64,000 nt of DNA from Brachyspira pilosicoli (GCF_036997485.1 NZ_JAWLPU010000001.1:1-64000); one strand, 5' to 3'; positions 1-64,000 are shown, counted from the stretch's first letter. The notes: generated by a model not told the origin, from the letters alone. Numbers and translations: made by a program.

Positions 1-207
1 AAAGTAGTAATAATTTATCGTCTCAAGCTACTCGCCTAGCTAACGCACTTCCTACGGTCGCCCTAAAGGCCTCCCTCTGGTCGGGGTCACTCCGCTACTC
101 GCCGTAGGGGCTTTCCGCACGTCATAGCTTTGAACTACAGAATATGTAACAGTGTGCGGTTCATTATCGCATATTATGGAGCATAAGTTTTCGGAAATAG
201 ACTGCAT
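1..207. repeat. GC-rich intergenic repeat island
   Basis: This stretch is far more GC-rich than anything around it and has no convincing ORF. The 10-mer GCTACTCGCC occurs twice (27-36 and 94-103). CCGCAC at 115-120 faces GTGCGG at 154-159. The same CCGCAC/GTGCGG arm pair recurs in the window near 10.24, 29.54 and 60.35 kb, so I treat it as a member of a dispersed hairpin repeat family. Its function is unknown. Confidence 0.5.
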
Positions 208-1020
208 TTATTTTTCTACTGTTTTATTTGATTTTAATTTATTGTATTTTCTCTTAGTAACATAACCATTAATAATATTACCTTCATTATCTATAGTTTG
301 TACTTTATAATAATATTTAACCTCATCTATAATAGTTATATTATTAATAGTAGTTTGATTTATTATTTGAGAATTGGAATTAGCATTTTTTCTGACGGGC
401 AATAAAATAGTTAAATAAAATCCAACAATTGTTGTAAAAAGAAAAATTAATATTGCAGCTATGATAGGGTTTTTATAAGCCCATTTTTTATACACATCAA
501 ATAACTTTTGTTGCCTATTAAGTAATACAACATTTTCTTTATTTATTTCATATAAATCATTTTTGAACTCTTCAATTTCATTTTTATCAATATCTTTTAA
601 ATTTACATTTTCATCTTCTTCTAACTTTAAAAATACTTTATCAATGGAGTCAGAAAAAACTTTTTTGTAATTTAATTCAGGAATATTTTTAGATAGTTCT
701 TCATATTGTTTAAGAGCATCATGAAAACTATTAATAACATTAAAGCCCATAATCTTCTTATATTCTTTTTTATATAGTTTTTCATATTGTTTAAGAGCAT
801 CATGGAAACTATTAATAACATTAACCCCCATAATCTTCTTATATTCTTTTTTATGTAATTCCATAACATTACTAATAGCATTTGAAATTGAACATGAAGC
901 TGATTTTAATAAATCTGAATTGACAGATTGTAAAAAATAATTTGAAATATCTGGTAAAGTTTTATTTGCTTCTTTAAGTTGTTCAGATAATGAATTTGCA
1001 ATTAAATCTTTATTTTCCAT
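208..1020 (-). CDS. uncharacterised single-pass membrane protein with internal 27-residue duplication
   Basis: I do not recognise a family. The 270-residue protein is mostly charged and helical. Residues about 51-104 contain two near-identical 27-residue units (core KKEYKKIMG, then NVINSFHDALKQYE), encoded by an 81-bp tandem duplication. One strong membrane segment lies near residues 180-205 (core AAILIFLFTTIVGFY), followed by a short Asn/Thr/Ile-rich tail that could be extracytoplasmic. The start is supported by GGAG seven bases upstream. It lies downstream of a minus-strand terminator hairpin (1060-1092), so it probably has its own promoter or depends on read-through. Its position beside a restriction enzyme and tiny unknown genes suggests an accessory region. 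Confidence 0.6.
   Translation of the reverse strand: MENKDLIANSLSEQLKEANKTLPDISNYFLQSVNSDLLKSASCSISNAISNVMELHKKEYKKIMGVNVINSFHDALKQYEKLYKKEYKKIMGFNVINSFHDALKQYEELSKNIPELNYKKVFSDSIDKVFLKLEEDENVNLKDIDKNEIEEFKNDLYEINKENVVLLNRQQKLFDVYKKWAYKNPIIAAILIFLFTTIVGFYLTILLPVRKNANSNSQIINQTTINNITIIDEVKYYYKVQTIDNEGNIINGYVTKRKYNKLKSNKTVEK
701..862 (-). repeat. 81-bp tandem duplication (2 units) inside a coding region
   Basis: Units 701-781 and 782-862 are almost identical, differing at only a few bases (for example AAAGCCC versus AACCCCC). The unit is 27 codons, so the frame is kept and the protein gains one helical segment. The near identity suggests a recent event. Confidence 0.85.
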
Positions 1021-1059
1021 TTAATCTCCATTAACAATATTTTTAACTATATAAATAAA

Positions 1060-1092
1060 AATAGCCAAGCCCAGAAACTGAGCTTGACTATT
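1060..1092 (-). terminator. rho-independent terminator of the small-protein operon
   Basis: On the minus strand a 15-bp stem (AATAGTCAAGCTCAG, with two G-U pairs) encloses a 3-base loop and is followed by a T-rich tract. It sits just after the 54-residue gene and before the membrane-protein gene. Confidence 0.75.
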
Positions 1093-1103
1093 AAGAGAAG
1101 ATA

Positions 1104-1268
1104 TTATTTTTTATGTTTTGTAATATCTTTCAAAGTATATTTAGCACTTTTTCCATTTGATGGTGGAAATTTTTTATCTTTAACCATCGTAATTTCTAAA
1201 TTACTACTATTAACTTGATACTGACCACTAACTTCGCATTTTTGACCTGTATTAAATTTTTTATTCAT
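1104..1268 (-). CDS. 54-residue small protein, YjzC-like
   Basis: The reading frame is MNKKFNTGQK..., 54 residues, ending TKHKK. The pattern FNTGQKCEVSGQY, then DKKFPPSNGK and a final YTLKD, resembles the small YjzC-type family of unknown function (GEK..SGQY...KGEPFPP...Y.LVDPTKH, as I recall it). Its ATG overlaps the TGA of the preceding gene (ATGA), so translation is very probably coupled. It is followed directly by a strong terminator. No catalytic function can be assigned; the similarity is from memory and moderate. Confidence 0.6.
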   Translation of the reverse strand: MNKKFNTGQKCEVSGQYQVNSSNLEITMVKDKKFPPSNGKSAKYTLKDITKHKK

Positions 1269-1453
1269 TTTTTATTAATTCCTTTATTCTTTAAATTTTG
1301 TTCGAGTTGAGTATGAGTTTGGTAATTTCCTTTTTCTATCTCTTTTTTTACTATATCCGCATATTTTTTAGGATATTTACCTTGCTCATACTTAATCTCA
1401 TGTTTTTGTTTTTTATCTATAAATTTATCATCTCTAGCTTTGTTTTCTGCCAT
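1265..1453 (-). CDS. 62-residue lysine-rich small protein, unknown function
   Basis: The chosen start (MAENKARDDK) has a clear AAGGAG seven bases upstream; a longer version starting at 1489 lacks one. The protein is soluble, very rich in Lys and Glu, with a central KYPKKYADIVKKEIEKGNY segment likely to be helical. I do not recognise a family. Its stop overlaps the start of the next gene by four bases, forming a two-gene operon that ends at the hairpin at 1060-1092. Upstream lies a leader with two Shine-Dalgarno-preceded mini-ORFs. Confidence 0.6.
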   Translation of the reverse strand: MAENKARDDKFIDKKQKHEIKYEQGKYPKKYADIVKKEIEKGNYQTHTQLEQNLKNKGINKK

Positions 1454-1554
1454 ATTAAACTCCTTATATAGCATAATTATATAATACATTTTATACTAAC
1501 TAGTATAATTTTTAGTCAAAATGTATAAAATACTAAAAAAACTAACCTTGCATA

Positions 1555-1583
1555 TTGACATATATATGATTTATATATATAAT
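1555..1583 (+). promoter_or_regulatory. near-consensus sigma-70 promoter for the predicted small RNA
   Basis: TTGACA (1555-1560), a 17-base spacer, and TATAAT (1578-1583) form a perfect consensus pair on the plus strand, with the -10 inside an AT palindrome. No plus-strand protein gene follows; a terminator hairpin does, about 85 bases after the predicted start near 1590. Confidence 0.6.
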
Positions 1584-1589
1584 TATATA

Positions 1590-1718
1590 TATAAATCAGG
1601 GTGGTATTTTAATCATATAAATTCCTCCTTGAGAAAATAATATCCAATTTAAAATATTGGTAATTTCTTTTATTACGCACAATTAAAGTTTGGCGACCGT
1701 ATTGTGCGTAATTTTTTA
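1590..1718 (+). ncRNA. predicted small RNA with anti-Shine-Dalgarno stretch
   Basis: The unit is bounded by a consensus promoter and by an 11-bp perfect hairpin (TTACGCACAAT at 1673-1683, ATTGTGCGTAA at 1701-1711) followed by TTTTTTATTTT. It includes TTCCTCCTT (1622-1630), exactly complementary to a strong ribosome-binding site. The opposite strand carries such a site at the same place, in front of a six-codon ORF, so the RNA would be antisense to it; trans targets are also possible. No known RNA family is recognised. Confidence 0.5.
1596..1616 (-). other. six-codon mini-ORF (MIKIPP-stop) with perfect ribosome-binding site
   Basis: AAGGAGG lies seven bases before ATG, followed by five more codons and TGA, with Pro-Pro directly before the stop, a context known to slow ribosomes. 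A 28-base AT palindrome follows. It lies in the leader of the 62/54-residue operon and opposite the predicted small RNA. It may be a leader peptide; expression is unproven. Confidence 0.3.
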
Positions 1719-1743
1719 TTTTACATTTCATTATACATTCTTA

Positions 1744-1812
1744 TTAAAAAATAGCAAGTTTAAATCTCCATATTTTCGGATTTTTTTTCATAAAATTAAC
1801 TTTTTTCTTCAT
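1744..1812 (-). CDS. 22-residue basic mini-ORF in leader
   Basis: The ORF starts MKKKVNFMKKNPK and ends FKLAIF. AAGGAG sits a few bases upstream, and a promoter (TTGTAT, 16 bases, TATAAT; 1871-1844) predicts an mRNA start near 1837. The peptide is strongly basic with a hydrophobic tail. It could be a leader peptide or small toxin-like peptide; there is no family evidence. Confidence 0.3.
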   Translation of the reverse strand: MKKKVNFMKKNPKIWRFKLAIF

Positions 1813-1843
1813 AAAACTCCTTTTTTATTTCAAATATAAATAT

Positions 1844-1871
1844 ATTATAACATATTTTTAAAAAAATACAA
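1844..1871 (-). promoter_or_regulatory. predicted promoter of the small-protein leader/operon
   Basis: On the minus strand TTGTAT (1871-1866), a 16-base spacer and TATAAT (1849-1844) precede the 22-residue ORF by about 30 bases. Confidence 0.5.
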
Positions 1872-1981
1872 GTAAAATATATTTATTATAACTTTATTAT
1901 AAGTGAAACTTATAATAAATATAACCATTAATATTAATAAAAGTAAAATAAAAAATTAATTTTTTTTAGAAAAAATAAAAA

Positions 1982-2020
1982 AAACAAGGGAAGTAGCTCC
2001 CTTGTTTAAATAATTCGAGT
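1982..2020 (-). terminator. terminator of the restriction-modification gene
   Basis: The 10-bp stem AAACAAGGGA/TCCCTTGTTT (1982-1991, 1998-2007) encloses a 6-base loop. Read on the minus strand it is followed by a run of T. It lies about 45 bases after the stop of the gene ending at 2052. Confidence 0.8.
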
Positions 2021-2051
2021 TATCAAAACCTAAACTATAAAATTATCATTT

Positions 2052-4871
2052 TTAGTTATCACCCTCTACAATCTTAATATCACTTTCATCTAAATTATAA
2101 ATTTTATAGACTAAACTATCTATTTGCCTATCTATTGCATTAATCTGCCTGTTAATCATAGTGATAGAATTAGGATTTTTCTCAGCGGACAACTTTTTGT
2201 TTAAAGTGATGATGTTGTCAACAAGCGTAACGATTTTGTCATGCATTTCCCTGTCTTGTGTATTAGACATATCTAATAATGGTATAGGTATTGATTCTAA
2301 TTGATTTTTTTGTATATGGGGAAATAAGGTATCATCATTAACATAGATATTTTTAAACCAAAAATTTACTACTTTTGAATTTAAAACCGCTAACAAATAA
2401 TTAATATTACTTTCATCAATTATATGAACATTATAAACTACATTAGTATTACAATAACCTACTTCATCTAAAGCAAATTCTATATTATTAGATACAAATT
2501 TTGTTACCATTTTAGGCACTTTAGTAAATATCTCTTCTCTCTTAAAAATTTTTGATTCATTTTTAAAATCTGGATGCACATAATATTCGCCCTCTGTTAT
2601 AACATATCTACTAATATTTTCACCTCGTATCATTTTATATTTACTTTTTTCTTTATTAATCTTCTCATTATTAAAACCGCACTCAAAACCTCTAATAATA
2701 TCACAATGTGAGCCTAATTTTGAATAATTAGATAATTCTATTTTATTAATCAAATTAATATTATTTTCTTTTAATAAAAATGGGAATAAATTAAATGGCA
2801 TATTATCTACAAATTTTATGTCTATATCCTGAAAATAATTATATATACCTTTTTTAAACATTCCTACTTTTACCTTTGAATTTTTATTTGATTTAGAACA
2901 TATTATTATATTAGCCTCTACTGAAGCACCTAAAAAAGGTTTTTCAGCATCAATATATCCTGTTATATGGAAATTATCTATATAAAATTTTCTTAACTCT
3001 TTAAAGTTTTCATTAGTGGCTAATCTTTTAGGAAGTATAAAACTGTATATACCATTTTCATTTAATAATTTATATGATAACTCTGTAAATAAAGAATATA
3101 AATCATATTGACCAACTGCAAGAGTAAATTTATTTTTAAAATATTCTTTAAATAAATTATTAAAATCTACAGTTCTGATACTTACATACGGCGGATTGCC
3201 TATCACTATATCAAAGCCGCCGCCTTTAAAAATATTTTTAAATTCGTCTTCCCAATCAAAACAATTTATTTTATATTGCGTCTCCTCATCAAAATCAAGC
3301 ATCGACTGGCTTTCATAAAAATCATTGCCTATCAAACTGTTCCCGCACTTGATGTTGTCCTCCAATGACGGTAAAGCCCGCTCATTAAATAAATCCTGAT
3401 TGTTCTGTATTGACGCTGGGCTCTCCCCCTCCAAACATTTCATTAGTAGCGATAATTTCGTTACCTCTACCGCATTGCTGTCTATGTCCACACCAAATAT
3501 GTTGTTGCGTAATATCTGCTTCTTTATCCAAATTGTTAAATCCCCATTCTCCTTTATTACATCTTCTTTCACCCCCTTAAACTTCGCCCTGTCCTTTATC
3601 TTGTTGTAATATTCTATATGATAATTAAGTAAATATTTATACGCCCCAAGTAAAAAACTGCCGCTACCGCAAGCAGGGTCCAATATCTTTATATTGGCTA
3701 TCTCCTCTGGCTTCTTACCCTTTATCGCCTCCCCAACCGTATTCGCTACTATATAATCTACTATATACTCTGGTGTATAATAAACCCCTCCTGCCTTACG
3801 CACCTCTGGTTTTAATTCTATCTTTGCACTATGGTTCTTACCTATAGTGATAGTTTTGCCGAGAAACTGCTCATAAGCATTCCCTATTATCTCAACCGAT
3901 ATCACAGAAAACTCATAAGGACTCAAAGGATAATAAAGCTCATTAATAATCTCTTTTATCACCTTATTATCAATCACAATACTGCTGCTAATACTGTCTT
4001 TAGAGAAATCAAACAGCCCGGAATTATACCTACCGTCAGCATGTTCAAAAACTCTTAAAAGATTGCTGTAAAAATTGTCATTTTTGTTTTCACAAGTTTT
4101 TTTCAAATCGCCATACTCTTCGATACCTCTGTCCTCAGCGGCCCTCAAAAATATAATTCTGTCAATAATCTGCTGCACTGCATAATTCAAATCACGTACA
4201 GATAAATCTTTGTTTAATTTAGATATATTAGAAGCGAGTTTAGTACGTAGATTGTCAAGGGTGATTAAAAAATCTATATCAACGCTTTCAGTACCTTTTT
4301 TGTTAGAAGTACCAGCAATATATTTTTCAAGGGAGCCCTGTTCAATTTTTTCTTTGTTAAGTATCTCATAAAGAAAATCGAATTTTTTTAAATAATCCTC
4401 AAAATGAATATATTCAATTCTTGCAGTAGAGGCCTTATCATTAACATTAGGTTTTCTGGTGCAATCATAAATAGCAAGTTCTTCAAAATCTGTGAGGAAA
4501 CTAATCCCGAGCTTTGCACTCCAACCATACCTCCTAAGCTGGAAAGCAGGTAAACTGTCCTCTTTGAGATTAACACCTGGCTTTTTAGCCTCAACAAAGA
4601 AAACCCTATTCCCCCCAATACGAAATGCATAATCAGGAGCTTTAGTTTCTTTCCCAACTTTAACTTTATCCTCATGAATTACATCACGATAAGTTTGCGA
4701 TTTCCCCGCCCTGTTAGACACATCCCAACCGAACGCCTCAAAGAACGGATCCAAAAAATCCCTTCTAGTTTCCGTTTCATTATAATTTTTATTAGTATAT
4801 TGTTCTCTGTTATTTCTAAACTTAATAACAAGCTCTTCAACTTTTTTATAAACTTCATCTTTGCTATGCAT
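2052..4871 (-). CDS. type IIG-like fused restriction endonuclease and N6-adenine methyltransferase
   Basis: This single-chain enzyme should cut and methylate DNA at the same site. An N-terminal nuclease region carries a PD-(D/E)xK signature (PDY at 79-81, EAK at 94-96). The central methylase has the SAM motif DPACGSGSF (D398 onward) preceded by YYTPEYIV, and the catalytic NPPYV (N559 onward). The C-terminal 250 residues probably form the target-recognition region and end in a coiled-coil-like segment. The start MHSKDEV is chosen because GGGGGAG lies a few bases upstream; a longer frame reaching 4937 lacks such a site. At 939 residues it fits the Eco57I-like/type IIG group. No separate specificity subunit is adjacent, as expected. 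Recognition sequence unknown. Confidence 0.85.
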   Translation of the reverse strand: MHSKDEVYKKVEELVIKFRNNREQYTNKNYNETETRRDFLDPFFEAFGWDVSNRAGKSQTYRDVIHEDKVKVGKETKAPDYAFRIGGNRVFFVEAKKPGVNLKEDSLPAFQLRRYGWSAKLGISFLTDFEELAIYDCTRKPNVNDKASTARIEYIHFEDYLKKFDFLYEILNKEKIEQGSLEKYIAGTSNKKGTESVDIDFLITLDNLRTKLASNISKLNKDLSVRDLNYAVQQIIDRIIFLRAAEDRGIEEYGDLKKTCENKNDNFYSNLLRVFEHADGRYNSGLFDFSKDSISSSIVIDNKVIKEIINELYYPLSPYEFSVISVEIIGNAYEQFLGKTITIGKNHSAKIELKPEVRKAGGVYYTPEYIVDYIVANTVGEAIKGKKPEEIANIKILDPACGSGSFLLGAYKYLLNYHIEYYNKIKDRAKFKGVKEDVIKENGDLTIWIKKQILRNNIFGVDIDSNAVEVTKLSLLMKCLEGESPASIQNNQDLFNERALPSLEDNIKCGNSLIGNDFYESQSMLDFDEETQYKINCFDWEDEFKNIFKGGGFDIVIGNPPYVSIRTVDFNNLFKEYFKNKFTLAVGQYDLYSLFTELSYKLLNENGIYSFILPKRLATNENFKELRKFYIDNFHITGYIDAEKPFLGASVEANIIICSKSNKNSKVKVGMFKKGIYNYFQDIDIKFVDNMPFNLFPFLLKENNINLINKIELSNYSKLGSHCDIIRGFECGFNNEKINKEKSKYKMIRGENISRYVITEGEYYVHPDFKNESKIFKREEIFTKVPKMVTKFVSNNIEFALDEVGYCNTNVVYNVHIIDESNINYLLAVLNSKVVNFWFKNIYVNDDTLFPHIQKNQLESIPIPLLDMSNTQDREMHDKIVTLVDNIITLNKKLSAEKNPNSITMINRQINAIDRQIDSLVYKIYNLDESDIKIVEGDN

Positions 4872-5050
4872 AAAAATACTCCCCCAATTACTTACATAAG
4901 AAAATATTAATAAAAAAATATTGATTGTAAAAAACAATTTTGTTATTTTTACATAGTATAAGTAATTTTTTTTAATTATTCAATGAAAGAGAGAATTTTT
5001 TATATAATATTTTAAAAGATAAAAAATAACAAATATAAATGAGTATACAA

Positions 5051-5090
5051 AAAAAGCGAAAGATTATTTTTATCTAACCTTTCGCTTTTT
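5051..5090 (-). terminator. terminator after PTS IIB gene
   Basis: A 12-bp perfect stem (AAAAAGCGAAAG / CTTTCGCTTTTT) separated by 16 bases lies just downstream of the gene ending at 5109, with the T-run in the distal arm. Confidence 0.75.
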
Positions 5091-5108
5091 AAAACCTATA
5101 AAAAATTA

Positions 5109-5411
5109 TTATAATTTTTTTAATTCTTCCAAATTTCCTGAATCTATAATCTGTCTTTTAAACTCTTCTTCAGACAATATATTTTTGATTCCTATAATTT
5201 TACTATCATCTTTCACAGCTTCTTTTACTTTTTCTAAAAAAGCAAAAGGGCAAAATATTAAATTATATTCATCTATCTTATTGTTTTGCAAATCAGAATG
5301 TTCTATTTGAGCATCTTTTATATCAAAACTTTCTAAAACTCTTTTAATTTTTTCTACCATCATTAAACTAGTTCCAGAACCATTAGCACAAATTGCAAGC
5401 ACTTTTAACAT
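5109..5411 (-). CDS. stand-alone PTS EIIB subunit (PTS_IIB, ascorbate/galactitol-like)
   Basis: The 100-residue protein begins MLKVLAICANGSGTSLMM, the phosphocysteine loop of lactose/ascorbate/galactitol-type IIB domains, with Cys8 the probable phosphorylation site. The fold length matches an isolated IIB domain. No IIA, IIC or sugar-processing gene is nearby. It lies 26 bases downstream of a flavoprotein gene and should be co-transcribed with it, ending at the hairpin 5051-5090. It may serve a distant permease or have a regulatory role. Family call is good, substrate unknown. Confidence 0.75.
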   Translation of the reverse strand: MLKVLAICANGSGTSLMMVEKIKRVLESFDIKDAQIEHSDLQNNKIDEYNLIFCPFAFLEKVKEAVKDDSKIIGIKNILSEEEFKRQIIDSGNLEELKKL

Positions 5412-5437
5412 TTTTATTTATACTCCTTCTAACAAAA

Positions 5438-6400
5438 TTATTTTTTCATTAATTCATCTACATACTTAACTATATCAAATCCAGCATTCAAAGCCTTAGC
5501 AATAGAACCTCCAGATTTATATAATATATCTCCAGCTATAAATAAGTTTTTAACAGAGCTTTCATGTTTATCATTAACTATAGGCACTCCGCTTTCATCT
5601 AACTCTATATCACACCTCTTTAAGAAATCTATTGGAGCAACTCCTCCTAAAGCATATATTACTCTGTCATAAGTATCATCAGCACCATCAGCATAATGAA
5701 CTAATACTTTTCCATTACTGTCTTCTATAGATTTAATATCAACACCTAATCTTGGCTTTACTTTACCGCTCGCTATATCTTCTTTAATAGTTTCTAAGTT
5801 CTTTTCATTAGGTCTTGTAAATTCAGCCTTTCTGTAATTGATTGTAACATCATTATCCTTACCTAAAAGATAAGCATACTCAACAGCAGAGTTTCCTCCG
5901 CCAACTACTAATACTTTTTCGTTTTCTTTGCATTTGTAAATATTAAAGTTTACAACGTTGTTCAAACTAGGCGGTATATTATAATCAGGTCTATTAGGTC
6001 TTCCCATCTTACCAATAGAAGCTACAACATATTTAGCAGTATAAGTTTTATTATCAACAGTATTAACTTCTAAATATTCACCATTCTTTTTAATAGATTC
6101 AACTTCAGTATTAAACATAGCTTCAATGTAGTTTCCAAACAAACATTCACTAAATAAATCTAATACATCTCCTTTAGTTGCAGTTTCAAATTTAATGTTG
6201 CCTTTCAAATCTAAAGCTTCACCTTTATAATCTTTGTCTACTCTTTTATCATCTTTATAAAACTTTCTAATAGTAGTAGAGTGATTATCACCTTTTTCTA
6301 TAAGAAGCACTTTTTTCATTTGAAGTATAGCAGCCTCAACAGCAGCAGCAATTCCGCCCGGGCCGCCTCCTACTATAATTAAATCATATATATTATCCAT
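5438..6400 (-). CDS. FAD/NAD(P)H oxidoreductase, thioredoxin-reductase-like without CxxC
   Basis: The FAD motif GGGPGGIAAA (11-20) and the NAD(P) motif GGGNSAVE (167-174) place it in the thioredoxin reductase/YpdA-type two-dinucleotide-fold family. The tail FIAGDILYKSGGSIAKAL is the FAD-closing signature. The redox CxxC of true thioredoxin reductase is absent; the authentic enzyme is the separate gene at 22764-23720. It may instead act on ferredoxin or a low-molecular-weight disulfide, as proposed for YpdA-like proteins. A Shine-Dalgarno AGGAGG precedes the ATG. It is the first gene of a two-gene unit with PTS IIB. Confidence 0.75.
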   Translation of the reverse strand: MDNIYDLIIVGGGPGGIAAAVEAAILQMKKVLLIEKGDNHSTTIRKFYKDDKRVDKDYKGEALDLKGNIKFETATKGDVLDLFSECLFGNYIEAMFNTEVESIKKNGEYLEVNTVDNKTYTAKYVVASIGKMGRPNRPDYNIPPSLNNVVNFNIYKCKENEKVLVVGGGNSAVEYAYLLGKDNDVTINYRKAEFTRPNEKNLETIKEDIASGKVKPRLGVDIKSIEDSNGKVLVHYADGADDTYDRVIYALGGVAPIDFLKRCDIELDESGVPIVNDKHESSVKNLFIAGDILYKSGGSIAKALNAGFDIVKYVDELMKK

Positions 6401-6811
6401 AATTTTACCTCCTTAAATAAAATATATATATCTTTAACATGTAAAATCAATTATTAGTATGAAATATTATAAAATAAATGTTAGAAAAGTCAAACAGTTT
6501 TATATACTAAAAAATTAAAAAGTTTTTTATTTATATCTATTATTATCACTTCCCTACAGCTATTTTATTTATACAAAATAATATATATATTTTTTGAATA
6601 TGCTTTACAAAAGACTGTGTTTTTAATTAAAATAATAATATTATATAAATCTTATAAATATATAAAGATAAAATATTTATATATTGCTAAACCTGTCATA
6701 AAAATACAACTTTTACAAAGTATACACTATGAGCTAAGAAATCACTTTTAGATATATAACACTATGTAAAAGTTTAACAAATTACAAAATATAAGTTATT
6801 TAGTTATAAAA
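6401..6811. other. AT-rich intergenic region, no gene seen
   Basis: Both flanking genes are on the minus strand, so this holds the gyrB 3' end and the promoter of the flavoprotein. A loose inverted repeat (AACTTTTAC near 6708, GTAAAAGTT near 6767) may act as the gyrB terminator. I found no ribosome-site-preceded ORF here. Confidence 0.5.
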
Positions 6812-8740
<1,929 letters not shown>

Positions 8741-8834
8741 TCAATACTTAATTAAATTTTAATTGATATATTATACACCTATTTTAATATAATTACAATT
8801 AGGAAATGTTAGAGAGTTCTAATTATTTGAGTAT

Positions 8835-9878
8835 TTAGTGTATGGGTTCAACGGCAATTTTTATGCAATTATCCTCTTTTTTATCAAATATCTCATAGCC
8901 TCTTAATATATTATCTAGTTTTATAGTATGAGTGATGAGAAAATCAGTATTTAACTTGCCTTGAGATATTAGCTGTAAGATTTCATCACTATGAACAGCA
9001 TCAACACCGCCTGTTTTGAATATCAAGTTTTTTCCATACATTATATTTAACGGAAGTATCTGAGGCTTTTCATACATTGCAACTAATGCTACAACAGAAT
9101 TAGGCCTTGCAATTCTCCAAGCTAAGTCGAATGTATTTTCTCCTCCTGCTGCCTCTATTGTGCCGTCAGAAAGTTTTCCAGCATTTATATCTTTTATATA
9201 TTCTTCTATATTGCTAACTTTATTAGGATTAATAAAAAAGTCTGCTAAATTGTTTGTTTTTGCGATGTTTAATCTATCTTCATTTATATCTATTGCTATA
9301 ATTTTTTTTGCTCCAAAAGCCCTCGCACTCATCATAGCACAAAGCCCCACTGGTCCAGCACCTATTACAGCAACAGTATCATTATTTTTTATATCGCAAA
9401 GCTCAGCACCAAAATATCCGCTTGCCAAAATATCTCCTACAAATAATGCATTTTTGTATGTAACATTTTGAGGAATTATATTTAATGACATATCAGCAAA
9501 AGGCACTCTCACATATTCAGCCTGACAGCCATTAATGCGGCAGCCTATCTCCCAGCCTCCTTTTTCGCAGTTGTTTATAAAGCCATTTTTGCAATAAAAA
9601 CATTCTCCGCAAAAAGTTATGCAGTTGGCAGATACTCTGTCTCCTTTCTTTAACTTTCTTACATCGCTTCCAACTTCTACTACTTCGCCCACAAATTCAT
9701 GCCCAAGCACTATATTTTTATTTGCTCTCGGTACTTGACCATTTATTATATGAAAGTCGCTTGTGCATATACTTGATAATTGTACTTTTACTATAGCGTC
9801 TTTACTGTCTATAATCTTTGGATTTTCTATTTCCTTTAATTCTATTTTTTTATCTCCAATATAAACTAAAGCTTTCAT
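8835..9878 (-). CDS. zinc-dependent medium-chain alcohol dehydrogenase
   Basis: This 347-residue MDR-family enzyme oxidises or reduces an alcohol/aldehyde with NAD(P). The catalytic zinc ligands are Cys38 and the GHE pair (His60, Glu61). The structural zinc cysteines are C90, C93, C96 and C104. The nucleotide fold carries GAGPVG. The sequence resembles alcohol, isopropanol and threonine dehydrogenases; the substrate cannot be fixed. TAGGAA precedes the ATG. It stands alone between gyrB and a repeat region. A fermentative role in alcohol formation is plausible. Confidence 0.85.
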   Translation of the reverse strand: MKALVYIGDKKIELKEIENPKIIDSKDAIVKVQLSSICTSDFHIINGQVPRANKNIVLGHEFVGEVVEVGSDVRKLKKGDRVSANCITFCGECFYCKNGFINNCEKGGWEIGCRINGCQAEYVRVPFADMSLNIIPQNVTYKNALFVGDILASGYFGAELCDIKNNDTVAVIGAGPVGLCAMMSARAFGAKKIIAIDINEDRLNIAKTNNLADFFINPNKVSNIEEYIKDINAGKLSDGTIEAAGGENTFDLAWRIARPNSVVALVAMYEKPQILPLNIMYGKNLIFKTGGVDAVHSDEILQLISQGKLNTDFLITHTIKLDNILRGYEIFDKKEDNCIKIAVEPIH

Positions 9879-9959
9879 TTTTATTCCTAAAGTTTTTAAT
9901 AGTTATAATAAGTATATACTAAAAAATTATATTTTGTAAAAAATATTAAGCTAAAACAT

Positions 9960-10330
9960 TTGCACTTTTTGCAACTTTTTGTGGCGGGAAAAAGTTGAAT
10001 AAAAATAAGAACATAAATTATAGTTGTTTAATAGATACTAAAAAAATTTTATTTTTTTTATTATTTGCGGGGACTAGTCCCCGCACCCCCAGTTCTTTTG
10101 CCGACGCTCTGCGTGCCTGCGGCAAGGCACCTACTCGGTATTGGTATAAAAGAACCTTATATCCTTCAGATACGCTTCGCGAAGAACTGCATTTTTATTA
10201 TAAATTTCATAATTTAATTGTACATTAAAAGGCACTCCCCGCACGACTAAGAAGTTATAATTAAAGCATAGCATTACCGTGCGGCAAGGTGGTACAGCTC
10301 GTACGCGGAAAAAAGTTGAATAAAAAAATT
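9960..10330. repeat. composite of Brachyspira-type intergenic repeats
   Basis: GC-rich blocks sit in AT-rich sequence. They include GGGGACTAGTCCCC (10070-10083, palindromic), an AGTTCTTTTGCCGACG block, and a hairpin with arms CCGCACG (10239-10245) and CGTGCGG (10278-10284). AAAAGTTGAATAAAAA occurs at both ends. Related pieces recur near 31.05, 41.1 and 57.5-58.2 kb. A frame of 77 codons crosses it but looks repeat-derived. Confidence 0.6.
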
Positions 10331-10388
10331 ATAAAAAAATTATAAAAAAATATAAATATAATTGTATAGATATATCAACATTTATTTT

Positions 10389-10416
10389 TTGACAAACTTT
10401 TTATTTTTTATATAAT
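10389..10416 (+). promoter_or_regulatory. uvrC promoter
   Basis: TTGACA (10389-10394), 16 bases, TATAAT (10411-10416). The -10 ends only 16 bases before the uvrC ATG, predicting a 5' leader of about ten bases without a Shine-Dalgarno. Confidence 0.6.
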
Positions 10417-10432
10417 TATAAAACTTATAATT

Positions 10433-12265
10433 ATGAATAATCAAGTTAAAGAATATATTTCAGAAAAATTAAAACGCCTGCCTACAAAATCTGGCGTATA
10501 CTTTATGAAAGATAAAGACGCTAATATTATATATATAGGCAAAGCGAAATCATTAAAAAAAAGAGTATCTTCCTATTTTATAGGGAACAATAAAGATGCA
10601 AAAACAACTGCATTAGTAGAACATATTAGAGATATTGATTATATAGTTACAAAAAATGAAGTAGAGGCATTAATTCTTGAAGCAGAGATGATAAGAAAGC
10701 ATAAGCCTCATTATAATATACTTCTTAAAGACCAAAAATCTTTCCCTTTTATAGCAATTACAAACGAACATTTTCCAAGAGTGATAAAAGCAAGAAATGT
10801 AATAGACAAAGAAAATGCTAAAAAATATAAAAAATATTATGGACCTTATGTTGCTGCTGAGAGGGCAGAAAAAATAGTAAAGTTTATAATAGATAATTTT
10901 AAGCTTAGAAGGTGCAAATATGATTTTCCTCTAAAACGTAAAATAAGACCTTGCCTTTATTATCATATAGGTAAATGCACCGCTCCTTGTGCTGATTTGA
11001 TTGACGAGAAAGAATATGATAAAGATATTGATAATGCTATTATGCTTCTTGAGGGGAATGTTGATGAGCTTGTTGCTAAAATGAAGCAGGATATGTTTGT
11101 ATTTGCAGAGAAGTTAGAGTTTGAGAGGGCAAAAGATTTAAGAGATAAAATTGACTTACTTAAATCTATCACAGTTGAACAGAGCATATATGTACCAGAG
11201 AGTGATGATATAGATATTATAGGAGCTTATGGACAAAATGGAGATTACACTATTGTTGTACTTTCTGTAAAAGGCGGTAAGCTTGTAGATAGAAAAACTT
11301 TTGCTATGCAAGACAAAAATATTGATGAGGATTCTAATAAATCAAGATATAGTGAAGTGATTTCTGCATTTATTACTCAATATTATACTCATAATAATTT
11401 AATACCCGCTTCAATAGCTACAGATTTTGTAATTAAAGATTTTGATGTTGTAAAGGATTATTTAAAAGAGATATCTGGAAGAGATGTTGAAATAAAACTT
11501 GATAACACAAAGAAAGGATTAATATCCATAGCCAACGAAAATGCAAGACATTTATTTAAAGAGAGAGCATTGATTAGAGAAGTGCCTATTGGTATTACAA
11601 GGCTTCAAGAAATATTTAAACTTAAAAAAGCTCCTTCTATAATAGAATCTTTCGATATAGCACATATTCAAGGAAGCTATACTATGGCTGGAATGGTGAG
11701 ATTTGTTAATGGTGTTTCTGACAATAAAAACTATAGAATATTTAATATGAAAACTGTTACAGGCATAGATGACTTTGCTTCTATAAAAGAGGCAGTATAT
11801 AGAAGATACAAAAGGCTTAAAGAAGAGAACTCTACATTTCCAGATTTAATACTTATAGATGGAGGAAGAGGTCAGCTTAATTCTGCAATAGAAGCTTTAA
11901 AAGAATTAGACATAAAAAATCAGCCTATAATGGCACTTGCTAAAAAGTTTGAAGAGATATATTTACCAAATAGAGAAACCCCTGTTCAATTAAATGATAA
12001 TGAGCCTGCAAGGTTGTTTTTACAAAAGGTGAGAGATGAAACGCATAGATGGGTTAATACTAGTCATGGAAAAAAGAGAAGCAGAGAGATGGTAAAAAGC
12101 GAACTTGAAAAAATAGAAGGTTTGGGTAAAAAGGGCATAGAAAAACTTTATTCCCATTTTATCAATATAGACAATATAAAAAATGCTTCATTAGATAATA
12201 TAGCCAATATACCGGGAATAAGTTATAAGGTGGCAAATAATATTTATAACTATTTCCACAAATAA
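10433..12265 (+). CDS. uvrC: UvrABC excinuclease subunit C
   Basis: UvrC makes the two incisions of nucleotide excision repair after UvrAB damage recognition. The N-terminal GIY-YIG nuclease starts SGVYFMKDKD and continues IIYIGKAKSLKKRVSSYF. A UVR motif lies near 205-240 (KLEFERAKDLRDKI). The RNase H-like C-terminal nuclease has ESFDIAHIQGS, LILIDGGRGQLN and the DETHRWVNTSHGKKR segment. A helix-hairpin-helix tail ends the protein. Length 610 is normal. The start is consistent with the family, but no ribosome-binding site is visible and the promoter lies very close, so translation may be nearly leaderless. uvrA and uvrB are not in the window. Confidence 0.95.
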   Translation: MNNQVKEYISEKLKRLPTKSGVYFMKDKDANIIYIGKAKSLKKRVSSYFIGNNKDAKTTALVEHIRDIDYIVTKNEVEALILEAEMIRKHKPHYNILLKDQKSFPFIAITNEHFPRVIKARNVIDKENAKKYKKYYGPYVAAERAEKIVKFIIDNFKLRRCKYDFPLKRKIRPCLYYHIGKCTAPCADLIDEKEYDKDIDNAIMLLEGNVDELVAKMKQDMFVFAEKLEFERAKDLRDKIDLLKSITVEQSIYVPESDDIDIIGAYGQNGDYTIVVLSVKGGKLVDRKTFAMQDKNIDEDSNKSRYSEVISAFITQYYTHNNLIPASIATDFVIKDFDVVKDYLKEISGRDVEIKLDNTKKGLISIANENARHLFKERALIREVPIGITRLQEIFKLKKAPSIIESFDIAHIQGSYTMAGMVRFVNGVSDNKNYRIFNMKTVTGIDDFASIKEAVYRRYKRLKEENSTFPDLILIDGGRGQLNSAIEALKELDIKNQPIMALAKKFEEIYLPNRETPVQLNDNEPARLFLQKVRDETHRWVNTSHGKKRSREMVKSELEKIEGLGKKGIEKLYSHFINIDNIKNASLDNIANIPGISYKVANNIYNYFHK

Positions 12266-12483
12266 AATAACTCGCTTAATCATTTATTTAATAAAATTAT
12301 TAATTATTATATCTCTATTAATTAAATAAAAAATCATAGCTAAAATATATGGATACTATTTTTAATAGCAGTTTTAAATATATAAAATATATAAAAACTT
12401 TTTTAATAAAGTTATTTTTTTTAGTATAGACTAAATATAATTATTAATTTATAATATAAAAAAATATATAAAAGGTTTATATA

Positions 12484-13740
12484 ATGAAAATACTAATTAT
12501 AGGATCTGGCGGAAGAGAACATGCTATAGCTTTTAGTTTATCAAAGAATGAAAAAGTAAAAAAGATATATTGCTCTGACGGGAATGCCGGAACTTTTTAT
12601 GAAAATAAATGTGAGAATATAAAATTAAATGGAATTGAAGAGTTTGTTAATTTTGCAAAAGATAAAAATATTGATTTAACTATAGTAGGAAGTGAGGAAC
12701 TACTTGTTGCCGGTATAGTAGATATATTTGAAAAGAACAACTTAAAAATATTTGGACCGAATAAAAAAGGTGCTATGCTTGAAGGCTCCAAAGCTTATGC
12801 TAAAGAGTTTATGAAAAAGTATGGTATTAAAACGGCAGAATATAAAACATTTAATGACTACAATAATGCAAAAGAATATTTAAATAATATAAATTATCCT
12901 CTTGTTATAAAGGCGAGCGGGCTTGCTTTGGGTAAGGGAGTAATTATATGTAAAGACATTAACGAAGCTAATAATGCTTTAAAAGATATGATGATAAAAA
13001 AAGTATTCGGGGATGCTTGTAATGAGATAGTAATAGAAGAGTTTTTGGAAGGTTATGAGGCTTCTATTTTATCTATAACAGACGGAGAAACTATAATACC
13101 CTTTATATCTGCAAAAGACCATAAAAAAGCGTTAGATAATGATGAAGGATTAAACACAGGAGGAATGGGAGTAATATCGCCAAACCCTTATTATACAAAA
13201 GAGGCAGAAAGCTTATTTATAAAAGATATACTAACCCCTACTCTCGAAGGAATGAAAAAAGAAAATATAAGTTTTGCTGGTATAATATTTTTTGGGCTTA
13301 TGATTACAAAAAATGGAGTATATTTGCTTGAGTATAATGTGAGAATGGGAGACCCTGAGACACAGGCTGTACTTATGCTAATGGAGAGTGATTATTTATC
13401 TTTAATAGAAAGTGCTATGGATAAGAAATTAAAAGATGTAGAAATAAAATGGAAAGATAAACATGCTTGCTGTGTGGTTATGGCTTCTGGAGGCTATCCT
13501 TCGAGTTATAACAAGAGTTATAAAATTACTGGCATAAACAATATAAACGGTAAATATTTTATCGCTGGTGCAAAGCTCAATGAAAATAAAGATATTATTA
13601 CAAGCGGAGGAAGGGTTTTGAATGTTGTAAATATTGCAGGCAGTTTGGAAGAGGCAAGAAAACTTACATATAACGATATTGAAAAGATAGATTTTAAAGA
13701 CAAATATTTTAGAAAAGATATTGGTTTAATTAAGCAGTAA
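12484..13740 (+). CDS. purD: phosphoribosylamine-glycine ligase
   Basis: GAR synthetase joins glycine to phosphoribosylamine in purine synthesis using ATP. The N-terminal signature MKILIIGSGGREHAIAFSL, the ATP-grasp core (VIKASGLALGKGVII), GLNTGGMGVISPNP and MGDPETQAV are all diagnostic. At 418 residues it is full length. AAAAGG lies upstream of the ATG, and a terminator follows at 13767-13810. No other pur gene is adjacent, so the gene looks monocistronic. Confidence 0.95.
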   Translation: MKILIIGSGGREHAIAFSLSKNEKVKKIYCSDGNAGTFYENKCENIKLNGIEEFVNFAKDKNIDLTIVGSEELLVAGIVDIFEKNNLKIFGPNKKGAMLEGSKAYAKEFMKKYGIKTAEYKTFNDYNNAKEYLNNINYPLVIKASGLALGKGVIICKDINEANNALKDMMIKKVFGDACNEIVIEEFLEGYEASILSITDGETIIPFISAKDHKKALDNDEGLNTGGMGVISPNPYYTKEAESLFIKDILTPTLEGMKKENISFAGIIFFGLMITKNGVYLLEYNVRMGDPETQAVLMLMESDYLSLIESAMDKKLKDVEIKWKDKHACCVVMASGGYPSSYNKSYKITGINNINGKYFIAGAKLNENKDIITSGGRVLNVVNIAGSLEEARKLTYNDIEKIDFKDKYFRKDIGLIKQ

Positions 13741-13766
13741 AATCACATAATAAAAAATTATACAAT

Positions 13767-13810
13767 AAATGCTTGTTTAATAGTTTATATTATTAAATAA
13801 GCATTTTTTT
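13767..13810 (+). terminator. purD terminator
   Basis: AAATGCTT (13767-13774) pairs with AAGCATTT (13799-13806), with further A-T pairs inside, and a run of T follows. Confidence 0.75.
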
Positions 13811-14106
13811 ATATTATAATTTTTGTATCATAAATAAAATGTTTCTAAAAAAATAATATAAGATAATAAAAATTACAAAAATTAATACTGTCTTAGTGTA
13901 AAGTCTTATAGAGATATACTTAATTCTTGCATTCTTGTATGGTGAAATCATCTTGTTTGAATTGTTAATTATCAAAAAAGTATTTAAAGAGTAAAAACAT
14001 TGAATTTACAAATTACGTTAATGAATTCAATCTAATGCTAAAAATTGCTAAAACATATAAATGCAATGATGAAGTTTAAGTATGAGTTTTTTAATATGCT
14101 TATATA
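13811..14106. other. intergenic, no convincing gene
   Basis: Convergent purD and the DJ-1/PfpI gene flank this. A plus-strand frame (about 13970-14080) translates to a plausible-looking fragment (KKYLKSKNIEF...) but has no start, no ribosome site and no intact fold. It could be a gene remnant. Confidence 0.3.
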
Positions 14107-14607
14107 TTATTTTAGTTTCTTGATTATCTCTTTAGTGAAATATGGTAAATCATCAGGACATCTTGAAGTAACAATATTTCCGCATACTACTACTTTTTCA
14201 TCTTTATAATTAGCTTTAGCATTCATTAAATCATCTCTTATGCCTATATAGCAAGTAGCATCTTTTCCTTCTAAAACTTTTGCTGATATTAAAGTTTGCT
14301 GTCCATGGCAAATAGCTCCTATAGTGAGATTATTATCCGCAAAATATTTTATTATTTTTTTAACATTTTCATTTCCTCTTATAGCTTCAGGAGCTCTTCC
14401 TCCGGGTATTATTAATGCTTTATAGTTTGAAGGGTTTACTTCTGAGAAATCTAATTTTGCTTCAACTTTGAAAAAATATTCTCCTTTAATTTCACCTTTG
14501 TTTAGAGCTGCTATATCAACTTCAATGCCCTCTTCTAATAGTCTAAAATAAGGGTAAAATAATTCTGAATCTTCAAAAAAATTATCAGTAATAATTAATG
14601 CTTTCAT
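14107..14607 (-). CDS. DJ-1/PfpI family (peptidase C56-like) protein
   Basis: The 166-residue protein has the PfpI/YhbO/DJ-1 fold: a Rossmann-like start (KALIITDNFFEDSEL), IIPGGRAPEAIR, and the nucleophile elbow GAICHGQQTL with Cys100 followed by His101. Glu12 is the expected partner. Such proteins act as stress-related deglycases, glyoxalases or chaperones; which one is open. It appears monocistronic. A second homologue at 41264-41779 lacks the cysteine. Confidence 0.8.
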   Translation of the reverse strand: MKALIITDNFFEDSELFYPYFRLLEEGIEVDIAALNKGEIKGEYFFKVEAKLDFSEVNPSNYKALIIPGGRAPEAIRGNENVKKIIKYFADNNLTIGAICHGQQTLISAKVLEGKDATCYIGIRDDLMNAKANYKDEKVVVCGNIVTSRCPDDLPYFTKEIIKKLK

Positions 14608-14765
14608 TTCTATGCTTCCTTTATATAATAATTTTCATATATTATAATATAATATTTTTTTATTATTGCCAGCAATAAATTTTATTAAAAAATAGAATAT
14701 AACTTTAAAAAAATTATTATGTGGACTTAAATTTTTTGTATAATTAAAAATACCACTTTATAAGA

Positions 14766-14800
14766 AAAATGTCCAGCAGGCAAAAACCTACCAGACATTT
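14766..14800 (-). terminator. terminator of the symporter gene
   Basis: AAATGTC (14767-14773) and GACATTT (14794-14800) form the outer stem of an imperfect hairpin, followed on the minus strand by TTTTTCTT. It ends the glycine reductase/transport cluster. Confidence 0.65.
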
Positions 14801-14832
14801 TATTAATAAAAAATCAAAAATTATGTTTATTA

Positions 14833-16233
14833 TTATTTTTTATTCATATTATTATATTCTTTAAATAAAGCAGAAGCAACGCCGCCTAATGCTAAAAGAC
14901 CCAAAAGGTTTGGTATAACCATCAAACCATTGAAAGTATCAGCTAAAGACCATACTAAATCAACTTTTAAAGCAGAACCCAAAAGTACAAAACCAACAAC
15001 TAAAACAGCATAAACTTTAGCAGCTTTTACTCCAAATAAATATTTAATATTTTGCTCTCCAAAGAAATACCAACCTACTATAGTGGTAAAAGCAAAAAAG
15101 AATAAACATACAGCAACAAATACAACACCAAAATAACCAAAACCCATTCTAAAAGCTTCTTGAGGCAAACCAACACCTTTTAATATTTCAGGTATTTGAG
15201 AAGCAGAAGCTAAAGGATATATTTTAGTTTGCAATATATCAGAAGTTAAAATAACTAAAGCAGTTAAAGTAACAACCACAAAAGTATCGAAGAATACCCC
15301 TATCATAGCAACAACACCTTGTTCGCAAGGATGTTTAACTTTGGCTAAGGCATGAGCATGAGGAGTAGAACCCATACCAGCTTCGTTAGAGAATAAACCG
15401 CGCGCAACACCAAAACGCATAGCCTGCTGTATACCTATACCTAATCCGCCTCCTATAACAGCTTGAGGATTAAAAGCTGCAGTAAATATTAAAGCTATAG
15501 AACTAGGAAGATTTTTAATATTCATTATTATAATGATTACAGAACCAATGATGTATAATAAAGCCATTATAGGCACTACTTTTTCTGTAAATGAAGCTAT
15601 TCTTTTTAAACCACCAATAAAAATAAAAGCAGATATTATAGCACATATAATACCAATATATATAGGTTTAATTTGAGGGAAAGCATTAACAAAAGCACCG
15701 GATATAGAGTTAGATTGAACCATATTACCCATAAAACCTAAAGCTAATATGATAAATATAGCAAATAAAGCAGCTAAAAATTTACCAAAAACACCTTGAT
15801 AAGCAGCACGTATATAATATGCAGGCCCCCCTATAACATGACCGTCTTCGGTAGTAGTCTTATATTTTTGACCTAAAGAAGCTTCAACAAAGATTGTTGC
15901 CATACCAAAGAAAGCAGATACCCACATCCAAAATATTGCTCCTGGACCTCCAGCAATTAAAGCAGTAGCAGCACCAGCCAAATTACCAGTACCAACCTGA
16001 GCAGCAATAGCAGTTGCAAGAGATTGAAAAGAACTCATGCCTTCTTTATCAGCAGCTTTACCTCTTAAAGAAAGACTTCCAAAAGTTCTGTCCCATCCAT
16101 CTTTAAACTTTGCTATCTGCACAAATTTAAGCCTCAAAGTGAAATAAATTCCACTTCCGCATAGCATAATGATAAGCAGATAATCCCATAAAATACTGTT
16201 TACCTTTGCTACTATGTTTGAAACAACATCCAT
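14833..16233 (-). CDS. alanine/glycine:cation symporter (AGCS family)
   Basis: A 466-residue membrane protein with about ten hydrophobic segments. Family hallmarks include SLATAIAAQVGTGNLAGAA, GGPGAIFWMWVSAFFGM and SNEAGMGSTPHAHALA. AGCS carriers import alanine or glycine with Na+ or H+. Placement just after grdD suggests it feeds glycine to glycine reductase. A strong hairpin (16269-16310) lies between grdD and this gene, so expression may be partly independent. Substrate glycine is inferred from context. Confidence 0.88.
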   Translation of the reverse strand: MDVVSNIVAKVNSILWDYLLIIMLCGSGIYFTLRLKFVQIAKFKDGWDRTFGSLSLRGKAADKEGMSSFQSLATAIAAQVGTGNLAGAATALIAGGPGAIFWMWVSAFFGMATIFVEASLGQKYKTTTEDGHVIGGPAYYIRAAYQGVFGKFLAALFAIFIILALGFMGNMVQSNSISGAFVNAFPQIKPIYIGIICAIISAFIFIGGLKRIASFTEKVVPIMALLYIIGSVIIIIMNIKNLPSSIALIFTAAFNPQAVIGGGLGIGIQQAMRFGVARGLFSNEAGMGSTPHAHALAKVKHPCEQGVVAMIGVFFDTFVVVTLTALVILTSDILQTKIYPLASASQIPEILKGVGLPQEAFRMGFGYFGVVFVAVCLFFFAFTTIVGWYFFGEQNIKYLFGVKAAKVYAVLVVGFVLLGSALKVDLVWSLADTFNGLMVIPNLLGLLALGGVASALFKEYNNMNKK

Positions 16234-16268
16234 AATAAACTCCTATGATTTTAATATATTAATAAAAA

Positions 16269-16318
16269 ATGGAAACATTAGATATTATTTTTTATATCTA
16301 ATATTTCCATAATTTGCA
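16269..16318 (-). terminator. intercistronic terminator between grdD and symporter
   Basis: 17-base arms (16269-16285 and 16294-16310) with a single mismatch and an 8-base loop. On the minus strand TTTTTATT follows. This is a strong intrinsic terminator shape inside the cluster. Confidence 0.7.
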
Positions 16319-16375
16319 AAATTAGTAAAAAAGTTACTAAAATTATAATTAGCCTTAATAACAGATAATCTTAAC

Positions 16376-17551
16376 CTAAGATATAAATCCGCCTTTTCTC
16401 AAAATATTCTCAGCATTCTCTCTATTTTTATCACTAACTAATATGATAGGTCCAGTACAACCCATACCAGACTCAGCATATATACCATTTTCCATAACTA
16501 ACTCTACAGCCGCATCTAAGTCCATAACCTCAACTCCAGGAATTTGAGCAGTTACAACTTCTTTAGCAACAGTAGGTTTAGCTTTTTCACTTCCAGAAGA
16601 AGCATTAGCCTTAGGTTTTAAACTTTCTAATATAGCATCAAAACCATATTTTTTTACTTCCTCTTCTTCTTTATTCATAACATCTATTATATTGCCGCTA
16701 ATACACTGATAAGCATACTCAATAGCACCAGCAATAACATTAGAACCAGAAGCCCTTGAAATAATGAATATAGGAGTTTTGAAACCAAATCCTATACCAG
16801 GACCATAACCATATCCTATAGCCTCATAGCTTCCGCCGCTATTGAAAGATGAGAACATTTTTATAAGAATGTTTCCTGTAAGAGAATCACAAACTACAAC
16901 ATCAACAGCACCAGTAATAAGGTCATTGCCTCTTAATACAGCACCGCCATCAGCACGATTAGAAGAACCGAATTTAATATTGTAGCCATTAGAAGCAAGC
17001 TCTTTTAAAGCTCTCTCAACAGTACGAGCAGAATCTATATTCAAAATACCAACAGTAGGCTCTTTTATACCGCAAGCTTTAGCTGTTATAATACCATAAA
17101 TAGCATTTTTAAACATAGCCTGATCTCTAACAGTAGCAGAAGTACCAGTAGTAGTAGCAATATATGTTTCTTTACCATTAGCTTGAGAAATAACTCTTCC
17201 AACAGTTGACACTCCTATCGGGAAAGGATAATGCATAGTAACACAAGCATCCAACTCTCCTTTAGCAAGCATCTCTTCCATTATCTTATGAGCTTTTTCA
17301 TCGCAATCTGTTTCTATTGTTTGAAGACCAGTAGAGTTCTTTTCACCAATTAAAACAACTTCAACATTTTTGTTTCTCTTCATAGCTATTACGCCGCCAA
17401 GAGATACAGCTTCTGCACCATGCTCAGAACCTCTGTTTGTTATACCAACTCGTACCTTCTTACCAAATTGACCAGTTTCTAAAGCATTAGCAAGAGAGAG
17501 GAAAGTCTCCCCTATCATAGATTTTATAGCTGAATTAGAAGCATCACTCAT
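16376..17551 (-). CDS. grdD: glycine reductase complex component C, subunit alpha
   Basis: Component C accepts the carboxymethyl-selenoether from GrdA and releases acetyl phosphate. GrdD is the PlsX-like small subunit. The start MSDASNSAIKSMIGETFLSL and the C-terminal GMGCTGPIILVS match the family; Cys365 corresponds to the cysteine that carries the acetyl group in clostridial GrdD. The 391 residues are full length. AGGAGG lies before the ATG, 11 bases after the grdC stop, so the two subunits are translated together. Confidence 0.92.
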   Translation of the reverse strand: MSDASNSAIKSMIGETFLSLANALETGQFGKKVRVGITNRGSEHGAEAVSLGGVIAMKRNKNVEVVLIGEKNSTGLQTIETDCDEKAHKIMEEMLAKGELDACVTMHYPFPIGVSTVGRVISQANGKETYIATTTGTSATVRDQAMFKNAIYGIITAKACGIKEPTVGILNIDSARTVERALKELASNGYNIKFGSSNRADGGAVLRGNDLITGAVDVVVCDSLTGNILIKMFSSFNSGGSYEAIGYGYGPGIGFGFKTPIFIISRASGSNVIAGAIEYAYQCISGNIIDVMNKEEEEVKKYGFDAILESLKPKANASSGSEKAKPTVAKEVVTAQIPGVEVMDLDAAVELVMENGIYAESGMGCTGPIILVSDKNRENAENILRKGGFIS

Positions 17552-17562
17552 CTAATACCTCC

Positions 17563-19149
17563 TTATTCACCTAACATGCTTTTAGCAAAATCTCTCATAG
17601 CATTAGCAATAAGTTTATTAACTTCTTCTTTAGAAACATTTTCGCCAGTGCCTTTATCACCATTATTTTTTTCTATAATAACAGATATACCGTCAAATAG
17701 ATTAGTCATTCTTCCCAAGAAAAGTGAACCTTTACCTATAAGCATTATGCGGTTAATTTTACCAGCCATAATGTCTTCAATAGCATAACCCAAATAAGGT
17801 ACACCAGATGGAATATGTCCTTGAGTAGGAGCCCAACCAGACATACCATGCTTTTCAACAAACTCTGCCAATTGACTTCTATCAATATCACCCTTCTTAA
17901 CACCTATAGCAGCTATCATTTTGTAGTTAGCTTCAGGTACATCGCCAGCACCAGCAGGTTTAGTTACATCAGGGTTTTGCATCTCAACAGTATATTTATC
18001 TATATCAGTAACTTTTAAATTTGCTTTTTCTAATGGATTTACTATTAAAGAAGTCATAACAGCTTGAGGAGCAGAACCTGTAGCAACAGTGTGTCTTCCA
18101 AGTACATCAGTTCTAATGATTGGATGTACTCCGTCATTTTCACTGATTAATACAGCAAAAGCACCTAATATATCTTCAATGATAGGAAGATTTTTAGTTA
18201 CATGGCTTTTACCATTCATACCTAATTTAGCAGTAGCACCACCAGCAACTATTACAACATTTTTGTAAGAACCAGCTTTTACTAATGAAGCAGCTGTTAC
18301 TAAAGCATGTGAAGGAGCAGCACAGAATCCTCTAATATCAAAACCAGTAGCATTTGGTATACCAGCAATTTCTGCAACACTCTTAGCAAAGTTACCGCCG
18401 CCTCTTTGGTTCATATCACCGCAAGCTTCTTCAGAACATTCAATAACTAAATCAATACTGCTTGGATCAACATTTTTCTTTCTAATAAGTTCTTTTAAAG
18501 CCATAACACCAGAAGCCTTAACTGCTAAGTTTTCAAAAATAACATGTGCACTCAAGTTAATATCAACATCATGAGCTCTTTTTACACAACCAACTAATTT
18601 TTCATTGAAATATAAACCTTCAGCATGTTCTTCTTTTATTAGTTTTTCTATATCTTCAATTTTTGTTTCGCATTTTACTTGAGCTAAATCTTTTTTAATT
18701 TCTTCTTCTGATTTGTATTTAGATTCTACAGCAACATAAGCATCTCTCATTTTTTTCTCAAACTCTGCTTCTAAATATACCAACTCAAAAGTGTCAGAAA
18801 TTTTCATCATAAAAATGAATTCATCTTCAGCAAAAATCTCACCAAACTTTCCATTTCTATCACCTTTACAAGGAACCCCAATCCAGCTTCCGCCAGCTTT
18901 TTTTACCTCTTCAGAAACTTGACTAGCAAGCTTTTTTAACTCTTCAGGGTGAAGATTACCAATATAAGTTTGGTTAGGTGCATAATTTACAACATCTTCA
19001 AAAGCTCTAAGATGTTTTTTAATATTTTTTAAATAATCAGAATTAGGATTAACTTCCCTTTCAACTGTTTGCGTAGTACCATTATTAATAACCATATCAG
19101 GTGCATGTACTAAGCTATAAGCAGCAGCTTTTAATACAGCAAAACTCAT
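17563..19149 (-). CDS. grdC: glycine reductase complex component C, subunit beta
   Basis: GrdC is the beta-ketoacyl-synthase-III-like large subunit of component C, partner of GrdD in forming acetyl phosphate. The 528-residue sequence carries AYSLVHAPDMVINNGTTQ at the N-terminus, the catalytic region GFDIRGFCAAPSHALVTAASL and a C-terminal FLGRMTNLFDGISV, as in known GrdC. GGAG precedes the start. It is followed 11 bases later by grdD and separated from grdB by a hairpin (19185-19225). Confidence 0.92.
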   Translation of the reverse strand: MSFAVLKAAAYSLVHAPDMVINNGTTQTVEREVNPNSDYLKNIKKHLRAFEDVVNYAPNQTYIGNLHPEELKKLASQVSEEVKKAGGSWIGVPCKGDRNGKFGEIFAEDEFIFMMKISDTFELVYLEAEFEKKMRDAYVAVESKYKSEEEIKKDLAQVKCETKIEDIEKLIKEEHAEGLYFNEKLVGCVKRAHDVDINLSAHVIFENLAVKASGVMALKELIRKKNVDPSSIDLVIECSEEACGDMNQRGGGNFAKSVAEIAGIPNATGFDIRGFCAAPSHALVTAASLVKAGSYKNVVIVAGGATAKLGMNGKSHVTKNLPIIEDILGAFAVLISENDGVHPIIRTDVLGRHTVATGSAPQAVMTSLIVNPLEKANLKVTDIDKYTVEMQNPDVTKPAGAGDVPEANYKMIAAIGVKKGDIDRSQLAEFVEKHGMSGWAPTQGHIPSGVPYLGYAIEDIMAGKINRIMLIGKGSLFLGRMTNLFDGISVIIEKNNGDKGTGENVSKEEVNKLIANAMRDFAKSMLGE

Positions 19150-19184
19150 CTTTTATTCTCCAAAATATTTATATTAATTAAAAT

Positions 19185-19225
19185 AAGGGGACATACAAGT
19201 ATTATTAAATATTTGTACTCCCCTT
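19185..19225 (-). terminator. intercistronic hairpin between grdB and grdC
   Basis: AAGGGGA-type arms (from 19185 and to 19225) with an additional TACAA/TTGTA inner stem. On the minus strand the distal arm is followed by a T-rich tract. It may act as a partial terminator or processing site. Confidence 0.5.
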
Positions 19226-19252
19226 TTTTATTTTTATGATTCAATAAAACAA

Positions 19253-20551
19253 TTAATTTTCAAAAACTGTTTGAGAATCTACAGGAGTTGATAAAGCTTT
19301 TAAAGCTCTTTCAACTAATGTACGTCTTAATTTTTTCTCATCCTCTTTAGATAAGTTTGGATTACCTAATGGGTGAGGTATAGCAACAGCAGGAACTATT
19401 CTGTTAGCACCAACTGTTAAAGATATAGGAACAATAGTACAAATATGAACTACAGGTATTCCAGTAGCTTCTATTGCTTTAACCATCGTTGCACCGCAAC
19501 GAGTACAAGTTCCTCAGGTTGATGTTAAAATAACAGCTTGAACGCCGTCTTTAACTAAAGTTTGAGCAAATTCACTAGCATAAGCCTTAGAGTTTTTAAC
19601 TGAAGTACCATTACCAACTGTAGTGTAGTAGTATGGATAAAGCTCTCCAATTTTACCTTCTTTCTGTAAATCTTTTAATACGTCAACAGGTAATACTCTG
19701 TTAGGGTCTTGGTTAGCATAAGTAGGGTCATAACCCCCATGAGCTGTTTCACCCATATCATCAATAGAATATCTGCCATATTTTGAAGCAGAAGAAGATT
19801 CTATATGGTCAGGGTTGCCAGTTGGTACTATACCGCCGCTTGTTACGATTGCTATTTTAGCTTTAGTAATATCTTTAATAGCTTCACCAGGAGTTACTCT
19901 GTCGAAATCTGGCATAGGATATTCTGTAGTAAATGCTTCACCTTTAATTTTTTTGATAAGCATATCAACAGCTCTCTCAGCACCATTTTTCTCTCTAAAC
20001 AATGGAACACGTATTCCCCTAGGTATATAACCTTCAGCTTCTGGTGTGCCAATCTCTTCTTTTTTAAGAAGTTTAGAAACTAATTTAGCTATTGTTGGTA
20101 AAGCAGTCCTCATGCCAGCAGCAGAGTCTTTAGTAGAAACGATATAAACATCTTTCTTAAACATATCTGCTCCAGGGTTTTCAACATACATACCAGTAAC
20201 AGCAGAGATTTTTAATTCATCTTGCACCATTTTAGCAACAGTACCGCAAGCAGTACCATAACGGCCAGCATTAAAAGCAGGACCAGCAACAACTAAATCT
20301 GGACTATAGCTTTTAATCATATCTAAAACTTCTTTTTTAGCTTTATCTAAGTTCTCGTTAAAGTAAGAGTCTCCGCAAATAACCGTACCAACAACTTCAG
20401 CATCAACACCTAACTTTTTAAGCTCACCTTGAAGTCCCGCACCAGGACCAACCACTCCATCTCTTTTTTCTGGAGCTATATCAGCTTTTTCTTCACCGCC
20501 AATGTTAGCAAAGAACTGATTAATATAATGAACAATTTTATATTGTGGCAT
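19253..20551 (-). CDS. grdB: glycine reductase component B gamma subunit, selenoprotein
   Basis: GrdB is the substrate-specific selenoprotein that, with the GrdE-derived subunits, binds glycine and passes the carboxymethyl group to GrdA. The frame is interrupted by UGA at 19514-19516 and continues as GTCTRCGATMVKAIE, the conserved GrdB context, giving 432 residues with selenocysteine at position 346. A naive annotation would split it into 19514-20551 and 19253-19486. A 6-bp hairpin with a GGU loop begins 13 bases after the UGA (19487-19501), as expected for a bacterial SECIS. AGGAGG precedes the ATG. The selenocysteine machinery itself is not in the window. Confidence 0.95.
19487..19501 (-). 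promoter_or_regulatory. SECIS hairpin of grdB
   Basis: On the minus strand CGTTGC-GGT-GCAACG forms a perfect 6-bp stem with a 3-base loop, starting 13 bases downstream of the UGA. Position and G/U loop match bacterial SECIS elements recognised by SelB. Confidence 0.75.
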
Positions 20552-20616
20552 TTAAGCCTCCTAATTTTTTAATTTAAGGCAACCAAATAAATAAATATTA
20601 GGCTGCCGTGTTTTTA

Positions 20617-20635
20617 AAAACCAAACTGGTTTTTA
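20617..20635 (-). terminator. intercistronic hairpin between grdA and grdB
   Basis: AAAAACCA-AAC-TGGTTTTT forms an 8-bp stem with a 3-base loop in the 149-base gap after grdA. Termination here would give more grdA than grdB mRNA. Confidence 0.5.
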
Positions 20636-20700
20636 TTTACAATGGATTTTTTTATTTTTTAGAGAATTTGTTTTTTATAAAAAATTGTAAGTTAGCTATA

Positions 20701-21168
20701 TTATTTGTTTTCTTCACGCATTCTTTTCATTTCTGCGATTATTTCATCTACATTTAATGTCATTTCTGCCATACCAATCTGTTCATCATAAACAGAAGCA
20801 TCTACTGCCTCTTTGAACTCTGGCTCTACAGCATGATAAGCATCTAAATGTAAAGCAACATTAGCTAAAGCACCAGCATAAGTAGGGTCACCTAACATTA
20901 CTGTTTCAGCAGCTAAACCGCTAGCTTCTGCTTCTGCTGCACCAAATAATACTACTAAATTCTCCTTACCAAATTTTTCTGCAAACTCTTTAATTCTCTT
21001 TTGATTCTCTAAATCCATCGCTCCTGCGGCTGTTCAAACAAAACACTCCGTAGCAGCAAACAAAACTTCTGCGTCGCTTACTGTTTCAACGCAAGCTTTG
21101 ATAGCTTCTCCAGGAATGCCGTCTCTATCGCCAATGATAATTACTTTTTTACCATTTAAAATACTCAT
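20701..21168 (-). CDS. grdA: glycine reductase component A, selenoprotein A
   Basis: GrdA is the small selenoprotein carrier that shuttles the carboxymethyl group from component B to C and is re-reduced by thioredoxin. The start [17 protein letters not shown] has AGGAGG just upstream. An in-frame UGA at 21034-21036 encodes selenocysteine 45 within [15 protein letters not shown], preserving the CxxU motif. The full protein is 155 residues; ignoring the UGA leaves only the downstream 105-residue part starting at 21018. A weaker CGC/GCG hairpin lies just after the UGA. It sits between grdE and grdB. Confidence 0.95.
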
Positions 21169-21223
21169 GGCTTTCCTCCTAAAAATTTTGTTTATATTCT
21201 AATAATTTAATACACAAAACTAA

Positions 21224-22510
21224 TTATAGTCCTGTAGCACTAAATTTATTAAAACCTAATTCATTTGTAGCACCAGTGATAACCTGTATCTCTGCTTCAA
21301 TAGAACCGTCTGCTTTTAATGAACCGTCAAATCCGCCTGCTATTTTATCTGTATAATCTAACATACCTATTACTTTATCCATTTTTGGTAAGTTAATAAC
21401 TATATTAGCATTACCAGCTGTTACTGTAGCATTAGCTGATACATCTGAATCTGCTAAAGATTGAGAAGAACCATCTCTGCCAGCATATTCATCTGTGATA
21501 ATACAAGTTTTAATTCCGAATGCTTCTGCTTTTCTGCAATTCATTATTAAGTCAGCATCTGGGTTACCAAATCCTTCTTCAGAGATGATTACTGCATCTA
21601 ATCCGAAATATTTAGCTAATTTTGATGCCCAATCTGATGAACGCATCTTATCTGCTAAGAATACGTTTTCATTTGTTATAATAACACCCATAAAGTTAAT
21701 ATCTTTACCATGTTTTTCATATAAAGCTTTAATTACAGGGTTATTTAAGTGGTGATAAGTAGTGTTTTTATCGCAAGCTGATACACAGTTACCGCTTACT
21801 ATAGCACCATCCATTACTTCTGTTGGATAAATAAATGTTGGAACTATTTTCTTAGCATCAACACCATAAACATAAGTATCATGTAATAAGCCTTGTGTTT
21901 GAAGCATGTATACATAACCTACTTTTGGTAAATTAGGATACATTGCAGCTTGTTCAAATATAGGTTTAGTTTCATAAGTAAAAGTTTTGTCTGCTTTTAC
22001 TTCTTTAGCTAACTTACCTAAATAAGTAGCAACTTTTAAACCTGCACCTCTTACAGCAGCTTCATAATCATGTTTTTCTAAATTGTCTACTGGCTCTATA
22101 ACTAAACATAAATTATTAAGTTTAGAGAATGGTGTATAGTCAGCACCAGGGCCAGACATATCAATGATACCTTCTTGGAAACCAACTATTTTACCGCAAG
22201 TAACAACAGCAGCACCTTTTAATACATTAGTCTTTCCCTCACCTACAGTATCTACTTTAGATATCATTCCAGGGAATACTCCGCCTCTGCCTTCTATTTT
22301 TACTCTAGGCTCTATAACATCTTTTACAGGTGTTATACGAACGGATTCTCCCGGACGAGCTACATCAATTTTTACACTTTTCAATTTGTCGTCCTCGAGC
22401 ACCATCTTTGTAACTTCATCAACGTTTACATAGAGTACTCCATTCTCGACTTTTGAAATCTTGTCAAGTTTTATATCTTTAATATAAATCTCGCCTAACT
22501 CTAACTTCAT
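21224..22510 (-). CDS. grdE: glycine reductase component B proprotein (alpha and beta subunits)
   Basis: GrdE is made as a proprotein and cleaved into the two smaller component B subunits, one gaining a pyruvoyl group that binds glycine. The cleavage region is visible as GAIVSGNCVSACDKNTTYHH, with Cys242 the likely pyruvoyl precursor. At 428 residues it is full length. AAGGAG precedes the ATG. It begins the main catalytic block grdE-grdA-grdB-grdC-grdD. Substrate-specific paralogues exist for sarcosine and betaine; the gene order supports glycine. Confidence 0.92.
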   Translation of the reverse strand: MKLELGEIYIKDIKLDKISKVENGVLYVNVDEVTKMVLEDDKLKSVKIDVARPGESVRITPVKDVIEPRVKIEGRGGVFPGMISKVDTVGEGKTNVLKGAAVVTCGKIVGFQEGIIDMSGPGADYTPFSKLNNLCLVIEPVDNLEKHDYEAAVRGAGLKVATYLGKLAKEVKADKTFTYETKPIFEQAAMYPNLPKVGYVYMLQTQGLLHDTYVYGVDAKKIVPTFIYPTEVMDGAIVSGNCVSACDKNTTYHHLNNPVIKALYEKHGKDINFMGVIITNENVFLADKMRSSDWASKLAKYFGLDAVIISEEGFGNPDADLIMNCRKAEAFGIKTCIITDEYAGRDGSSQSLADSDVSANATVTAGNANIVINLPKMDKVIGMLDYTDKIAGGFDGSLKADGSIEAEIQVITGATNELGFNKFSATGL

Positions 22511-22550
22511 ATAGTCTCCTTTTATATTTTTATTTTATTATAAACATAAA

Positions 22551-22739
22551 TTATAAGCAATAAAAAAGAGCAGAAGTATATAAAAACATACTGCCACTCT
22601 TAAATTTCATTAAACACAATTTAATCCCTGATAAAATTATTCCTAGCAAAATAAACAATGCAATAATATCACTATAAATAGAATATTCTTTCATTGCAAC
22701 GCAAGATATATTTTTTACTCAGCCTTTAAATTTTATCAT
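22551..22739 (-). CDS. candidate small ORF with in-frame UGA (possible selenoprotein), speculative
   Basis: In the gap between trxB and grdE an AGAGGA site lies eight bases before ATG, reading MIKFKG, then UGA (22719-22721), then open for 55 more codons to TAA. If the UGA were read as selenocysteine the product would be 62 residues, with one hydrophobic segment (SDIIALFILLGIILSGI). A small hairpin (TTGC-GTT-GCAA) begins about 15 bases after the UGA, like the grdB SECIS. Against this, the 3' end overlaps a terminator-like hairpin and AT-rich sequence readily yields hydrophobic frames. An internal ATG could also start a shorter protein. trxA occupies this place in clostridial clusters. Confidence 0.25.
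22558..22601 (-). terminator. hairpin upstream of grdE
   Basis: AAGAG (22566-22570) and CTCTT (22597-22601) plus inner ATACT/AGTAT pairs form an imperfect stem, followed on the minus strand by TTTTTTATT. It may uncouple grdX-trxB from the grdE block. Confidence 0.5.
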
Positions 22740-22763
22740 CTATATTTTCCTCTAATTAAATAA

Positions 22764-23720
22764 TTAAGAATAATGCTCCTCTATATATTTGTTAGCAGAA
22801 ATTCCAGCTATAGCACCGTCAGCCGTAGCAGTAATAACTTGTTTCAACATTTTTGGTCTTAAATCTCCGCAAGCAAATACACCCTCAACATTCGTTTTCA
22901 TTTCTTCATCTGTAACTATATAGCCATCTTTCATTTCAACTTTGCCTTCAAACAATTTTGTCAAAGGAACATATCCAACAAATATAAATACACCAAATGT
23001 GCCATCCTCTTCATCTGCCTTATATTCGTAAGTCTCGCCTGTTTCATTATTTAAAAATATAGCAGATTCAACAATTCCGTCACCTTTAAGCTCTAAAAGC
23101 TCAGTTCTAAATTTTATTTCAATTTTAGGATTAGCTTTAGCTTTTTCTTCTATAGAATTAGCACAACGAACATAATCTTTTCTAACTATTAATGTTACTT
23201 TTCTTGCAAATTTAGATAAATACATAGCTTCTTCTACAGCAGTATCTCCTCCGCCTATACAGAAAACTTCCATACCTTCAAAGAAGTTAGCATCACAAGT
23301 AGCACAATAAGAAACACCCTTACCAGTGTACTCTAATTCACCCTTACAGCCCAATTTTCTAGGCTGAGCGCCTGTAGCAATTATTACTGTTTTTGATGTA
23401 TAAACTTCTCCGTCAGATGTTTTTACTTCTTTTACCTTTCCATCTAACTTAACATCAACTACCTCTTTATGCTCTATTTCAGCACCAAAAGCTTTAGCTT
23501 GCTCTATCATCTTGTTGATAAGATTTTTAGGATGTCTTGCCTCTTCATTTGGTTCATAAAAGCCAGGATAATTAGCTATTTCATCAGTAATACTAATTTG
23601 TCCGCCAAAACTCGCTTTCTCAAAAATAATTGTCTTTAATCTAGCTCTTGCAGAATAAACACCAGCTGCTAATCCAGATGGTCCGCCGCCTATTATAATA
23701 CAATCATATAAATTACTCAT
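22764..23720 (-). CDS. trxB: thioredoxin reductase
   Basis: NADPH-dependent flavoenzyme that reduces thioredoxin, the electron donor for glycine reductase. FAD motif GGGPSGLAAG (11-20), active-site CATC (Cys139 and Cys142), NADPH motif GGGDTAVEEA and C-terminal FACGDLRPKMLKQVITATADG are all present. The length of 318 is standard. It follows grdX by 22 bases, as in clostridial grd clusters. The thioredoxin gene usually found next to it is missing here. Confidence 0.93.
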   Translation of the reverse strand: MSNLYDCIIIGGGPSGLAAGVYSARARLKTIIFEKASFGGQISITDEIANYPGFYEPNEEARHPKNLINKMIEQAKAFGAEIEHKEVVDVKLDGKVKEVKTSDGEVYTSKTVIIATGAQPRKLGCKGELEYTGKGVSYCATCDANFFEGMEVFCIGGGDTAVEEAMYLSKFARKVTLIVRKDYVRCANSIEEKAKANPKIEIKFRTELLELKGDGIVESAIFLNNETGETYEYKADEEDGTFGVFIFVGYVPLTKLFEGKVEMKDGYIVTDEEMKTNVEGVFACGDLRPKMLKQVITATADGAIAGISANKYIEEHYS

Positions 23721-23742
23721 ATAAAAATCTCCATAAAATTAC

Positions 23743-24120
23743 TTATAAAATACTTTCTATTGCTCCGATAACCAATTTATAATCTATTAACCTGAAATCA
23801 TCATCTATTTCTTTAGTTAACTTCCTCTTAGGCTTATCTAAAAAGTTTTTTGTAAGCTCAATAGAATTTTCTATTAACTCTAATGAATACAAATCTAAAT
23901 CTGAACCCTTAGATAAAGCAACACTCTTATAAGGAGTTTCATAAGGTTTTATACTGCTCACTATAGGATGAGTTAATAATTTATAACCTAAATGTATAAA
24001 GTCTCTAACTTTATAGAGAACTCCCATAAAATCCGAATCTGACATATAAATTATTTCTGCATTTCTACTTTTTACTTCTTCAAAAATTTTCGGATTATTT
24101 GTTATAATAACGCAACTCAT
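23743..24120 (-). CDS. grdX: GrdX family protein
   Basis: A 125-residue protein beginning SCVIITNNPKIFEEV, with VRDFIHLGYKLLTHPIVSSIKPYETPYKSV, the conserved block of GrdX proteins found at the head of glycine reductase operons. Its biochemical role is unknown. It is the first gene of the cluster, immediately before trxB. Recognition rests on sequence pattern plus context. Confidence 0.85.
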   Translation of the reverse strand: MSCVIITNNPKIFEEVKSRNAEIIYMSDSDFMGVLYKVRDFIHLGYKLLTHPIVSSIKPYETPYKSVALSKGSDLDLYSLELIENSIELTKNFLDKPKRKLTKEIDDDFRLIDYKLVIGAIESIL

Positions 24121-24289
24121 ACTACAATATAATATATATTATTTTCCATGTTTGTCAATATATTATTACAACAGCATTCTATTTTTAAACAAAAAAAAAA
24201 CTAAAAAAAACCATTACTGTTTATAATATTACATTAGATAGTTATTTATAAATTTTTATATATTTTTATTGTGAATTAATAGTCAATAA

Positions 24290-24339
24290 AAAAATACTTC
24301 CTATTTTTACAGTAAACAAAACATAAAAAATAGGAAGTA
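24290..24339 (-). terminator. terminator of the APC permease gene
   Basis: 14-bp perfect arms TACTTCCTATTTTT (24295-24308) and AAAAATAGGAAGTA (24326-24339); on the minus strand a T-run follows. Confidence 0.85.
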
Positions 24340-24355
24340 CACCATAAAATAATAA

Positions 24356-25639
24356 TTATTTCTTGTTTGATAGCTTCATTAAAAAATAAACAATAGCTCC
24401 TATCACAAGACCGCCCAAACCAAATATAATTTTCTTTAAATCTGATTGTGATAATAACCACAAGCTAACAACTATAGCAATTATAGGAATAACAGGTCCA
24501 AGAGGAAGAGTAAAACCTCTCTCCATATCTGGAGCCTTTTTTCTCATCACTGGAACTGCTAAACAAGTAGGAATATACTGAGCAAAACGTGATACAACAC
24601 TAATAGCTGCTAATGTAGTGAAACTTCCTGTAAGTGTAACCAATGCTGTTAATACAACTGATATTATTACTGCTACATAAGGAACATCTTTAGAATTTCT
24701 TTTTGAAATAAAGCTTGGAAGCTGATTTTCATCAGACATAGCAACACCCGCACGAGGAGTTAAAAATGAAGAAGCTACATTAATACCGCCTATAGAAATC
24801 AAAGTACCAGCAGTAACCATAGCACCAGCCCATTTACCTAAGAACTTTTCTGCTGCTGTAGCCACTGGTGTACTTGTTGTTGCTAAAGAAGCTCCTAATA
24901 TACCTATGCTGTTTACCTGAATAAGTATATATATTATAGCTACCAATATCAAAACTATACATATAGCAAGAGGAACATTCTTTTTAGCATTATCCATATC
25001 TCCTGCTGCAACACCTATAGATTCAAAACCTGTAAAAGCATAAAATATAAGTAAAGCTGCACTTCCAAATGTACCTTTTAATACAACTTCACCATTTTCA
25101 GCCACAGGATTTACAAAGTTTTCACCCTTTATAAAGAAAATACCAACTGCAACAAACAATATTAAAGGTATTAATTTACCAGTTGTTACTATATTATTCA
25201 TTATTTTGGATATTTTTACTCCCATAATGTTCATTATACCAAGCAAAACAAGTATACTTATAGCAATAACTTTTTGAACTAAAGGATTTTGAGCCGGAGC
25301 CCAAACTGCCCCCAATGCTGTAGGAAAACCCATAGCCATAGCAGCCCAAGCAATTATACTTATAGCCCATTTCATTATACCAACTTCAAAACCAACAAAC
25401 TCGCCAAATGCATCCTTGGCATAAAGATAAGGTCCGCCATTATTCTTATACATTCCTCCCATTTCAGCAAAACATAATGCTATAGAAATAACCAAAAAAG
25501 CATCAAATATGATTACCCCTATACTCATTACACCAACTTCAGCATAAGCCTGATTGGGAAGCAAAAAAATACCTGTTCCAACTATAGCATTAATACCAAG
25601 TAATACTATACTAAAGAGCCCTAACTTATTACCCGACAT
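24356..25639 (-). CDS. APC-superfamily amino acid permease
   Basis: A 427-residue transporter with about twelve hydrophobic segments. The N-terminal FSIVLLGINAIVGTGIFLLP is the APC substrate-binding helix 1, and GFESIGVAAGDMDNAKKNVP is the conserved helix 6 to loop region. It probably exchanges or imports an amino acid or polyamine. It lies 49 bases after a C26 gamma-glutamyl hydrolase gene on the same strand, which suggests use of a gamma-glutamyl compound or glutamate-derived substrate. The terminator follows at once. Confidence 0.85.
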   Translation of the reverse strand: MSGNKLGLFSIVLLGINAIVGTGIFLLPNQAYAEVGVMSIGVIIFDAFLVISIALCFAEMGGMYKNNGGPYLYAKDAFGEFVGFEVGIMKWAISIIAWAAMAMGFPTALGAVWAPAQNPLVQKVIAISILVLLGIMNIMGVKISKIMNNIVTTGKLIPLILFVAVGIFFIKGENFVNPVAENGEVVLKGTFGSAALLIFYAFTGFESIGVAAGDMDNAKKNVPLAICIVLILVAIIYILIQVNSIGILGASLATTSTPVATAAEKFLGKWAGAMVTAGTLISIGGINVASSFLTPRAGVAMSDENQLPSFISKRNSKDVPYVAVIISVVLTALVTLTGSFTTLAAISVVSRFAQYIPTCLAVPVMRKKAPDMERGFTLPLGPVIPIIAIVVSLWLLSQSDLKKIIFGLGGLVIGAIVYFLMKLSNKK

Positions 25640-25688
25640 AAAAAACTCCTTAAAAATATTTTAAAAAAATAATATAAGAGGTAAAGAA

Positions 25689-26417
25689 TTATCTCTTACA
25701 AACAGATATCAATTTTTTGAAAATATTTAAAGCGAAATCATAATGAGAATGCATCATTTCCGGGTGAAACTGCACACCAAGCACAAAATTGCCGTTTTCA
25801 GTATATTCTACACTTTCAACTATGCCATCTGTAGAATAACTTGTAGCAACTAAGCCTTTGCCCAAATCTTTAATAGCTAAATGATGAAAAGAATTAACCC
25901 TTAAACTATCCCCTACTATCTCTCTAATAACACTGCCTTCTTTAGTTGTAATATTATGTGTAGGTTCATAAGGTTTAGCATTTTGTGAATGTTTTATATA
26001 GCAATCTTTGATAAAAGACAAATCTTGATATAAGCTTCCGCCAAATGCAACATTGATAATTTGTAAGCCTCGGCATATACCAAGTATAGGTTTTTTCATT
26101 TCCAAAGCATATTTTATTATTTTTAATTCATGATTATCTCTTCTTGGAAATATTCTTCCAAGCTTAGAGTTAATTTCTTCTCCCCAATATATTGGATCAA
26201 TATCATATCCGCCTGATAGAACAACTCCATCTACATGAGAAATTTGTGCCTTTATATCATCATCATCATCTATCATCGGAATAATAAAAGGTATACCGCC
26301 AGCTCTTGTAACAGAAAGCACATAATCATCATTTACATAAGCTCTCTCATAACCAGAAAAAGCTCCATCATTTTCAATAGTAAGTATACTTCCGCTAATA
26401 CCGATAATAGGCTTCAT
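25689..26417 (-). CDS. class I glutamine amidotransferase-like hydrolase (peptidase C26, PuuD-like)
   Basis: The family hydrolyses gamma-glutamyl bonds, for example gamma-glutamyl-GABA. The start MKPIIGISGS is chosen because GGAG lies just upstream; a longer frame to 26477 begins with an unrelated hydrophobic stretch. Motifs are VVLSGGYDIDP, the nucleophile elbow GICRGLQ (Cys115) and GVQFHPEMM (His and Glu of the triad). 242 residues is typical. It pairs with the permease downstream and is divergent from an M20 hydrolase, forming a small amide-scavenging locus. Confidence 0.85.
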   Translation of the reverse strand: MKPIIGISGSILTIENDGAFSGYERAYVNDDYVLSVTRAGGIPFIIPMIDDDDDIKAQISHVDGVVLSGGYDIDPIYWGEEINSKLGRIFPRRDNHELKIIKYALEMKKPILGICRGLQIINVAFGGSLYQDLSFIKDCYIKHSQNAKPYEPTHNITTKEGSVIREIVGDSLRVNSFHHLAIKDLGKGLVATSYSTDGIVESVEYTENGNFVLGVQFHPEMMHSHYDFALNIFKKLISVCKR

Positions 26418-26470
26418 AAAACACTCCATATAACAAATCGTATTTAAAAGTATAGTATAAATTATATAGT

Positions 26471-26499
26471 TTGTCAAAAAAACTGATATAATTTATAAT
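26471..26499 (+). promoter_or_regulatory. promoter of the M20 hydrolase gene
   Basis: TTGTCA (26471-26476), 17 bases, TATAAT (26494-26499), in the divergent gap between the C26 and M20 genes. Confidence 0.45.
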
Positions 26500-26547
26500 A
26501 TAAAAATAATTCTAATAAAAAATAATTTTAAATGGCATTGTACTTTT

Positions 26548-27777
26548 ATGAAACAAGAAGCAGAAAATATTTTAGATAATATAAAAATAAAAATAAAAGA
26601 AGTAGAAAATGAACTGATAAACATAAGAAGACATATACACTCATACCCAGAATTAAGTAATCAAGAATATAACACAATGGAGTTTATATCAAACTATTTA
26701 AACTCTCATGAAATAAAACATAAAACAAAAATAGCAAATACTGGAATTATAGCAGATATTTTAGGAAAAGATAAAAGTTTTACTATTGCATTTAGAGCAG
26801 ATATTGACGCTTTGCCTATAGAAGATTTAAAACATTGTAGTTATGCTTCAAAAAACAAAGGAGTTTGTCATGCTTGCGGACATGATGTGCATACTGCAAT
26901 AAATATGGGAATAGCAAGAATATTCTCAAACAAAGATAAAAATTTTATACCCCCATGTAATATAAGACTAATATTTCAGCCTGCAGAAGAGACAACAGGC
27001 GGAGCTTCTAATATGATAAAAGAAAATGCATTACATAATGTAAATATTACTTATGGGCTTCATGTAGATGTTAACACCGATATAGGCAATATAAAAATAA
27101 CTGATAGTATAGTTAATGCAAGCTGTTTAGATTTTAAAATAAAAATATATGGCAAAAAATCTCATGGAGCTAATCCAGCTGATGGAGTAGATGCTATAGT
27201 AGTATCTGCAAATATTATAAACGCCATACAAACTATCATAAGCAGAAGCATATATGTAGGAGAAAATGCTGTTATTACAATAGGCACTATTAACGGAGGA
27301 AAAGCTACAAATGTAATATGCGATTATGTGGAAATGGGTGGTACTATTAGAGCACTAAAAGACACAACTATTAATAATATAATACATAAAATAAAAAAAA
27401 TAATTAAAAACATAGCTCTATCAATGGAAGCTGACGGAGAGTTTATAGAAACAACTTACTTTCCAAGTTTAATTAATTGGAAAGAAGCAGCAAATATTGT
27501 GAGAGAAAATGCTGTAAATTTATTAGGAGAAAAAAATGTATTAAATATAAAACCATCTTTAGGCGCTGAAGATTTTTCTTATTTTATATTAAATAAACCT
27601 GGAGCTTTTTTTAATCTTGGAGCTAAAAATAATAAAAAATCAATAATGCCTAATGCACATAGCGGTTTATTTGATGTAGATGAATCTTGTATTGCAATAG
27701 GACTAACATTACAAATAATGAATATTTACAACACTTATTTACAAAAAGATAACTTCCCAATAGGAATGCATAGATAA
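26548..27777 (+). CDS. M20 family amidohydrolase (N-acyl/aminoacyl hydrolase)
   Basis: A metal-dependent hydrolase that removes acyl or aromatic groups from amino acids (hippurate hydrolase/IAA-amino acid hydrolase type). Metal-site signatures are FRADIDALPIED, CHACGHDVHT (Cys110, His112) and FQPAEETTGGA (Glu147/148), and the C-terminal LGAEDFSYF. 409 residues matches the subfamily. The upstream site is weak. It likely works with the nearby amino-acid permease and C26 enzyme in scavenging. Exact substrate unknown. Confidence 0.87.
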   Translation: MKQEAENILDNIKIKIKEVENELINIRRHIHSYPELSNQEYNTMEFISNYLNSHEIKHKTKIANTGIIADILGKDKSFTIAFRADIDALPIEDLKHCSYASKNKGVCHACGHDVHTAINMGIARIFSNKDKNFIPPCNIRLIFQPAEETTGGASNMIKENALHNVNITYGLHVDVNTDIGNIKITDSIVNASCLDFKIKIYGKKSHGANPADGVDAIVVSANIINAIQTIISRSIYVGENAVITIGTINGGKATNVICDYVEMGGTIRALKDTTINNIIHKIKKIIKNIALSMEADGEFIETTYFPSLINWKEAANIVRENAVNLLGEKNVLNIKPSLGAEDFSYFILNKPGAFFNLGAKNNKKSIMPNAHSGLFDVDESCIAIGLTLQIMNIYNTYLQKDNFPIGMHR

Positions 27778-27812
27778 TATTATTAATATTTTGCAAATAA
27801 CAAAAAAATTTA

Positions 27813-27840
27813 TTGACAAGATTATATTATAAAATATAAT
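27813..27840 (+). promoter_or_regulatory. promoter of first OppA-type gene
   Basis: TTGACA (27813-27818), 16 bases, TATAAT (27835-27840), 34 bases before the start codon. Confidence 0.6.
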
Positions 27841-27873
27841 CTTTCTAAAAAATCCATACTAAGGGTGGGTAAT

Positions 27874-29475
27874 ATGAAAAAATATATTATTATTCTTACC
27901 GCTTTATTCTTATCTTTTTTATCTTGCACAAATAAAAATACTATAGACGAAAACACTATTTATGTAAATCTTGGAGCAGAACCCAAAACTATTGACCCTG
28001 CTCTAAATATCACATTACAAGGCTCTACCTATGTAACGCACTTGTTTGAATGCTTAACTACAAAATATAAAGATATAGCCATTCAGCCCGGAGCAGCAGA
28101 AAGCTGGGATATATCTGAAGATGGGCTTACATATATATTTCATCTAAGAACTAATGGTAAATGGTCTGACGGAAAACCTTTAACTGCTCAAGACTTTGAA
28201 TATTCTTGGAAGAGAGTTGTTGATCCAAATACAGCAAGCGAGCCTAGTTATTTATTTGAGCCTATACTTAACTTTTCTAATGTTAATGCTGGATATATGC
28301 CTGTTGATGAGTTTGGTATAAAGGCTTTAGATGATTACACATTGGAAGTAAAATTAGAATATCCTACTGCTTATTTTTTGGAGCTAGTAAACCTTCCTGT
28401 ATTTTCACCTGTACGAAAAGATATGGTTGAAAAAAATCCAGACAATTGGACTAGAGACCCTAAAACTTGTATTGGTAATGGTGCTTTTATGTTAAAAGAG
28501 AGAAAGCCGGACCAAAGCATTACTGTTGTAAAAAATACCAACTACTGGGGAGCTGACACAATAGTAGCTGAAAGAATTAAATTTGTTCTTATGGATAATC
28601 CTAATTCTGCAGTTGCTGGGGTTAAAGAAGGCTCGCTTCATTTCTCTGATCAATTTCCATATCAAGATGTAGACACGCTAAGAGAAGAAGGTTTAATAGA
28701 TATAGCAACAAGAATAGGCACTCAATATTATGCACTCAATACTACAAATGAAACTCTAAAAGACAAAAGAGTAAGAAAAGCATTATCGCTTGCTATAGAT
28801 AGAAACTATATAGTAGATAATATTATAAAATCTGGTAAACCTGCAGGTGCATTAGTGCCTTGGGGTGTTACAGATGTAGAAGGTTATTTCAGGGATAATG
28901 CAGGTGAATATATAAGCACAAACAAAGCAGATTATCAAAAAAATGTAGAAGAAGCTAAAAGATTAATGGCAGAAGCAGGATATCCAAACGGAGAAGGCTT
29001 TCCTGTATTAGAGTTTTATCTTACATTTAGTAACGATATACCTATGTTTGAAGCTGTGCAGAATATGTGGAAAGAGAATCTTGGTATAGATGTTAAGCTT
29101 ACACAAATGGAGTTTGCACCGTTTATTCATGCTTTTAGAACAGAGAGAAATTATACTATGGCGGCTGCAAGTTGGACTGGAAGCTACAATGACCCTACTA
29201 CTTTTTTAGGTATGTTTGTTAGCTATTCATACAAAAACCACTCTCTATTTACAAATAAAGCTTTTGATGAAGCAATTAGCATAGCATCAAAAACTACTGA
29301 CCAAAACATTAGAATGAGAGAATTACACAAAGCTGAAAAAATACTTATAGATGATGAGGCTGTTATTATACCTATAGCATACTTTGAACCTGCTGTATTA
29401 AAAAGCCCTAAATTAAAAGATGTATTCTATATACCTTTTGCTCAGTACAAATTTTCTTATTCATATTTAGAATAA
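27874..29475 (+). CDS. peptide ABC transporter substrate-binding lipoprotein (OppA family)
   Basis: The SBP_bac_5 family binds peptides or related solutes for an ABC importer. The start is ATG at 27874 after AAGGGTGG; a GTG three codons earlier is possible. A lipoprotein signal ends at LSFLSC. Family blocks are EPKTIDPALN, LRTNGKWSDGKPLTAQDFEYSWKRVV and KDKRVRKALSLAIDRNYIV. 533 residues is full length. No permease or ATPase genes are adjacent, so it must share a distant transporter. A paralogue with similar architecture lies at 58510-60150, and both are followed by copies of the same repeat. Confidence 0.9.
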   Translation: MKKYIIILTALFLSFLSCTNKNTIDENTIYVNLGAEPKTIDPALNITLQGSTYVTHLFECLTTKYKDIAIQPGAAESWDISEDGLTYIFHLRTNGKWSDGKPLTAQDFEYSWKRVVDPNTASEPSYLFEPILNFSNVNAGYMPVDEFGIKALDDYTLEVKLEYPTAYFLELVNLPVFSPVRKDMVEKNPDNWTRDPKTCIGNGAFMLKERKPDQSITVVKNTNYWGADTIVAERIKFVLMDNPNSAVAGVKEGSLHFSDQFPYQDVDTLREEGLIDIATRIGTQYYALNTTNETLKDKRVRKALSLAIDRNYIVDNIIKSGKPAGALVPWGVTDVEGYFRDNAGEYISTNKADYQKNVEEAKRLMAEAGYPNGEGFPVLEFYLTFSNDIPMFEAVQNMWKENLGIDVKLTQMEFAPFIHAFRTERNYTMAAASWTGSYNDPTTFLGMFVSYSYKNHSLFTNKAFDEAISIASKTTDQNIRMRELHKAEKILIDDEAVIIPIAYFEPAVLKSPKLKDVFYIPFAQYKFSYSYLE

Positions 29476-29518
29476 TAGGTAATTATTTGTAATGATATTA
29501 ACCTTGTATTATACAGTG

Positions 29519-29740
29519 TTTTTTAATTTAAAAATCTCCTCACCGCACGTTAAGCAAAACAAAATATATAAATTAATTATAAATACAAATTTTATTATTT
29601 TTATAAATAGATTTACCGTGCGGGAAAGTAGATTATCAGCTTAATTAAATCTTGGGCGGGGATGCTTTTTTTAATTATACAATAAAGAATATTAAAACAA
29701 TATTTTTTATATAAACACAAAACCTAATAGGGCGGGGTTT
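29519..29740 (+). repeat. dispersed repeat copy A downstream of first OppA gene
   Basis: About 220 bases closely match 60328-60553. It contains hairpin arms CCGCACG (29543-29549) and CGTGCGG (29617-29623), then CTTGGGCGGGG (29651-29661) and AGGGCGGGG (29729-29737). The left partners of the last two, present in copy B, are missing here. Confidence 0.75.
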
Positions 29741-29818
29741 AAAAAAAATTAATAAAAAAGAACTTAAACATTTTTATATTGATTTTTTTTATTATAATTA
29801 TATAATGCCTTACAATAA

Positions 29819-29920
29819 ATAAGGTAGGGCTTATATCTAAAATATAAGATTTCCGATAAACTTCGACAATATCATTTTTTAAAAAACAAAATACGAAGAC
29901 TGGCAGCCTATCCAGTAATA
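29819..29920 (+). promoter_or_regulatory. possible structured leader RNA before the iron-sulfur flavoprotein
   Basis: In the 5' region of the next gene three stems can be drawn. CTTATAT/ATATAAG and CTTCG/CGAAG are inner helices, and GG..GGGC/GCCT..CC closes them as a three-way junction. A separate CTGG/CCAG hairpin is an alternative. The segment has more G/C than flanking sequence. It matches no riboswitch consensus I can recall. Prediction only. Confidence 0.35.
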
Positions 29921-29952
29921 TAATTTTTTCAATAAAAGGGGACTCATATTCT

Positions 29953-30903
29953 ATGAAAGTTATGGGAATAGTTGCTGGAAGACATAATGGAAACAGCGAA
30001 ATTTTAGTAAAACAAGCTTTAACAGCTGTAAAAGATGCAGGAGGAGAGGCTATACTTATTAATTTATTTGATTATGATATAAAGCCTTGCTCAGGATGCG
30101 AATCATGTACAATAGGCATGGAGAAAGCATTCAAAGAAAAAAAAGAATATAAAGGCTGCATCTACAAAGAAAAAGATGATATGGACAAAATAGTTAATGT
30201 TATGAATGAATGCGAAGGTATAATAGTGGGCTGTCCTACTTATGATTTGCTTCCTTCTTCATTATATTTATCATTTGCTCAGAGATTTTTAGCTTATGAA
30301 TTATCATTTAGAATAAAGATAGGACAAGTAAAAAAAGACCCTCACACAGTAGCAGGACTTATAGGAGTGGGAGGCTCTAAACATGATTGGCAGACTATGA
30401 GCTTGGAGGGGCTTGCTGCTACAATGTTTACTCAATCTATTACAGTAGTAGATATGTATTTAGCTACAAGCGTTGGAAGACCAGGAAATGTTCTTATACA
30501 TAAAGACTATTTGGAGAGAGCTTACCAAATGGGCAAAAACATAGCTCAAGCAATTAATACACCTGTTGAAGAGAGAAAATGGCTTGGAGACCCTAATTTA
30601 GGTTTATGCCCAAGATGTCATTCTTCTTTAATATACCCAGGCGAAGAGCATTGGGACGGAGTTAAGTTTAATTTTGAATGTGCTGTTTGCGGTGCGGGAG
30701 GCGATTTAGTAAAAGGCGAAAATGGAAAGTATAAATTTGTGCTTGCTGAAAACGGACTTATAAGAGACAGAAATATTAATGAAGCAAGGGCAGTGCATTT
30801 ACAGGAGATAATGGAGACAAGAGATAATTTTATGTCTAGAAAGGGAGAGATAGAAGAAGAATATAAAAAATTTAGAGAGATGAAATTTGAAACTATAAAA
30901 TAG
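29953..30903 (+). CDS. iron-sulfur flavoprotein-like NADPH-dependent FMN reductase with zinc ribbon
   Basis: A flavodoxin-fold protein of the NADPH-dependent FMN reductase/multimeric flavodoxin group. It has the FMN loop GRHNGNSE, then a cysteine cluster PCSGCESC (Cys46, 49, 52, with Cys69) resembling the [4Fe-4S] site of archaeal iron-sulfur flavoproteins, and GCPTYDLLPS. A C-terminal four-cysteine ribbon (Cys219/222 and Cys243/246) is an extra domain. GGGGA precedes the ATG. It is monocistronic with a terminator at 30931. Role in electron transfer or oxidative defence is inferred. Confidence 0.75.
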   Translation: MKVMGIVAGRHNGNSEILVKQALTAVKDAGGEAILINLFDYDIKPCSGCESCTIGMEKAFKEKKEYKGCIYKEKDDMDKIVNVMNECEGIIVGCPTYDLLPSSLYLSFAQRFLAYELSFRIKIGQVKKDPHTVAGLIGVGGSKHDWQTMSLEGLAATMFTQSITVVDMYLATSVGRPGNVLIHKDYLERAYQMGKNIAQAINTPVEERKWLGDPNLGLCPRCHSSLIYPGEEHWDGVKFNFECAVCGAGGDLVKGENGKYKFVLAENGLIRDRNINEARAVHLQEIMETRDNFMSRKGEIEEEYKKFREMKFETIK

Positions 30904-30930
30904 CCGTTAATAAAACCTTTTATATAATAA

Positions 30931-30977
30931 AAAAGCACTATTTATAATTATTAAATTAATTTTTAAATAGTGCTTTT
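30931..30977. terminator. bidirectional terminator
   Basis: 14-bp perfect arms AAAAGCACTATTTA (30931-30944) and TAAATAGTGCTTTT (30964-30977), with T-runs readable on both strands. It serves the flavoprotein gene and possibly the convergent chemoreceptor gene. Confidence 0.8.
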
Positions 30978-31019
30978 ATTTTTGAGTTTATATTAATTAT
31001 ATTTTGTCTTGTATGTTTT

Positions 31020-31115
31020 TGTTTTTATTCAACTTTTTCCCGCCTTCGCTTTGCGGACTTCGTCAAAGTTTTTGCCCTCCGGGCACGCTTTGCGAAAATG
31101 CAATTTTTTTTAACC
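31020..31115. repeat. GC-rich intergenic repeat (TTCAACTTTTTCCCGCC family)
   Basis: The block TTCAACTTTTTCCCGCC, then CTTCGTCAAAGTTTTTGCCC and CGGGCACGCTTTGCGAAAA, closely matches 57953-58030. Related fragments occur at 9.98, 41.1 and 57.56 kb. It lies downstream of two convergent genes. Confidence 0.7.
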
Positions 31116-31159
31116 TATACGAAGAATAAAACTTTTTTACAAAATATAACTATATAATA

Positions 31160-33112
31160 TTATTCTTCCTTTAACTTAAAATATTCTATAGCCTTTATCA
31201 AATCCTCTGCCTCATTAAGAAGCGACTGCGAAGCTGAAGTTGCCTCTTCTACTAATGCTGCATTTTGCTGAACTGAAGTATCCATTTGTGTAATCGCAAT
31301 ATTAACCTGACTTATTCCCCTTCCCTGTTCTTGAGCAGCTATATTAATCTTTTCCATTATTGCTGAAGCATCGTCCATCTTTTGAGATATATCATCAAAC
31401 ATCTCTTTAGATTCTTTTACACTTCTAGTAGCTAAATTAATTTTATTAGTGCTGTCTGTAATCAAATCTGTAATATTTTTTACAGACTCCTGAGCATTCT
31501 GTGCTAAGTTTCTAACTTCACTAGCAACAACAGCAAATCCCCTTCCCTGCTCTCCTGCTCTAGCTGCCTCTACAGAAGCATTCAAAGCAAGTATATTAGT
31601 TTGAAAAGCAATATCCTCTATCAGTTTAGTAATATTTATAATCTTCTCGCTAGCCTCATAAACATCATTCATCTTCTCAACACTGTCTTCTACTATAGTA
31701 CCAGCTTTCATAAGAGAATTTTTAGCATCAGCAACCATTTGCGTACTTCTAGCAACCCCCTCTGCAGATTCTTTTATAGCACTAGCCATCTCGTTCATAG
31801 ATGAAGCAGTCTCTTCCAAACTAGCAGCCTGAGATTCTGTTCTATGTGATAAATCTGTGTTTCCTGATAATACCTGATTGGCTGCAGTTGATACTTGCTC
31901 TGCTGAGTTTCTTACAGTATGTACTACCTTATTAAAATTAAGCATAGCCTTATCCCAGCCTCTAGCAATATCCCCCCATTCATCTTTTCTGTTTTCAAAG
32001 CCCTTAGGTATTTCTATAGTTAAATCTCCTGTAGACATTCCTACTATATCTTTTGCTAAAACTGTAATAATGCTAGAAACTGTTTTTCCTATAATGTAAG
32101 GAACTATTAAAAATGCTAAAACAACTATCACTATAGAAATAATTATCATTATAGTTCTTATTTCGTTTGAGTCTTTGAATATTATTCTATTTGGAGCAGT
32201 GATTTTCAATCCCCAATTTTTACCAGGTATAATATCAACAGGTGTAAACGAATAAGTATAATTCTCTTTTACTGTTTGGCTATAAGTTTGAAATATTACA
32301 ACTTCATTTTTCATTACTTTATTAAACATATCAAATTTTTGATAATAAGGATATATCTCATCTAAAGTTTTACCTATAAAATAATCCTTATCGCTGTCAT
32401 ATAATATAAGTCCTTTATTATCAAAAAGTGTTGTAGTGGTGCCTTCAAAAAGTTTTATATTAGAAAGCAAACTATATAGAGATTCTACTGATACATCTAT
32501 AGCAACAACACCTATTACTCTATTATCTGCCTTTATAGGTATAGACCAAATAAAATTCATAGATTTATTATTATTTGTAGAGGAAGTAAAAATATCTGTT
32601 ATATAATTTGATTTGCTAGCTACAGCAGATGTATAATAATCGCTTTGAAAAATAGTATTATCTAAATGTCCATCTATTAAGTTATCGCCATCTCTTGTTA
32701 TATAATAATTAAAACGTCCATTAGCTTGCATATATTTTTCTGATGTTAAATAATTATTATCATCATTAAATATATTAGGCTCAAAAGCTATTAATAATTT
32801 ATTTACTTCTTTTGGGAGGGTAGTAAAAAAATTGTAAGCTGCTACCTCATAAAAATTTCTGTTTGATACACCGTCTTTATAAAAACCTGCTACGGTATTA
32901 GCAAAGCCGACTGTTATATCAGCCTCATCATTAATAATAGATTTTAAACTTTCAACTTCCATCGCCGCACTTTGTCTTAATATTTGATATACAAACTCTT
33001 TACTCGCATTTCTCACATAAACAATATTTACTACATTGGCAAATACGAGCATTATAACCAATGGAATTAATATAGAAAAACTTATTTTTAATCGAAGACT
33101 TATTTTTTTCAT
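31160..33112 (-). CDS. methyl-accepting chemotaxis protein with periplasmic Cache domain
   Basis: A 650-residue chemoreceptor. Membrane segment 1 lies near residues 10-32, a dCache-type sensor at about 40-310, membrane segment 2 near 322-345 ([19 protein letters not shown]), a HAMP region after it, and a long helical signalling domain. The invariant hairpin tip [20 protein letters not shown] and [15 protein letters not shown] are present. It signals through CheW/CheA, which are not in the window. The ligand is probably a small molecule such as an amino acid. It appears monocistronic. Confidence 0.93.
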
Positions 33113-33283
33113 AATATAAACCTCTTCTTAATAATAAATAATATTAATAAATAATGTTAATAAATATTCTTTACAATTATTTTACTTTTTAAAAATATAA
33201 AATCAAGCATAAATTTTTAATTATTAAATTAAGATTAAAAAAAAATACAAAAAATATACATTAAAATGAAAAATTATATAAAA

Positions 33284-33829
33284 TTATGAAACAATAAATA
33301 TCTTTTTATTTATAAAAACATATACAACAAATGAAACAATAATTCCAACAAATGCCCCAAAAATAACATCACTCATATAATGAACCATCAAATAAACCCT
33401 TGAAAAACTTATAATCGAAGCAAAAATTACCGCTAAAAAACTATATCTTTTATTAAAGTAAAGAAATATAGGCAAGTAAACAGCAAAAGAAACTGTAGCA
33501 TGCGAAGATGGGCAGGAGAATGATGTTTCAATATGACTTCCTACAGCTGCCCAATAATCATAATAGTCTGTAATAGGACGCTCTCTTGCTATTAAAGGTT
33601 TTAATATAACTGCAGTGATAATAAATGCTATAAAACAGCTAACAGCCATATTTATTCCGCAGAGTCTAGTTTTTTTAAATATCAAAAAAGCTATTATTAA
33701 AGCAGTCAAAAATATAGCATCGCCCATATTTGTAACTAATGAAAAAAAATAGTCCAAGAAATTAAAATTATTATGTAAACTATGTGCAAACTCTATTGCC
33801 GAACTATCCAATTTATTTATTAAATTCAT
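33284..33829 (-). CDS. PAP2-family membrane phosphatase
   Basis: A 181-residue integral membrane phosphatase of the type that dephosphorylates undecaprenyl pyrophosphate or phosphatidate. The three PAP2 motifs are KPLIARERP, PSSHATVSFAV and SRVYLMVHYMSDV, separated by hydrophobic helices. Likely role in envelope lipid recycling; exact substrate not determinable. It stands alone, divergent from the PfkB kinase gene. Confidence 0.85.
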   Translation of the reverse strand: MNLINKLDSSAIEFAHSLHNNFNFLDYFFSLVTNMGDAIFLTALIIAFLIFKKTRLCGINMAVSCFIAFIITAVILKPLIARERPITDYYDYWAAVGSHIETSFSCPSSHATVSFAVYLPIFLYFNKRYSFLAVIFASIISFSRVYLMVHYMSDVIFGAFVGIIVSFVVYVFINKKIFIVS

Positions 33830-33928
33830 AAACTAAAGTCCATATATAAAACAAAAAATACATAAAACATATTGTCAAATAATGTCTTTTAATATAACAT
33901 AAAAAAATCAAAAAAGGAAAAATGGTTT

Positions 33929-34861
33929 ATGAACGAATATATAGTTTCTATAGGCGGCTCTAATATAGATATACAAGGCTTCTCCAAAGAAAATATTTTA
34001 TTAAAAGAATCAAACCCTGCAAAAATAAATATATGTACTGGAGGCGTTGAAAGAAATATTGTTCATAATTTATCAAACTTAGGTCTTTACAATATCAAGT
34101 TTATAACATCAATAGGAGATGATATATTCGGTGATATTCTTCTAAACAATATAAAATCGCTTAATATAGATACTTCGTACATTATAAAAAAAGGCTCTTC
34201 CACAACATATATGGCTATAATGAATAGTGATAAAGATATGTATTTAGCCGTTTCTGATATGGACGATTTAGACAAAAACATTACAATAGAATATTTAGAG
34301 AGTATAAAAGAAATAATAAAAAATGCAAATCTCATCACAATAGATGCCGTAATAAAAAGAGAGATTTTTGAATATTTAATAAAAAACTTTCCAGACAAAA
34401 AATTATTATGCGATGCTGTATCTGTAAAAAAAGCAGAAAATATAAAAGGATTAGAAAAACATATATATGCTCTAAAACTCAATTCAAATGAGGCTTCATT
34501 TCTTTTAGACAAAGACATTGGCACAATAGAAGATGGTTTGGAGGCGGTGAGTAGATTTATAGACATAGGAGTATCAGAAATATACATTACGTTTGCAGAA
34601 AAAGGAATATGCTACGCCTCTACTAAAACAAAACCAACACATATAAAAGCACCCAAAGTAAATATTTTAAATGCTTCAGGAGCAGGAGATGCATTTATGG
34701 CTGGTATAATTTATTCTATATACAATAATTTTGATTTAGATTATAAAGTAAAGTTTGCCGCCATTATGTCTATGCTCGCATTAGAAAGCGAAGAGACTGT
34801 CAGCAACAATATAAGTTTAGAAAATATTCATCAAAGACTAAAACTAATATTTAATTGCTGA
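33929..34861 (+). CDS. PfkB-family carbohydrate kinase, pseudouridine-kinase-like
   Basis: A 310-residue ribokinase-fold enzyme. IGGSNIDIQGFS at the N-terminus, NPAKINICTGGVERNIVHNL, and the catalytic NASGAGDAFMAGI near the C-terminus are family marks. The N-terminal pattern (GGSNIDI.G.S....SNP.KI....GGV.RNI..NL) is closest to PsuK/YeiC pseudouridine kinases. The usual partner pseudouridine-5'-phosphate glycosidase is not adjacent, so the substrate is tentative. AAGGAA lies upstream of the ATG. Confidence 0.75.
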   Translation: MNEYIVSIGGSNIDIQGFSKENILLKESNPAKINICTGGVERNIVHNLSNLGLYNIKFITSIGDDIFGDILLNNIKSLNIDTSYIIKKGSSTTYMAIMNSDKDMYLAVSDMDDLDKNITIEYLESIKEIIKNANLITIDAVIKREIFEYLIKNFPDKKLLCDAVSVKKAENIKGLEKHIYALKLNSNEASFLLDKDIGTIEDGLEAVSRFIDIGVSEIYITFAEKGICYASTKTKPTHIKAPKVNILNASGAGDAFMAGIIYSIYNNFDLDYKVKFAAIMSMLALESEETVSNNISLENIHQRLKLIFNC

Positions 34862-34920
34862 CAATACTAATGCTTCCTTAATTAAATTAACTTTAATAAA
34901 TTCAAAATATTATAATAATA

Positions 34921-35274
34921 TTAAAACATCTTAGCTATTTCGATTTTTGTTTCTAATAAAGTTTTTCTTATCATTAATGTTTCTATATTACCTATCCTAT
35001 CTCTCTTTTTTATCATAATATAAAAGAGATATATTTTATTATATTCCCTATAACAAAATATTCTTATATCATGATACCTTATTTCCCATATATCATTTTC
35101 TATCTTTTTATAAAGTTTCTGCGGCGGCTGAATATTTAAAGAAAGCAAATGTGCAATATAATTAATTTTTTCATAAAGCATTCTTTTTCTTACAACTTTA
35201 TAGTCTATAAAGTTCTTTACCCAATCATGATAATATACTGTTATATTATCATTTGATAATAAGTATTTTAGCAT
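34921..35274 (-). CDS. RelE/HigB-like (phage Gp49-type) toxin homologue
   Basis: The 117-residue protein has the Gp49/HigB pattern: a helical N-terminus, then PPQKLYKKIENDIWEIRYHDIRIFCYREYNKIYLFYIMIKK, matching LEG.LWELR...RIFY......LLH.F.KK of the RelE-superfamily mRNA interferases. It overlaps the preceding transporter gene by seven bases and is the last gene of a three-gene unit. No HigA-type antitoxin follows; the only nearby HTH is in the first gene of the unit. Toxicity unproven. Confidence 0.6.
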   Translation of the reverse strand: MLKYLLSNDNITVYYHDWVKNFIDYKVVRKRMLYEKINYIAHLLSLNIQPPQKLYKKIENDIWEIRYHDIRIFCYREYNKIYLFYIMIKKRDRIGNIETLMIRKTLLETKIEIAKMF

Positions 35275-36545
35275 ATTAAATCCTCCTTCTTTTTATAAAA
35301 AATAATATATGATATTAAAGCATGAAAAATCATACCTAAACCAAACATAATAATTATAGTGTTCATATTAAAATTAATATAACCTCTTAATATATACACA
35401 ATACCATAATAAACAAAATTGATTATAATTGAATTTATAAGATTATAACTTGTCCTACCATAACCTATAAATATATTATCAGGTATAATAGACAAAGCAT
35501 AAAATATATAAAAAGGTGATAATTTTAATACTATAAAATATATATCATTATGATTTTCAAGCCTTTCAAGATATTGAAAGAATATATTTGAAAATAAAAC
35601 TAAAATAGCCCCTAAAAATGTAATTATAAATATTATTCTAAAATAATTTCCAACTTGGCTATTTTTCTGCTCTTTACAATTAGTTCTTATCACTTCATTC
35701 AAAGCTAATACAGGCATTAATAACCAATTCCATATAAAATTATTTGCTACCCAATAATTACCTTGTTCAGCAACAAGATTAACCATTTTTACTACCATTA
35801 AAGCATACACTATATTATCAACCAAAATTTGCAATGCTGAAAATATACCTATTTTGAAATATGAAATGAATATTTTTTTATCATCTTTAGAAAAGCCTGA
35901 TAATTTTAATAAACCCATTTTTACTAAAATAACAATACCCAATATTCCCATTAAAGTATTCATAATCATATTAGAATATGCTACACCGAAAGCATTGAAT
36001 CTTGATACTAAATTAAAATCTAATATCACAAGAAGCAAAGTCTTTATAAAGGCAAATATTATAAAAACTTTATATAATTCTTTTGATACTATAACTATAT
36101 TTACAGAAGTGATAATAAAACCAATTACAAATGCTATAGTCTCTAAATTTAAATATCTAGTAACTAAATCAATATCTGATTCATTTACATTCATAATTCC
36201 TATAAGGCTTCTTGATATTATGTAAACAATAATAGAGAATAAAAAATATAGCACAAATCCAACTGTTATAACTTTAAAAGTAACTTTTGGAAAATTAGCA
36301 TCATCATTTTTTATTACTCTGTTAAATATAGCATAAAGAGGTATATGCAAAAAAGCAAGTAATGTTTCATTGATTAAATCAAACCATTCAAGCTGCCCTA
36401 TAACATTAAATACAGATGAGTCTGTAGAAATTGAAATTATCATAGTTCTTATAGTTTGATATAATGCCGGAAACAAAGATAAAAATATTAAAGAAAAATA
36501 TAACTTGTAATTAAAATTTTTCAAATGAAAAACATTTTTAATCAT
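35268..36545 (-). CDS. MATE-like polytopic transporter/flippase
   Basis: A 425-residue protein with about twelve hydrophobic segments, resembling MATE/MOP-superfamily transporters in layout (two halves with GVAYSNMIMNTLMGILG at the end of the first half). It is divergent from the canonical MATE gene at 39684-41024. It lies 14 bases after the HTH-phosphotransferase gene and overlaps the RelE-like gene. The partner kinase suggests a phosphorylated solute, by analogy with choline kinase/permease loci. Substrate unknown. Confidence 0.65.
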   Translation of the reverse strand: MIKNVFHLKNFNYKLYFSLIFLSLFPALYQTIRTMIISISTDSSVFNVIGQLEWFDLINETLLAFLHIPLYAIFNRVIKNDDANFPKVTFKVITVGFVLYFLFSIIVYIISRSLIGIMNVNESDIDLVTRYLNLETIAFVIGFIITSVNIVIVSKELYKVFIIFAFIKTLLLVILDFNLVSRFNAFGVAYSNMIMNTLMGILGIVILVKMGLLKLSGFSKDDKKIFISYFKIGIFSALQILVDNIVYALMVVKMVNLVAEQGNYWVANNFIWNWLLMPVLALNEVIRTNCKEQKNSQVGNYFRIIFIITFLGAILVLFSNIFFQYLERLENHNDIYFIVLKLSPFYIFYALSIIPDNIFIGYGRTSYNLINSIIINFVYYGIVYILRGYINFNMNTIIIMFGLGMIFHALISYIIFYKKKEDLIC

Positions 36546-36559
36546 GATTATAAACTCCT

Positions 36560-38359
36560 TTATTTTTGATGAACTATTTTTGTTATTATATCCCTATTAA
36601 ATCTTACCCAAATTTTACTCCATTCCACCCATTCATATATTCGTATATACTCTTTAGAATCTCGTCCGTATTTTTCTTTTGCCTCCTGCTGTTTTGAGTC
36701 CATAACTTTTTTCATTTTATCAACAAAATCTTTTCTAACTTTATCATTTGGGTTATAGTATTTGATTATTTTCTCAAAGTAATCTAATAATTGCTCATGC
36801 TTTCTATCTAATGCCCCTATATTTGACCAAGTCCATATAATATAAATTAAATCCTCATACTCCTCTCCTATTTTACAATGCTCCCAATCTATTATTCCAG
36901 TAATTTTACCCTTATTATTAAACACAGCATTCAAAGGACTTAAATCATTATGAACATAAACCTTACCTTTTAAATGTTTTTTTGATATTTCATTAATTTC
37001 TTTGATTGTATCAAGAACCTGATATATTTTTTCTATAGGCATAGTATAAACATATTTTTCTGTGTTGCCTTTAATATACTCAAATATATCCTCATTATTT
37101 TCATTCCCATAATATTTTGGAACTTTTTTGTAATTATTTTGTTCCATAAATTTTAGAAACTCATATTCTTTTTCATTATTGGATCTAGTTTTATAGACTT
37201 TATTGTCTTCAATTCTGATTTTATTATTTGTTATAATCGATGATTTTGAAAATCTATTAGATAATTTTTCAAAATCTTTTTTAATACTTCCGTCAATAAC
37301 CGAAGAATCATGCTTATTATATCTGAATATTAATGCAGCTTTATTGTTTTTCCAAAAAGAAGAGTAATATATTTTATCAGAATAAATATCTTTATCTATA
37401 TAATCAAATTCTAAATCTTCTATAGATACATTAGCAGCACTTATTTCATTTTCATATATCTCTTTATGTATAATATCATTGTATCTTGATAAAAGAGAAT
37501 CTATTTTTTTTAATTTATCCCACCCATTACATTCTTTGTATATAGAATAAGAATGATTTATCCTATCAAAAATAAATAAAATGATAATATTAAATGAATA
37601 TACTTCATAATTATTATCTTTATACAAAAAATAATCAGCTTTATAATCTTCATCTTCTAAAAAGAATAAATTAAAAAGATTATCATTTTGTATAATTTTA
37701 TCTATTAATTCTTGATATTTGGATATATTCTTTTTAAATACAGTATTAAAATCAAAACTTCCGCCTATCTTAATTTCAATATCATCTTTTTTTAATAACT
37801 CATCAAAACTGCTTTCAGAACATAAATGAAAATTCAATATATTAGAAAGATACTCAGGCTTTTTATCAATTATAATATCTATAATGCCAAATACATTTTC
37901 AGTATTTAAATACTTTATTAAATCATTATCAATTAAATACTTAATACCATTTATAGATTTATAGTCAATAATATAGTCAGCTATATTTTTATTATATTCA
38001 TCATATATGTATATGATATTGTTTTCAATTTTTAGTTCCTGCAATAAACTTTTATACTTTTCTTCATTATCTATATATGCAGCATATCTTAATCCTCTAG
38101 GTATAAATTCATTAAGATTTTTACTCTCTCCATTAAGAATATAATCAAGAGTAGTTTTTAATTTTCTCTCTATTAGAGGTATATATTCATATTTAAAATT
38201 TCTTTTACCAGAAATCATTTTAGAGAAATTAGTTTTTATAGTATTATAATCAGATTCTTTACCTTCAGTTTCTTCAATCAAATACATAATCAAATCTTTA
38301 TAGTTAAGATTATTATTTTTTAAAAGCTCTAAAATTCTATTCTCTTTATCTGAAGTCAT
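36560..38359 (-). CDS. HTH domain fused to aminoglycoside/choline-kinase-like phosphotransferase
   Basis: This 599-residue protein starts MTSDKENR after GGGAG. Residues about 1-80 resemble an XRE-type helix-turn-helix (SDYNTIKTNFSKMISGKRNF, followed by LIERKLKTTLDYIL). Residues about 90-200 look like degenerate ankyrin-type helical repeats. The C-terminal third is an APH/ChoK kinase with the Brenner motif HNDLSPLN (His470, Asp472, Asn477) and IIDWEH (Asp491). The combination of a DNA-binding domain and a small-molecule kinase is uncommon. It leads a unit with a MATE-like transporter and a RelE-like toxin. TTGTCA repeats lie upstream of its promoter. Confidence 0.7.
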   Translation of the reverse strand: MTSDKENRILELLKNNNLNYKDLIMYLIEETEGKESDYNTIKTNFSKMISGKRNFKYEYIPLIERKLKTTLDYILNGESKNLNEFIPRGLRYAAYIDNEEKYKSLLQELKIENNIIYIYDEYNKNIADYIIDYKSINGIKYLIDNDLIKYLNTENVFGIIDIIIDKKPEYLSNILNFHLCSESSFDELLKKDDIEIKIGGSFDFNTVFKKNISKYQELIDKIIQNDNLFNLFFLEDEDYKADYFLYKDNNYEVYSFNIIILFIFDRINHSYSIYKECNGWDKLKKIDSLLSRYNDIIHKEIYENEISAANVSIEDLEFDYIDKDIYSDKIYYSSFWKNNKAALIFRYNKHDSSVIDGSIKKDFEKLSNRFSKSSIITNNKIRIEDNKVYKTRSNNEKEYEFLKFMEQNNYKKVPKYYGNENNEDIFEYIKGNTEKYVYTMPIEKIYQVLDTIKEINEISKKHLKGKVYVHNDLSPLNAVFNNKGKITGIIDWEHCKIGEEYEDLIYIIWTWSNIGALDRKHEQLLDYFEKIIKYYNPNDKVRKDFVDKMKKVMDSKQQEAKEKYGRDSKEYIRIYEWVEWSKIWVRFNRDIITKIVHQK

Positions 38360-38392
38360 ATATATCTCCCAATGCAATCATTTTTATAATAT

Positions 38393-38421
38393 AAATATAG
38401 CATAATACAGTATAAAGTCAA
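38393..38421 (-). promoter_or_regulatory. promoter of the HTH-phosphotransferase operon
   Basis: On the minus strand TTGACT (38421-38416), 17 bases, TATATT (38398-38393), about 35 bases before the ATG. Confidence 0.5.
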
Positions 38422-38428
38422 TAATAAA

Positions 38429-38502
38429 GTTGTCAAAAATAAAAAAATAGTTGTCATTTTTTATTTAAAAATAATTGTCTAAATATAACTAAAAAGTTGT
38501 CA
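38429..38502. promoter_or_regulatory. cluster of four TTGTCA direct repeats, possible operators
   Basis: GTTGTCA occurs at 38429-38435, 38450-38456 and 38496-38502, with ATTGTCT at 38474-38480. Start-to-start spacing is 21, 24 and 22 bases, close to two helical turns. They sit just upstream of the -35 of an operon whose first protein has an HTH domain. Confidence 0.4.
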
Positions 38503-38694
38503 AATATATAAACATGTTCTTTATTAATCATTTTAAGAATTATAAAAAATTAAAATAAAAAAAGATTATTTAAAAATATAAATTCTGATTGCTTAAATGC
38601 TAAAAATATTTTGAAATATTAGAAACAATATAGCTTATTTATTGAAATATAAAAACAGCTTTATAACTGTTAATTACAAAACCATATATAAAAA
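38503..38694. other. AT-rich intergenic, nothing recognised
   Basis: No gene, hairpin terminator or RNA was recognised between the repeat cluster and the YqfO-like gene. Confidence 0.5.
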
Positions 38695-39036
38695 TTAAAA
38701 ATCTAAATTAAATCTATCATTTATTAAAGGTATAATATTTATAACAGGCTCTTCATAAGGGTGTACTTCTTTTATTACTTTTACTGCATTGTAAACATTC
38801 TCTATATCTGTAGCAAATTCTATTTTATCTTCATCAGCCTTTGATAATTTATTAATTTCTCCATCAAAAGGATTAGCATTTTTTAAAGGCCGCCAATAAC
38901 CAGTTACTTTTGTTACTGACATTACATTATCATAATTGCCAACCCCCAAAACCCCTATATTGTTTAATGCCTCTCTTAGTTTATCTCTATATTCTTCAGG
39001 TATATATACTTCTATTTTTACTTTTTTAAAGTCCAT
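38695..39036 (-). CDS. YqfO/NIF3-insert-like small protein
   Basis: The 113-residue protein has KIEVYIPEEYRDKLREALNNIGVLGVGNYDNVMSVT and ends with VKVIKEVHPYEEPVINIIPL. That is the pattern of the CutA-like insert domain found in YqfO/NIF3 proteins, here stand-alone. Such free-standing versions are widespread and poorly characterised; a metal or nucleotide regulatory role is possible. It lies 34 bases after the GNAT gene and is probably co-transcribed. Confidence 0.7.
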   Translation of the reverse strand: MDFKKVKIEVYIPEEYRDKLREALNNIGVLGVGNYDNVMSVTKVTGYWRPLKNANPFDGEINKLSKADEDKIEFATDIENVYNAVKVIKEVHPYEEPVINIIPLINDRFNLDF

Positions 39037-39070
39037 TATATGCTCCTAATTCAATTAATTAATAAAATAA

Positions 39071-39553
39071 TTATAAATCTATATAATAAAGCACTATATC
39101 TTCATACTCATTATTTTTGTTGATATAACCTTTTTTAACAATACCTATTTCATTAAAACCTATTTTTTTATATAATCTATGAGCAGTTTCATTAGACAAT
39201 ACAACAGCATTAAACTGAAGTATTTTATAACCTAATTTAGCACCTTGTTTAATGGAGTCTCTCACCAAAGCCTCACCTACCCCTTTACCTCTAATACTTT
39301 TATCTACCGCATAAGAAGCATTGCATATATGTCCGCATCTTCCTATATTATTAGGGTGAAGTATATAAACTCCATAAACTTTTTCTTCTTCTATCGCTAA
39401 GCCAGTATAGTCTTGAGAAGAAAAATATTTATCTGACTCTTCTTCATCTTTTAAAACATCTATTTGAGGAAAGTAAATACCATCTTCTATAATATTATTC
39501 CATATACCCATAGCTTCACTAACATATTTTTTATTATATTTCACTATTTCCAT
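39071..39553 (-). CDS. GNAT family N-acetyltransferase
   Basis: A 160-residue acetyltransferase. The start MEIVKYNKKY has AAAGGA upstream; a start 11 codons earlier lacks one. The acetyl-CoA loop is SIRGKGVGEALVRDSIKQGA, and the later FNAVVLSNETAHRLYKKIGF is the typical GNAT C-terminal core. Substrate cannot be predicted. It is divergent from the MATE gene and upstream of the YqfO-like gene. Confidence 0.85.
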   Translation of the reverse strand: MEIVKYNKKYVSEAMGIWNNIIEDGIYFPQIDVLKDEEESDKYFSSQDYTGLAIEEEKVYGVYILHPNNIGRCGHICNASYAVDKSIRGKGVGEALVRDSIKQGAKLGYKILQFNAVVLSNETAHRLYKKIGFNEIGIVKKGYINKNNEYEDIVLYYIDL

Positions 39554-39600
39554 AATTAAGTCCTTTATATTATTATATATTATCAATTCATATTATGCTA

Positions 39601-39628
39601 TTGACAAATAAATTAAAATGTTTACAAT
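39601..39628 (+). promoter_or_regulatory. promoter of MATE efflux gene
   Basis: TTGACA (39601-39606), 16 bases, TACAAT (39623-39628), 55 bases before the ATG. Confidence 0.5.
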
Positions 39629-39683
39629 TAGTCTGAAAACGTACTTATAATGTTTTTTATTTAAAACTTAATAGGCACCTTAA

Positions 39684-41024
39684 ATGGAACTTAATAATCA
39701 ATCTTTAATAGAAAATAGCAGTATAAAACTATTTTTTAAATTTGCCATACCAAGCATTTTGGGTATGATTATGGGAAGTGCTGCAGTATTTGTAGACGGT
39801 TTTTTTGTAGCACATTTTATCTCTGCTAATGCCTTTACAGCAATTAATATAGTTTGGCCAATCACTGCTTTATCGTTTGGCATTTATGTAATGCTTACAA
39901 TAGGCTCTATTGCACTCGCTGGTAAATGCATTGGCGAAAACAATATAAGGCGAGCTAATTTAATATTCACTCAAACTTTAATTGTAGTTCTTACAATAGC
40001 AACTTTGCCTCTTATAATAGCATATATATTCAGAACTAATTTACTTCCATTATTCGGAGCTCATGGAGAAATATATCAGTTATCATTAGATTATATTGAA
40101 GGTGTATTATTTGCTACATTTTTTTGGGGGATAGCGTATGTGCTTAGTCAGTTTGTAAGGCTTAATGGTTCTCCGAAATTTGCTTCTTTAATGTTTATAA
40201 TATCTTCTATAGCAAATATGATATTAGACCCTATTTTTATTGTAGTTTTTAAGTTAGGAATTTCTGGGGCTGCCTGGGCTACTGCAATATCTCAAATGAT
40301 TGCATTTATTATGGGGTTGTTATACTTCTTTAAGCCAAACTGCAAATTAAAAATTATAAAAGTTTATGGAGGCTGGATTTATATATTAAAAGCTTCATTT
40401 AATGGGTTTTCGGAATTTTTAAGTAATCTATCTTCAGGGCTTATACCTTGGCTATTTAATATCACCGCATACAACATTTCTGGTAATAACGGAATACTTG
40501 TTTATTCTGTTGCTAATTATGCTATAATGTTTTTTATAATGCTTGCATATTCTATTGGTGAAGCATTAGAGCCGCTTGTAAGTGTTTCTTATGGAGCTAA
40601 AAACAAAAACCGAATGAAAGATTTTCTAAAAATATCAATATTTTTAATTTCTATCATATCAATATTAATATCAATTATATTGTTAATAAATCCAAGTTCA
40701 TTAGTGAATATGCTTTTGCAAGATGTTGATGTAAAAACATTTGAAGAAGCTAATTTTTTTGTAAGAGCATCAATACCTACATTTATAGGTGTTGGAATAA
40801 ATATTATAATGAGTGCCTACTACACATCAGTACAAAAGGCAGGGGCTTCAGCAATAGTAGCAGCTTTAAGAAGTACAATACTCCCAATAGCTTTAGTATT
40901 AACTTTGCCTAATATAATAGGTTTTATAGGTTTAATTTTAGTTCTTCCTATAAGCGAAATAGCAACCTTAATTGTTTCTGTGCTGTTATACAAAAATAGA
41001 AAACCAGATGTTTTAATTAGTTAG
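39684..41024 (+). CDS. MATE family efflux transporter
   Basis: A 446-residue, twelve-helix transporter of the MATE family, near the MepA/DinF type. Typical features are FAIPSILGMIMGSAAVFVDGFFVAHF, LNGSPKFASLMFIISSIANMILDPIF and GISGAAWATAISQ. It should export cationic drugs or metabolites in exchange for Na+ or H+. The ATG lies 55 bases from a good promoter but without an obvious ribosome site. It is transcribed alone. Confidence 0.87.
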   Translation: MELNNQSLIENSSIKLFFKFAIPSILGMIMGSAAVFVDGFFVAHFISANAFTAINIVWPITALSFGIYVMLTIGSIALAGKCIGENNIRRANLIFTQTLIVVLTIATLPLIIAYIFRTNLLPLFGAHGEIYQLSLDYIEGVLFATFFWGIAYVLSQFVRLNGSPKFASLMFIISSIANMILDPIFIVVFKLGISGAAWATAISQMIAFIMGLLYFFKPNCKLKIIKVYGGWIYILKASFNGFSEFLSNLSSGLIPWLFNITAYNISGNNGILVYSVANYAIMFFIMLAYSIGEALEPLVSVSYGAKNKNRMKDFLKISIFLISIISILISIILLINPSSLVNMLLQDVDVKTFEEANFFVRASIPTFIGVGINIIMSAYYTSVQKAGASAIVAALRSTILPIALVLTLPNIIGFIGLILVLPISEIATLIVSVLLYKNRKPDVLIS

Positions 41025-41263
41025 ATAATATTTAAAAACTCTTTTAAACTATAAAAATATCATTTATTTAAATTTATATATACTGAAAATTTTTGAGTTT
41101 GTTATTTTTTTATTGTTCTTTTTCCCGCAGCAAAAAGTGCGAGTAATAAAATAATACTAAATCTTAATATTATGCTTTATATGTAAGATAAATTATTATA
41201 TTCATAATAAAATTAAAAAAATCAAAATTACAAACTTAAAATTTTAAGTATATATAAACAAAT

Positions 41264-41779
41264 TTATATTGCTTCTAAAGCATTAAGCAAAACGTTGCCA
41301 AACTCTTTTGCAGATTTTGGTCCATTAGCTGTTATTATATTGCCGGATACTACAACATTCTCTTCTACAATATTAGCATTATTATGCCTAACAGGAGATT
41401 CATTTTCTTTTAAACAAGTAACATTAATATTTGCCAATATACCCGCATTAGCCATTATAACAACCCCGCTTCCAATACCAGCTACTATTTTACCATTGTC
41501 AAGAAATAATTTAGCAAGCCCCTGTGTACGCCAATCGTCCCAAAGCTTTATAGAACCAACTCCTCCAACAAAAACTATAGCATCAAAATCATCAGTGCTC
41601 ACTTCGCTAAATAAAAGCTCCGTATTAACAGTACTCCCCAATTTTCCATGTGCTTCGCCTATTATACTAGAGGCTAATTTTATACTATATCCTTTAGATT
41701 CTAAAATCTTTTTACTTTCAAAAAACTCCTCATCTTGAAAATTTTCATTTGCAACCACATATACTACACTTTTAGACAT
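41264..41779 (-). CDS. DJ-1/PfpI-fold protein lacking the catalytic cysteine
   Basis: The fold matches DJ-1/PfpI: VYVVANENFQDEEFFESKKIL, AIVFVGGVGS and a nucleophile elbow reading VAGIGSGVVIM. The position normally held by cysteine (AIC-H-G) is Gly103, followed by Ser104, so the usual thiol chemistry is impossible. 171 residues, apparently intact. AAAGGAG precedes the start. It lies 21 bases after glgA and is probably its co-transcribed partner. It may be a binding or structural pseudoenzyme. Confidence 0.75.
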   Translation of the reverse strand: MSKSVVYVVANENFQDEEFFESKKILESKGYSIKLASSIIGEAHGKLGSTVNTELLFSEVSTDDFDAIVFVGGVGSIKLWDDWRTQGLAKLFLDNGKIVAGIGSGVVIMANAGILANINVTCLKENESPVRHNNANIVEENVVVSGNIITANGPKSAKEFGNVLLNALEAI

Positions 41780-41800
41780 TTTTTAAACATTCTCCTTTTA

Positions 41801-43294
41801 TTATAGTCCGCAATTTTTATCATAGTTTTTCTTGTTCTCTATGGCAATCTTATATGCTTTTACATATTCCTTAGCACTCTTCTCCCAAGAATTATCTATC
41901 TTCATCACTCGTTTTTGCATAGCTTCAAATTTATCTCTATGATCATAATAAACGCTAATAGCCCAGCCAATAGTATTATATAAAGCAGAATCATTAGAAT
42001 CATAAAACTTAAATCCAGAACCTTCGCCTGTAGACTCATTATAGTTTTCAACAGTATCTTCAAGCCCTCCAGTAGCATGCACTATAGGTATAGTTCCATA
42101 TCTTAAAGAATACATCTGATTAAGTCCGCAAGGTTCAAACAAAGAAGGCATTACAAACATATCAGCCCCTGCCTCTATTAAATGTGATAATTCATTGCTA
42201 TAGCCTATATAAGAGCCAATTCTGCCAGGATATCTCTTAGGTAAATCACCAAAGAAACTCTCAAAACCTTTATCACCTGTACCAAGTATACAAAATTGAA
42301 ACTTCATATTAGCCATCAAAGGCTCAATAACAGAAGCAAGTAAATGATACCCCTTCTGATCAACAAATCTTCCTATAGCACCAATCAAAGCTACATCATC
42401 ATCTTCTGCGAGCAAAAATCTCTTTTGCAATTCTCTCTTACATATTTTTTTGCCTTTCATATCTTTAGAAGAAAAATGTGCTGGTATCATAGTATCTTTT
42501 TCTGGAGACCAAACATCTTCATCTATTCCATTTAATATACCGAAGAAACTTGTTGTTTTATTGTTTAAATAAGGTGCTATACCATGACCGCCATAAGGGG
42601 AAGCTATTTCTTTTGCATAAGTTGGGCTTACTGTTGTAACCAAATCAGAGAAGAATATTCCGCCCTTTAGTAAATTAATATTACCATGGTCTTCAAAAGT
42701 ATCTGGGCTAAAATTATTCCAACCCAAACCTAAATAATTATAAGTGCTTGCGGCATTATAAATACCTTGATAGTTAGCATTATGTATAGTAAGTACACTT
42801 GCTGCTTTACCTACTTCATCATTCCAGTGCCAAGTTTTTATATATGCTGATATTGCTGCTGTCTGCCAATCATTAGCGTGAACTACATCTGGTTTTAAAT
42901 TTAAATCCTTGCATAATTGAAGCACTGCTCTTGAAAAAAATCCAAACCTCCAAGCATTATCCTGATAGTCATTAAAAGCATTATCATGATAAAGACCTTC
43001 CCTACTAAAGAAATGATGATGCTCTATAAAATAAAAATCTATACCATTATATACAGTCTTAAAAACACTGCACCACTCTTCACCTGTACCCATCCACACA
43101 CCCATAGTAGGAAGTACATTCTCTAAATAACAGCCCTTAAAATCAATATCTCTATACTTTGGAATAACAACTGAAACTTCTACATCTAGCTTTTTTAAAT
43201 ATATTGGTAAAGATCCAGCAACATCTGCTAAACCTCCTGTCTTTATAAAAGGAACAGCCTCTGATGAAGCTATAACTACTCTCATTTTTGACAT
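41801..43294 (-). CDS. glgA: glycogen synthase (ADP-glucose)
   Basis: GT5 enzyme that extends alpha-1,4-glucan from ADP-glucose. The ADP-glucose motif KTGGLADVAGSLP is near residue 18; PDVVHANDWQTAAI, the GGHGIAPYLNN region and the C-terminal MPSLFEPCGLNQMYSLRYGTIPIV all match GlgA. 497 residues is normal. GGAG precedes the ATG. The next gene, a DJ-1-like pseudoenzyme, is 21 bases downstream. Other glg genes are not in the window. It implies glycogen storage. Confidence 0.93.
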   Translation of the reverse strand: MSKMRVVIASSEAVPFIKTGGLADVAGSLPIYLKKLDVEVSVVIPKYRDIDFKGCYLENVLPTMGVWMGTGEEWCSVFKTVYNGIDFYFIEHHHFFSREGLYHDNAFNDYQDNAWRFGFFSRAVLQLCKDLNLKPDVVHANDWQTAAISAYIKTWHWNDEVGKAASVLTIHNANYQGIYNAASTYNYLGLGWNNFSPDTFEDHGNINLLKGGIFFSDLVTTVSPTYAKEIASPYGGHGIAPYLNNKTTSFFGILNGIDEDVWSPEKDTMIPAHFSSKDMKGKKICKRELQKRFLLAEDDDVALIGAIGRFVDQKGYHLLASVIEPLMANMKFQFCILGTGDKGFESFFGDLPKRYPGRIGSYIGYSNELSHLIEAGADMFVMPSLFEPCGLNQMYSLRYGTIPIVHATGGLEDTVENYNESTGEGSGFKFYDSNDSALYNTIGWAISVYYDHRDKFEAMQKRVMKIDNSWEKSAKEYVKAYKIAIENKKNYDKNCGL

Positions 43295-43381
43295 ATTAAA
43301 AACTCCTAAATATGTAAATACTTTTTAAATATACTACTTTATGAAAAAACTTCAAGCAAAATAGTAATATATTTTTTAGCT

Positions 43382-43490
43382 ATTTAAATTTAATAATTAC
43401 TTTGAAAATAAAGACTCCGCCGATAATAAGGATAATTTAAAGTAATAGTTGATATTTTTTATTATTTTCAAAGTATTATTAATTTTAAAT
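43382..43490. repeat. 109-bp inverted-repeat element
   Basis: Arms of about 30 bases (43382-43411 and 43462-43490) are near-perfect inverted copies, with an inner 13 bp (ACTTTGAAAATAA) perfect, then 8 bp and 7 bp blocks with one bulge and one mismatch. A 50-base centre has no ORF. It lies between glgA and the glycosyltransferase cluster. It could be a MITE-like element or a large hairpin. Confidence 0.6.
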
Positions 43491-43619
43491 TAATAATTCT
43501 TTCTATGATAAATAATATATAAAAATATGTTATATTAAAAAATATCAAATTATTTATTTTTTTGTTATTATAACATATAATAAAATAGAAATAATTAAAA
43601 AATAGTCGGAAATATAAAT

Positions 43620-44552
43620 ATGAAAACTAAAAAGAAAATGGCTCTTTTATTATGCTCTACAGGAAATGAGGCTTTTGCTGTTGGAAATGTTATAATAGGT
43701 GCTAAAAAATATCTATTTCAAAACTTGAAAGATGAAGAATATGACATAATATTTTATACCGATAAATTAAACATTAATGATGAAAATGCTCTTAAAAAAA
43801 TTTTCCCAAGAATAATTATTAAAATATATAAATCTCCATTCGATAATAACACACAAAATACAAATATGTTTACCTATTACAGTTTATTCACATACGCAAG
43901 ATTTGAAGGTTTTGATATTCTTGACGACTACAAACAGTTATTCTACATAGACACTGATGTTGTAATACAGAAAGATATCTCACATATATTTGATATAAAA
44001 GGTAATTGGAATATATGCTATTATGAAAACGATAGTAAAATTATAGATAAATTGAAAAATAATGCTAAACAAAAAACAATAGATAATATCATAAAAGATG
44101 GATATGATATAAATCAAAAAGAAATTATGGCTGGAATATATATAATTAATGATACACTGCCTAAATATAAAGAAATGAAAAAATGGTTATATGATTTCGT
44201 AATGAAATATAAATTAAATGATGAAGATACTTTAAGTATAGCCATACATTATTTTAATATAGAAATAAATGAATTAGATAAAAGATATAATTGTGTGCCA
44301 TGGTCTGAAATCGCCAATGATGCTTATATACTTCATTCAATAGGGCCTAAAAAATTTTGGAGAGATACATATAATAAAGATTGGGAAGAAAATAATAAAA
44401 TATGGATAGAAGCAGGCGGAAATACAACTTATAATGAAATATATAAAAAAAGAAAAATTATAGACAAAATAGTGTGGCTTATACCAAATTATAATTTAAG
44501 AAATAAAGTTAGAGGATTTTTACTAAAAAAGATTGGGCTTTCTGGAAGATAA
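43620..44552 (+). CDS. glycosyltransferase family 8-like
   Basis: A 310-residue enzyme whose GT-A fold shows LLCSTGNEAFAVGNVIIGAKK at the start and the metal-binding YIDTDVVIQKD in the middle, then NICYYENDS. This is the GT8 (LgtC/glycogenin-like) pattern with DTD as the DxD motif. It probably adds galactose or glucose to a surface glycan. It leads a two-gene plus-strand unit with a GT2 gene 29 bases downstream. Confidence 0.75.
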   Translation: MKTKKKMALLLCSTGNEAFAVGNVIIGAKKYLFQNLKDEEYDIIFYTDKLNINDENALKKIFPRIIIKIYKSPFDNNTQNTNMFTYYSLFTYARFEGFDILDDYKQLFYIDTDVVIQKDISHIFDIKGNWNICYYENDSKIIDKLKNNAKQKTIDNIIKDGYDINQKEIMAGIYIINDTLPKYKEMKKWLYDFVMKYKLNDEDTLSIAIHYFNIEINELDKRYNCVPWSEIANDAYILHSIGPKKFWRDTYNKDWEENNKIWIEAGGNTTYNEIYKKRKIIDKIVWLIPNYNLRNKVRGFLLKKIGLSGR

Positions 44553-44581
44553 AGTATGCTATTTTAATACGGACTGTAAAT

Positions 44582-45649
44582 ATGATAAAAGTAAGTATAA
44601 TAATATTAGTTTACAATACTGAACAATATTTAGAAAAATGTTTAAATAGTATAATAAATCAAACTCTTAAAGAAATTGAAATTATATGTATAGATGATAA
44701 AAGCACAGATAACAGCATAAATATAATAAAAGAATTTCAAAAGAAAGATAATAGAATCATACTTATAGAAAATGAAAAAAATATGGGTATGGGATATAAT
44801 AGAGATGTTGGAATAAAACAAGCCAAAGGAGAATATATAGGTTTTGTAGATTCTGATGATTATATAAATGAAAATTATTTTTATGAATTATATAGTACAT
44901 CAAAAAAATATAATGCTGATTTAACAAAAACAGAAAATATAGAAACATATAATAAAAATTATGAAAGAAAAACAAATTTAAAAAGCAAAAATGAAACTAT
45001 AGAAGAAGGATTATATAAACTATCAATCGCTGATTTCATCAATTCAATGAACATTACTAAACCAAATAATAAACCAATAACAACGACTGTATGGAGTAAA
45101 TTATTTAAAAGAAAATTTATTTTAAAAAACAATATAATGTTTAATTCTATAAGAAATGGTGAAGATTTATGCTTTATATTAACCGTGTTGGCTTTTAATC
45201 CTATTATAGCTATAAATAATAAAGCTGTATACAATTGCATACAAAGAAATGAAGAAGGTACACATATAACAAATAAAGATTATATAGAAAATATTATAGA
45301 AATTTCTAATGAATCTCTAAAAGCATATTATCAAAATAACAGAAAATATATCGGTTATGTATTTGATATCATTATGTATATGCTGTTTAATACTATAAAT
45401 AACTTATATTCAAAAGAAAGCATTGAAAAAGAATATAATAGAATATATGAACTATTTAAAAATATAAATTTGAATAAAAATGATTTAAAAGTATCAAATG
45501 TCTATCTAAAAAATACTTACTTTAAAACATTAGAAAAGAATAATTATGAAACTTTTTATTACTACTTCGTCACTTTGTATAAAACTATAAGAAAATGTAT
45601 CCCATCTTTCATATTAAAAATACTAAGAAGTAAAAATATTATACCATAA
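44582..45649 (+). CDS. glycosyltransferase family 2
   Basis: The N-terminus VSIIILVYNTEQYLEKCLNS, IICIDDKSTDNS, NMGMGYNRDVGIKQAKGEY and FVDSDDYI are classic GT2 motifs with DSDD as the metal site. The 355 residues end in a C-terminal helical region and a basic tail. It probably works in surface polysaccharide or lipooligosaccharide synthesis with the adjoining GT8 genes. Convergent with the GT8 remnant. Confidence 0.85.
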   Translation: MIKVSIIILVYNTEQYLEKCLNSIINQTLKEIEIICIDDKSTDNSINIIKEFQKKDNRIILIENEKNMGMGYNRDVGIKQAKGEYIGFVDSDDYINENYFYELYSTSKKYNADLTKTENIETYNKNYERKTNLKSKNETIEEGLYKLSIADFINSMNITKPNNKPITTTVWSKLFKRKFILKNNIMFNSIRNGEDLCFILTVLAFNPIIAINNKAVYNCIQRNEEGTHITNKDYIENIIEISNESLKAYYQNNRKYIGYVFDIIMYMLFNTINNLYSKESIEKEYNRIYELFKNINLNKNDLKVSNVYLKNTYFKTLEKNNYETFYYYFVTLYKTIRKCIPSFILKILRSKNIIP

Positions 45650-45777
45650 CAAATTAATCTAAAATATTGCTTCTAAATTTATCTATTAATTTTTTATAGG
45701 AATCTATCAAGCTATTTTTTTACTGTATAAAGCTAAATTTATATTATTCAGACTATAAAACATAATATTGAAATTCT

Positions 45778-45948
45778 TTATATTTTTAAGGATAATAATT
45801 TATTTTTGTTTTCTTCTGTTATTCCGCCGTCTAGTAAATGAAAATATATTTCCTCATCTTCTTTAGAATTTGAAAGTATTGAAGCAATAGTTGTACCCAT
45901 ATATTTAGCATAATTATCATCTGCTGATAAACATATATCCATTCTCAT
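45778..45948 (-). pseudogene. truncated N-terminal copy of GT8 gene
   Basis: The frame begins MRMDICLSADDNYAKYMGTT, identical in protein sequence to the start of the gene at 45963-46958. It runs to SLKI and stops after 56 residues. The spacing to the preceding GT8 stop (14 bases) and its ribosome site are the same as between the two full genes. It is a leftover of a tandem duplication. Confidence 0.85.
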
Positions 45949-46245
45949 AAAATTTTCCTTTATTAAACATCGAAAGCTCTTTTAAAAGCTTCCCTCCACT
46001 TCCTTACTGGTATAAACCATGCTATTTTATTGACATTCTTAAAACTCATCTCTATTCTTATCTTTATAAAAAATATTACTATCTCTAAAGTATTTCTATT
46101 ATGATAAACACCAAAAAATCTTACATCACTTATTTTTAATTTAGTCTCTTCATAATCTCCATATTTTTGTGCTAATATAGTTTGTATAGCATCTATAGGC
46201 CTCTCTAAAAACCAAGGTGTTAATTGATAATATTTCCAAAACTCA
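45790..46245. repeat. direct repeat, unit 1 of GT8 duplication
   Basis: About 455 bases spanning the truncated GT8 start, the intergenic gap and the C-terminal third of copy B. It recurs at an offset of 1010 bases (about 46800-47255) with few differences. Confidence 0.8.
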
Positions 46246-46958
46246 TCTATAAATATAACACTCGTACAATCATATTTCCATGGTTTAAATGACATATAAT
46301 GAATTATTTTTACATCATTCAAATTATAATCTATATAATATTGCTGCATCTTATTAGCAAAAAAATTCCACTTAGTTTCTATAAATTTAACTCTATTTTT
46401 TAAACACTCATTTAATAAACCTTCATCCGCCCAAATTGTAGAATAATTATTCAAAAAACATTCATCAAATTCTTTACTAATATTATTTTTTCTCCATAAA
46501 TGAACATTCATCATTATTACACCTGCATTAAAATAATTATCGTTTCTAGCATTATCAACAACTAAAGCATAATAATTAGATATATCCATTTCAAATATTT
46601 CTTTTAAACTATCATTAACTATAATATCACAATCCAAATATAATATTTTATCAACATCCTCTACCAGATCATGAATTGAAAGTCTATAAAAAGTTGCTTC
46701 TGAAACCCAATTAGGTTTATTAGATATTTCAAACCAATGTCTATATTTTTTTATATCTGGTGTATAAAATTTCATTTCACAATTTTTTATTTTTTTTAAT
46801 GATAATAATTTATTTTTATTTTCTTCTGTTATTCCGCCGTCTAACAAATGAAAATATATTTCTTCATCTTCTTTGGAATTTGAAAGTATTGAAGCAATAG
46901 TTGTACCCATATATTTTGCATAATTATCATCTGCTGATAAACATATATCCATTCTCAT
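45963..46958 (-). CDS. glycosyltransferase family 8 (copy B)
   Basis: A 331-residue GT8 enzyme. MRMDICLSADDNYAKYMGTTIASIL and YLDCDIIVNDSLKEIFEMD (with DCD as the metal motif) are characteristic, as is IIHYMSFKPWK. The last about 110 residues (WKYYQLTPWFLERPIDAIQ onward) are nearly identical to those of the upstream gene, while the N-terminal halves differ. AAGGAG precedes the ATG. It lies 14 bases after copy A. Probable role in surface glycan galactosylation or glucosylation. Confidence 0.85.
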   Translation of the reverse strand: MRMDICLSADDNYAKYMGTTIASILSNSKEDEEIYFHLLDGGITEENKNKLLSLKKIKNCEMKFYTPDIKKYRHWFEISNKPNWVSEATFYRLSIHDLVEDVDKILYLDCDIIVNDSLKEIFEMDISNYYALVVDNARNDNYFNAGVIMMNVHLWRKNNISKEFDECFLNNYSTIWADEGLLNECLKNRVKFIETKWNFFANKMQQYYIDYNLNDVKIIHYMSFKPWKYDCTSVIFIDEFWKYYQLTPWFLERPIDAIQTILAQKYGDYEETKLKISDVRFFGVYHNRNTLEIVIFFIKIRIEMSFKNVNKIAWFIPVRKWREAFKRAFDV

Positions 46959-47255
46959 AAAATTCTCCTTTATTAAACATCGAAAGCTCTTTTAAAAGCT
47001 TCCCTCCACTTCCTTACTGGTATAAACCATGCTATTTTATTTACATTCTTAAAACTCATCTCTATTCTTATCTTTATAAAAAATATTACTATCTCTAAAG
47101 TATTTCTATTGTGATAAACACCAAAACATCTTACATCACTTATTTTTAATTTAGCCTCTTCATAATCGCTGTACTTTTGAGCCAATATTGTTTGTATAGC
47201 ATCTATAGGCCGCTCCAAAAACCAAGGAGTAAGCTGATAATATTTCCAAAACTCA
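46800..47255. repeat. direct repeat, unit 2 of GT8 duplication
   Basis: Second copy of the repeat, spanning the start of GT8 copy B, the gap, and the C-terminal third of copy A. Recombination between units would delete or add one GT8 module. Confidence 0.8.
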
Positions 47256-47998
47256 TCAGCAAAAAAAGAAACATTACATTCTTTTTTCCAAGGTTTTCCT
47301 ATGCAATGTATAATATTAATATCATTAAGGTTTGCATTAATTTCTTTATAACATGATTTATTATCTAAAAAATTCCATTTTTTATCTATAAATTTTACCC
47401 TATTTTTTAAACAATAATTAAGTATATCCTGATCTCTATACGAAAGTATAGGCATAGCATCTATAGCATTATAAAATTTTTCTTCTAAATTATCCTTTAT
47501 CCAAAGTTTATTATTTATCATCAAAAAACCAGCATTAAAATATTTATCCGATTTACTGAAACCTATAGGCCCTTTTACTTCATCTATTCTATCCATAACA
47601 TCTTCTACTACATAAGCATAATAGTCCCCCATATCATCTAAAAATAATTCTCTTAAGCTTGAATTAATTATCATATCCCCGTCTAAATATATTATCTTTT
47701 CAGCATTTGGTATTAATGATGGAATTGACAATCTAAACCAAGTAGAATTAGCCTTCATATTATATTTTGAGATGTATTTAAAAATTTCTTCTTTAGGTTC
47801 TACAAAACTTATATTACAATCTCTTATTTTTTTTAAAGATAAAAGTTTTTGTTTATTTAAATCATTAATATTTTCTGAAATTATATATATATTAATATTC
47901 TCATCATCTTCAGCATTTGAAAGTAATGATGCTATTGCAGTTCCCATATATGGAGCATATCCGTCATTTGAAGCAAAACATACATTTACATCTATCAT
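46973..47998 (-). CDS. glycosyltransferase family 8 (copy A)
   Basis: A 341-residue GT8 enzyme, first of the minus-strand pair. The start IDVNVCFASNDGYAPYMGTAIASLL, the metal motif in YLDGDMIINSSLRELF and IIHCIGKPWK are typical. Its C-terminal third is nearly identical to copy B, at the DNA level as well, implying gene conversion or recent duplication. Acceptor specificity probably differs through the N-terminal region. Confidence 0.85.
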   Translation of the reverse strand: MIDVNVCFASNDGYAPYMGTAIASLLSNAEDDENINIYIISENINDLNKQKLLSLKKIRDCNISFVEPKEEIFKYISKYNMKANSTWFRLSIPSLIPNAEKIIYLDGDMIINSSLRELFLDDMGDYYAYVVEDVMDRIDEVKGPIGFSKSDKYFNAGFLMINNKLWIKDNLEEKFYNAIDAMPILSYRDQDILNYCLKNRVKFIDKKWNFLDNKSCYKEINANLNDINIIHCIGKPWKKECNVSFFADEFWKYYQLTPWFLERPIDAIQTILAQKYSDYEEAKLKISDVRCFGVYHNRNTLEIVIFFIKIRIEMSFKNVNKIAWFIPVRKWREAFKRAFDV

Positions 47999-48113
47999 AA
48001 CATACCTATAAAATTAAAAATTACTATAAATATTTACATTTTGAAATATATATTATTTTATATAAAAAAACAATAATAATATATATTTCTATAATTAAAA
48101 TTATTATAATATT

Positions 48114-48770
48114 TTATCTATTCAAATAGTGTTTAAATAATAATTGTTTTGTAGAATAAAGACTAACTCCTTTAATAGGGCTAATTTTTAAAGTAATGGT
48201 TGCTATTTTTATTTTTTTGTTTTTCACAATAAGATATCTCTCACGAACGGAATTAATTATCTCTTCTGATAAATCAAAAATATTTTTCTCTTCGTTTTCA
48301 ATTAAATTATATTCTATACCATTATTATTTAATATTTTAAAAAAATTATTCTCTGTAAATCTGCTTGTAAAAATTATAAGCTTTATATTTTTTATAATAT
48401 CAACAATTAAATTATTATATTCCACTACAATCAAATCAGTATCTTTAGAGCTATTTTTATTTTTTCTTTTGCATTTATAAAACACATCTGCTATAGCTAT
48501 TCTTTTATCATAAAAAAGCTTTTTTTTTAATTCTTTAGAAACCAAAAAATCTTTATTATCAATATCAAAACTATAAGCAATTAATTTCCAAAACTCACTT
48601 TTTTTACTTGAATAATACCAAGCATTATTTTTCTCTTCATCATCAAGCAAATTAAATTTTTCTTCTTGAGTATATAACGGCACAGGAAAACTCCCAAGTA
48701 TAAGTGTATTGCTATCATCAAAAAAGAAATTAGTATCGCTAAAAAGATGTGTTTCTGTATTATTTTCCAT
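48114..48770 (-). CDS. uracil-DNA-glycosylase-superfamily (Mug/deoxyinosine glycosylase-like) protein
   Basis: A 218-residue protein with TLILGSFPVPLYTQEE, AWYYSSKKSEFWKLIAYSF and IAIADVFYKCKRK. This recalls the ILGSFP...YY....FWK...I.DV...C layout of the TDG/Mug-like branch of the UDG superfamily. It may remove damaged bases. It starts three bases after the stop of a lipoprotein gene on the same strand, so translation is coupled. Identification is by motif only. Confidence 0.6.
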   Translation of the reverse strand: MENNTETHLFSDTNFFFDDSNTLILGSFPVPLYTQEEKFNLLDDEEKNNAWYYSSKKSEFWKLIAYSFDIDNKDFLVSKELKKKLFYDKRIAIADVFYKCKRKNKNSSKDTDLIVVEYNNLIVDIIKNIKLIIFTSRFTENNFFKILNNNGIEYNLIENEEKNIFDLSEEIINSVRERYLIVKNKKIKIATITLKISPIKGVSLYSTKQLLFKHYLNR

Positions 48771-48773
48771 AAA

Positions 48774-50693
48774 CTATTCTAATATTTTAAGCATTTCAGC
48801 TTCTATTGCTTTAATATCTCCTTTTTTATCTTGAATAGCTTTTATCTCTTTTCTTCTTTGCTCCAATAATTCTTCTTGTCCTTGTTTATCTAAAGTTTCT
48901 TTTTTAGCAAAATATGCATCGCTTATAAGTTTGTCAGCCATTCTCAAAGTTCTGTCGGATACTATTGCTTTATCTGATGCATTTTCTGCCTTAGACATAT
49001 CAAAACTCGCGTCAGTTTTTAAAGCTCCTTCAGGTACTCCGTCAAGTATACTTCCTTTCCATTGCAATTTTGGCTGATAACTATACGTGATATAATCAAA
49101 ATAATCTGCATTCTTTATTTCATTATTATCAATGAATATATCAAGTGCCTTATTATAAGATTTATCTAATAAAAACATTTTATTTTTACCGTCTTCAGTA
49201 TATATTTTTTGAATACATTCTAAATCTTGATAATCTTTATTATTAATAAGCTGTCCTATTTCTGAATCAAAATCTACTTCCAAATTATCTTTCAAAAGTA
49301 AAGTAAAATTCACTGTACCGCCTCTTCCTCCGCCATAATCATAATCCCCTGAAAGCATTAATTCTTCTTTACCGTCATTATTTATGTCGCATAAGAAGAA
49401 AGATGGAAAATATATACGCCAACCCATTGTTTCATCTATATACTCCAAATATTTTTCTCCATCAAATTGACCGAAACTTATAAATTTAGAGCCTTTAGCA
49501 TAATCTTTCAAATCATTTGTAGAAATTGAATTAATTTCAGCAGACTCTACTTCACCTATATCTCCAAGTCTGAAATTATAAGTTTTTACTTCTTCAAATG
49601 AAGCATATATATGATCATTCATAAACTCAGGATTATAATAATGCATATTTACTTTTGATTCAATTAAAAATGTATTTTTCTTAAACTGAAGAAAACTAAG
49701 TCCATTCCATCCGTCATAATACTCCATCAAATCAATTCCATAATAATTTCTAAAATACTCCGCATCATCAAAATATAATTTATCATTGCTGAGTCTATTT
49801 ATAACATAGGTTTTTAAATATTTATTTATTATATTCGTATTAAGTATTTCCGGTACTATATTTACTGCAGCTATATGAGCTGTACCTTCCAATTCAATTG
49901 AACTTAAAGAATAATTATTTTCATTAAATAAATCTATATATCCATTATTTTTTGCAATATATCTAGAGAAACCATTGTTATAAGCATCAGCAACTAATTT
50001 TTCTGCTCTTAAAGAATCAGGAGCTTCTATTATATAATCAACTAATTTCATTTTATTGCTGTAAGCATTATCATCATCATACTTTGCTATCATCATAGAT
50101 ATATTAGTTCCGCCTGCTTTTTTCCATTCTGTTAAATACTTTTTTTCTTCTTCAAAATAATAAAGCGAATCGCAAGCAAAATGAGATAAGAACAAAGCTA
50201 AATAAACATCAGCATCTTTTTTATTTAATTTTAATAACTCCTCTCTTGCCTTTTTTAATGCTAAATTCTGCTCTACATATAAATATTCATCAGCATAATA
50301 ATCTGTCAAATCCTCATTATATCTATCCCAACTTGAGAATGTTTCGCTAAATGAATCATAATTAACATTTGATATAAACTCTATAGAATATTTTTTTCTT
50401 TCATTATCATTTGCAAATTTCCTATTAAGAAAATCAAAATTTCTTTTTGCATATCCATTATTTTCTCTTATATTTTTAACCTCTTCATCAAATTTAGCTT
50501 TATCTACTCTAACACCTTTATAAACATATTTCATATCAAAGAATTCTTTTTGATTATCTGTTTGTTTGCTTTGATTAACTGATGAAGCAGTTTTTTGTTC
50601 ATTAGTATTTTGTGCTGTTTGATTTGCTTCTTTATTTCCACCGCCGCAGGACATTATTGTTAAAGCAAGTATTGTAATAATAATATTTTTCAT
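48774..50693 (-). CDS. large hypothetical lipoprotein
   Basis: The signal peptide ends in the lipobox TIMSCGGG, so a lipid anchor is expected. After a Gln/Asn/Thr-rich linker the 639-residue protein has no family that I recognise. A segment FFLCDINNDGKEELMLSGDYDYGGG resembles FG-GAP/Ca-binding repeats. The C-terminus is a charged helical stretch. GAGG lies upstream of the ATG. Likely exposed on the periplasmic face or cell surface. Followed at once by the glycosylase-like gene. Confidence 0.75.
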   Translation of the reverse strand: MKNIIITILALTIMSCGGGNKEANQTAQNTNEQKTASSVNQSKQTDNQKEFFDMKYVYKGVRVDKAKFDEEVKNIRENNGYAKRNFDFLNRKFANDNERKKYSIEFISNVNYDSFSETFSSWDRYNEDLTDYYADEYLYVEQNLALKKAREELLKLNKKDADVYLALFLSHFACDSLYYFEEEKKYLTEWKKAGGTNISMMIAKYDDDNAYSNKMKLVDYIIEAPDSLRAEKLVADAYNNGFSRYIAKNNGYIDLFNENNYSLSSIELEGTAHIAAVNIVPEILNTNIINKYLKTYVINRLSNDKLYFDDAEYFRNYYGIDLMEYYDGWNGLSFLQFKKNTFLIESKVNMHYYNPEFMNDHIYASFEEVKTYNFRLGDIGEVESAEINSISTNDLKDYAKGSKFISFGQFDGEKYLEYIDETMGWRIYFPSFFLCDINNDGKEELMLSGDYDYGGGRGGTVNFTLLLKDNLEVDFDSEIGQLINNKDYQDLECIQKIYTEDGKNKMFLLDKSYNKALDIFIDNNEIKNADYFDYITYSYQPKLQWKGSILDGVPEGALKTDASFDMSKAENASDKAIVSDRTLRMADKLISDAYFAKKETLDKQGQEELLEQRRKEIKAIQDKKGDIKAIEAEMLKILE

Positions 50694-50881
50694 ATTTTAA
50701 CCTCAGTATGTATTATAGTTTTTTATGATAAATGAAAACAATTAAAATTTCAATTATGCAAATATATTAAATTAATAGTATTACTGCTAAATATAATAGT
50801 TTATGTATATTGTAAAAAAACTTTTTTATGTTAAAATAATAAACTACATAAGCTATAATTTTATATAGAAAAGAGGAAGCG

Positions 50882-52009
50882 ATGAAATTTAGATGTTTAA
50901 AAAAAGATATAGTAAAATCTATTGGAGTTACAGAAAACGTTGTTGAAGGAAAAGTAATATATAATATAGAAAGCAATGTGCTTTTTCATCTTGCTGGAAA
51001 TATGCTTACATTAACAGCTACAGACGGCTCTGTTTGGGCAAGAAGCAGAATTATGCTTGATGATTGTGAGGGAGAAGGTACTGTTGCAGTATATGCTAAA
51101 AAAATAAGCTCTATACTTAAAGAAATGCCTGATGGTATGATTACTATAAATGTTGAAGAAAATGAAAAAATTAACATAGAATCTGAAAACGGTAAAACTA
51201 AACACTTAATAATTGGAATGAAAACAGATGATTTCCCTGCTTATCCTGAAAGCAATAGTGATATTAATTACATAATGCTTCCTACTAAAGAATTGGTTAC
51301 TATGATTAATAAAACTATATCTTCAATTGCCAAAGAACCTTTCAAACCTGCTTTAAGAGGTATATGTTTTGAAAAAACTGACTCTAAATTTTTAGCAGTT
51401 GCTACAGACGGAAGAAGAATGGCTATCATAGAGAGAGAATTTGAGGGTATTGATGCTGGTTCTTTTTCAATAATAATAGAGCCTAAAGTATTAAATGAGA
51501 TACTTGTTACTGCAAGCTATGATGATGTTGAACAGGTAAAAATGGGAGTTGACGGTCAGCAAGTATATTTCCAAGTTGGTAAATATGACTTTGTGTCAAG
51601 TCTTATAGAAGGAAAATATCCTAATTTTAGACAGGTTATACCTAAAGAGTTTGCTTATAGTTTTAGAGTGAACAAAAATGACTTACTCGATGCTATTAGA
51701 AGAGTAGTTCCTATGATTAATGATGTTCGCTCTAAGAGAATGATACTTACTGTTTCTGAAGAGTCTTTAAAAGTTAAAGGTATAAACCAAGAAATGGGAG
51801 AATCTTTAGAAGAAATAGACATTAAATATACAGGTGAAGAACATTCTGTTGCTTATAATTATACTTATATTCAAGATGTAATAAAACAAATAGATTCCGA
51901 GATAGTTACATTTATGGTTAATAAAGATTCAAGTCCTACAGTAGTGAGAGAAATAGAGAGAGAGGATTATTATTTCATCATTATGCCTATGAGCATTGGC
52001 GAAGAGTAA
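50882..52009 (+). CDS. dnaN: DNA polymerase III sliding clamp (beta subunit)
   Basis: The clamp encircles DNA and gives processivity to the replicative polymerase. The sequence MKFRCLKKDIVKSIG, ATDGSVWARS, LRGICFEKTDSKFLAVATDGRRMA and the C-terminal YYFIIMPMSI match DnaN, with three repeated clamp folds over 375 residues. AGAGGA precedes the ATG. dnaA and recF are not adjacent, and I saw no consensus DnaA boxes, so this is not evidently the origin. Confidence 0.95.
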   Translation: MKFRCLKKDIVKSIGVTENVVEGKVIYNIESNVLFHLAGNMLTLTATDGSVWARSRIMLDDCEGEGTVAVYAKKISSILKEMPDGMITINVEENEKINIESENGKTKHLIIGMKTDDFPAYPESNSDINYIMLPTKELVTMINKTISSIAKEPFKPALRGICFEKTDSKFLAVATDGRRMAIIEREFEGIDAGSFSIIIEPKVLNEILVTASYDDVEQVKMGVDGQQVYFQVGKYDFVSSLIEGKYPNFRQVIPKEFAYSFRVNKNDLLDAIRRVVPMINDVRSKRMILTVSEESLKVKGINQEMGESLEEIDIKYTGEEHSVAYNYTYIQDVIKQIDSEIVTFMVNKDSSPTVVREIEREDYYFIIMPMSIGEE

Positions 52010-52030
52010 TTTGTATTATAACATATTTTA

Positions 52031-52069
52031 TTTAATAGTTTTATAAAAATATGCTATAAAACTATTAAA
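52031..52069 (+). terminator. hairpin after dnaN
   Basis: A 14-bp perfect stem TTAATAGTTTTATA/TATAAAACTATTAA (52032-52045, 52055-52068) with a 9-base loop. The following T-run is weak, so it may be a 3'-end stabiliser. Confidence 0.5.
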
Positions 52070-52286
52070 TAACAGTAATTGTATATCTTTTATCTATACA
52101 TTATTTTTTAAAAAAGTAGTGATTAAATTAGAAAATAAAAATATTTTTTGATATTACTACAAGACATTTTTTACATTCAAAATATTTTTTTATTATACTT
52201 TTGATGTAAATTTAAGAATTTTTTTAAAAAAGTGTACAAAAAAATATATTTTTTTTAAAAAAATTAAATAAATATCAAATTTCTAT

Positions 52287-52314
52287 TTGACTTTTAAGGT
52301 TTTTATATTAAAAT
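52287..52314 (+). promoter_or_regulatory. possible promoter before the (CTACA)10 unit
   Basis: TTGACT (52287-52292), 16 bases, TAAAAT (52309-52314), about 43 bases before the mini-ORF and about 180 before a terminator. Confidence 0.4.
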
Positions 52315-52356
52315 ACCATTAATAAAATTACAGATATAGTTATTGGGATAACTACT

Positions 52357-52422
52357 ATGACTACACTACACTACACTACACTACACTACACTACACTACA
52401 CTACACTACACTAATTCTATAA
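52357..52422 (+). other. mini-ORF made of TTLHY repeats encoded by the microsatellite
   Basis: ATG followed by three TTLHY units, TT and LIL, then TAA, 21 residues. Because 15 bases is three CTACA units, loss or gain of one unit shifts the frame. GGGAT lies upstream as a weak ribosome site. Expression is unknown; it could be a leader peptide or fortuitous. Confidence 0.25.
52361..52410 (+). repeat. pentanucleotide microsatellite (CTACA)10
   Basis: Ten perfect tandem CTACA units. Perfect repeats of this length are prone to slippage and often vary between isolates. Confidence 0.95.
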
Positions 52423-52493
52423 CCACCTTATTAAAAAAATTTGTCAATTATCTTATTTATTTCATAAAGATTTACAAACTTTCATTGCACACG

Positions 52494-52538
52494 CAAAATG
52501 CAGTATTACTGAAAAAGTATGCTGCATTTTGTTTTTTT
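52494..52538 (+). terminator. strong intrinsic terminator before the lipoprotein/Vsp genes
   Basis: Stem CAAAATGCAG (52494-52503) with CTGCATTTTG (52522-52531), further internal pairing, then seven T. There is no recognised gene between dnaN and this hairpin except the mini-ORF, so it may end a short RNA or act as an attenuator. Confidence 0.75.
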
Positions 52539-52613
52539 AAAATCCATTCTACTGCTAGATATTATTATAACAATAATATTTAAATAAAGTAAAAAAATCA
52601 AGGAGAAAAGAAA

Positions 52614-53372
52614 ATGAAAAAAACTTTATTAGCTCTAATGCTTGTATCATCATTATTCGTTATAAGCTGCGGAGCAGACTCAACAAAACCATCAGACGCA
52701 TATAAGGTACAAAAAGTAGAAGTATCTTCAGGAACTATAATAGGCAGTGCTAATTTAAGTAGTACTACTGTTGATGTTTCAAGCTTTGCAAGAGCTGGGG
52801 AAAAAGTAACAGAAATAGTTGAAGTAAAAGTTGGAGATGTAATAGATACAGTGTCTGCTATTCAAAAAAATTCAGATGGGGGAATATATCAATTTAATAT
52901 AACCCAAAGTACTGGATATGCTTATATTAAATATAAATATACTAAAACTTTAATGGCACCTATGGCAACTAAAACAGCTATAGTACAAGCTAGTTCAGGA
53001 ACTGCAACTATAAATGATCCGCTATTCCTATTTGAAAGAAATGTAATCTCTGTAACTGATGCTTATGGAAATAATATACCTTTTGATTATTATGGCACTA
53101 CTGCAATACATATTGATACAACAATAACAGGAAATCTAACAATAAAATATCAATATATGGATATAGAGAAAATTTCAGAAAAACCAAGTTTTGAAGGTAC
53201 TATTAGTGCTGCTCAAATAGATTTAACTGCTGCAAATGCTGGCAAAACTTATGTATGTATAGCTAATAATGGCGGTCAATATGAATATCTTTATGGAATA
53301 GTACCTGCTAATGGTCAAATTACATTAAAAACAGTAACAACATCTGGTAATTACAGAATATGGGTTTATTAA
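52614..53372 (+). CDS. hypothetical lipoprotein
   Basis: The signal peptide MKKTLLALMLVSSLFVISC ends in a lipobox with Cys19. The remaining 233 residues are rich in Thr, Ser, Ile and Val with beta-strand character, and no known domain is recognised. AAGGAG lies before the ATG. It lies 21 bases upstream of a Vsp-like outer-membrane gene and is probably co-transcribed, suggesting a surface role. Confidence 0.75.
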   Translation: MKKTLLALMLVSSLFVISCGADSTKPSDAYKVQKVEVSSGTIIGSANLSSTTVDVSSFARAGEKVTEIVEVKVGDVIDTVSAIQKNSDGGIYQFNITQSTGYAYIKYKYTKTLMAPMATKTAIVQASSGTATINDPLFLFERNVISVTDAYGNNIPFDYYGTTAIHIDTTITGNLTIKYQYMDIEKISEKPSFEGTISAAQIDLTAANAGKTYVCIANNGGQYEYLYGIVPANGQITLKTVTTSGNYRIWVY

Positions 53373-53393
53373 TATAAAAATGGAGATTAAAAA

Positions 53394-54881
53394 ATGAAAA
53401 AATTAATATTAATTCTTACTGCTTTATGCATAACTTTTGCATATTCTTTCGCACAAATTCCTACTGCTAATATGAATACTTTTATAGATAATTTAGATAA
53501 TTCTGCTGTAAAAAGAGCTACTGCGGGCGAGTTTTCTACAGACAGCGATAAATTAAACGCTAAAGATGTATTCGACTTAAACAGAACAATATTCTCAGCT
53601 GGTTATGTACCTGGTTTTAACTCAAGTGATTCTACTGCTGTACAAGCATTCTTTGGTGTGCCTATATTAAATAATGCTATGTATTTTGGTATTGCTGGTA
53701 TTTACTCTATGAATGAATCAAGAACTGATTATAATCCATATAGTGCTACACCATCTCTTAATAATATTACTCTTGGTAAAGAAGTTACTACAGGCTCTAC
53801 TTTTGCTATTAGACCAGTATTCAAAATCAATGATATGATATCTATTCATTATTTAATAGCAAGAGGAAACAGCAAACAAGCAGCAGAAGGATATACAAGC
53901 TTTGACCCTGCTAATGATAAAAATTTCTCAGCTATTACAAACACTACAGGCAACTCTCAATGGGTACATGAAGTAGCAGTAGGTTTAGTATTTGGTGAAA
54001 TGAAATTAAAAATACCTGTAAGATTAACTATAAATGATGCTGGAAACTCTTATACAAAAGGATATAGTTTAATTAAATCAGAAACTCCTAATGTAAGTTC
54101 TTCTGAAACACAAATAGGCTCTACAAATACAAGCAATAATCCTATGAATCTTTCTATAGCTCCAGAGTTTTATATGCCTTTAGTTGCTGGACCTATGACT
54201 GGATTAAACTTCGGTCTTACTTTAGGATTTGATATATATGGTATGGGTCAAAAATCAGCTTATTATTATACAGAGAAAACTACTCCTGTAGGTGCTGCTG
54301 CTACAGAAATAAAAAATAGCACAGTTGTAACTCAAGATAAAATGTTTAATATGAATGCTGATGTTAATGCTTATCCTACTTTGGAATGGAGCTTGGCTGA
54401 TGACAGAGTAAGATTAGTAATGGAGCCAAAAGTTGGTTTAGCTATTAATGTTACAAATGCTGGAAACGTAAAAACTGTATCAAAAAGAGAAACTACAGGA
54501 GAAGCTGCAACAGAAAATACTACTACTTCAGGAAACAAAAATTCATTAGTAGTAACTACTCCTTATGTTGAGCTTCCTGTTGGTACTGCTTTCAAGCCTG
54601 TTGATTGGTTTGAGTTTAGAGCTGGTGTTAGCTACAGATTAGGTTTCGCTATGACTAGCGGTTCAACTGAAGTATTAGCTGGCGGAAAATATAAAACTTT
54701 CGATTATAATTTTGAATCTGCAATGAACTTATATACTGGTATGGGTTTCATAGTTGGAGAAGATTTCTTTATTGACTTATTCTTAGTTGCTCGTACTACT
54801 CCTACAACAGGTACTGCTACTACACCACAAAGTTTATTAAATATAGATTCTTGGGGTGCTCAGCTTTCTTATAGACTATAA
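53394..54881 (+). CDS. variable surface protein (Vsp)-like outer-membrane protein
   Basis: A 495-residue exported protein with signal peptide MKKLILILTALCITFAYSFA. The region VFDLNRTIFSAGYVPGFN and repeated amphipathic strands, with PFKPVDWFEFRAGVSYRLGF-like barrel ends, recall the Brachyspira/Serpulina Vsp family of major outer-membrane proteins. It is longer than the roughly 390-residue classic Vsp proteins as I remember them. GGAG precedes the ATG, and a terminator follows. The Vsp call is by recollection of the family and moderate. Confidence 0.65.
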   Translation: MKKLILILTALCITFAYSFAQIPTANMNTFIDNLDNSAVKRATAGEFSTDSDKLNAKDVFDLNRTIFSAGYVPGFNSSDSTAVQAFFGVPILNNAMYFGIAGIYSMNESRTDYNPYSATPSLNNITLGKEVTTGSTFAIRPVFKINDMISIHYLIARGNSKQAAEGYTSFDPANDKNFSAITNTTGNSQWVHEVAVGLVFGEMKLKIPVRLTINDAGNSYTKGYSLIKSETPNVSSSETQIGSTNTSNNPMNLSIAPEFYMPLVAGPMTGLNFGLTLGFDIYGMGQKSAYYYTEKTTPVGAAATEIKNSTVVTQDKMFNMNADVNAYPTLEWSLADDRVRLVMEPKVGLAINVTNAGNVKTVSKRETTGEAATENTTTSGNKNSLVVTTPYVELPVGTAFKPVDWFEFRAGVSYRLGFAMTSGSTEVLAGGKYKTFDYNFESAMNLYTGMGFIVGEDFFIDLFLVARTTPTTGTATTPQSLLNIDSWGAQLSYRL

Positions 54882-54924
54882 GACATTATCTTTTTTCAAT
54901 TTTTCTACTAAATAAATGTGTTCA

Positions 54925-54960
54925 GGGGATAGGTTTTTTAAAACTTATCCCTCATTTTTT
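54925..54960 (+). terminator. terminator of the Vsp-like gene
   Basis: GGGATAGGTTT / AAACTTATCCC (54926-54936 and 54941-54951) form an 11-bp stem with a 4-base loop, followed by TCATTTTTT. Confidence 0.8.
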
Positions 54961-55024
54961 AACATATATGCAATTTTTTCTAATATATTATATAATATAT
55001 ATATACTAATTTTTAGTTTTGTAA

Positions 55025-55867
55025 ATGAAGTTAATAAAGTATTTAATTGTTATATATTTAATTATTACATCAATACTGCATGCCCAAACCACTATACAGC
55101 CTGGGCTTTATATTAGAGCCGATTTAGACGGATATTTCTTTCCATATTTAGACGGAGGCGGAAAGTTATCTCTATACTATAGATTTATTACAGATGTTTT
55201 TCCAGGTTATATATGGGAAGGTGTGAGAACTGATATAGGAATAAGCGATCATTTAGATGCTGAAAGAAATAAACTCAAAATATATGTAGACTCTTCTATT
55301 TCAAAATATTTTAATATAAATGCAAGCGTTTCTTTAGTTAATTATTATACAGCTGGTAAAAGAGGGTTCATTAATTTTGACAGTCCAAATATTGCAGTTG
55401 ACACCAATGCTATAAACAAAGCATTAAAAACAGATAATATATCATTTGAAGCAGAGGCAACTCCTACTTTTATGCTTCCTCTATTTAACAATCTATTTGA
55501 CGGAACAGGCTTAATATTACAGGCAGGTTTAACATTTAAATATGCATATATTAATAATGGAAAATACTATTTAGATTATGAATTGCTTCTTGTCAGAGAC
55601 CAAAATGATATATCTTACAAGCTTGACAGCATGATATTATTTGATTTATCACCACTATCAGTAGGCATAAATTACATGTTAGCTTATATGAATAACACAA
55701 AACAGCTTTGGCATTCTATAGGAGCTTATGCTCATTTTGAATATGAGTTTTTAAGCAGATTCTATACGGAAGTTAATTTAAAAATAGGTCAATATATATC
55801 CCATCCTTCATATACAGGAAAACTTTATCTTAATATGGATGCAGGATTAGTATTTAAAATTATTTAA
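55025..55867 (+). CDS. hypothetical outer-membrane beta-barrel protein
   Basis: A signal peptide (MKLIKYLIVIYLIITSILHA) is followed by 260 residues of alternating hydrophobic strands with aromatic girdles (YLDYELLLVRD, AYAHFEYEFLSRFYTEVNLKI). It ends in a hydrophobic strand (MDAGLVFKII), consistent with a small barrel. No family recognised. No clear ribosome site before the ATG. Its stop is only four bases from the convergent DegT-family gene. Confidence 0.65.
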   Translation: MKLIKYLIVIYLIITSILHAQTTIQPGLYIRADLDGYFFPYLDGGGKLSLYYRFITDVFPGYIWEGVRTDIGISDHLDAERNKLKIYVDSSISKYFNINASVSLVNYYTAGKRGFINFDSPNIAVDTNAINKALKTDNISFEAEATPTFMLPLFNNLFDGTGLILQAGLTFKYAYINNGKYYLDYELLLVRDQNDISYKLDSMILFDLSPLSVGINYMLAYMNNTKQLWHSIGAYAHFEYEFLSRFYTEVNLKIGQYISHPSYTGKLYLNMDAGLVFKII

Positions 55868-55871
55868 CATT

Positions 55872-56924
55872 TTATCTTATTTGCCTTATAAGTTTACAAA
55901 TAAGTTCAGCCTCACTTTTTTGCAATGTAGGATATATTGGGAAAGACACACTTTTCAAGTATGCATTTTCAGTATTAGGAAAATCCTCATTAGGCAAGTT
56001 TAAATATTGATGCAAAGGTTTAAATACAGGTCTAGCCACTTCAACATTATGTCGCTCAAACATCTTTATTACATCATAAATATTCATAGTACCATTAAGC
56101 ATACAAACATATCTATAATAAGAAGGACTTTCACTATCATGCATAGACAACTTTATTAAATTGCTCTCTAATATAGCACTGTCATAAAAAGAAGCAATAT
56201 CCGCCCTCACCTCTACCATTCTCTCAAGATGTTTAAGCTCTTCCATACCTATAGAAGCCTGCAAATCTGTAGCACAATAATTAAATCTTTGAATAAAATT
56301 ATCCTTTTTATCATAATTGATGATATCTCTTATAGCGTCCATTCCCTTTTTTTTAGTCAGTATCATTCCGCCCGCACCGCCTGAAGTAATCATTCTTGTA
56401 GCAGATAATGAAAAATAAGCATAATCTCCAAAGCTTCCAAGCAAAGTATCTCTATATTTGCCTCCCAAGCTATGTGATGCATCTTCTATCACAGGAACTT
56501 TAATATCAGCAAGCTCATCTATTAAAGCACAATTACCAAACATATGTGAAACTATAATAGCCTTTGTTTTTTCGTTAATAGCCTCTATAACATTATCCAT
56601 AGAAATTTGGAAACTGTCTTCATCTATATCTATCAATACAGGAGTAGCCTTAAGATTTGTTACAACCTGAAGAGGAGAACTATTTAAAAAAGATGACATA
56701 ATTACTTCATCGCCCTCTCCAACATTTAAATGTCTTAATATTAATTCCAAAGCACTAGTACCACTATTTACAAATATAGCAGAAAAACTCTTACCAAAAT
56801 AACCAGCAAAAGTTCTCTCAAACTCATATATAATATCTCCTGTAGCAAGATTATCACTAATCATTACTCTTAAAGCAGACTCTAAATCTTTTTTTCTTAT
56901 AGTAGGCCTAGAATGACGTATCAA
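55872..56924 (-). CDS. DegT/DnrJ/EryC1/StrS-family protein with substituted PLP lysine
   Basis: The fold is that of sugar aminotransferases/dehydratases: NSGTSALELILRHLNVGEGDEVIMSSF, VIEDASHSLGG, and an active-site loop reading FSLSATRMITSGGAGGM. In typical members the residue after Thr is the PLP-binding Lys (ATK..TTGEGG); here it is Arg, and the Glu of GEGG is Ala. 350 residues, intact frame. It may have lost aminotransferase activity, as do some family members with His or other substitutions. Surface-sugar synthesis is the general context of the family; no partner gene is adjacent. Confidence 0.75.
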   Translation of the reverse strand: MIRHSRPTIRKKDLESALRVMISDNLATGDIIYEFERTFAGYFGKSFSAIFVNSGTSALELILRHLNVGEGDEVIMSSFLNSSPLQVVTNLKATPVLIDIDEDSFQISMDNVIEAINEKTKAIIVSHMFGNCALIDELADIKVPVIEDASHSLGGKYRDTLLGSFGDYAYFSLSATRMITSGGAGGMILTKKKGMDAIRDIINYDKKDNFIQRFNYCATDLQASIGMEELKHLERMVEVRADIASFYDSAILESNLIKLSMHDSESPSYYRYVCMLNGTMNIYDVIKMFERHNVEVARPVFKPLHQYLNLPNEDFPNTENAYLKSVSFPIYPTLQKSEAELICKLIRQIR

Positions 56925-57153
56925 TTTTTCTTCCCCATGTATTTTTTTGTTTACTACTATAATATATTAAATATAATAATTTTCAATATATTTTGCAAAT
57001 ATGTTTATGTGTATTAGTTTTTCAGATTTTTTAATGAAATATATATTTATAAAACATTAATATTATAAATATATAATCTTTATTAATTAATAATGCTTAA
57101 AGCTTATTAAAAAATATTTTATTTCCACACACCAAACAAACACAAATAAATAT

Positions 57154-57181
57154 TTGCAAAAAAAATATTTTATGTTATAAT
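57154..57181 (+). promoter_or_regulatory. tRNA/SRP RNA promoter
   Basis: TTGCAA (57154-57159), 16 bases, TATAAT (57176-57181), about 21 bases before the first tRNA. Confidence 0.6.
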
Positions 57182-57201
57182 TTTTAGACTATAAAACCTA
57201 T

Positions 57202-57275
57202 GTGCCTGTAGCTCAATTGGATAGAGCATCAGATTGCGGTTCTGAAGGTTGGAAGTTCAAATCTTCTCAGGCACG
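57202..57275 (+). tRNA. tRNA-Arg (anticodon GCG)
   Basis: Acceptor GTGCCTG pairs with CAGGCAC; D-arm GCTC/GAGC; anticodon stem TCAGA/TCTGA with loop TTGCGGT, giving anticodon GCG that reads CGC/CGU. The T-loop is TTCAAAT. 3' CCA is not encoded. Bacteria usually carry ACG for this box, so GCG is uncommon. Confidence 0.85.
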
Positions 57276-57291
57276 TTTAAATTAAATATAT

Positions 57292-57376
57292 GGAGAGATG
57301 TCCGAGCGGTTGAAGGAGCACGATTGGAAGTCGTGTGTATGTTAAAGTACCGTGGGTTCGAATCCCACTCTCTCCG
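57292..57376 (+). tRNA. tRNA-Ser (anticodon GGA)
   Basis: Acceptor GGAGAGA/TCTCTCC, anticodon stem CACGA/TCGTG with loop TTGGAAG (anticodon GGA), a long variable arm and T-arm GTGGG/CCCAC with TTCGAAT. 85 bases, 3' CCA not encoded. Confidence 0.93.
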
Positions 57377-57396
57377 TAGTTTAGTTTTCTACATCT

Positions 57397-57496
57397 CTTA
57401 TAACGGGGTTCTACGGCAGTTGATGATGAATCCGCCAGGTTCGGAAGGAAGCAACGGTAAGTCAACCCAACTGGGTGCTAGTTCTCCTGTTATAAG
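57397..57496 (+). ncRNA. ffs: signal recognition particle RNA, small bacterial type
   Basis: The conserved tip CAGGTTCGGAAGGAAGCAAC is present near 57435-57455. The ends CTTATAAC and GTTATAAG pair to close a long hairpin of about 100 bases, and a T-run follows. It binds Ffh for co-translational targeting. It follows the two tRNAs and may share their promoter. Confidence 0.9.
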
Positions 57497-57499
57497 GGG

Positions 57500-58200
57500 C
57501 CTTTTTTTATTCATTACAATATTTTTAATATAAATAAACATCTTTTTACATATAACTTTTTTATTCAACTTTTCCCATCTTATATGCTGGGACTTCGTTA
57601 AATGTAAAGCCCTGCAAATATATTAATTTAAATAAATAATTTTTTACAAACTTAAATATATAGTCAAACAACAATATTTTGTCATATAAGTTTTTGTTTT
57701 ATTCAACTTTTTTGTCGCTCAAAAAAGTTGAATAAAACGCAAGTATTTTAGCTTTATATCTTTGGAATATATAAAATAATATTTATATTTTGTATATACA
57801 TCAAAAGTTATGCTTTATAAAATGCAGTTCTTTTGCTTCTTTTATACCAATAAAAGAAGTGGGGTGCGGGGCAAAGCCCTGCAAATAATAAAAATGAAAA
57901 AAGCTAAAAATTTTTAGTATATATTGAAATAATTATTTTTTATAATTTTTTTTGGTTCTTTTTCCCGCCTTCGCGGTGCGGACTTCGTCAAAAAGTTTTT
58001 GCCCTTCGGGCACGCTTCGCGAAAACGCAAGTGTTTTAGCTTTATATCTTTGGAATATATAAAATAATATTTATATTTTGTATATACATCAAAAGTTATG
58101 GTTTATAAAATGCAGTTCTTCGCAAAGTGTATACGAAGGATATAGGCTTCTTTTATACCAAAATAAAAGAAATTTACAAACTTAAAATTTTCTACTACAC
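57500..58200. repeat. repeat-rich intergenic region
   Basis: No gene is seen. A perfect 19-bp inverted repeat with a 5-base loop lies at 57696-57738 (arm starts GTTTTATTCAACTTTTTTG). A direct repeat of about 95 bases (57738-57835 and 58027-58122, starting CGCAAGT.TTTTAGC) is nearly identical. GC-rich blocks (TCCCGCCTTCGCGGTGCGG, 57964 onward) match 31.03 kb. These look like accumulated copies of Brachyspira-type dispersed repeats. Confidence 0.75.
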
Positions 58201-58204
58201 TCTC

Positions 58205-58232
58205 TTGATTAAAAATTAAAATACTATATGAT
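58205..58232 (+). promoter_or_regulatory. promoter of the TPP-riboswitch transcript
   Basis: TTGATT (58205-58210), 16 bases, TATGAT (58227-58232); the start site would fall right at the beginning of the aptamer. Confidence 0.5.
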
Positions 58233-58239
58233 ATTATCA

Positions 58240-58342
58240 ACATGGGGAGCTTATAAAAGGCTGAGAGGAAGTTTACATAATTTTATACATGCAAACTTCG
58301 ACCCTTATAACCTGTTTGGGTAATGCCAGCGTAGGGAATTAT
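58240..58342 (+). promoter_or_regulatory. TPP (thiamine pyrophosphate) riboswitch
   Basis: The universally conserved core is present in order: GGGGAGC, AGGCTGAGAGG, CTTCGACCC, ACCTGTTTGGGTAATGCCAG and CGTAGGGAA. A hairpin (58370-58409, arms AATAAAATGAGACC and GGTCTTGTTTTATT) follows. Its distal arm can alternatively pair with AATAAAACAAGAC around 58451-58463, giving a plausible switching platform. The controlled gene is the OppA-type lipoprotein at 58510. Confidence 0.92.
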
Positions 58343-58509
58343 CTCTTTTATTATTCTATTTATACTTTTAATAAAATGAGACCTTTTCTAATGTTGGTCT
58401 TGTTTTATTAAATTAGATTCATAATCAAACAAGACTAAAAACAAAATTCAATAAAACAAGACAAACGGCGTTATAAAAATTTCTATTTAATATTTCTTAG
58501 GAGTTTTTT

Positions 58510-60150
58510 ATGACTTACAATCTTAAAACAAAAAACTTTTTTATTAAAACTTTATTTCAAACATTTTTTATTTTTCTAACTTTCTTACTAATCATCTCCT
58601 GCACTAAAGAAACAAAAAAAATTAAAGATGAACTTACAGTAAACTTAGGCTATGAGCTTCAGTCTATTGACCCAGCAATAAACGATGAGACTTATGGTTT
58701 TATTTATATTAATCATGCCTTCGAAGGATTATTGACAAAAGACATAAACGGCAAAATAGTAGGAGGCTCTTCAGACAAATGGGAGATAAGCGAAGATAAA
58801 TTAAAATACACATTCCATATAAGAGAAGATGCAAAATGGAGCGACGGCAAAAAACTCACTGCAGATGATTTTGTATATTCATATAGAAGAGTTGTTGACC
58901 CTAAAACAGCTTCACCTATAGCGTATTTAATGTATTATATAAAAAATGCAAAAGACATAAACACAGGCAAAAAACCAATTGAGACTTTGGGAGTTACTGC
59001 TATAGACGAAAACACTCTTACAATAGAACTTGAAAATCCTACATTATACTTTGAAGATATTTTAGCTTCTGGTGGTTGTTATGTACCTGTGAGAGAGGAC
59101 ATTATAAATAAATACGGTGATGATTGGACATGGAAGACTGAGGCGTATATTGGAAATGGTGCTTACAAGATGACAGAGAGAAAGCCCGATGAGTTAATAG
59201 CATTTGAGCTTAATACTAATTATTGGGATTATAAAAATCAAGTTGCTAAGAAAATAAATTTTGTTTTGATAGCTGATGAATATATTTCTCTTAATGCCGT
59301 TAGAACAGGAGATGTTGACTTTTCTATTAATGCCCCTCCTATTGGCGAGATAGAAAGTTTAATAAAAGAAAACCTTATGGCTGTAAGCGACATTATAGGA
59401 GTTTATTATTTAGATTTAAACAATAAAGATAAAACCTTGTCCGACAAGAGAGTAAGAAAAGCATTATCTTTAGCAATAGACAGAAATTACATTGTAAGCA
59501 ATATCGGCTACGGCAAACTAATAGCAGCAGAAAGCTTTGTTCCTCCAGTTGTAAAAGGACTTGAAAAATCTTTTAGAGAAGAGAGCAGCAATTTTATAAT
59601 AGCAAACAATTACAGCAATAATATAATAGAAGCAAAAAAATTATTAGCCGAAGCAGGCTACCCAAACGGAGAAAACTTTCCTATTTTAGAAGTAAAAGTT
59701 TCATCTGGTTTTTACACTACAGTGTTAGAGGCTATTCAGCAGATGTGGAAAAATAATTTAAATATTAATGTGGCAGTTAGAACAGAAGAATCAAAAATCA
59801 CACTTCCTTTCAGACAGTCAGGCAATTACCAAATGGCCAGAACAAGCTGGACAGGCGATTATAATGACCCTCTCACAATGCTTCAAATTATGACAAGCGA
59901 TAGCGATATAAATTACGGCGGTTTTTCAAATGAAAGATATGACTATTTAATAAACTTTGCCACTACTTCAACAAATGCCAAAGAGAGAATGGAAGCTTTA
60001 AAAGAAGCAGAGGCTATTCTTTTTGAAGAGATGCCTATAATACCTTTTATATATAGAACAGACTTTTTGGTTGTAAATCCGAAATTAAAAAACTATATTG
60101 ATGACCCATTGGGACGATACAGATTTAATTATGCCTATATTGAAGAATAG
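58510..60150 (+). CDS. OppA-family substrate-binding lipoprotein under TPP riboswitch control
   Basis: A 546-residue SBP_bac_5 lipoprotein with lipobox LIISC and blocks ELQSIDPAINDETY, LTADDFVYSYRRVV and KRVRKALSLAIDRNYIV. It is clearly a paralogue of the protein at 27874-29475 (shared NGAYKMTERKPDE versus NGAFMLKERKPDQ). AGGAG precedes the ATG. The riboswitch upstream implies repression when thiamine pyrophosphate is plentiful, so the solute may be thiamine, a precursor or a thiamine-bearing peptide, rather than generic oligopeptides. No ABC permease or ATPase is adjacent. Confidence 0.88.
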   Translation: MTYNLKTKNFFIKTLFQTFFIFLTFLLIISCTKETKKIKDELTVNLGYELQSIDPAINDETYGFIYINHAFEGLLTKDINGKIVGGSSDKWEISEDKLKYTFHIREDAKWSDGKKLTADDFVYSYRRVVDPKTASPIAYLMYYIKNAKDINTGKKPIETLGVTAIDENTLTIELENPTLYFEDILASGGCYVPVREDIINKYGDDWTWKTEAYIGNGAYKMTERKPDELIAFELNTNYWDYKNQVAKKINFVLIADEYISLNAVRTGDVDFSINAPPIGEIESLIKENLMAVSDIIGVYYLDLNNKDKTLSDKRVRKALSLAIDRNYIVSNIGYGKLIAAESFVPPVVKGLEKSFREESSNFIIANNYSNNIIEAKKLLAEAGYPNGENFPILEVKVSSGFYTTVLEAIQQMWKNNLNINVAVRTEESKITLPFRQSGNYQMARTSWTGDYNDPLTMLQIMTSDSDINYGGFSNERYDYLINFATTSTNAKERMEALKEAEAILFEEMPIIPFIYRTDFLVVNPKLKNYIDDPLGRYRFNYAYIEE

Positions 60151-60179
60151 TTTTAATAAATTATAATTTTAATAAATTT

Positions 60180-60219
60180 AAGAAATAAAGTGCTATTTTT
60201 TAATAGTATTTTATTTCTT
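60180..60219 (+). terminator. terminator of the second OppA gene
   Basis: AAGAAATAAAGTGCTATT pairs with AATAGTATTTTATTTCTT (two G-U pairs), an 18-bp stem with a short loop, 30 bases after the stop. Confidence 0.7.
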
Positions 60220-60238
60220 AAAAAATTTTATTTACACA

Positions 60239-60553
60239 CCCCGCCCTTTTCTCTTGCTGTTCTAATTAAAATTTAAACTTTCTCTATATTCATTGCTCAA
60301 TCAGAAATTTTAAGGCCCCACCCAAGTGTTTTTTTAATTTAAAAATCCATCACCGCACGTTAAGAAAAACAAAAATATATAATTTAATTTGAAATACAAT
60401 TTTTACTATTTTTATAAATACATTTACCGTGCGGGAAAGTAGATTATTAAGTCTAATAAACGCTTGGGCGGGTATGCTTTTTTATAATTAGACACTAAAA
60501 AATATTAAAGCAATATTTTCTATATAAAACATAAAAGTTAATAGGGCGGGGTA
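60239..60553 (+). repeat. nested inverted-repeat element, copy B downstream of second OppA gene
   Basis: Three concentric GC-rich arm pairs lie in AT-rich sequence: CCCCGCCCT/AGGGCGGGG (60239-60247, 60543-60551), CCCACCCAAG/CTTGGGCGGG (60317-60326, 60463-60472) and CCGCACG/CGTGCGG (60353-60359, 60428-60434). Bases from about 60328 closely match copy A at 29519-29740. No ORF. Possibly a non-autonomous mobile repeat. Confidence 0.75.
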
Positions 60554-60688
60554 TTAAAACAAACTTAAAACTTGCAACAAAAAGAATATACGATTAGTAA
60601 AAGAGAATATTTTAAATAATTGACTTTAATTAAAATTTACATTATTATAGATTCATATATTTTAAATTTTATAAGGGCTAATACAAAT

Positions 60689-61885
60689 ATGGAAGAGAAA
60701 CAATACAGTTTAGAAGAATCTATAGAATTAATTTCAAGAGGAGCCAGCGAAATAATAGGCTTGGAAGAGATAAAAGAAAAACTAAAAAGCGGAAAAAAAT
60801 TAACAGTAAAAGCAGGTTTTGACCCAACAGCTCCAGATATACATTTAGGACATACTGTACTTTTAAGAAAGATGAGACATTTTCAATTACTTGGACATAA
60901 AGTAATATTTCTTATAGGAGATTTTACAGGAAGAATAGGAGACCCATCTGGTAAGACAAAAACTCGTCCAAGATTAAGTGAAGAAGATGTTTTAAGAAAT
61001 GCTGAAACTTATAAACAGCAAGTTTTTAAAATTTTAGACCCCGAAAAAACTATAGTTGAATTTAATTCTAAATGGCTTGGTAAAATGAGTTTTGCCGATG
61101 TGCTTGGTCTTACTTCAAGATATACTGTAGCACAAATGATAGAGAGAGATGATTTTTCTAAAAGATATAAAAATGGTCAGCCTATAAGCATAATGGAGTT
61201 TTTATATCCATTAGCTCAGGGGTATGATTCTGTTTCTTTAGAATGCGATGTTGAACTTGGAGGTAATGACCAGAAGTTTAATTTGCTTGTGGGAAGAACT
61301 TTAATGAAAGAATATGGATTATCTCCGCAGGCGGTTTTAACTGTACCTTTGCTTGAAGGTTTAGATGGGGTTGAGAAGATGAGTAAATCTTTAGGAAATT
61401 ATATAGGTGTTTATGACAGCCCTAAAGATATGTATGGTAAGGCTATGAGTATACCTGATGATCTAATTCTTAAATATATGGAATTAGTTACAGATATACC
61501 TATGAATGATATAAGAAATTATAAAAAGGCTATGGAAGAAGGTGAAAATCCAAGAAATATCAAATCTATTCTTGCTAAAGAAATAGTAAAATTATATCAT
61601 ACAGAAGATGATGCTAATAATGCTGAAGAAGAATTTAAGAGAATATTTAGCTCTAAGGGTGTGCCTGATGAAATAGAAGAAGTTATTGTAAGTAAAGATG
61701 ATAATGTTTTAAATATTTTATCTATATGTATAAAAAATGAAAGTAAGTCTAATTTAAAAAGATTAATTTCTCAAGGAAGTGTTACTTTAGATAATGAAAA
61801 GATTACGGATATAAACTCTAATATAAATAAAGAGGGCATACTAAAAATAGGAAAACGTAATTTCTTTAAAATAAAATTTTCTTAA
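60689..61885 (+). CDS. tyrS: tyrosyl-tRNA synthetase
   Basis: Class I aminoacyl-tRNA synthetase charging tRNA-Tyr. The HIGH signature is PDIHLGHTV, the KMSKS loop is [10 protein letters not shown], and a C-terminal S4-like domain ends the protein ([17 protein letters not shown]). The start [10 protein letters not shown] gives 398 residues, the usual length; a longer frame begins 23 codons upstream with an unrelated leader. AAGGG lies upstream of the ATG. The lptD-like gene begins 31 bases after its stop. Confidence 0.93.
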
Positions 61886-61916
61886 AAAAGATAGATGTGA
61901 TTTTTAAGAGGCAATA

Positions 61917-64000
61917 ATGCGAGTCTTGATATTACTATTATCTTTAATAATATTTGATGCATACTTATATGCACAAGATAATAATAATAATAATAATAAT
62001 ATTACAAGGACAAATGAAAATGCATTAATGCAAATAAATCAATTCGATGCTAAAAGGAATCCTGTTTCTTTTATTAATATAGTTAATTTTACTCCATACT
62101 ATGTATTAACTGAATATGCTAGAAATTATGGTATAGAAATTTATCCTTATGATACAGAGTCTACTTTAAGAGCGAGGATTATAAAAAGACAAGTTAATAT
62201 AGATGTTATAAGAGTTAGTGGTGAAGATAATATAAAAAATGTAGCACGTACTAGTATTAATACAGGCGGCGGACAGATAGATTTTAAAAGTGCTGATTAT
62301 GTTGAAAGATATAAAATAGATGAAGCAGGAGAAGAATTAATAGCCCTATATGGCAACGTACAGCTTAAAATATATAACAACATCATGAGTGCCGATAGGG
62401 TTGTTTATAGTTTGAAAACAGGAGAAGTATTTGCTTCTGGTAATTTAAAGGTTGAATCTGGAGATAGTGTTCTAAATGGCGAATGGTTTATGCTTAATAA
62501 AGATGATAAAAAGGGCATTTTATATAATGGCAACACTAAATTCCAGAGCTTTACAGTTCAAGGTAATATAATAAAATTCAACGACCCTGATTTTTTTGCT
62601 AATGATAGTAGTGTAAGTTTTTCTAGGCTTACCCCTGTAGCGCATGACTTCTTAGCTTCAAGAGTTTATTTATGGGATACAAAAAAGGTACTTATTTTTA
62701 ATAGCATATATAGAGTTGGAAGGCAGCCAGTATTTTATTTTCCGCTTTTTATTCAGAATAATGTCGGAACTGGTATTATAAGCACTTTTGGGCAGAGTTT
62801 GAGAGAAGGTGTTTATATGCAAAATAGTAAGACTTTTAATTTGTATGGGGTTGATCATAGAATAAGGTTTGATGCTTATCAAAAATTAGGATTTCTTATT
62901 GGAGATGAAATTCGATATACTAGTCAATACCATAATTTATCTTTAGATGCTATGTTTGCTTTAGGAAGACAATATTATTTGCTTGATTCTTACATATCTT
63001 CCAGTATTGGTTTTGGTACAAGATATGTTAACTATTTTACTGGTGGACAAGTAGGAAAATTTGTTCCTAGATATAAATTTCAATATGATCATACAATACA
63101 ATTATATAGCGGCGAAAATATTAATGCTTATCTTACTGGCAAATTAAATTTAAACAGCGATTTATATTTTAAATCAGACTTTTATAATCAAAGAGGAGCT
63201 TTAGATATATTATCATTATTTACTGCTATCACTGGTGATTTAAGTGATATAGGAGATTCATATCCAGAAAGCTATATAGAAAACTCTGTATATATTAATA
63301 GCACTATATATGGTGTTAGTTTAAGAGCTGGAGCTGAATGGAATCTCACTGCTGTAAGAAATTTATCTGTAAATTACAACACAAATTTTGATTATTATAT
63401 GCCTAAACCAAGCAGATTGGTTTTACCTTCATTATCGGCAAGCTATAGTTCCGTTTTTGGAGATGAAACTTCTTATTATTTTCCTGATGTTAATATTAAT
63501 TATAATATCAGCATGAATTATTCTCACACAATAGATTACAAAACTTCTGAAGGTATAGCATTTTATAATAACCCTAACCTCAATAACCAATTAAATGAAA
63601 AATTAGCCGAAAGAAATAATTTACAGTTAAATGGCGGATTATCAAGAAGTTTTACTAATTTATTTATGAGATTTACTCCTAATTTTAATATTAACTATGC
63701 TTATCAAAAAAGTATTAATCCTAAATCAGAAGATTTAATTTATGACAGAGATAATACATACTTAGGTTTGGCTAGTACTATGAACCTCTCTGTATTCTTA
63801 CCTAACTCAATATTGCCGTATAAACTTGATAACTATTTCTCTCCTTCCGTAAGTTGGGATACATCATATAGTATTGGTTATAGATTTAAACAAAAAGATG
63901 CTGCATATACTAATGAAAATCAAAGCGGAGATTTTAGCAGTCATAGCATAAATACAAGTTTAAACGTAGGAGGCACTGGATACAGTATATTTTTTATACC
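61917..64000 (+). CDS. LptD/OstA-like outer-membrane protein, 3' end outside window
   Basis: The frame starts ATG at 61917 after AGAGGC and is open to the window edge (about 694 codons), so it is partial. A signal peptide MRVLILLLSLIIFDAYLYAQ is followed by an Asn run encoded by (AAT)7. The OstA/LptA-like domain contains LYGNVQLKIYNNIMSADRVV and EVFASGNLKVESGDSVLNGE, followed by QPVFYFPLFI and many barrel strands. That is the LptD layout for inserting lipooligosaccharide in the outer leaflet. Only moderate certainty, since spirochaete LptD is divergent. Confidence 0.75.
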   Translation, partial: MRVLILLLSLIIFDAYLYAQDNNNNNNNITRTNENALMQINQFDAKRNPVSFINIVNFTPYYVLTEYARNYGIEIYPYDTESTLRARIIKRQVNIDVIRVSGEDNIKNVARTSINTGGGQIDFKSADYVERYKIDEAGEELIALYGNVQLKIYNNIMSADRVVYSLKTGEVFASGNLKVESGDSVLNGEWFMLNKDDKKGILYNGNTKFQSFTVQGNIIKFNDPDFFANDSSVSFSRLTPVAHDFLASRVYLWDTKKVLIFNSIYRVGRQPVFYFPLFIQNNVGTGIISTFGQSLREGVYMQNSKTFNLYGVDHRIRFDAYQKLGFLIGDEIRYTSQYHNLSLDAMFALGRQYYLLDSYISSSIGFGTRYVNYFTGGQVGKFVPRYKFQYDHTIQLYSGENINAYLTGKLNLNSDLYFKSDFYNQRGALDILSLFTAITGDLSDIGDSYPESYIENSVYINSTIYGVSLRAGAEWNLTAVRNLSVNYNTNFDYYMPKPSRLVLPSLSASYSSVFGDETSYYFPDVNINYNISMNYSHTIDYKTSEGIAFYNNPNLNNQLNEKLAERNNLQLNGGLSRSFTNLFMRFTPNFNINYAYQKSINPKSEDLIYDRDNTYLGLASTMNLSVFLPNSILPYKLDNYFSPSVSWDTSYSIGYRFKQKDAAYTNENQSGDFSSHSINTSLNVGGTGYSIFFI

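Follow-up and report, generated by a model that had tools for sequence, protein, structure and literature searches.

Three adjacent genes of Brachyspira pilosicoli form a compact operon headed by a protein, KIN, in which a predicted Cro/CI-type helix-turn-helix (HTH) domain is joined through a helical, repeat-like region to an APH-type kinase domain, and there is strong computational evidence that KIN regulates its own expression through copies of a TGACAACT box in its promoter. KIN is followed by a MATE transporter and by REL, a HigB-like protein. We regard it as quite possible, while still short of probable, that the whole is an autoregulated operon for small-molecule detoxification or resistance, built on a fused repressor-enzyme. 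The genes lie in a stretch of 64 000 nucleotides (GCF_036997485.1, NZ_JAWLPU010000001.1:1-64000), referred to here as the window, and the coordinates in Table 1 are counted from its first base.

The genes are co-oriented on the minus strand in the order KIN, MATE, REL and all are intact, with the MATE start 14 bases past the KIN stop and a 7-base overlap between MATE and REL, exactly as the original prediction had described the three ORFs; REL is probably translationally coupled to the MATE gene. For KIN we prefer the ATG start to the TTG start of a mechanical ORF list, because a GGGAG ribosome-binding site stands six bases ahead of it. Downstream of REL is a PfkB kinase gene on the opposite strand. 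The trio is present in three of the 26 Brachyspira genomes searched, the other two being G024, in which KIN is 93% identical, and G017, in which it is 66% identical over the part held; in G017 a contig break interrupts KIN, but the two pieces and the order of the genes are consistent with the trio. All three genes are real and under purifying selection, with dN/dS values for KIN, MATE and REL of 0.16, 0.22 and 0.28 against G024 and of 0.31, 0.17 and 0.41 against G017, and their conservation in three species with such low ratios (0.16-0.41) argues that they are more than a product of chance.

Table 1. Positions of the genes, protein domains and promoter elements of the operon
Feature	Position	Strand	Remarks
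HTH-repeat-kinase gene (KIN)	36560..38359	-	599 aa, ATG start
Predicted Cro/CI-type HTH domain, KIN residues ~1-78	38126..38359	-	AF2 model and structural matches
Helical repeat-like middle region, KIN residues ~79-370	37250..38125	-	Homologous to the L070 and L127 standalone proteins
APH-type kinase domain, KIN residues ~376-599	36563..37234	-	Pfam PF01636
Catalytic loop HNDLSPLN, KIN residues 470-477	36929..36952	-	Intact; Asp and Asn kept in L068
Metal-binding motif IIDWEH, KIN residues 489-494	36878..36895	-	Intact
MATE transporter gene, NF045539-type	35268..36545	-	425 aa
REL, HigB/RelE-superfamily (Gp49-like) protein gene	34921..35274	-	117 aa
Ribosome-binding site GGGAG	38366..38370	-	6 bases ahead of the KIN ATG
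Core promoter TTGACT-16-TATATT	38394..38421	-	Conserved in three species
Putative operator box 1 TGACAACT (-76)	38428..38435	-	Exact copy
Putative operator box 2 TGACAACT (-97)	38449..38456	-	Exact copy
Degenerate box AGACAATT (-121)	38473..38480	-	Conserved in G024
Putative operator box 4 TGACAACT (-143)	38495..38502	-	Exact copy

We predict that the N-terminus of KIN adopts the five-helix fold of the Cro/CI family, which bears out the XRE-like DNA-binding domain proposed for it earlier. Pfam scans of KIN and its relatives gave no HTH match at the N-terminus, and among PHROGs the relatives matched only phrog_4, a transcriptional repressor, below threshold. An AlphaFold2 model of residues 1-104 built from five sequences is fairly confident (pLDDT 79.5), and nearly every top structural match to it is a Cro/CI-type repressor. 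In VIA-align the P22 c2 repressor is best (Z 7.7 over 64 residues), followed by ImmR, the 434 repressor, SinR and Cro (Z 7-7.7, 63-65 residues), values below 8 that on a small helical domain call for caution; the Foldseek E-values for the same model are non-significant. The putative recognition region, KxNFSKM..G.R..KYE.I, is invariant across five relatives. The middle of the protein is less easily classified. The ankyrin-like repeats originally suggested for it could not be substantiated, since Pfam scans of three family members gave no match in this region and no Ank model, and a direct comparison, made with one ankyrin protein from Brachyspira, also turned out negative; it is a helical region in which some stretches are repeat-like. 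Profiling the first 370 residues against the PDB returned nothing meaningful, and a full-length structure prediction from three sequences (mean pLDDT 36.9) was left unused. The kinase assignment is firm, as predicted: the domain scores 37.7 bits against Pfam APH PF01636 (cut-off 23.2, E 2.5e-9), a three-sequence profile ranks AAC/APH structures first in the PDB (4ork, E 4e-5), and the proposed kinase step has the intact catalytic motifs in its favour.

The N-terminal part of KIN also occurs by itself. L070, a 368-residue protein of genome G326, and L127, a 369-residue ORF located downstream of tail and holin genes in a phage contig, share 41% identity over 366 residues, and each is about 40% identical to residues 39-145 of KIN. 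A truncated MATE gene, whose product is 46% identical to the MATE protein of the window, lies on another contig of G326.

The promoters of these genes carry the main evidence for regulation. In that of KIN, three exact copies of TGACAACT and one degenerate copy are spaced 21-24 bases apart and end just upstream of the -35 element, and the boxes are conserved in G024 and G017; TGACAACT is found nowhere else in the 64 kb on either strand. When whole genomes were searched for tandem pairs (two TGACAACT 10-18 bases apart), a pair was found once in each of the three genomes with KIN, always in the KIN promoter, and in none of the other 28 of the 31 searched. A control with the reversed pattern gave many matches in some genomes and is no clean background; the argument therefore relies on base composition, from which we estimate some 0.01 such pairs per genome, and on the position of the pairs in the promoter. 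The standalone relatives have the half-site in inverted-repeat form in their own promoters: AATAGTCA-TAAT-TGACAACT ahead of L070, and both AGTTGTCA-TATT-TGACAGAT and AGTTGTCG-TGAA-TGACTACT ahead of L127, each with a 4-base spacer. In a search allowing up to three mismatches, the G326 promoter site is the only one in its genome with two or fewer, and the only two sites found in the L127 record are both in the L127 promoter. Shuffled promoters rarely reached the observed box scores (P=0.00025, the floor with 4000 shuffles, in four promoters, and P=0.004 in G326). The self-regulation postulated at the outset thus gains considerably in credibility, in that putative operator boxes are conserved, tied to the HTH gene and present in the relatives' own promoters. 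The boxes are direct repeats in Brachyspira and inverted repeats in the standalone relatives, and the mode of binding may therefore differ. The sequence of one copy, TTGACA, would serve as a -35 element in its own right, which favours repression over the less likely activation; we infer that KIN binds this DNA, and that it does so as a repressor rather than an activator.

The transporter had been described as a divergent MATE-like protein, and this description holds over its full length: it matches NF045539 (Na+-driven efflux) over residues 11-411 with E 7e-86 and 288.8 bits, below the curated cut-off of 350 bits, and TIGR00797 with E 2e-6, and a profile search found no solved relative by sequence. 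Its relative in genome G382, a member of a distant spirochaete genus, passes the NF045539 cut-off with 363.4 bits. The protein thus appears to belong to an efflux-type family and would be expected to export its substrate; the uptake role first proposed sits poorly with such a family. MATE orthologues are 78-94% identical in other Brachyspira and 45% identical in G382. In four species (G020, G005, G006 and G018) an orthologue, 80-83% identical, occurs without KIN or REL, its frame being disturbed in G018. In G024 and G017 a SUFU-domain gene lies upstream of KIN; in G020, where KIN is missing, this gene is directly beside MATE. MATE is the stable element of the locus, and KIN and REL are variable; its persistence alone in G005, G006 and G020 indicates a role without the kinase. 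Neither G017 nor G020 is firmly placed in the MATE tree, which leaves room for several losses of KIN or for two gains.

The operon itself is rare, and searches of plasmids and phages yielded no copy of it. A KIN scan of all genomes in the collection returned one Brachyspira relative only, which suggests that clades outside the spirochaetes are poorly sampled. Plasmid relatives of KIN were generic APH proteins, named phages held relatives of neither KIN nor L127, and viral contigs yielded one HTH-repeat relative. A search of 393 genomes of the phylum placed the G382 protein first among MATE proteins outside Brachyspira (704 bits, as against 303 for the next), and the best relative of the KIN kinase outside Brachyspira is encoded next to it, in convergent orientation. 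Two more genomes of that genus, G505 and G528, have the same convergent pair. In all three the kinase gene, whose product is about 43% identical, is missing the HTH together with part of the middle region, and a stop codon precedes the gene in G382; these look like truncated relatives of KIN. The kinase and this MATE subfamily thus stay associated in a distant genus even though the genes are differently oriented there. In G268 a kinase relative lies in a broken frame with no MATE beside it. Co-occurrence in other genomes, on which the original prediction had staked its three-gene cassette, is accordingly seen for the full trio within Brachyspira and for kinase and MATE alone in the distant genus.

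From the layout of the operon and from the kinase-MATE pairs of the distant genus we infer a joint function for the trio, and we envisage it as follows. The HTH domain of KIN would bind the TGACAACT boxes abutting the -35 element and keep the operon low; a toxic or natural-product small molecule, the presumed effector and kinase substrate, would enter the cell and bind KIN at either its kinase domain or its helical middle; KIN would then leave the boxes, allowing kinase and pump to rise together, and the kinase would phosphorylate the compound and the MATE protein expel it. This detoxification reading draws support from the box evidence given above, from the kinase-MATE link kept across distant spirochaetes, from the efflux-family score of the G382 transporter and from the kinase-efflux tandems known in macrolide resistance. 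It is weakened by several observations: the MATE protein of the window scores below the cut-off and is without a solved relative; G005, G006 and G020 keep MATE by itself; the kinases of G382, G505 and G528 are without the HTH and apparently truncated; REL is left unexplained; the operon is rare and, unlike most acquired resistance genes, did not turn up on plasmids or phages; and the substrates of APH-type kinases include sugars, amines and other metabolites as well. The bolder proposal of a one-protein resistance switch, in which the kinase domain is the drug sensor, binding or phosphorylation of the compound frees the kinase-pump promoter, and related HTH-repeat regulators, some of them phage-borne, share the operator across distant hosts, is in our judgement unlikely.

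The third gene raises the question of whether the operon is instead a toxin-antitoxin or abortive defence system, with REL acting as an mRNA-cleaving toxin that the HTH of KIN keeps in check, and the kinase or pump sensing infection or stress. REL alone scores 21.1 bits against Pfam Gp49, just under the cut-off of 23.9, and a seven-sequence profile, which includes Brachyspira HigB proteins with adjacent HTH antitoxins, finds Streptococcus pneumoniae HigB (6af3) at E 3.3e-8; this homology supports the RelE fold anticipated for the protein. The coupling of REL to the MATE gene, the presence in other Brachyspira of true HigB proteins with an adjacent HTH antitoxin (about 29% identical to REL over the alignment) and the autoregulation typical of antitoxins all speak for such a system. 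Against it, REL is the most variable of the three proteins and is missing both beside the G382 kinase-MATE pair and beside MATE in the Brachyspira species without KIN; its orphan relatives in Brachyspira live without any antitoxin, and at the locus itself no HTH ORF adjoins REL, so that it has no dedicated antitoxin gene, the only HTH being that of KIN two genes upstream, unlike HigBA with its adjacent HigA. Moreover, where 6af3 and the orphan relatives have the His of the LLHxxxKK stretch, the trio has Tyr, Asn or Asp. As to the stress or defence module originally suggested, none of the three proteins has a PADLOC match at E<=1, and nothing indicates phage defence. We consider a toxin-antitoxin function improbable and favour REL as a translationally coupled accessory. 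The locus can also be read as a loose association without joint function, in which a self-regulating HTH-kinase gene of selfish or phage-derived character and a stray HigB-like gene have inserted beside a resident MATE gene. The four species in which MATE stands without its neighbours, the SUFU-domain gene beside it in G020 and the occurrence of the HTH-repeat part alone in a phage contig are as expected on these terms; close spacing, a common promoter and the purifying selection that acts on each of the three genes are not, nor is the finding that in a distant genus kinase relatives adjoin this MATE subfamily in another orientation. We judge a chance assembly of this kind distinctly unlikely.

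A closer competitor in its logic is a trigger enzyme of the NadR type. NadR combines an HTH and a kinase in one protein, with a transporter among its targets (PMC12421817), and KIN resembles it in its N-terminal HTH, its small-molecule kinase, the linked transporter gene and the logic of a repressor. KIN could by analogy phosphorylate a nutrient or envelope precursor (an alcohol, amine or nucleoside-like compound) moved by the MATE protein, and repress itself according to metabolite or ATP level. The evidence for box-dependent autoregulation applies equally to such an enzyme, and a MATE gene kept on its own in related species is more readily explained by a housekeeping solute than by a drug. 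The regulatory logic is common to this and to the detoxification reading, and the direction of transport is opposite: the MATE family is of efflux type, whereas NadR works with an importer. The operon has no metabolic gene and its distribution, three of 26 Brachyspira, is patchy, and we think a metabolic role of this kind rather unlikely. KIN also differs from NadR in its APH-type kinase, its helical middle region and its DNA box, Pfam and NCBIfam scans of KIN gave no adenylyltransferase or ribosylnicotinamide kinase family, and a MATE gene takes the place of PnuC; it would thus work like NadR without being a member of that family. A LicCA-like choline uptake unit was rejected, there being no cytidylyltransferase nearby and no support in the literature, and survives only within the NadR-like reading.

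For the detoxification reading the nearest known arrangements are those of macrolide resistance, in which a kinase and an efflux pump occur in tandem, as in mef(C)-mph(G), and mph(A) is under an inducible repressor (PMC11215539). In mph(A)-mrx-mphR(A) and mef(C)-mph(G) an APH-superfamily kinase is likewise provided with a dedicated repressor or a pump; in KIN the regulator is fused to the kinase, the pump is of the MATE rather than the MFS type, and the similarity is to APH in general, with no match to an Mph model in Pfam or NCBIfam. ComR and PrgX share the order of a Cro/CI HTH followed by a helical middle region, and the KIN HTH model matches both, but in KIN a kinase follows, and the likeness of the middle regions goes no further than their helical character. 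The families to which the parts of the operon belong are all known, as are fusions of an HTH to an enzyme and tandems of a kinase with an efflux pump; a protein combining a Cro/CI HTH, a helical middle region and an APH kinase, encoded beside a MATE gene, was not found described in the literature searched.

With repressor and kinase fused and an efflux-type pump alongside, one polypeptide would take on the tasks of sensing, modifying and controlling a compound. The HTH-repeat family is covered by no Pfam or PADLOC model, and the putative operator provides a handle on it; the conserved TGACAACT operator accompanies the HTH gene in Brachyspira as well as in a distant spirochaete and a phage contig, and the regulatory claim is thereby readily testable. 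Brachyspira is a gut genus with animal pathogens among its members, and the operon, with its APH-type domain and MATE pump, may represent an unrecognized resistance determinant.

Divergent from the gene for the HTH-kinase fusion (KIN), and upstream of it, genomes G024 and G017 carry a gene for a SUFU-domain protein, which is likewise divergent and upstream of the MATE gene in G020, a genome without KIN; in the window no SUFU-domain gene adjoins KIN. There the cassette is convergent with a PfkB kinase gene, and a second MATE gene, unrelated to that of the cassette, lies on the opposite strand about 1.3 kb upstream.

The MATE orthologue of one Brachyspira species (G018) has a disturbed reading frame, as if the gene were decaying. 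A second MATE-kinase pairing, besides that of the cassette, is found in G031, where the two genes overlap by one base. Two other Brachyspira encode orphan HigB-like proteins that are 48% identical to that of the window; each of these genes adjoins one for a lepA-like GTPase, and neither locus has an antitoxin gene.

Features of the cassette's surroundings and of related loci
Feature	Location	Strand	Source or remark
MATE orthologue, frame disturbed	L040:7883-9034	-	G018
NF045539-like MATE and small P-loop kinase-like gene	L124:7255-9767	+	G031
Second MATE transporter, FepA/MepA-like	window 39684-41024	+	
Orphan HigB-like protein	L048:4605-4955	-	Brachyspira other than the window's
Orphan HigB-like protein	L049:4473-4823	-	Brachyspira other than the window's
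Standalone HTH-repeat protein	L127:4001-5086	+	phage contig IMGVR_UViG_3300028048_001869
PfkB kinase	window 33929-34861	+	nearest to pseudouridine kinase
SUFU-domain protein	L037:2250-2921	-	
SUFU-domain protein	L005:5117-5785	-	
SUFU-domain protein	L003:1719-2402	+	

Among the Brachyspira genomes searched, certain species contain as many as 27 copies of the backward control for the tandem boxes, TCAACAGT-N10-18-TCAACAGT, and these counts suggest a repeated sequence built on that unit. The standalone HTH-repeat gene of the phage contig is immediately preceded by tail and holin genes and has two inverted-repeat boxes in its promoter; it is possibly a lysogenic-conversion gene or a phage regulator.
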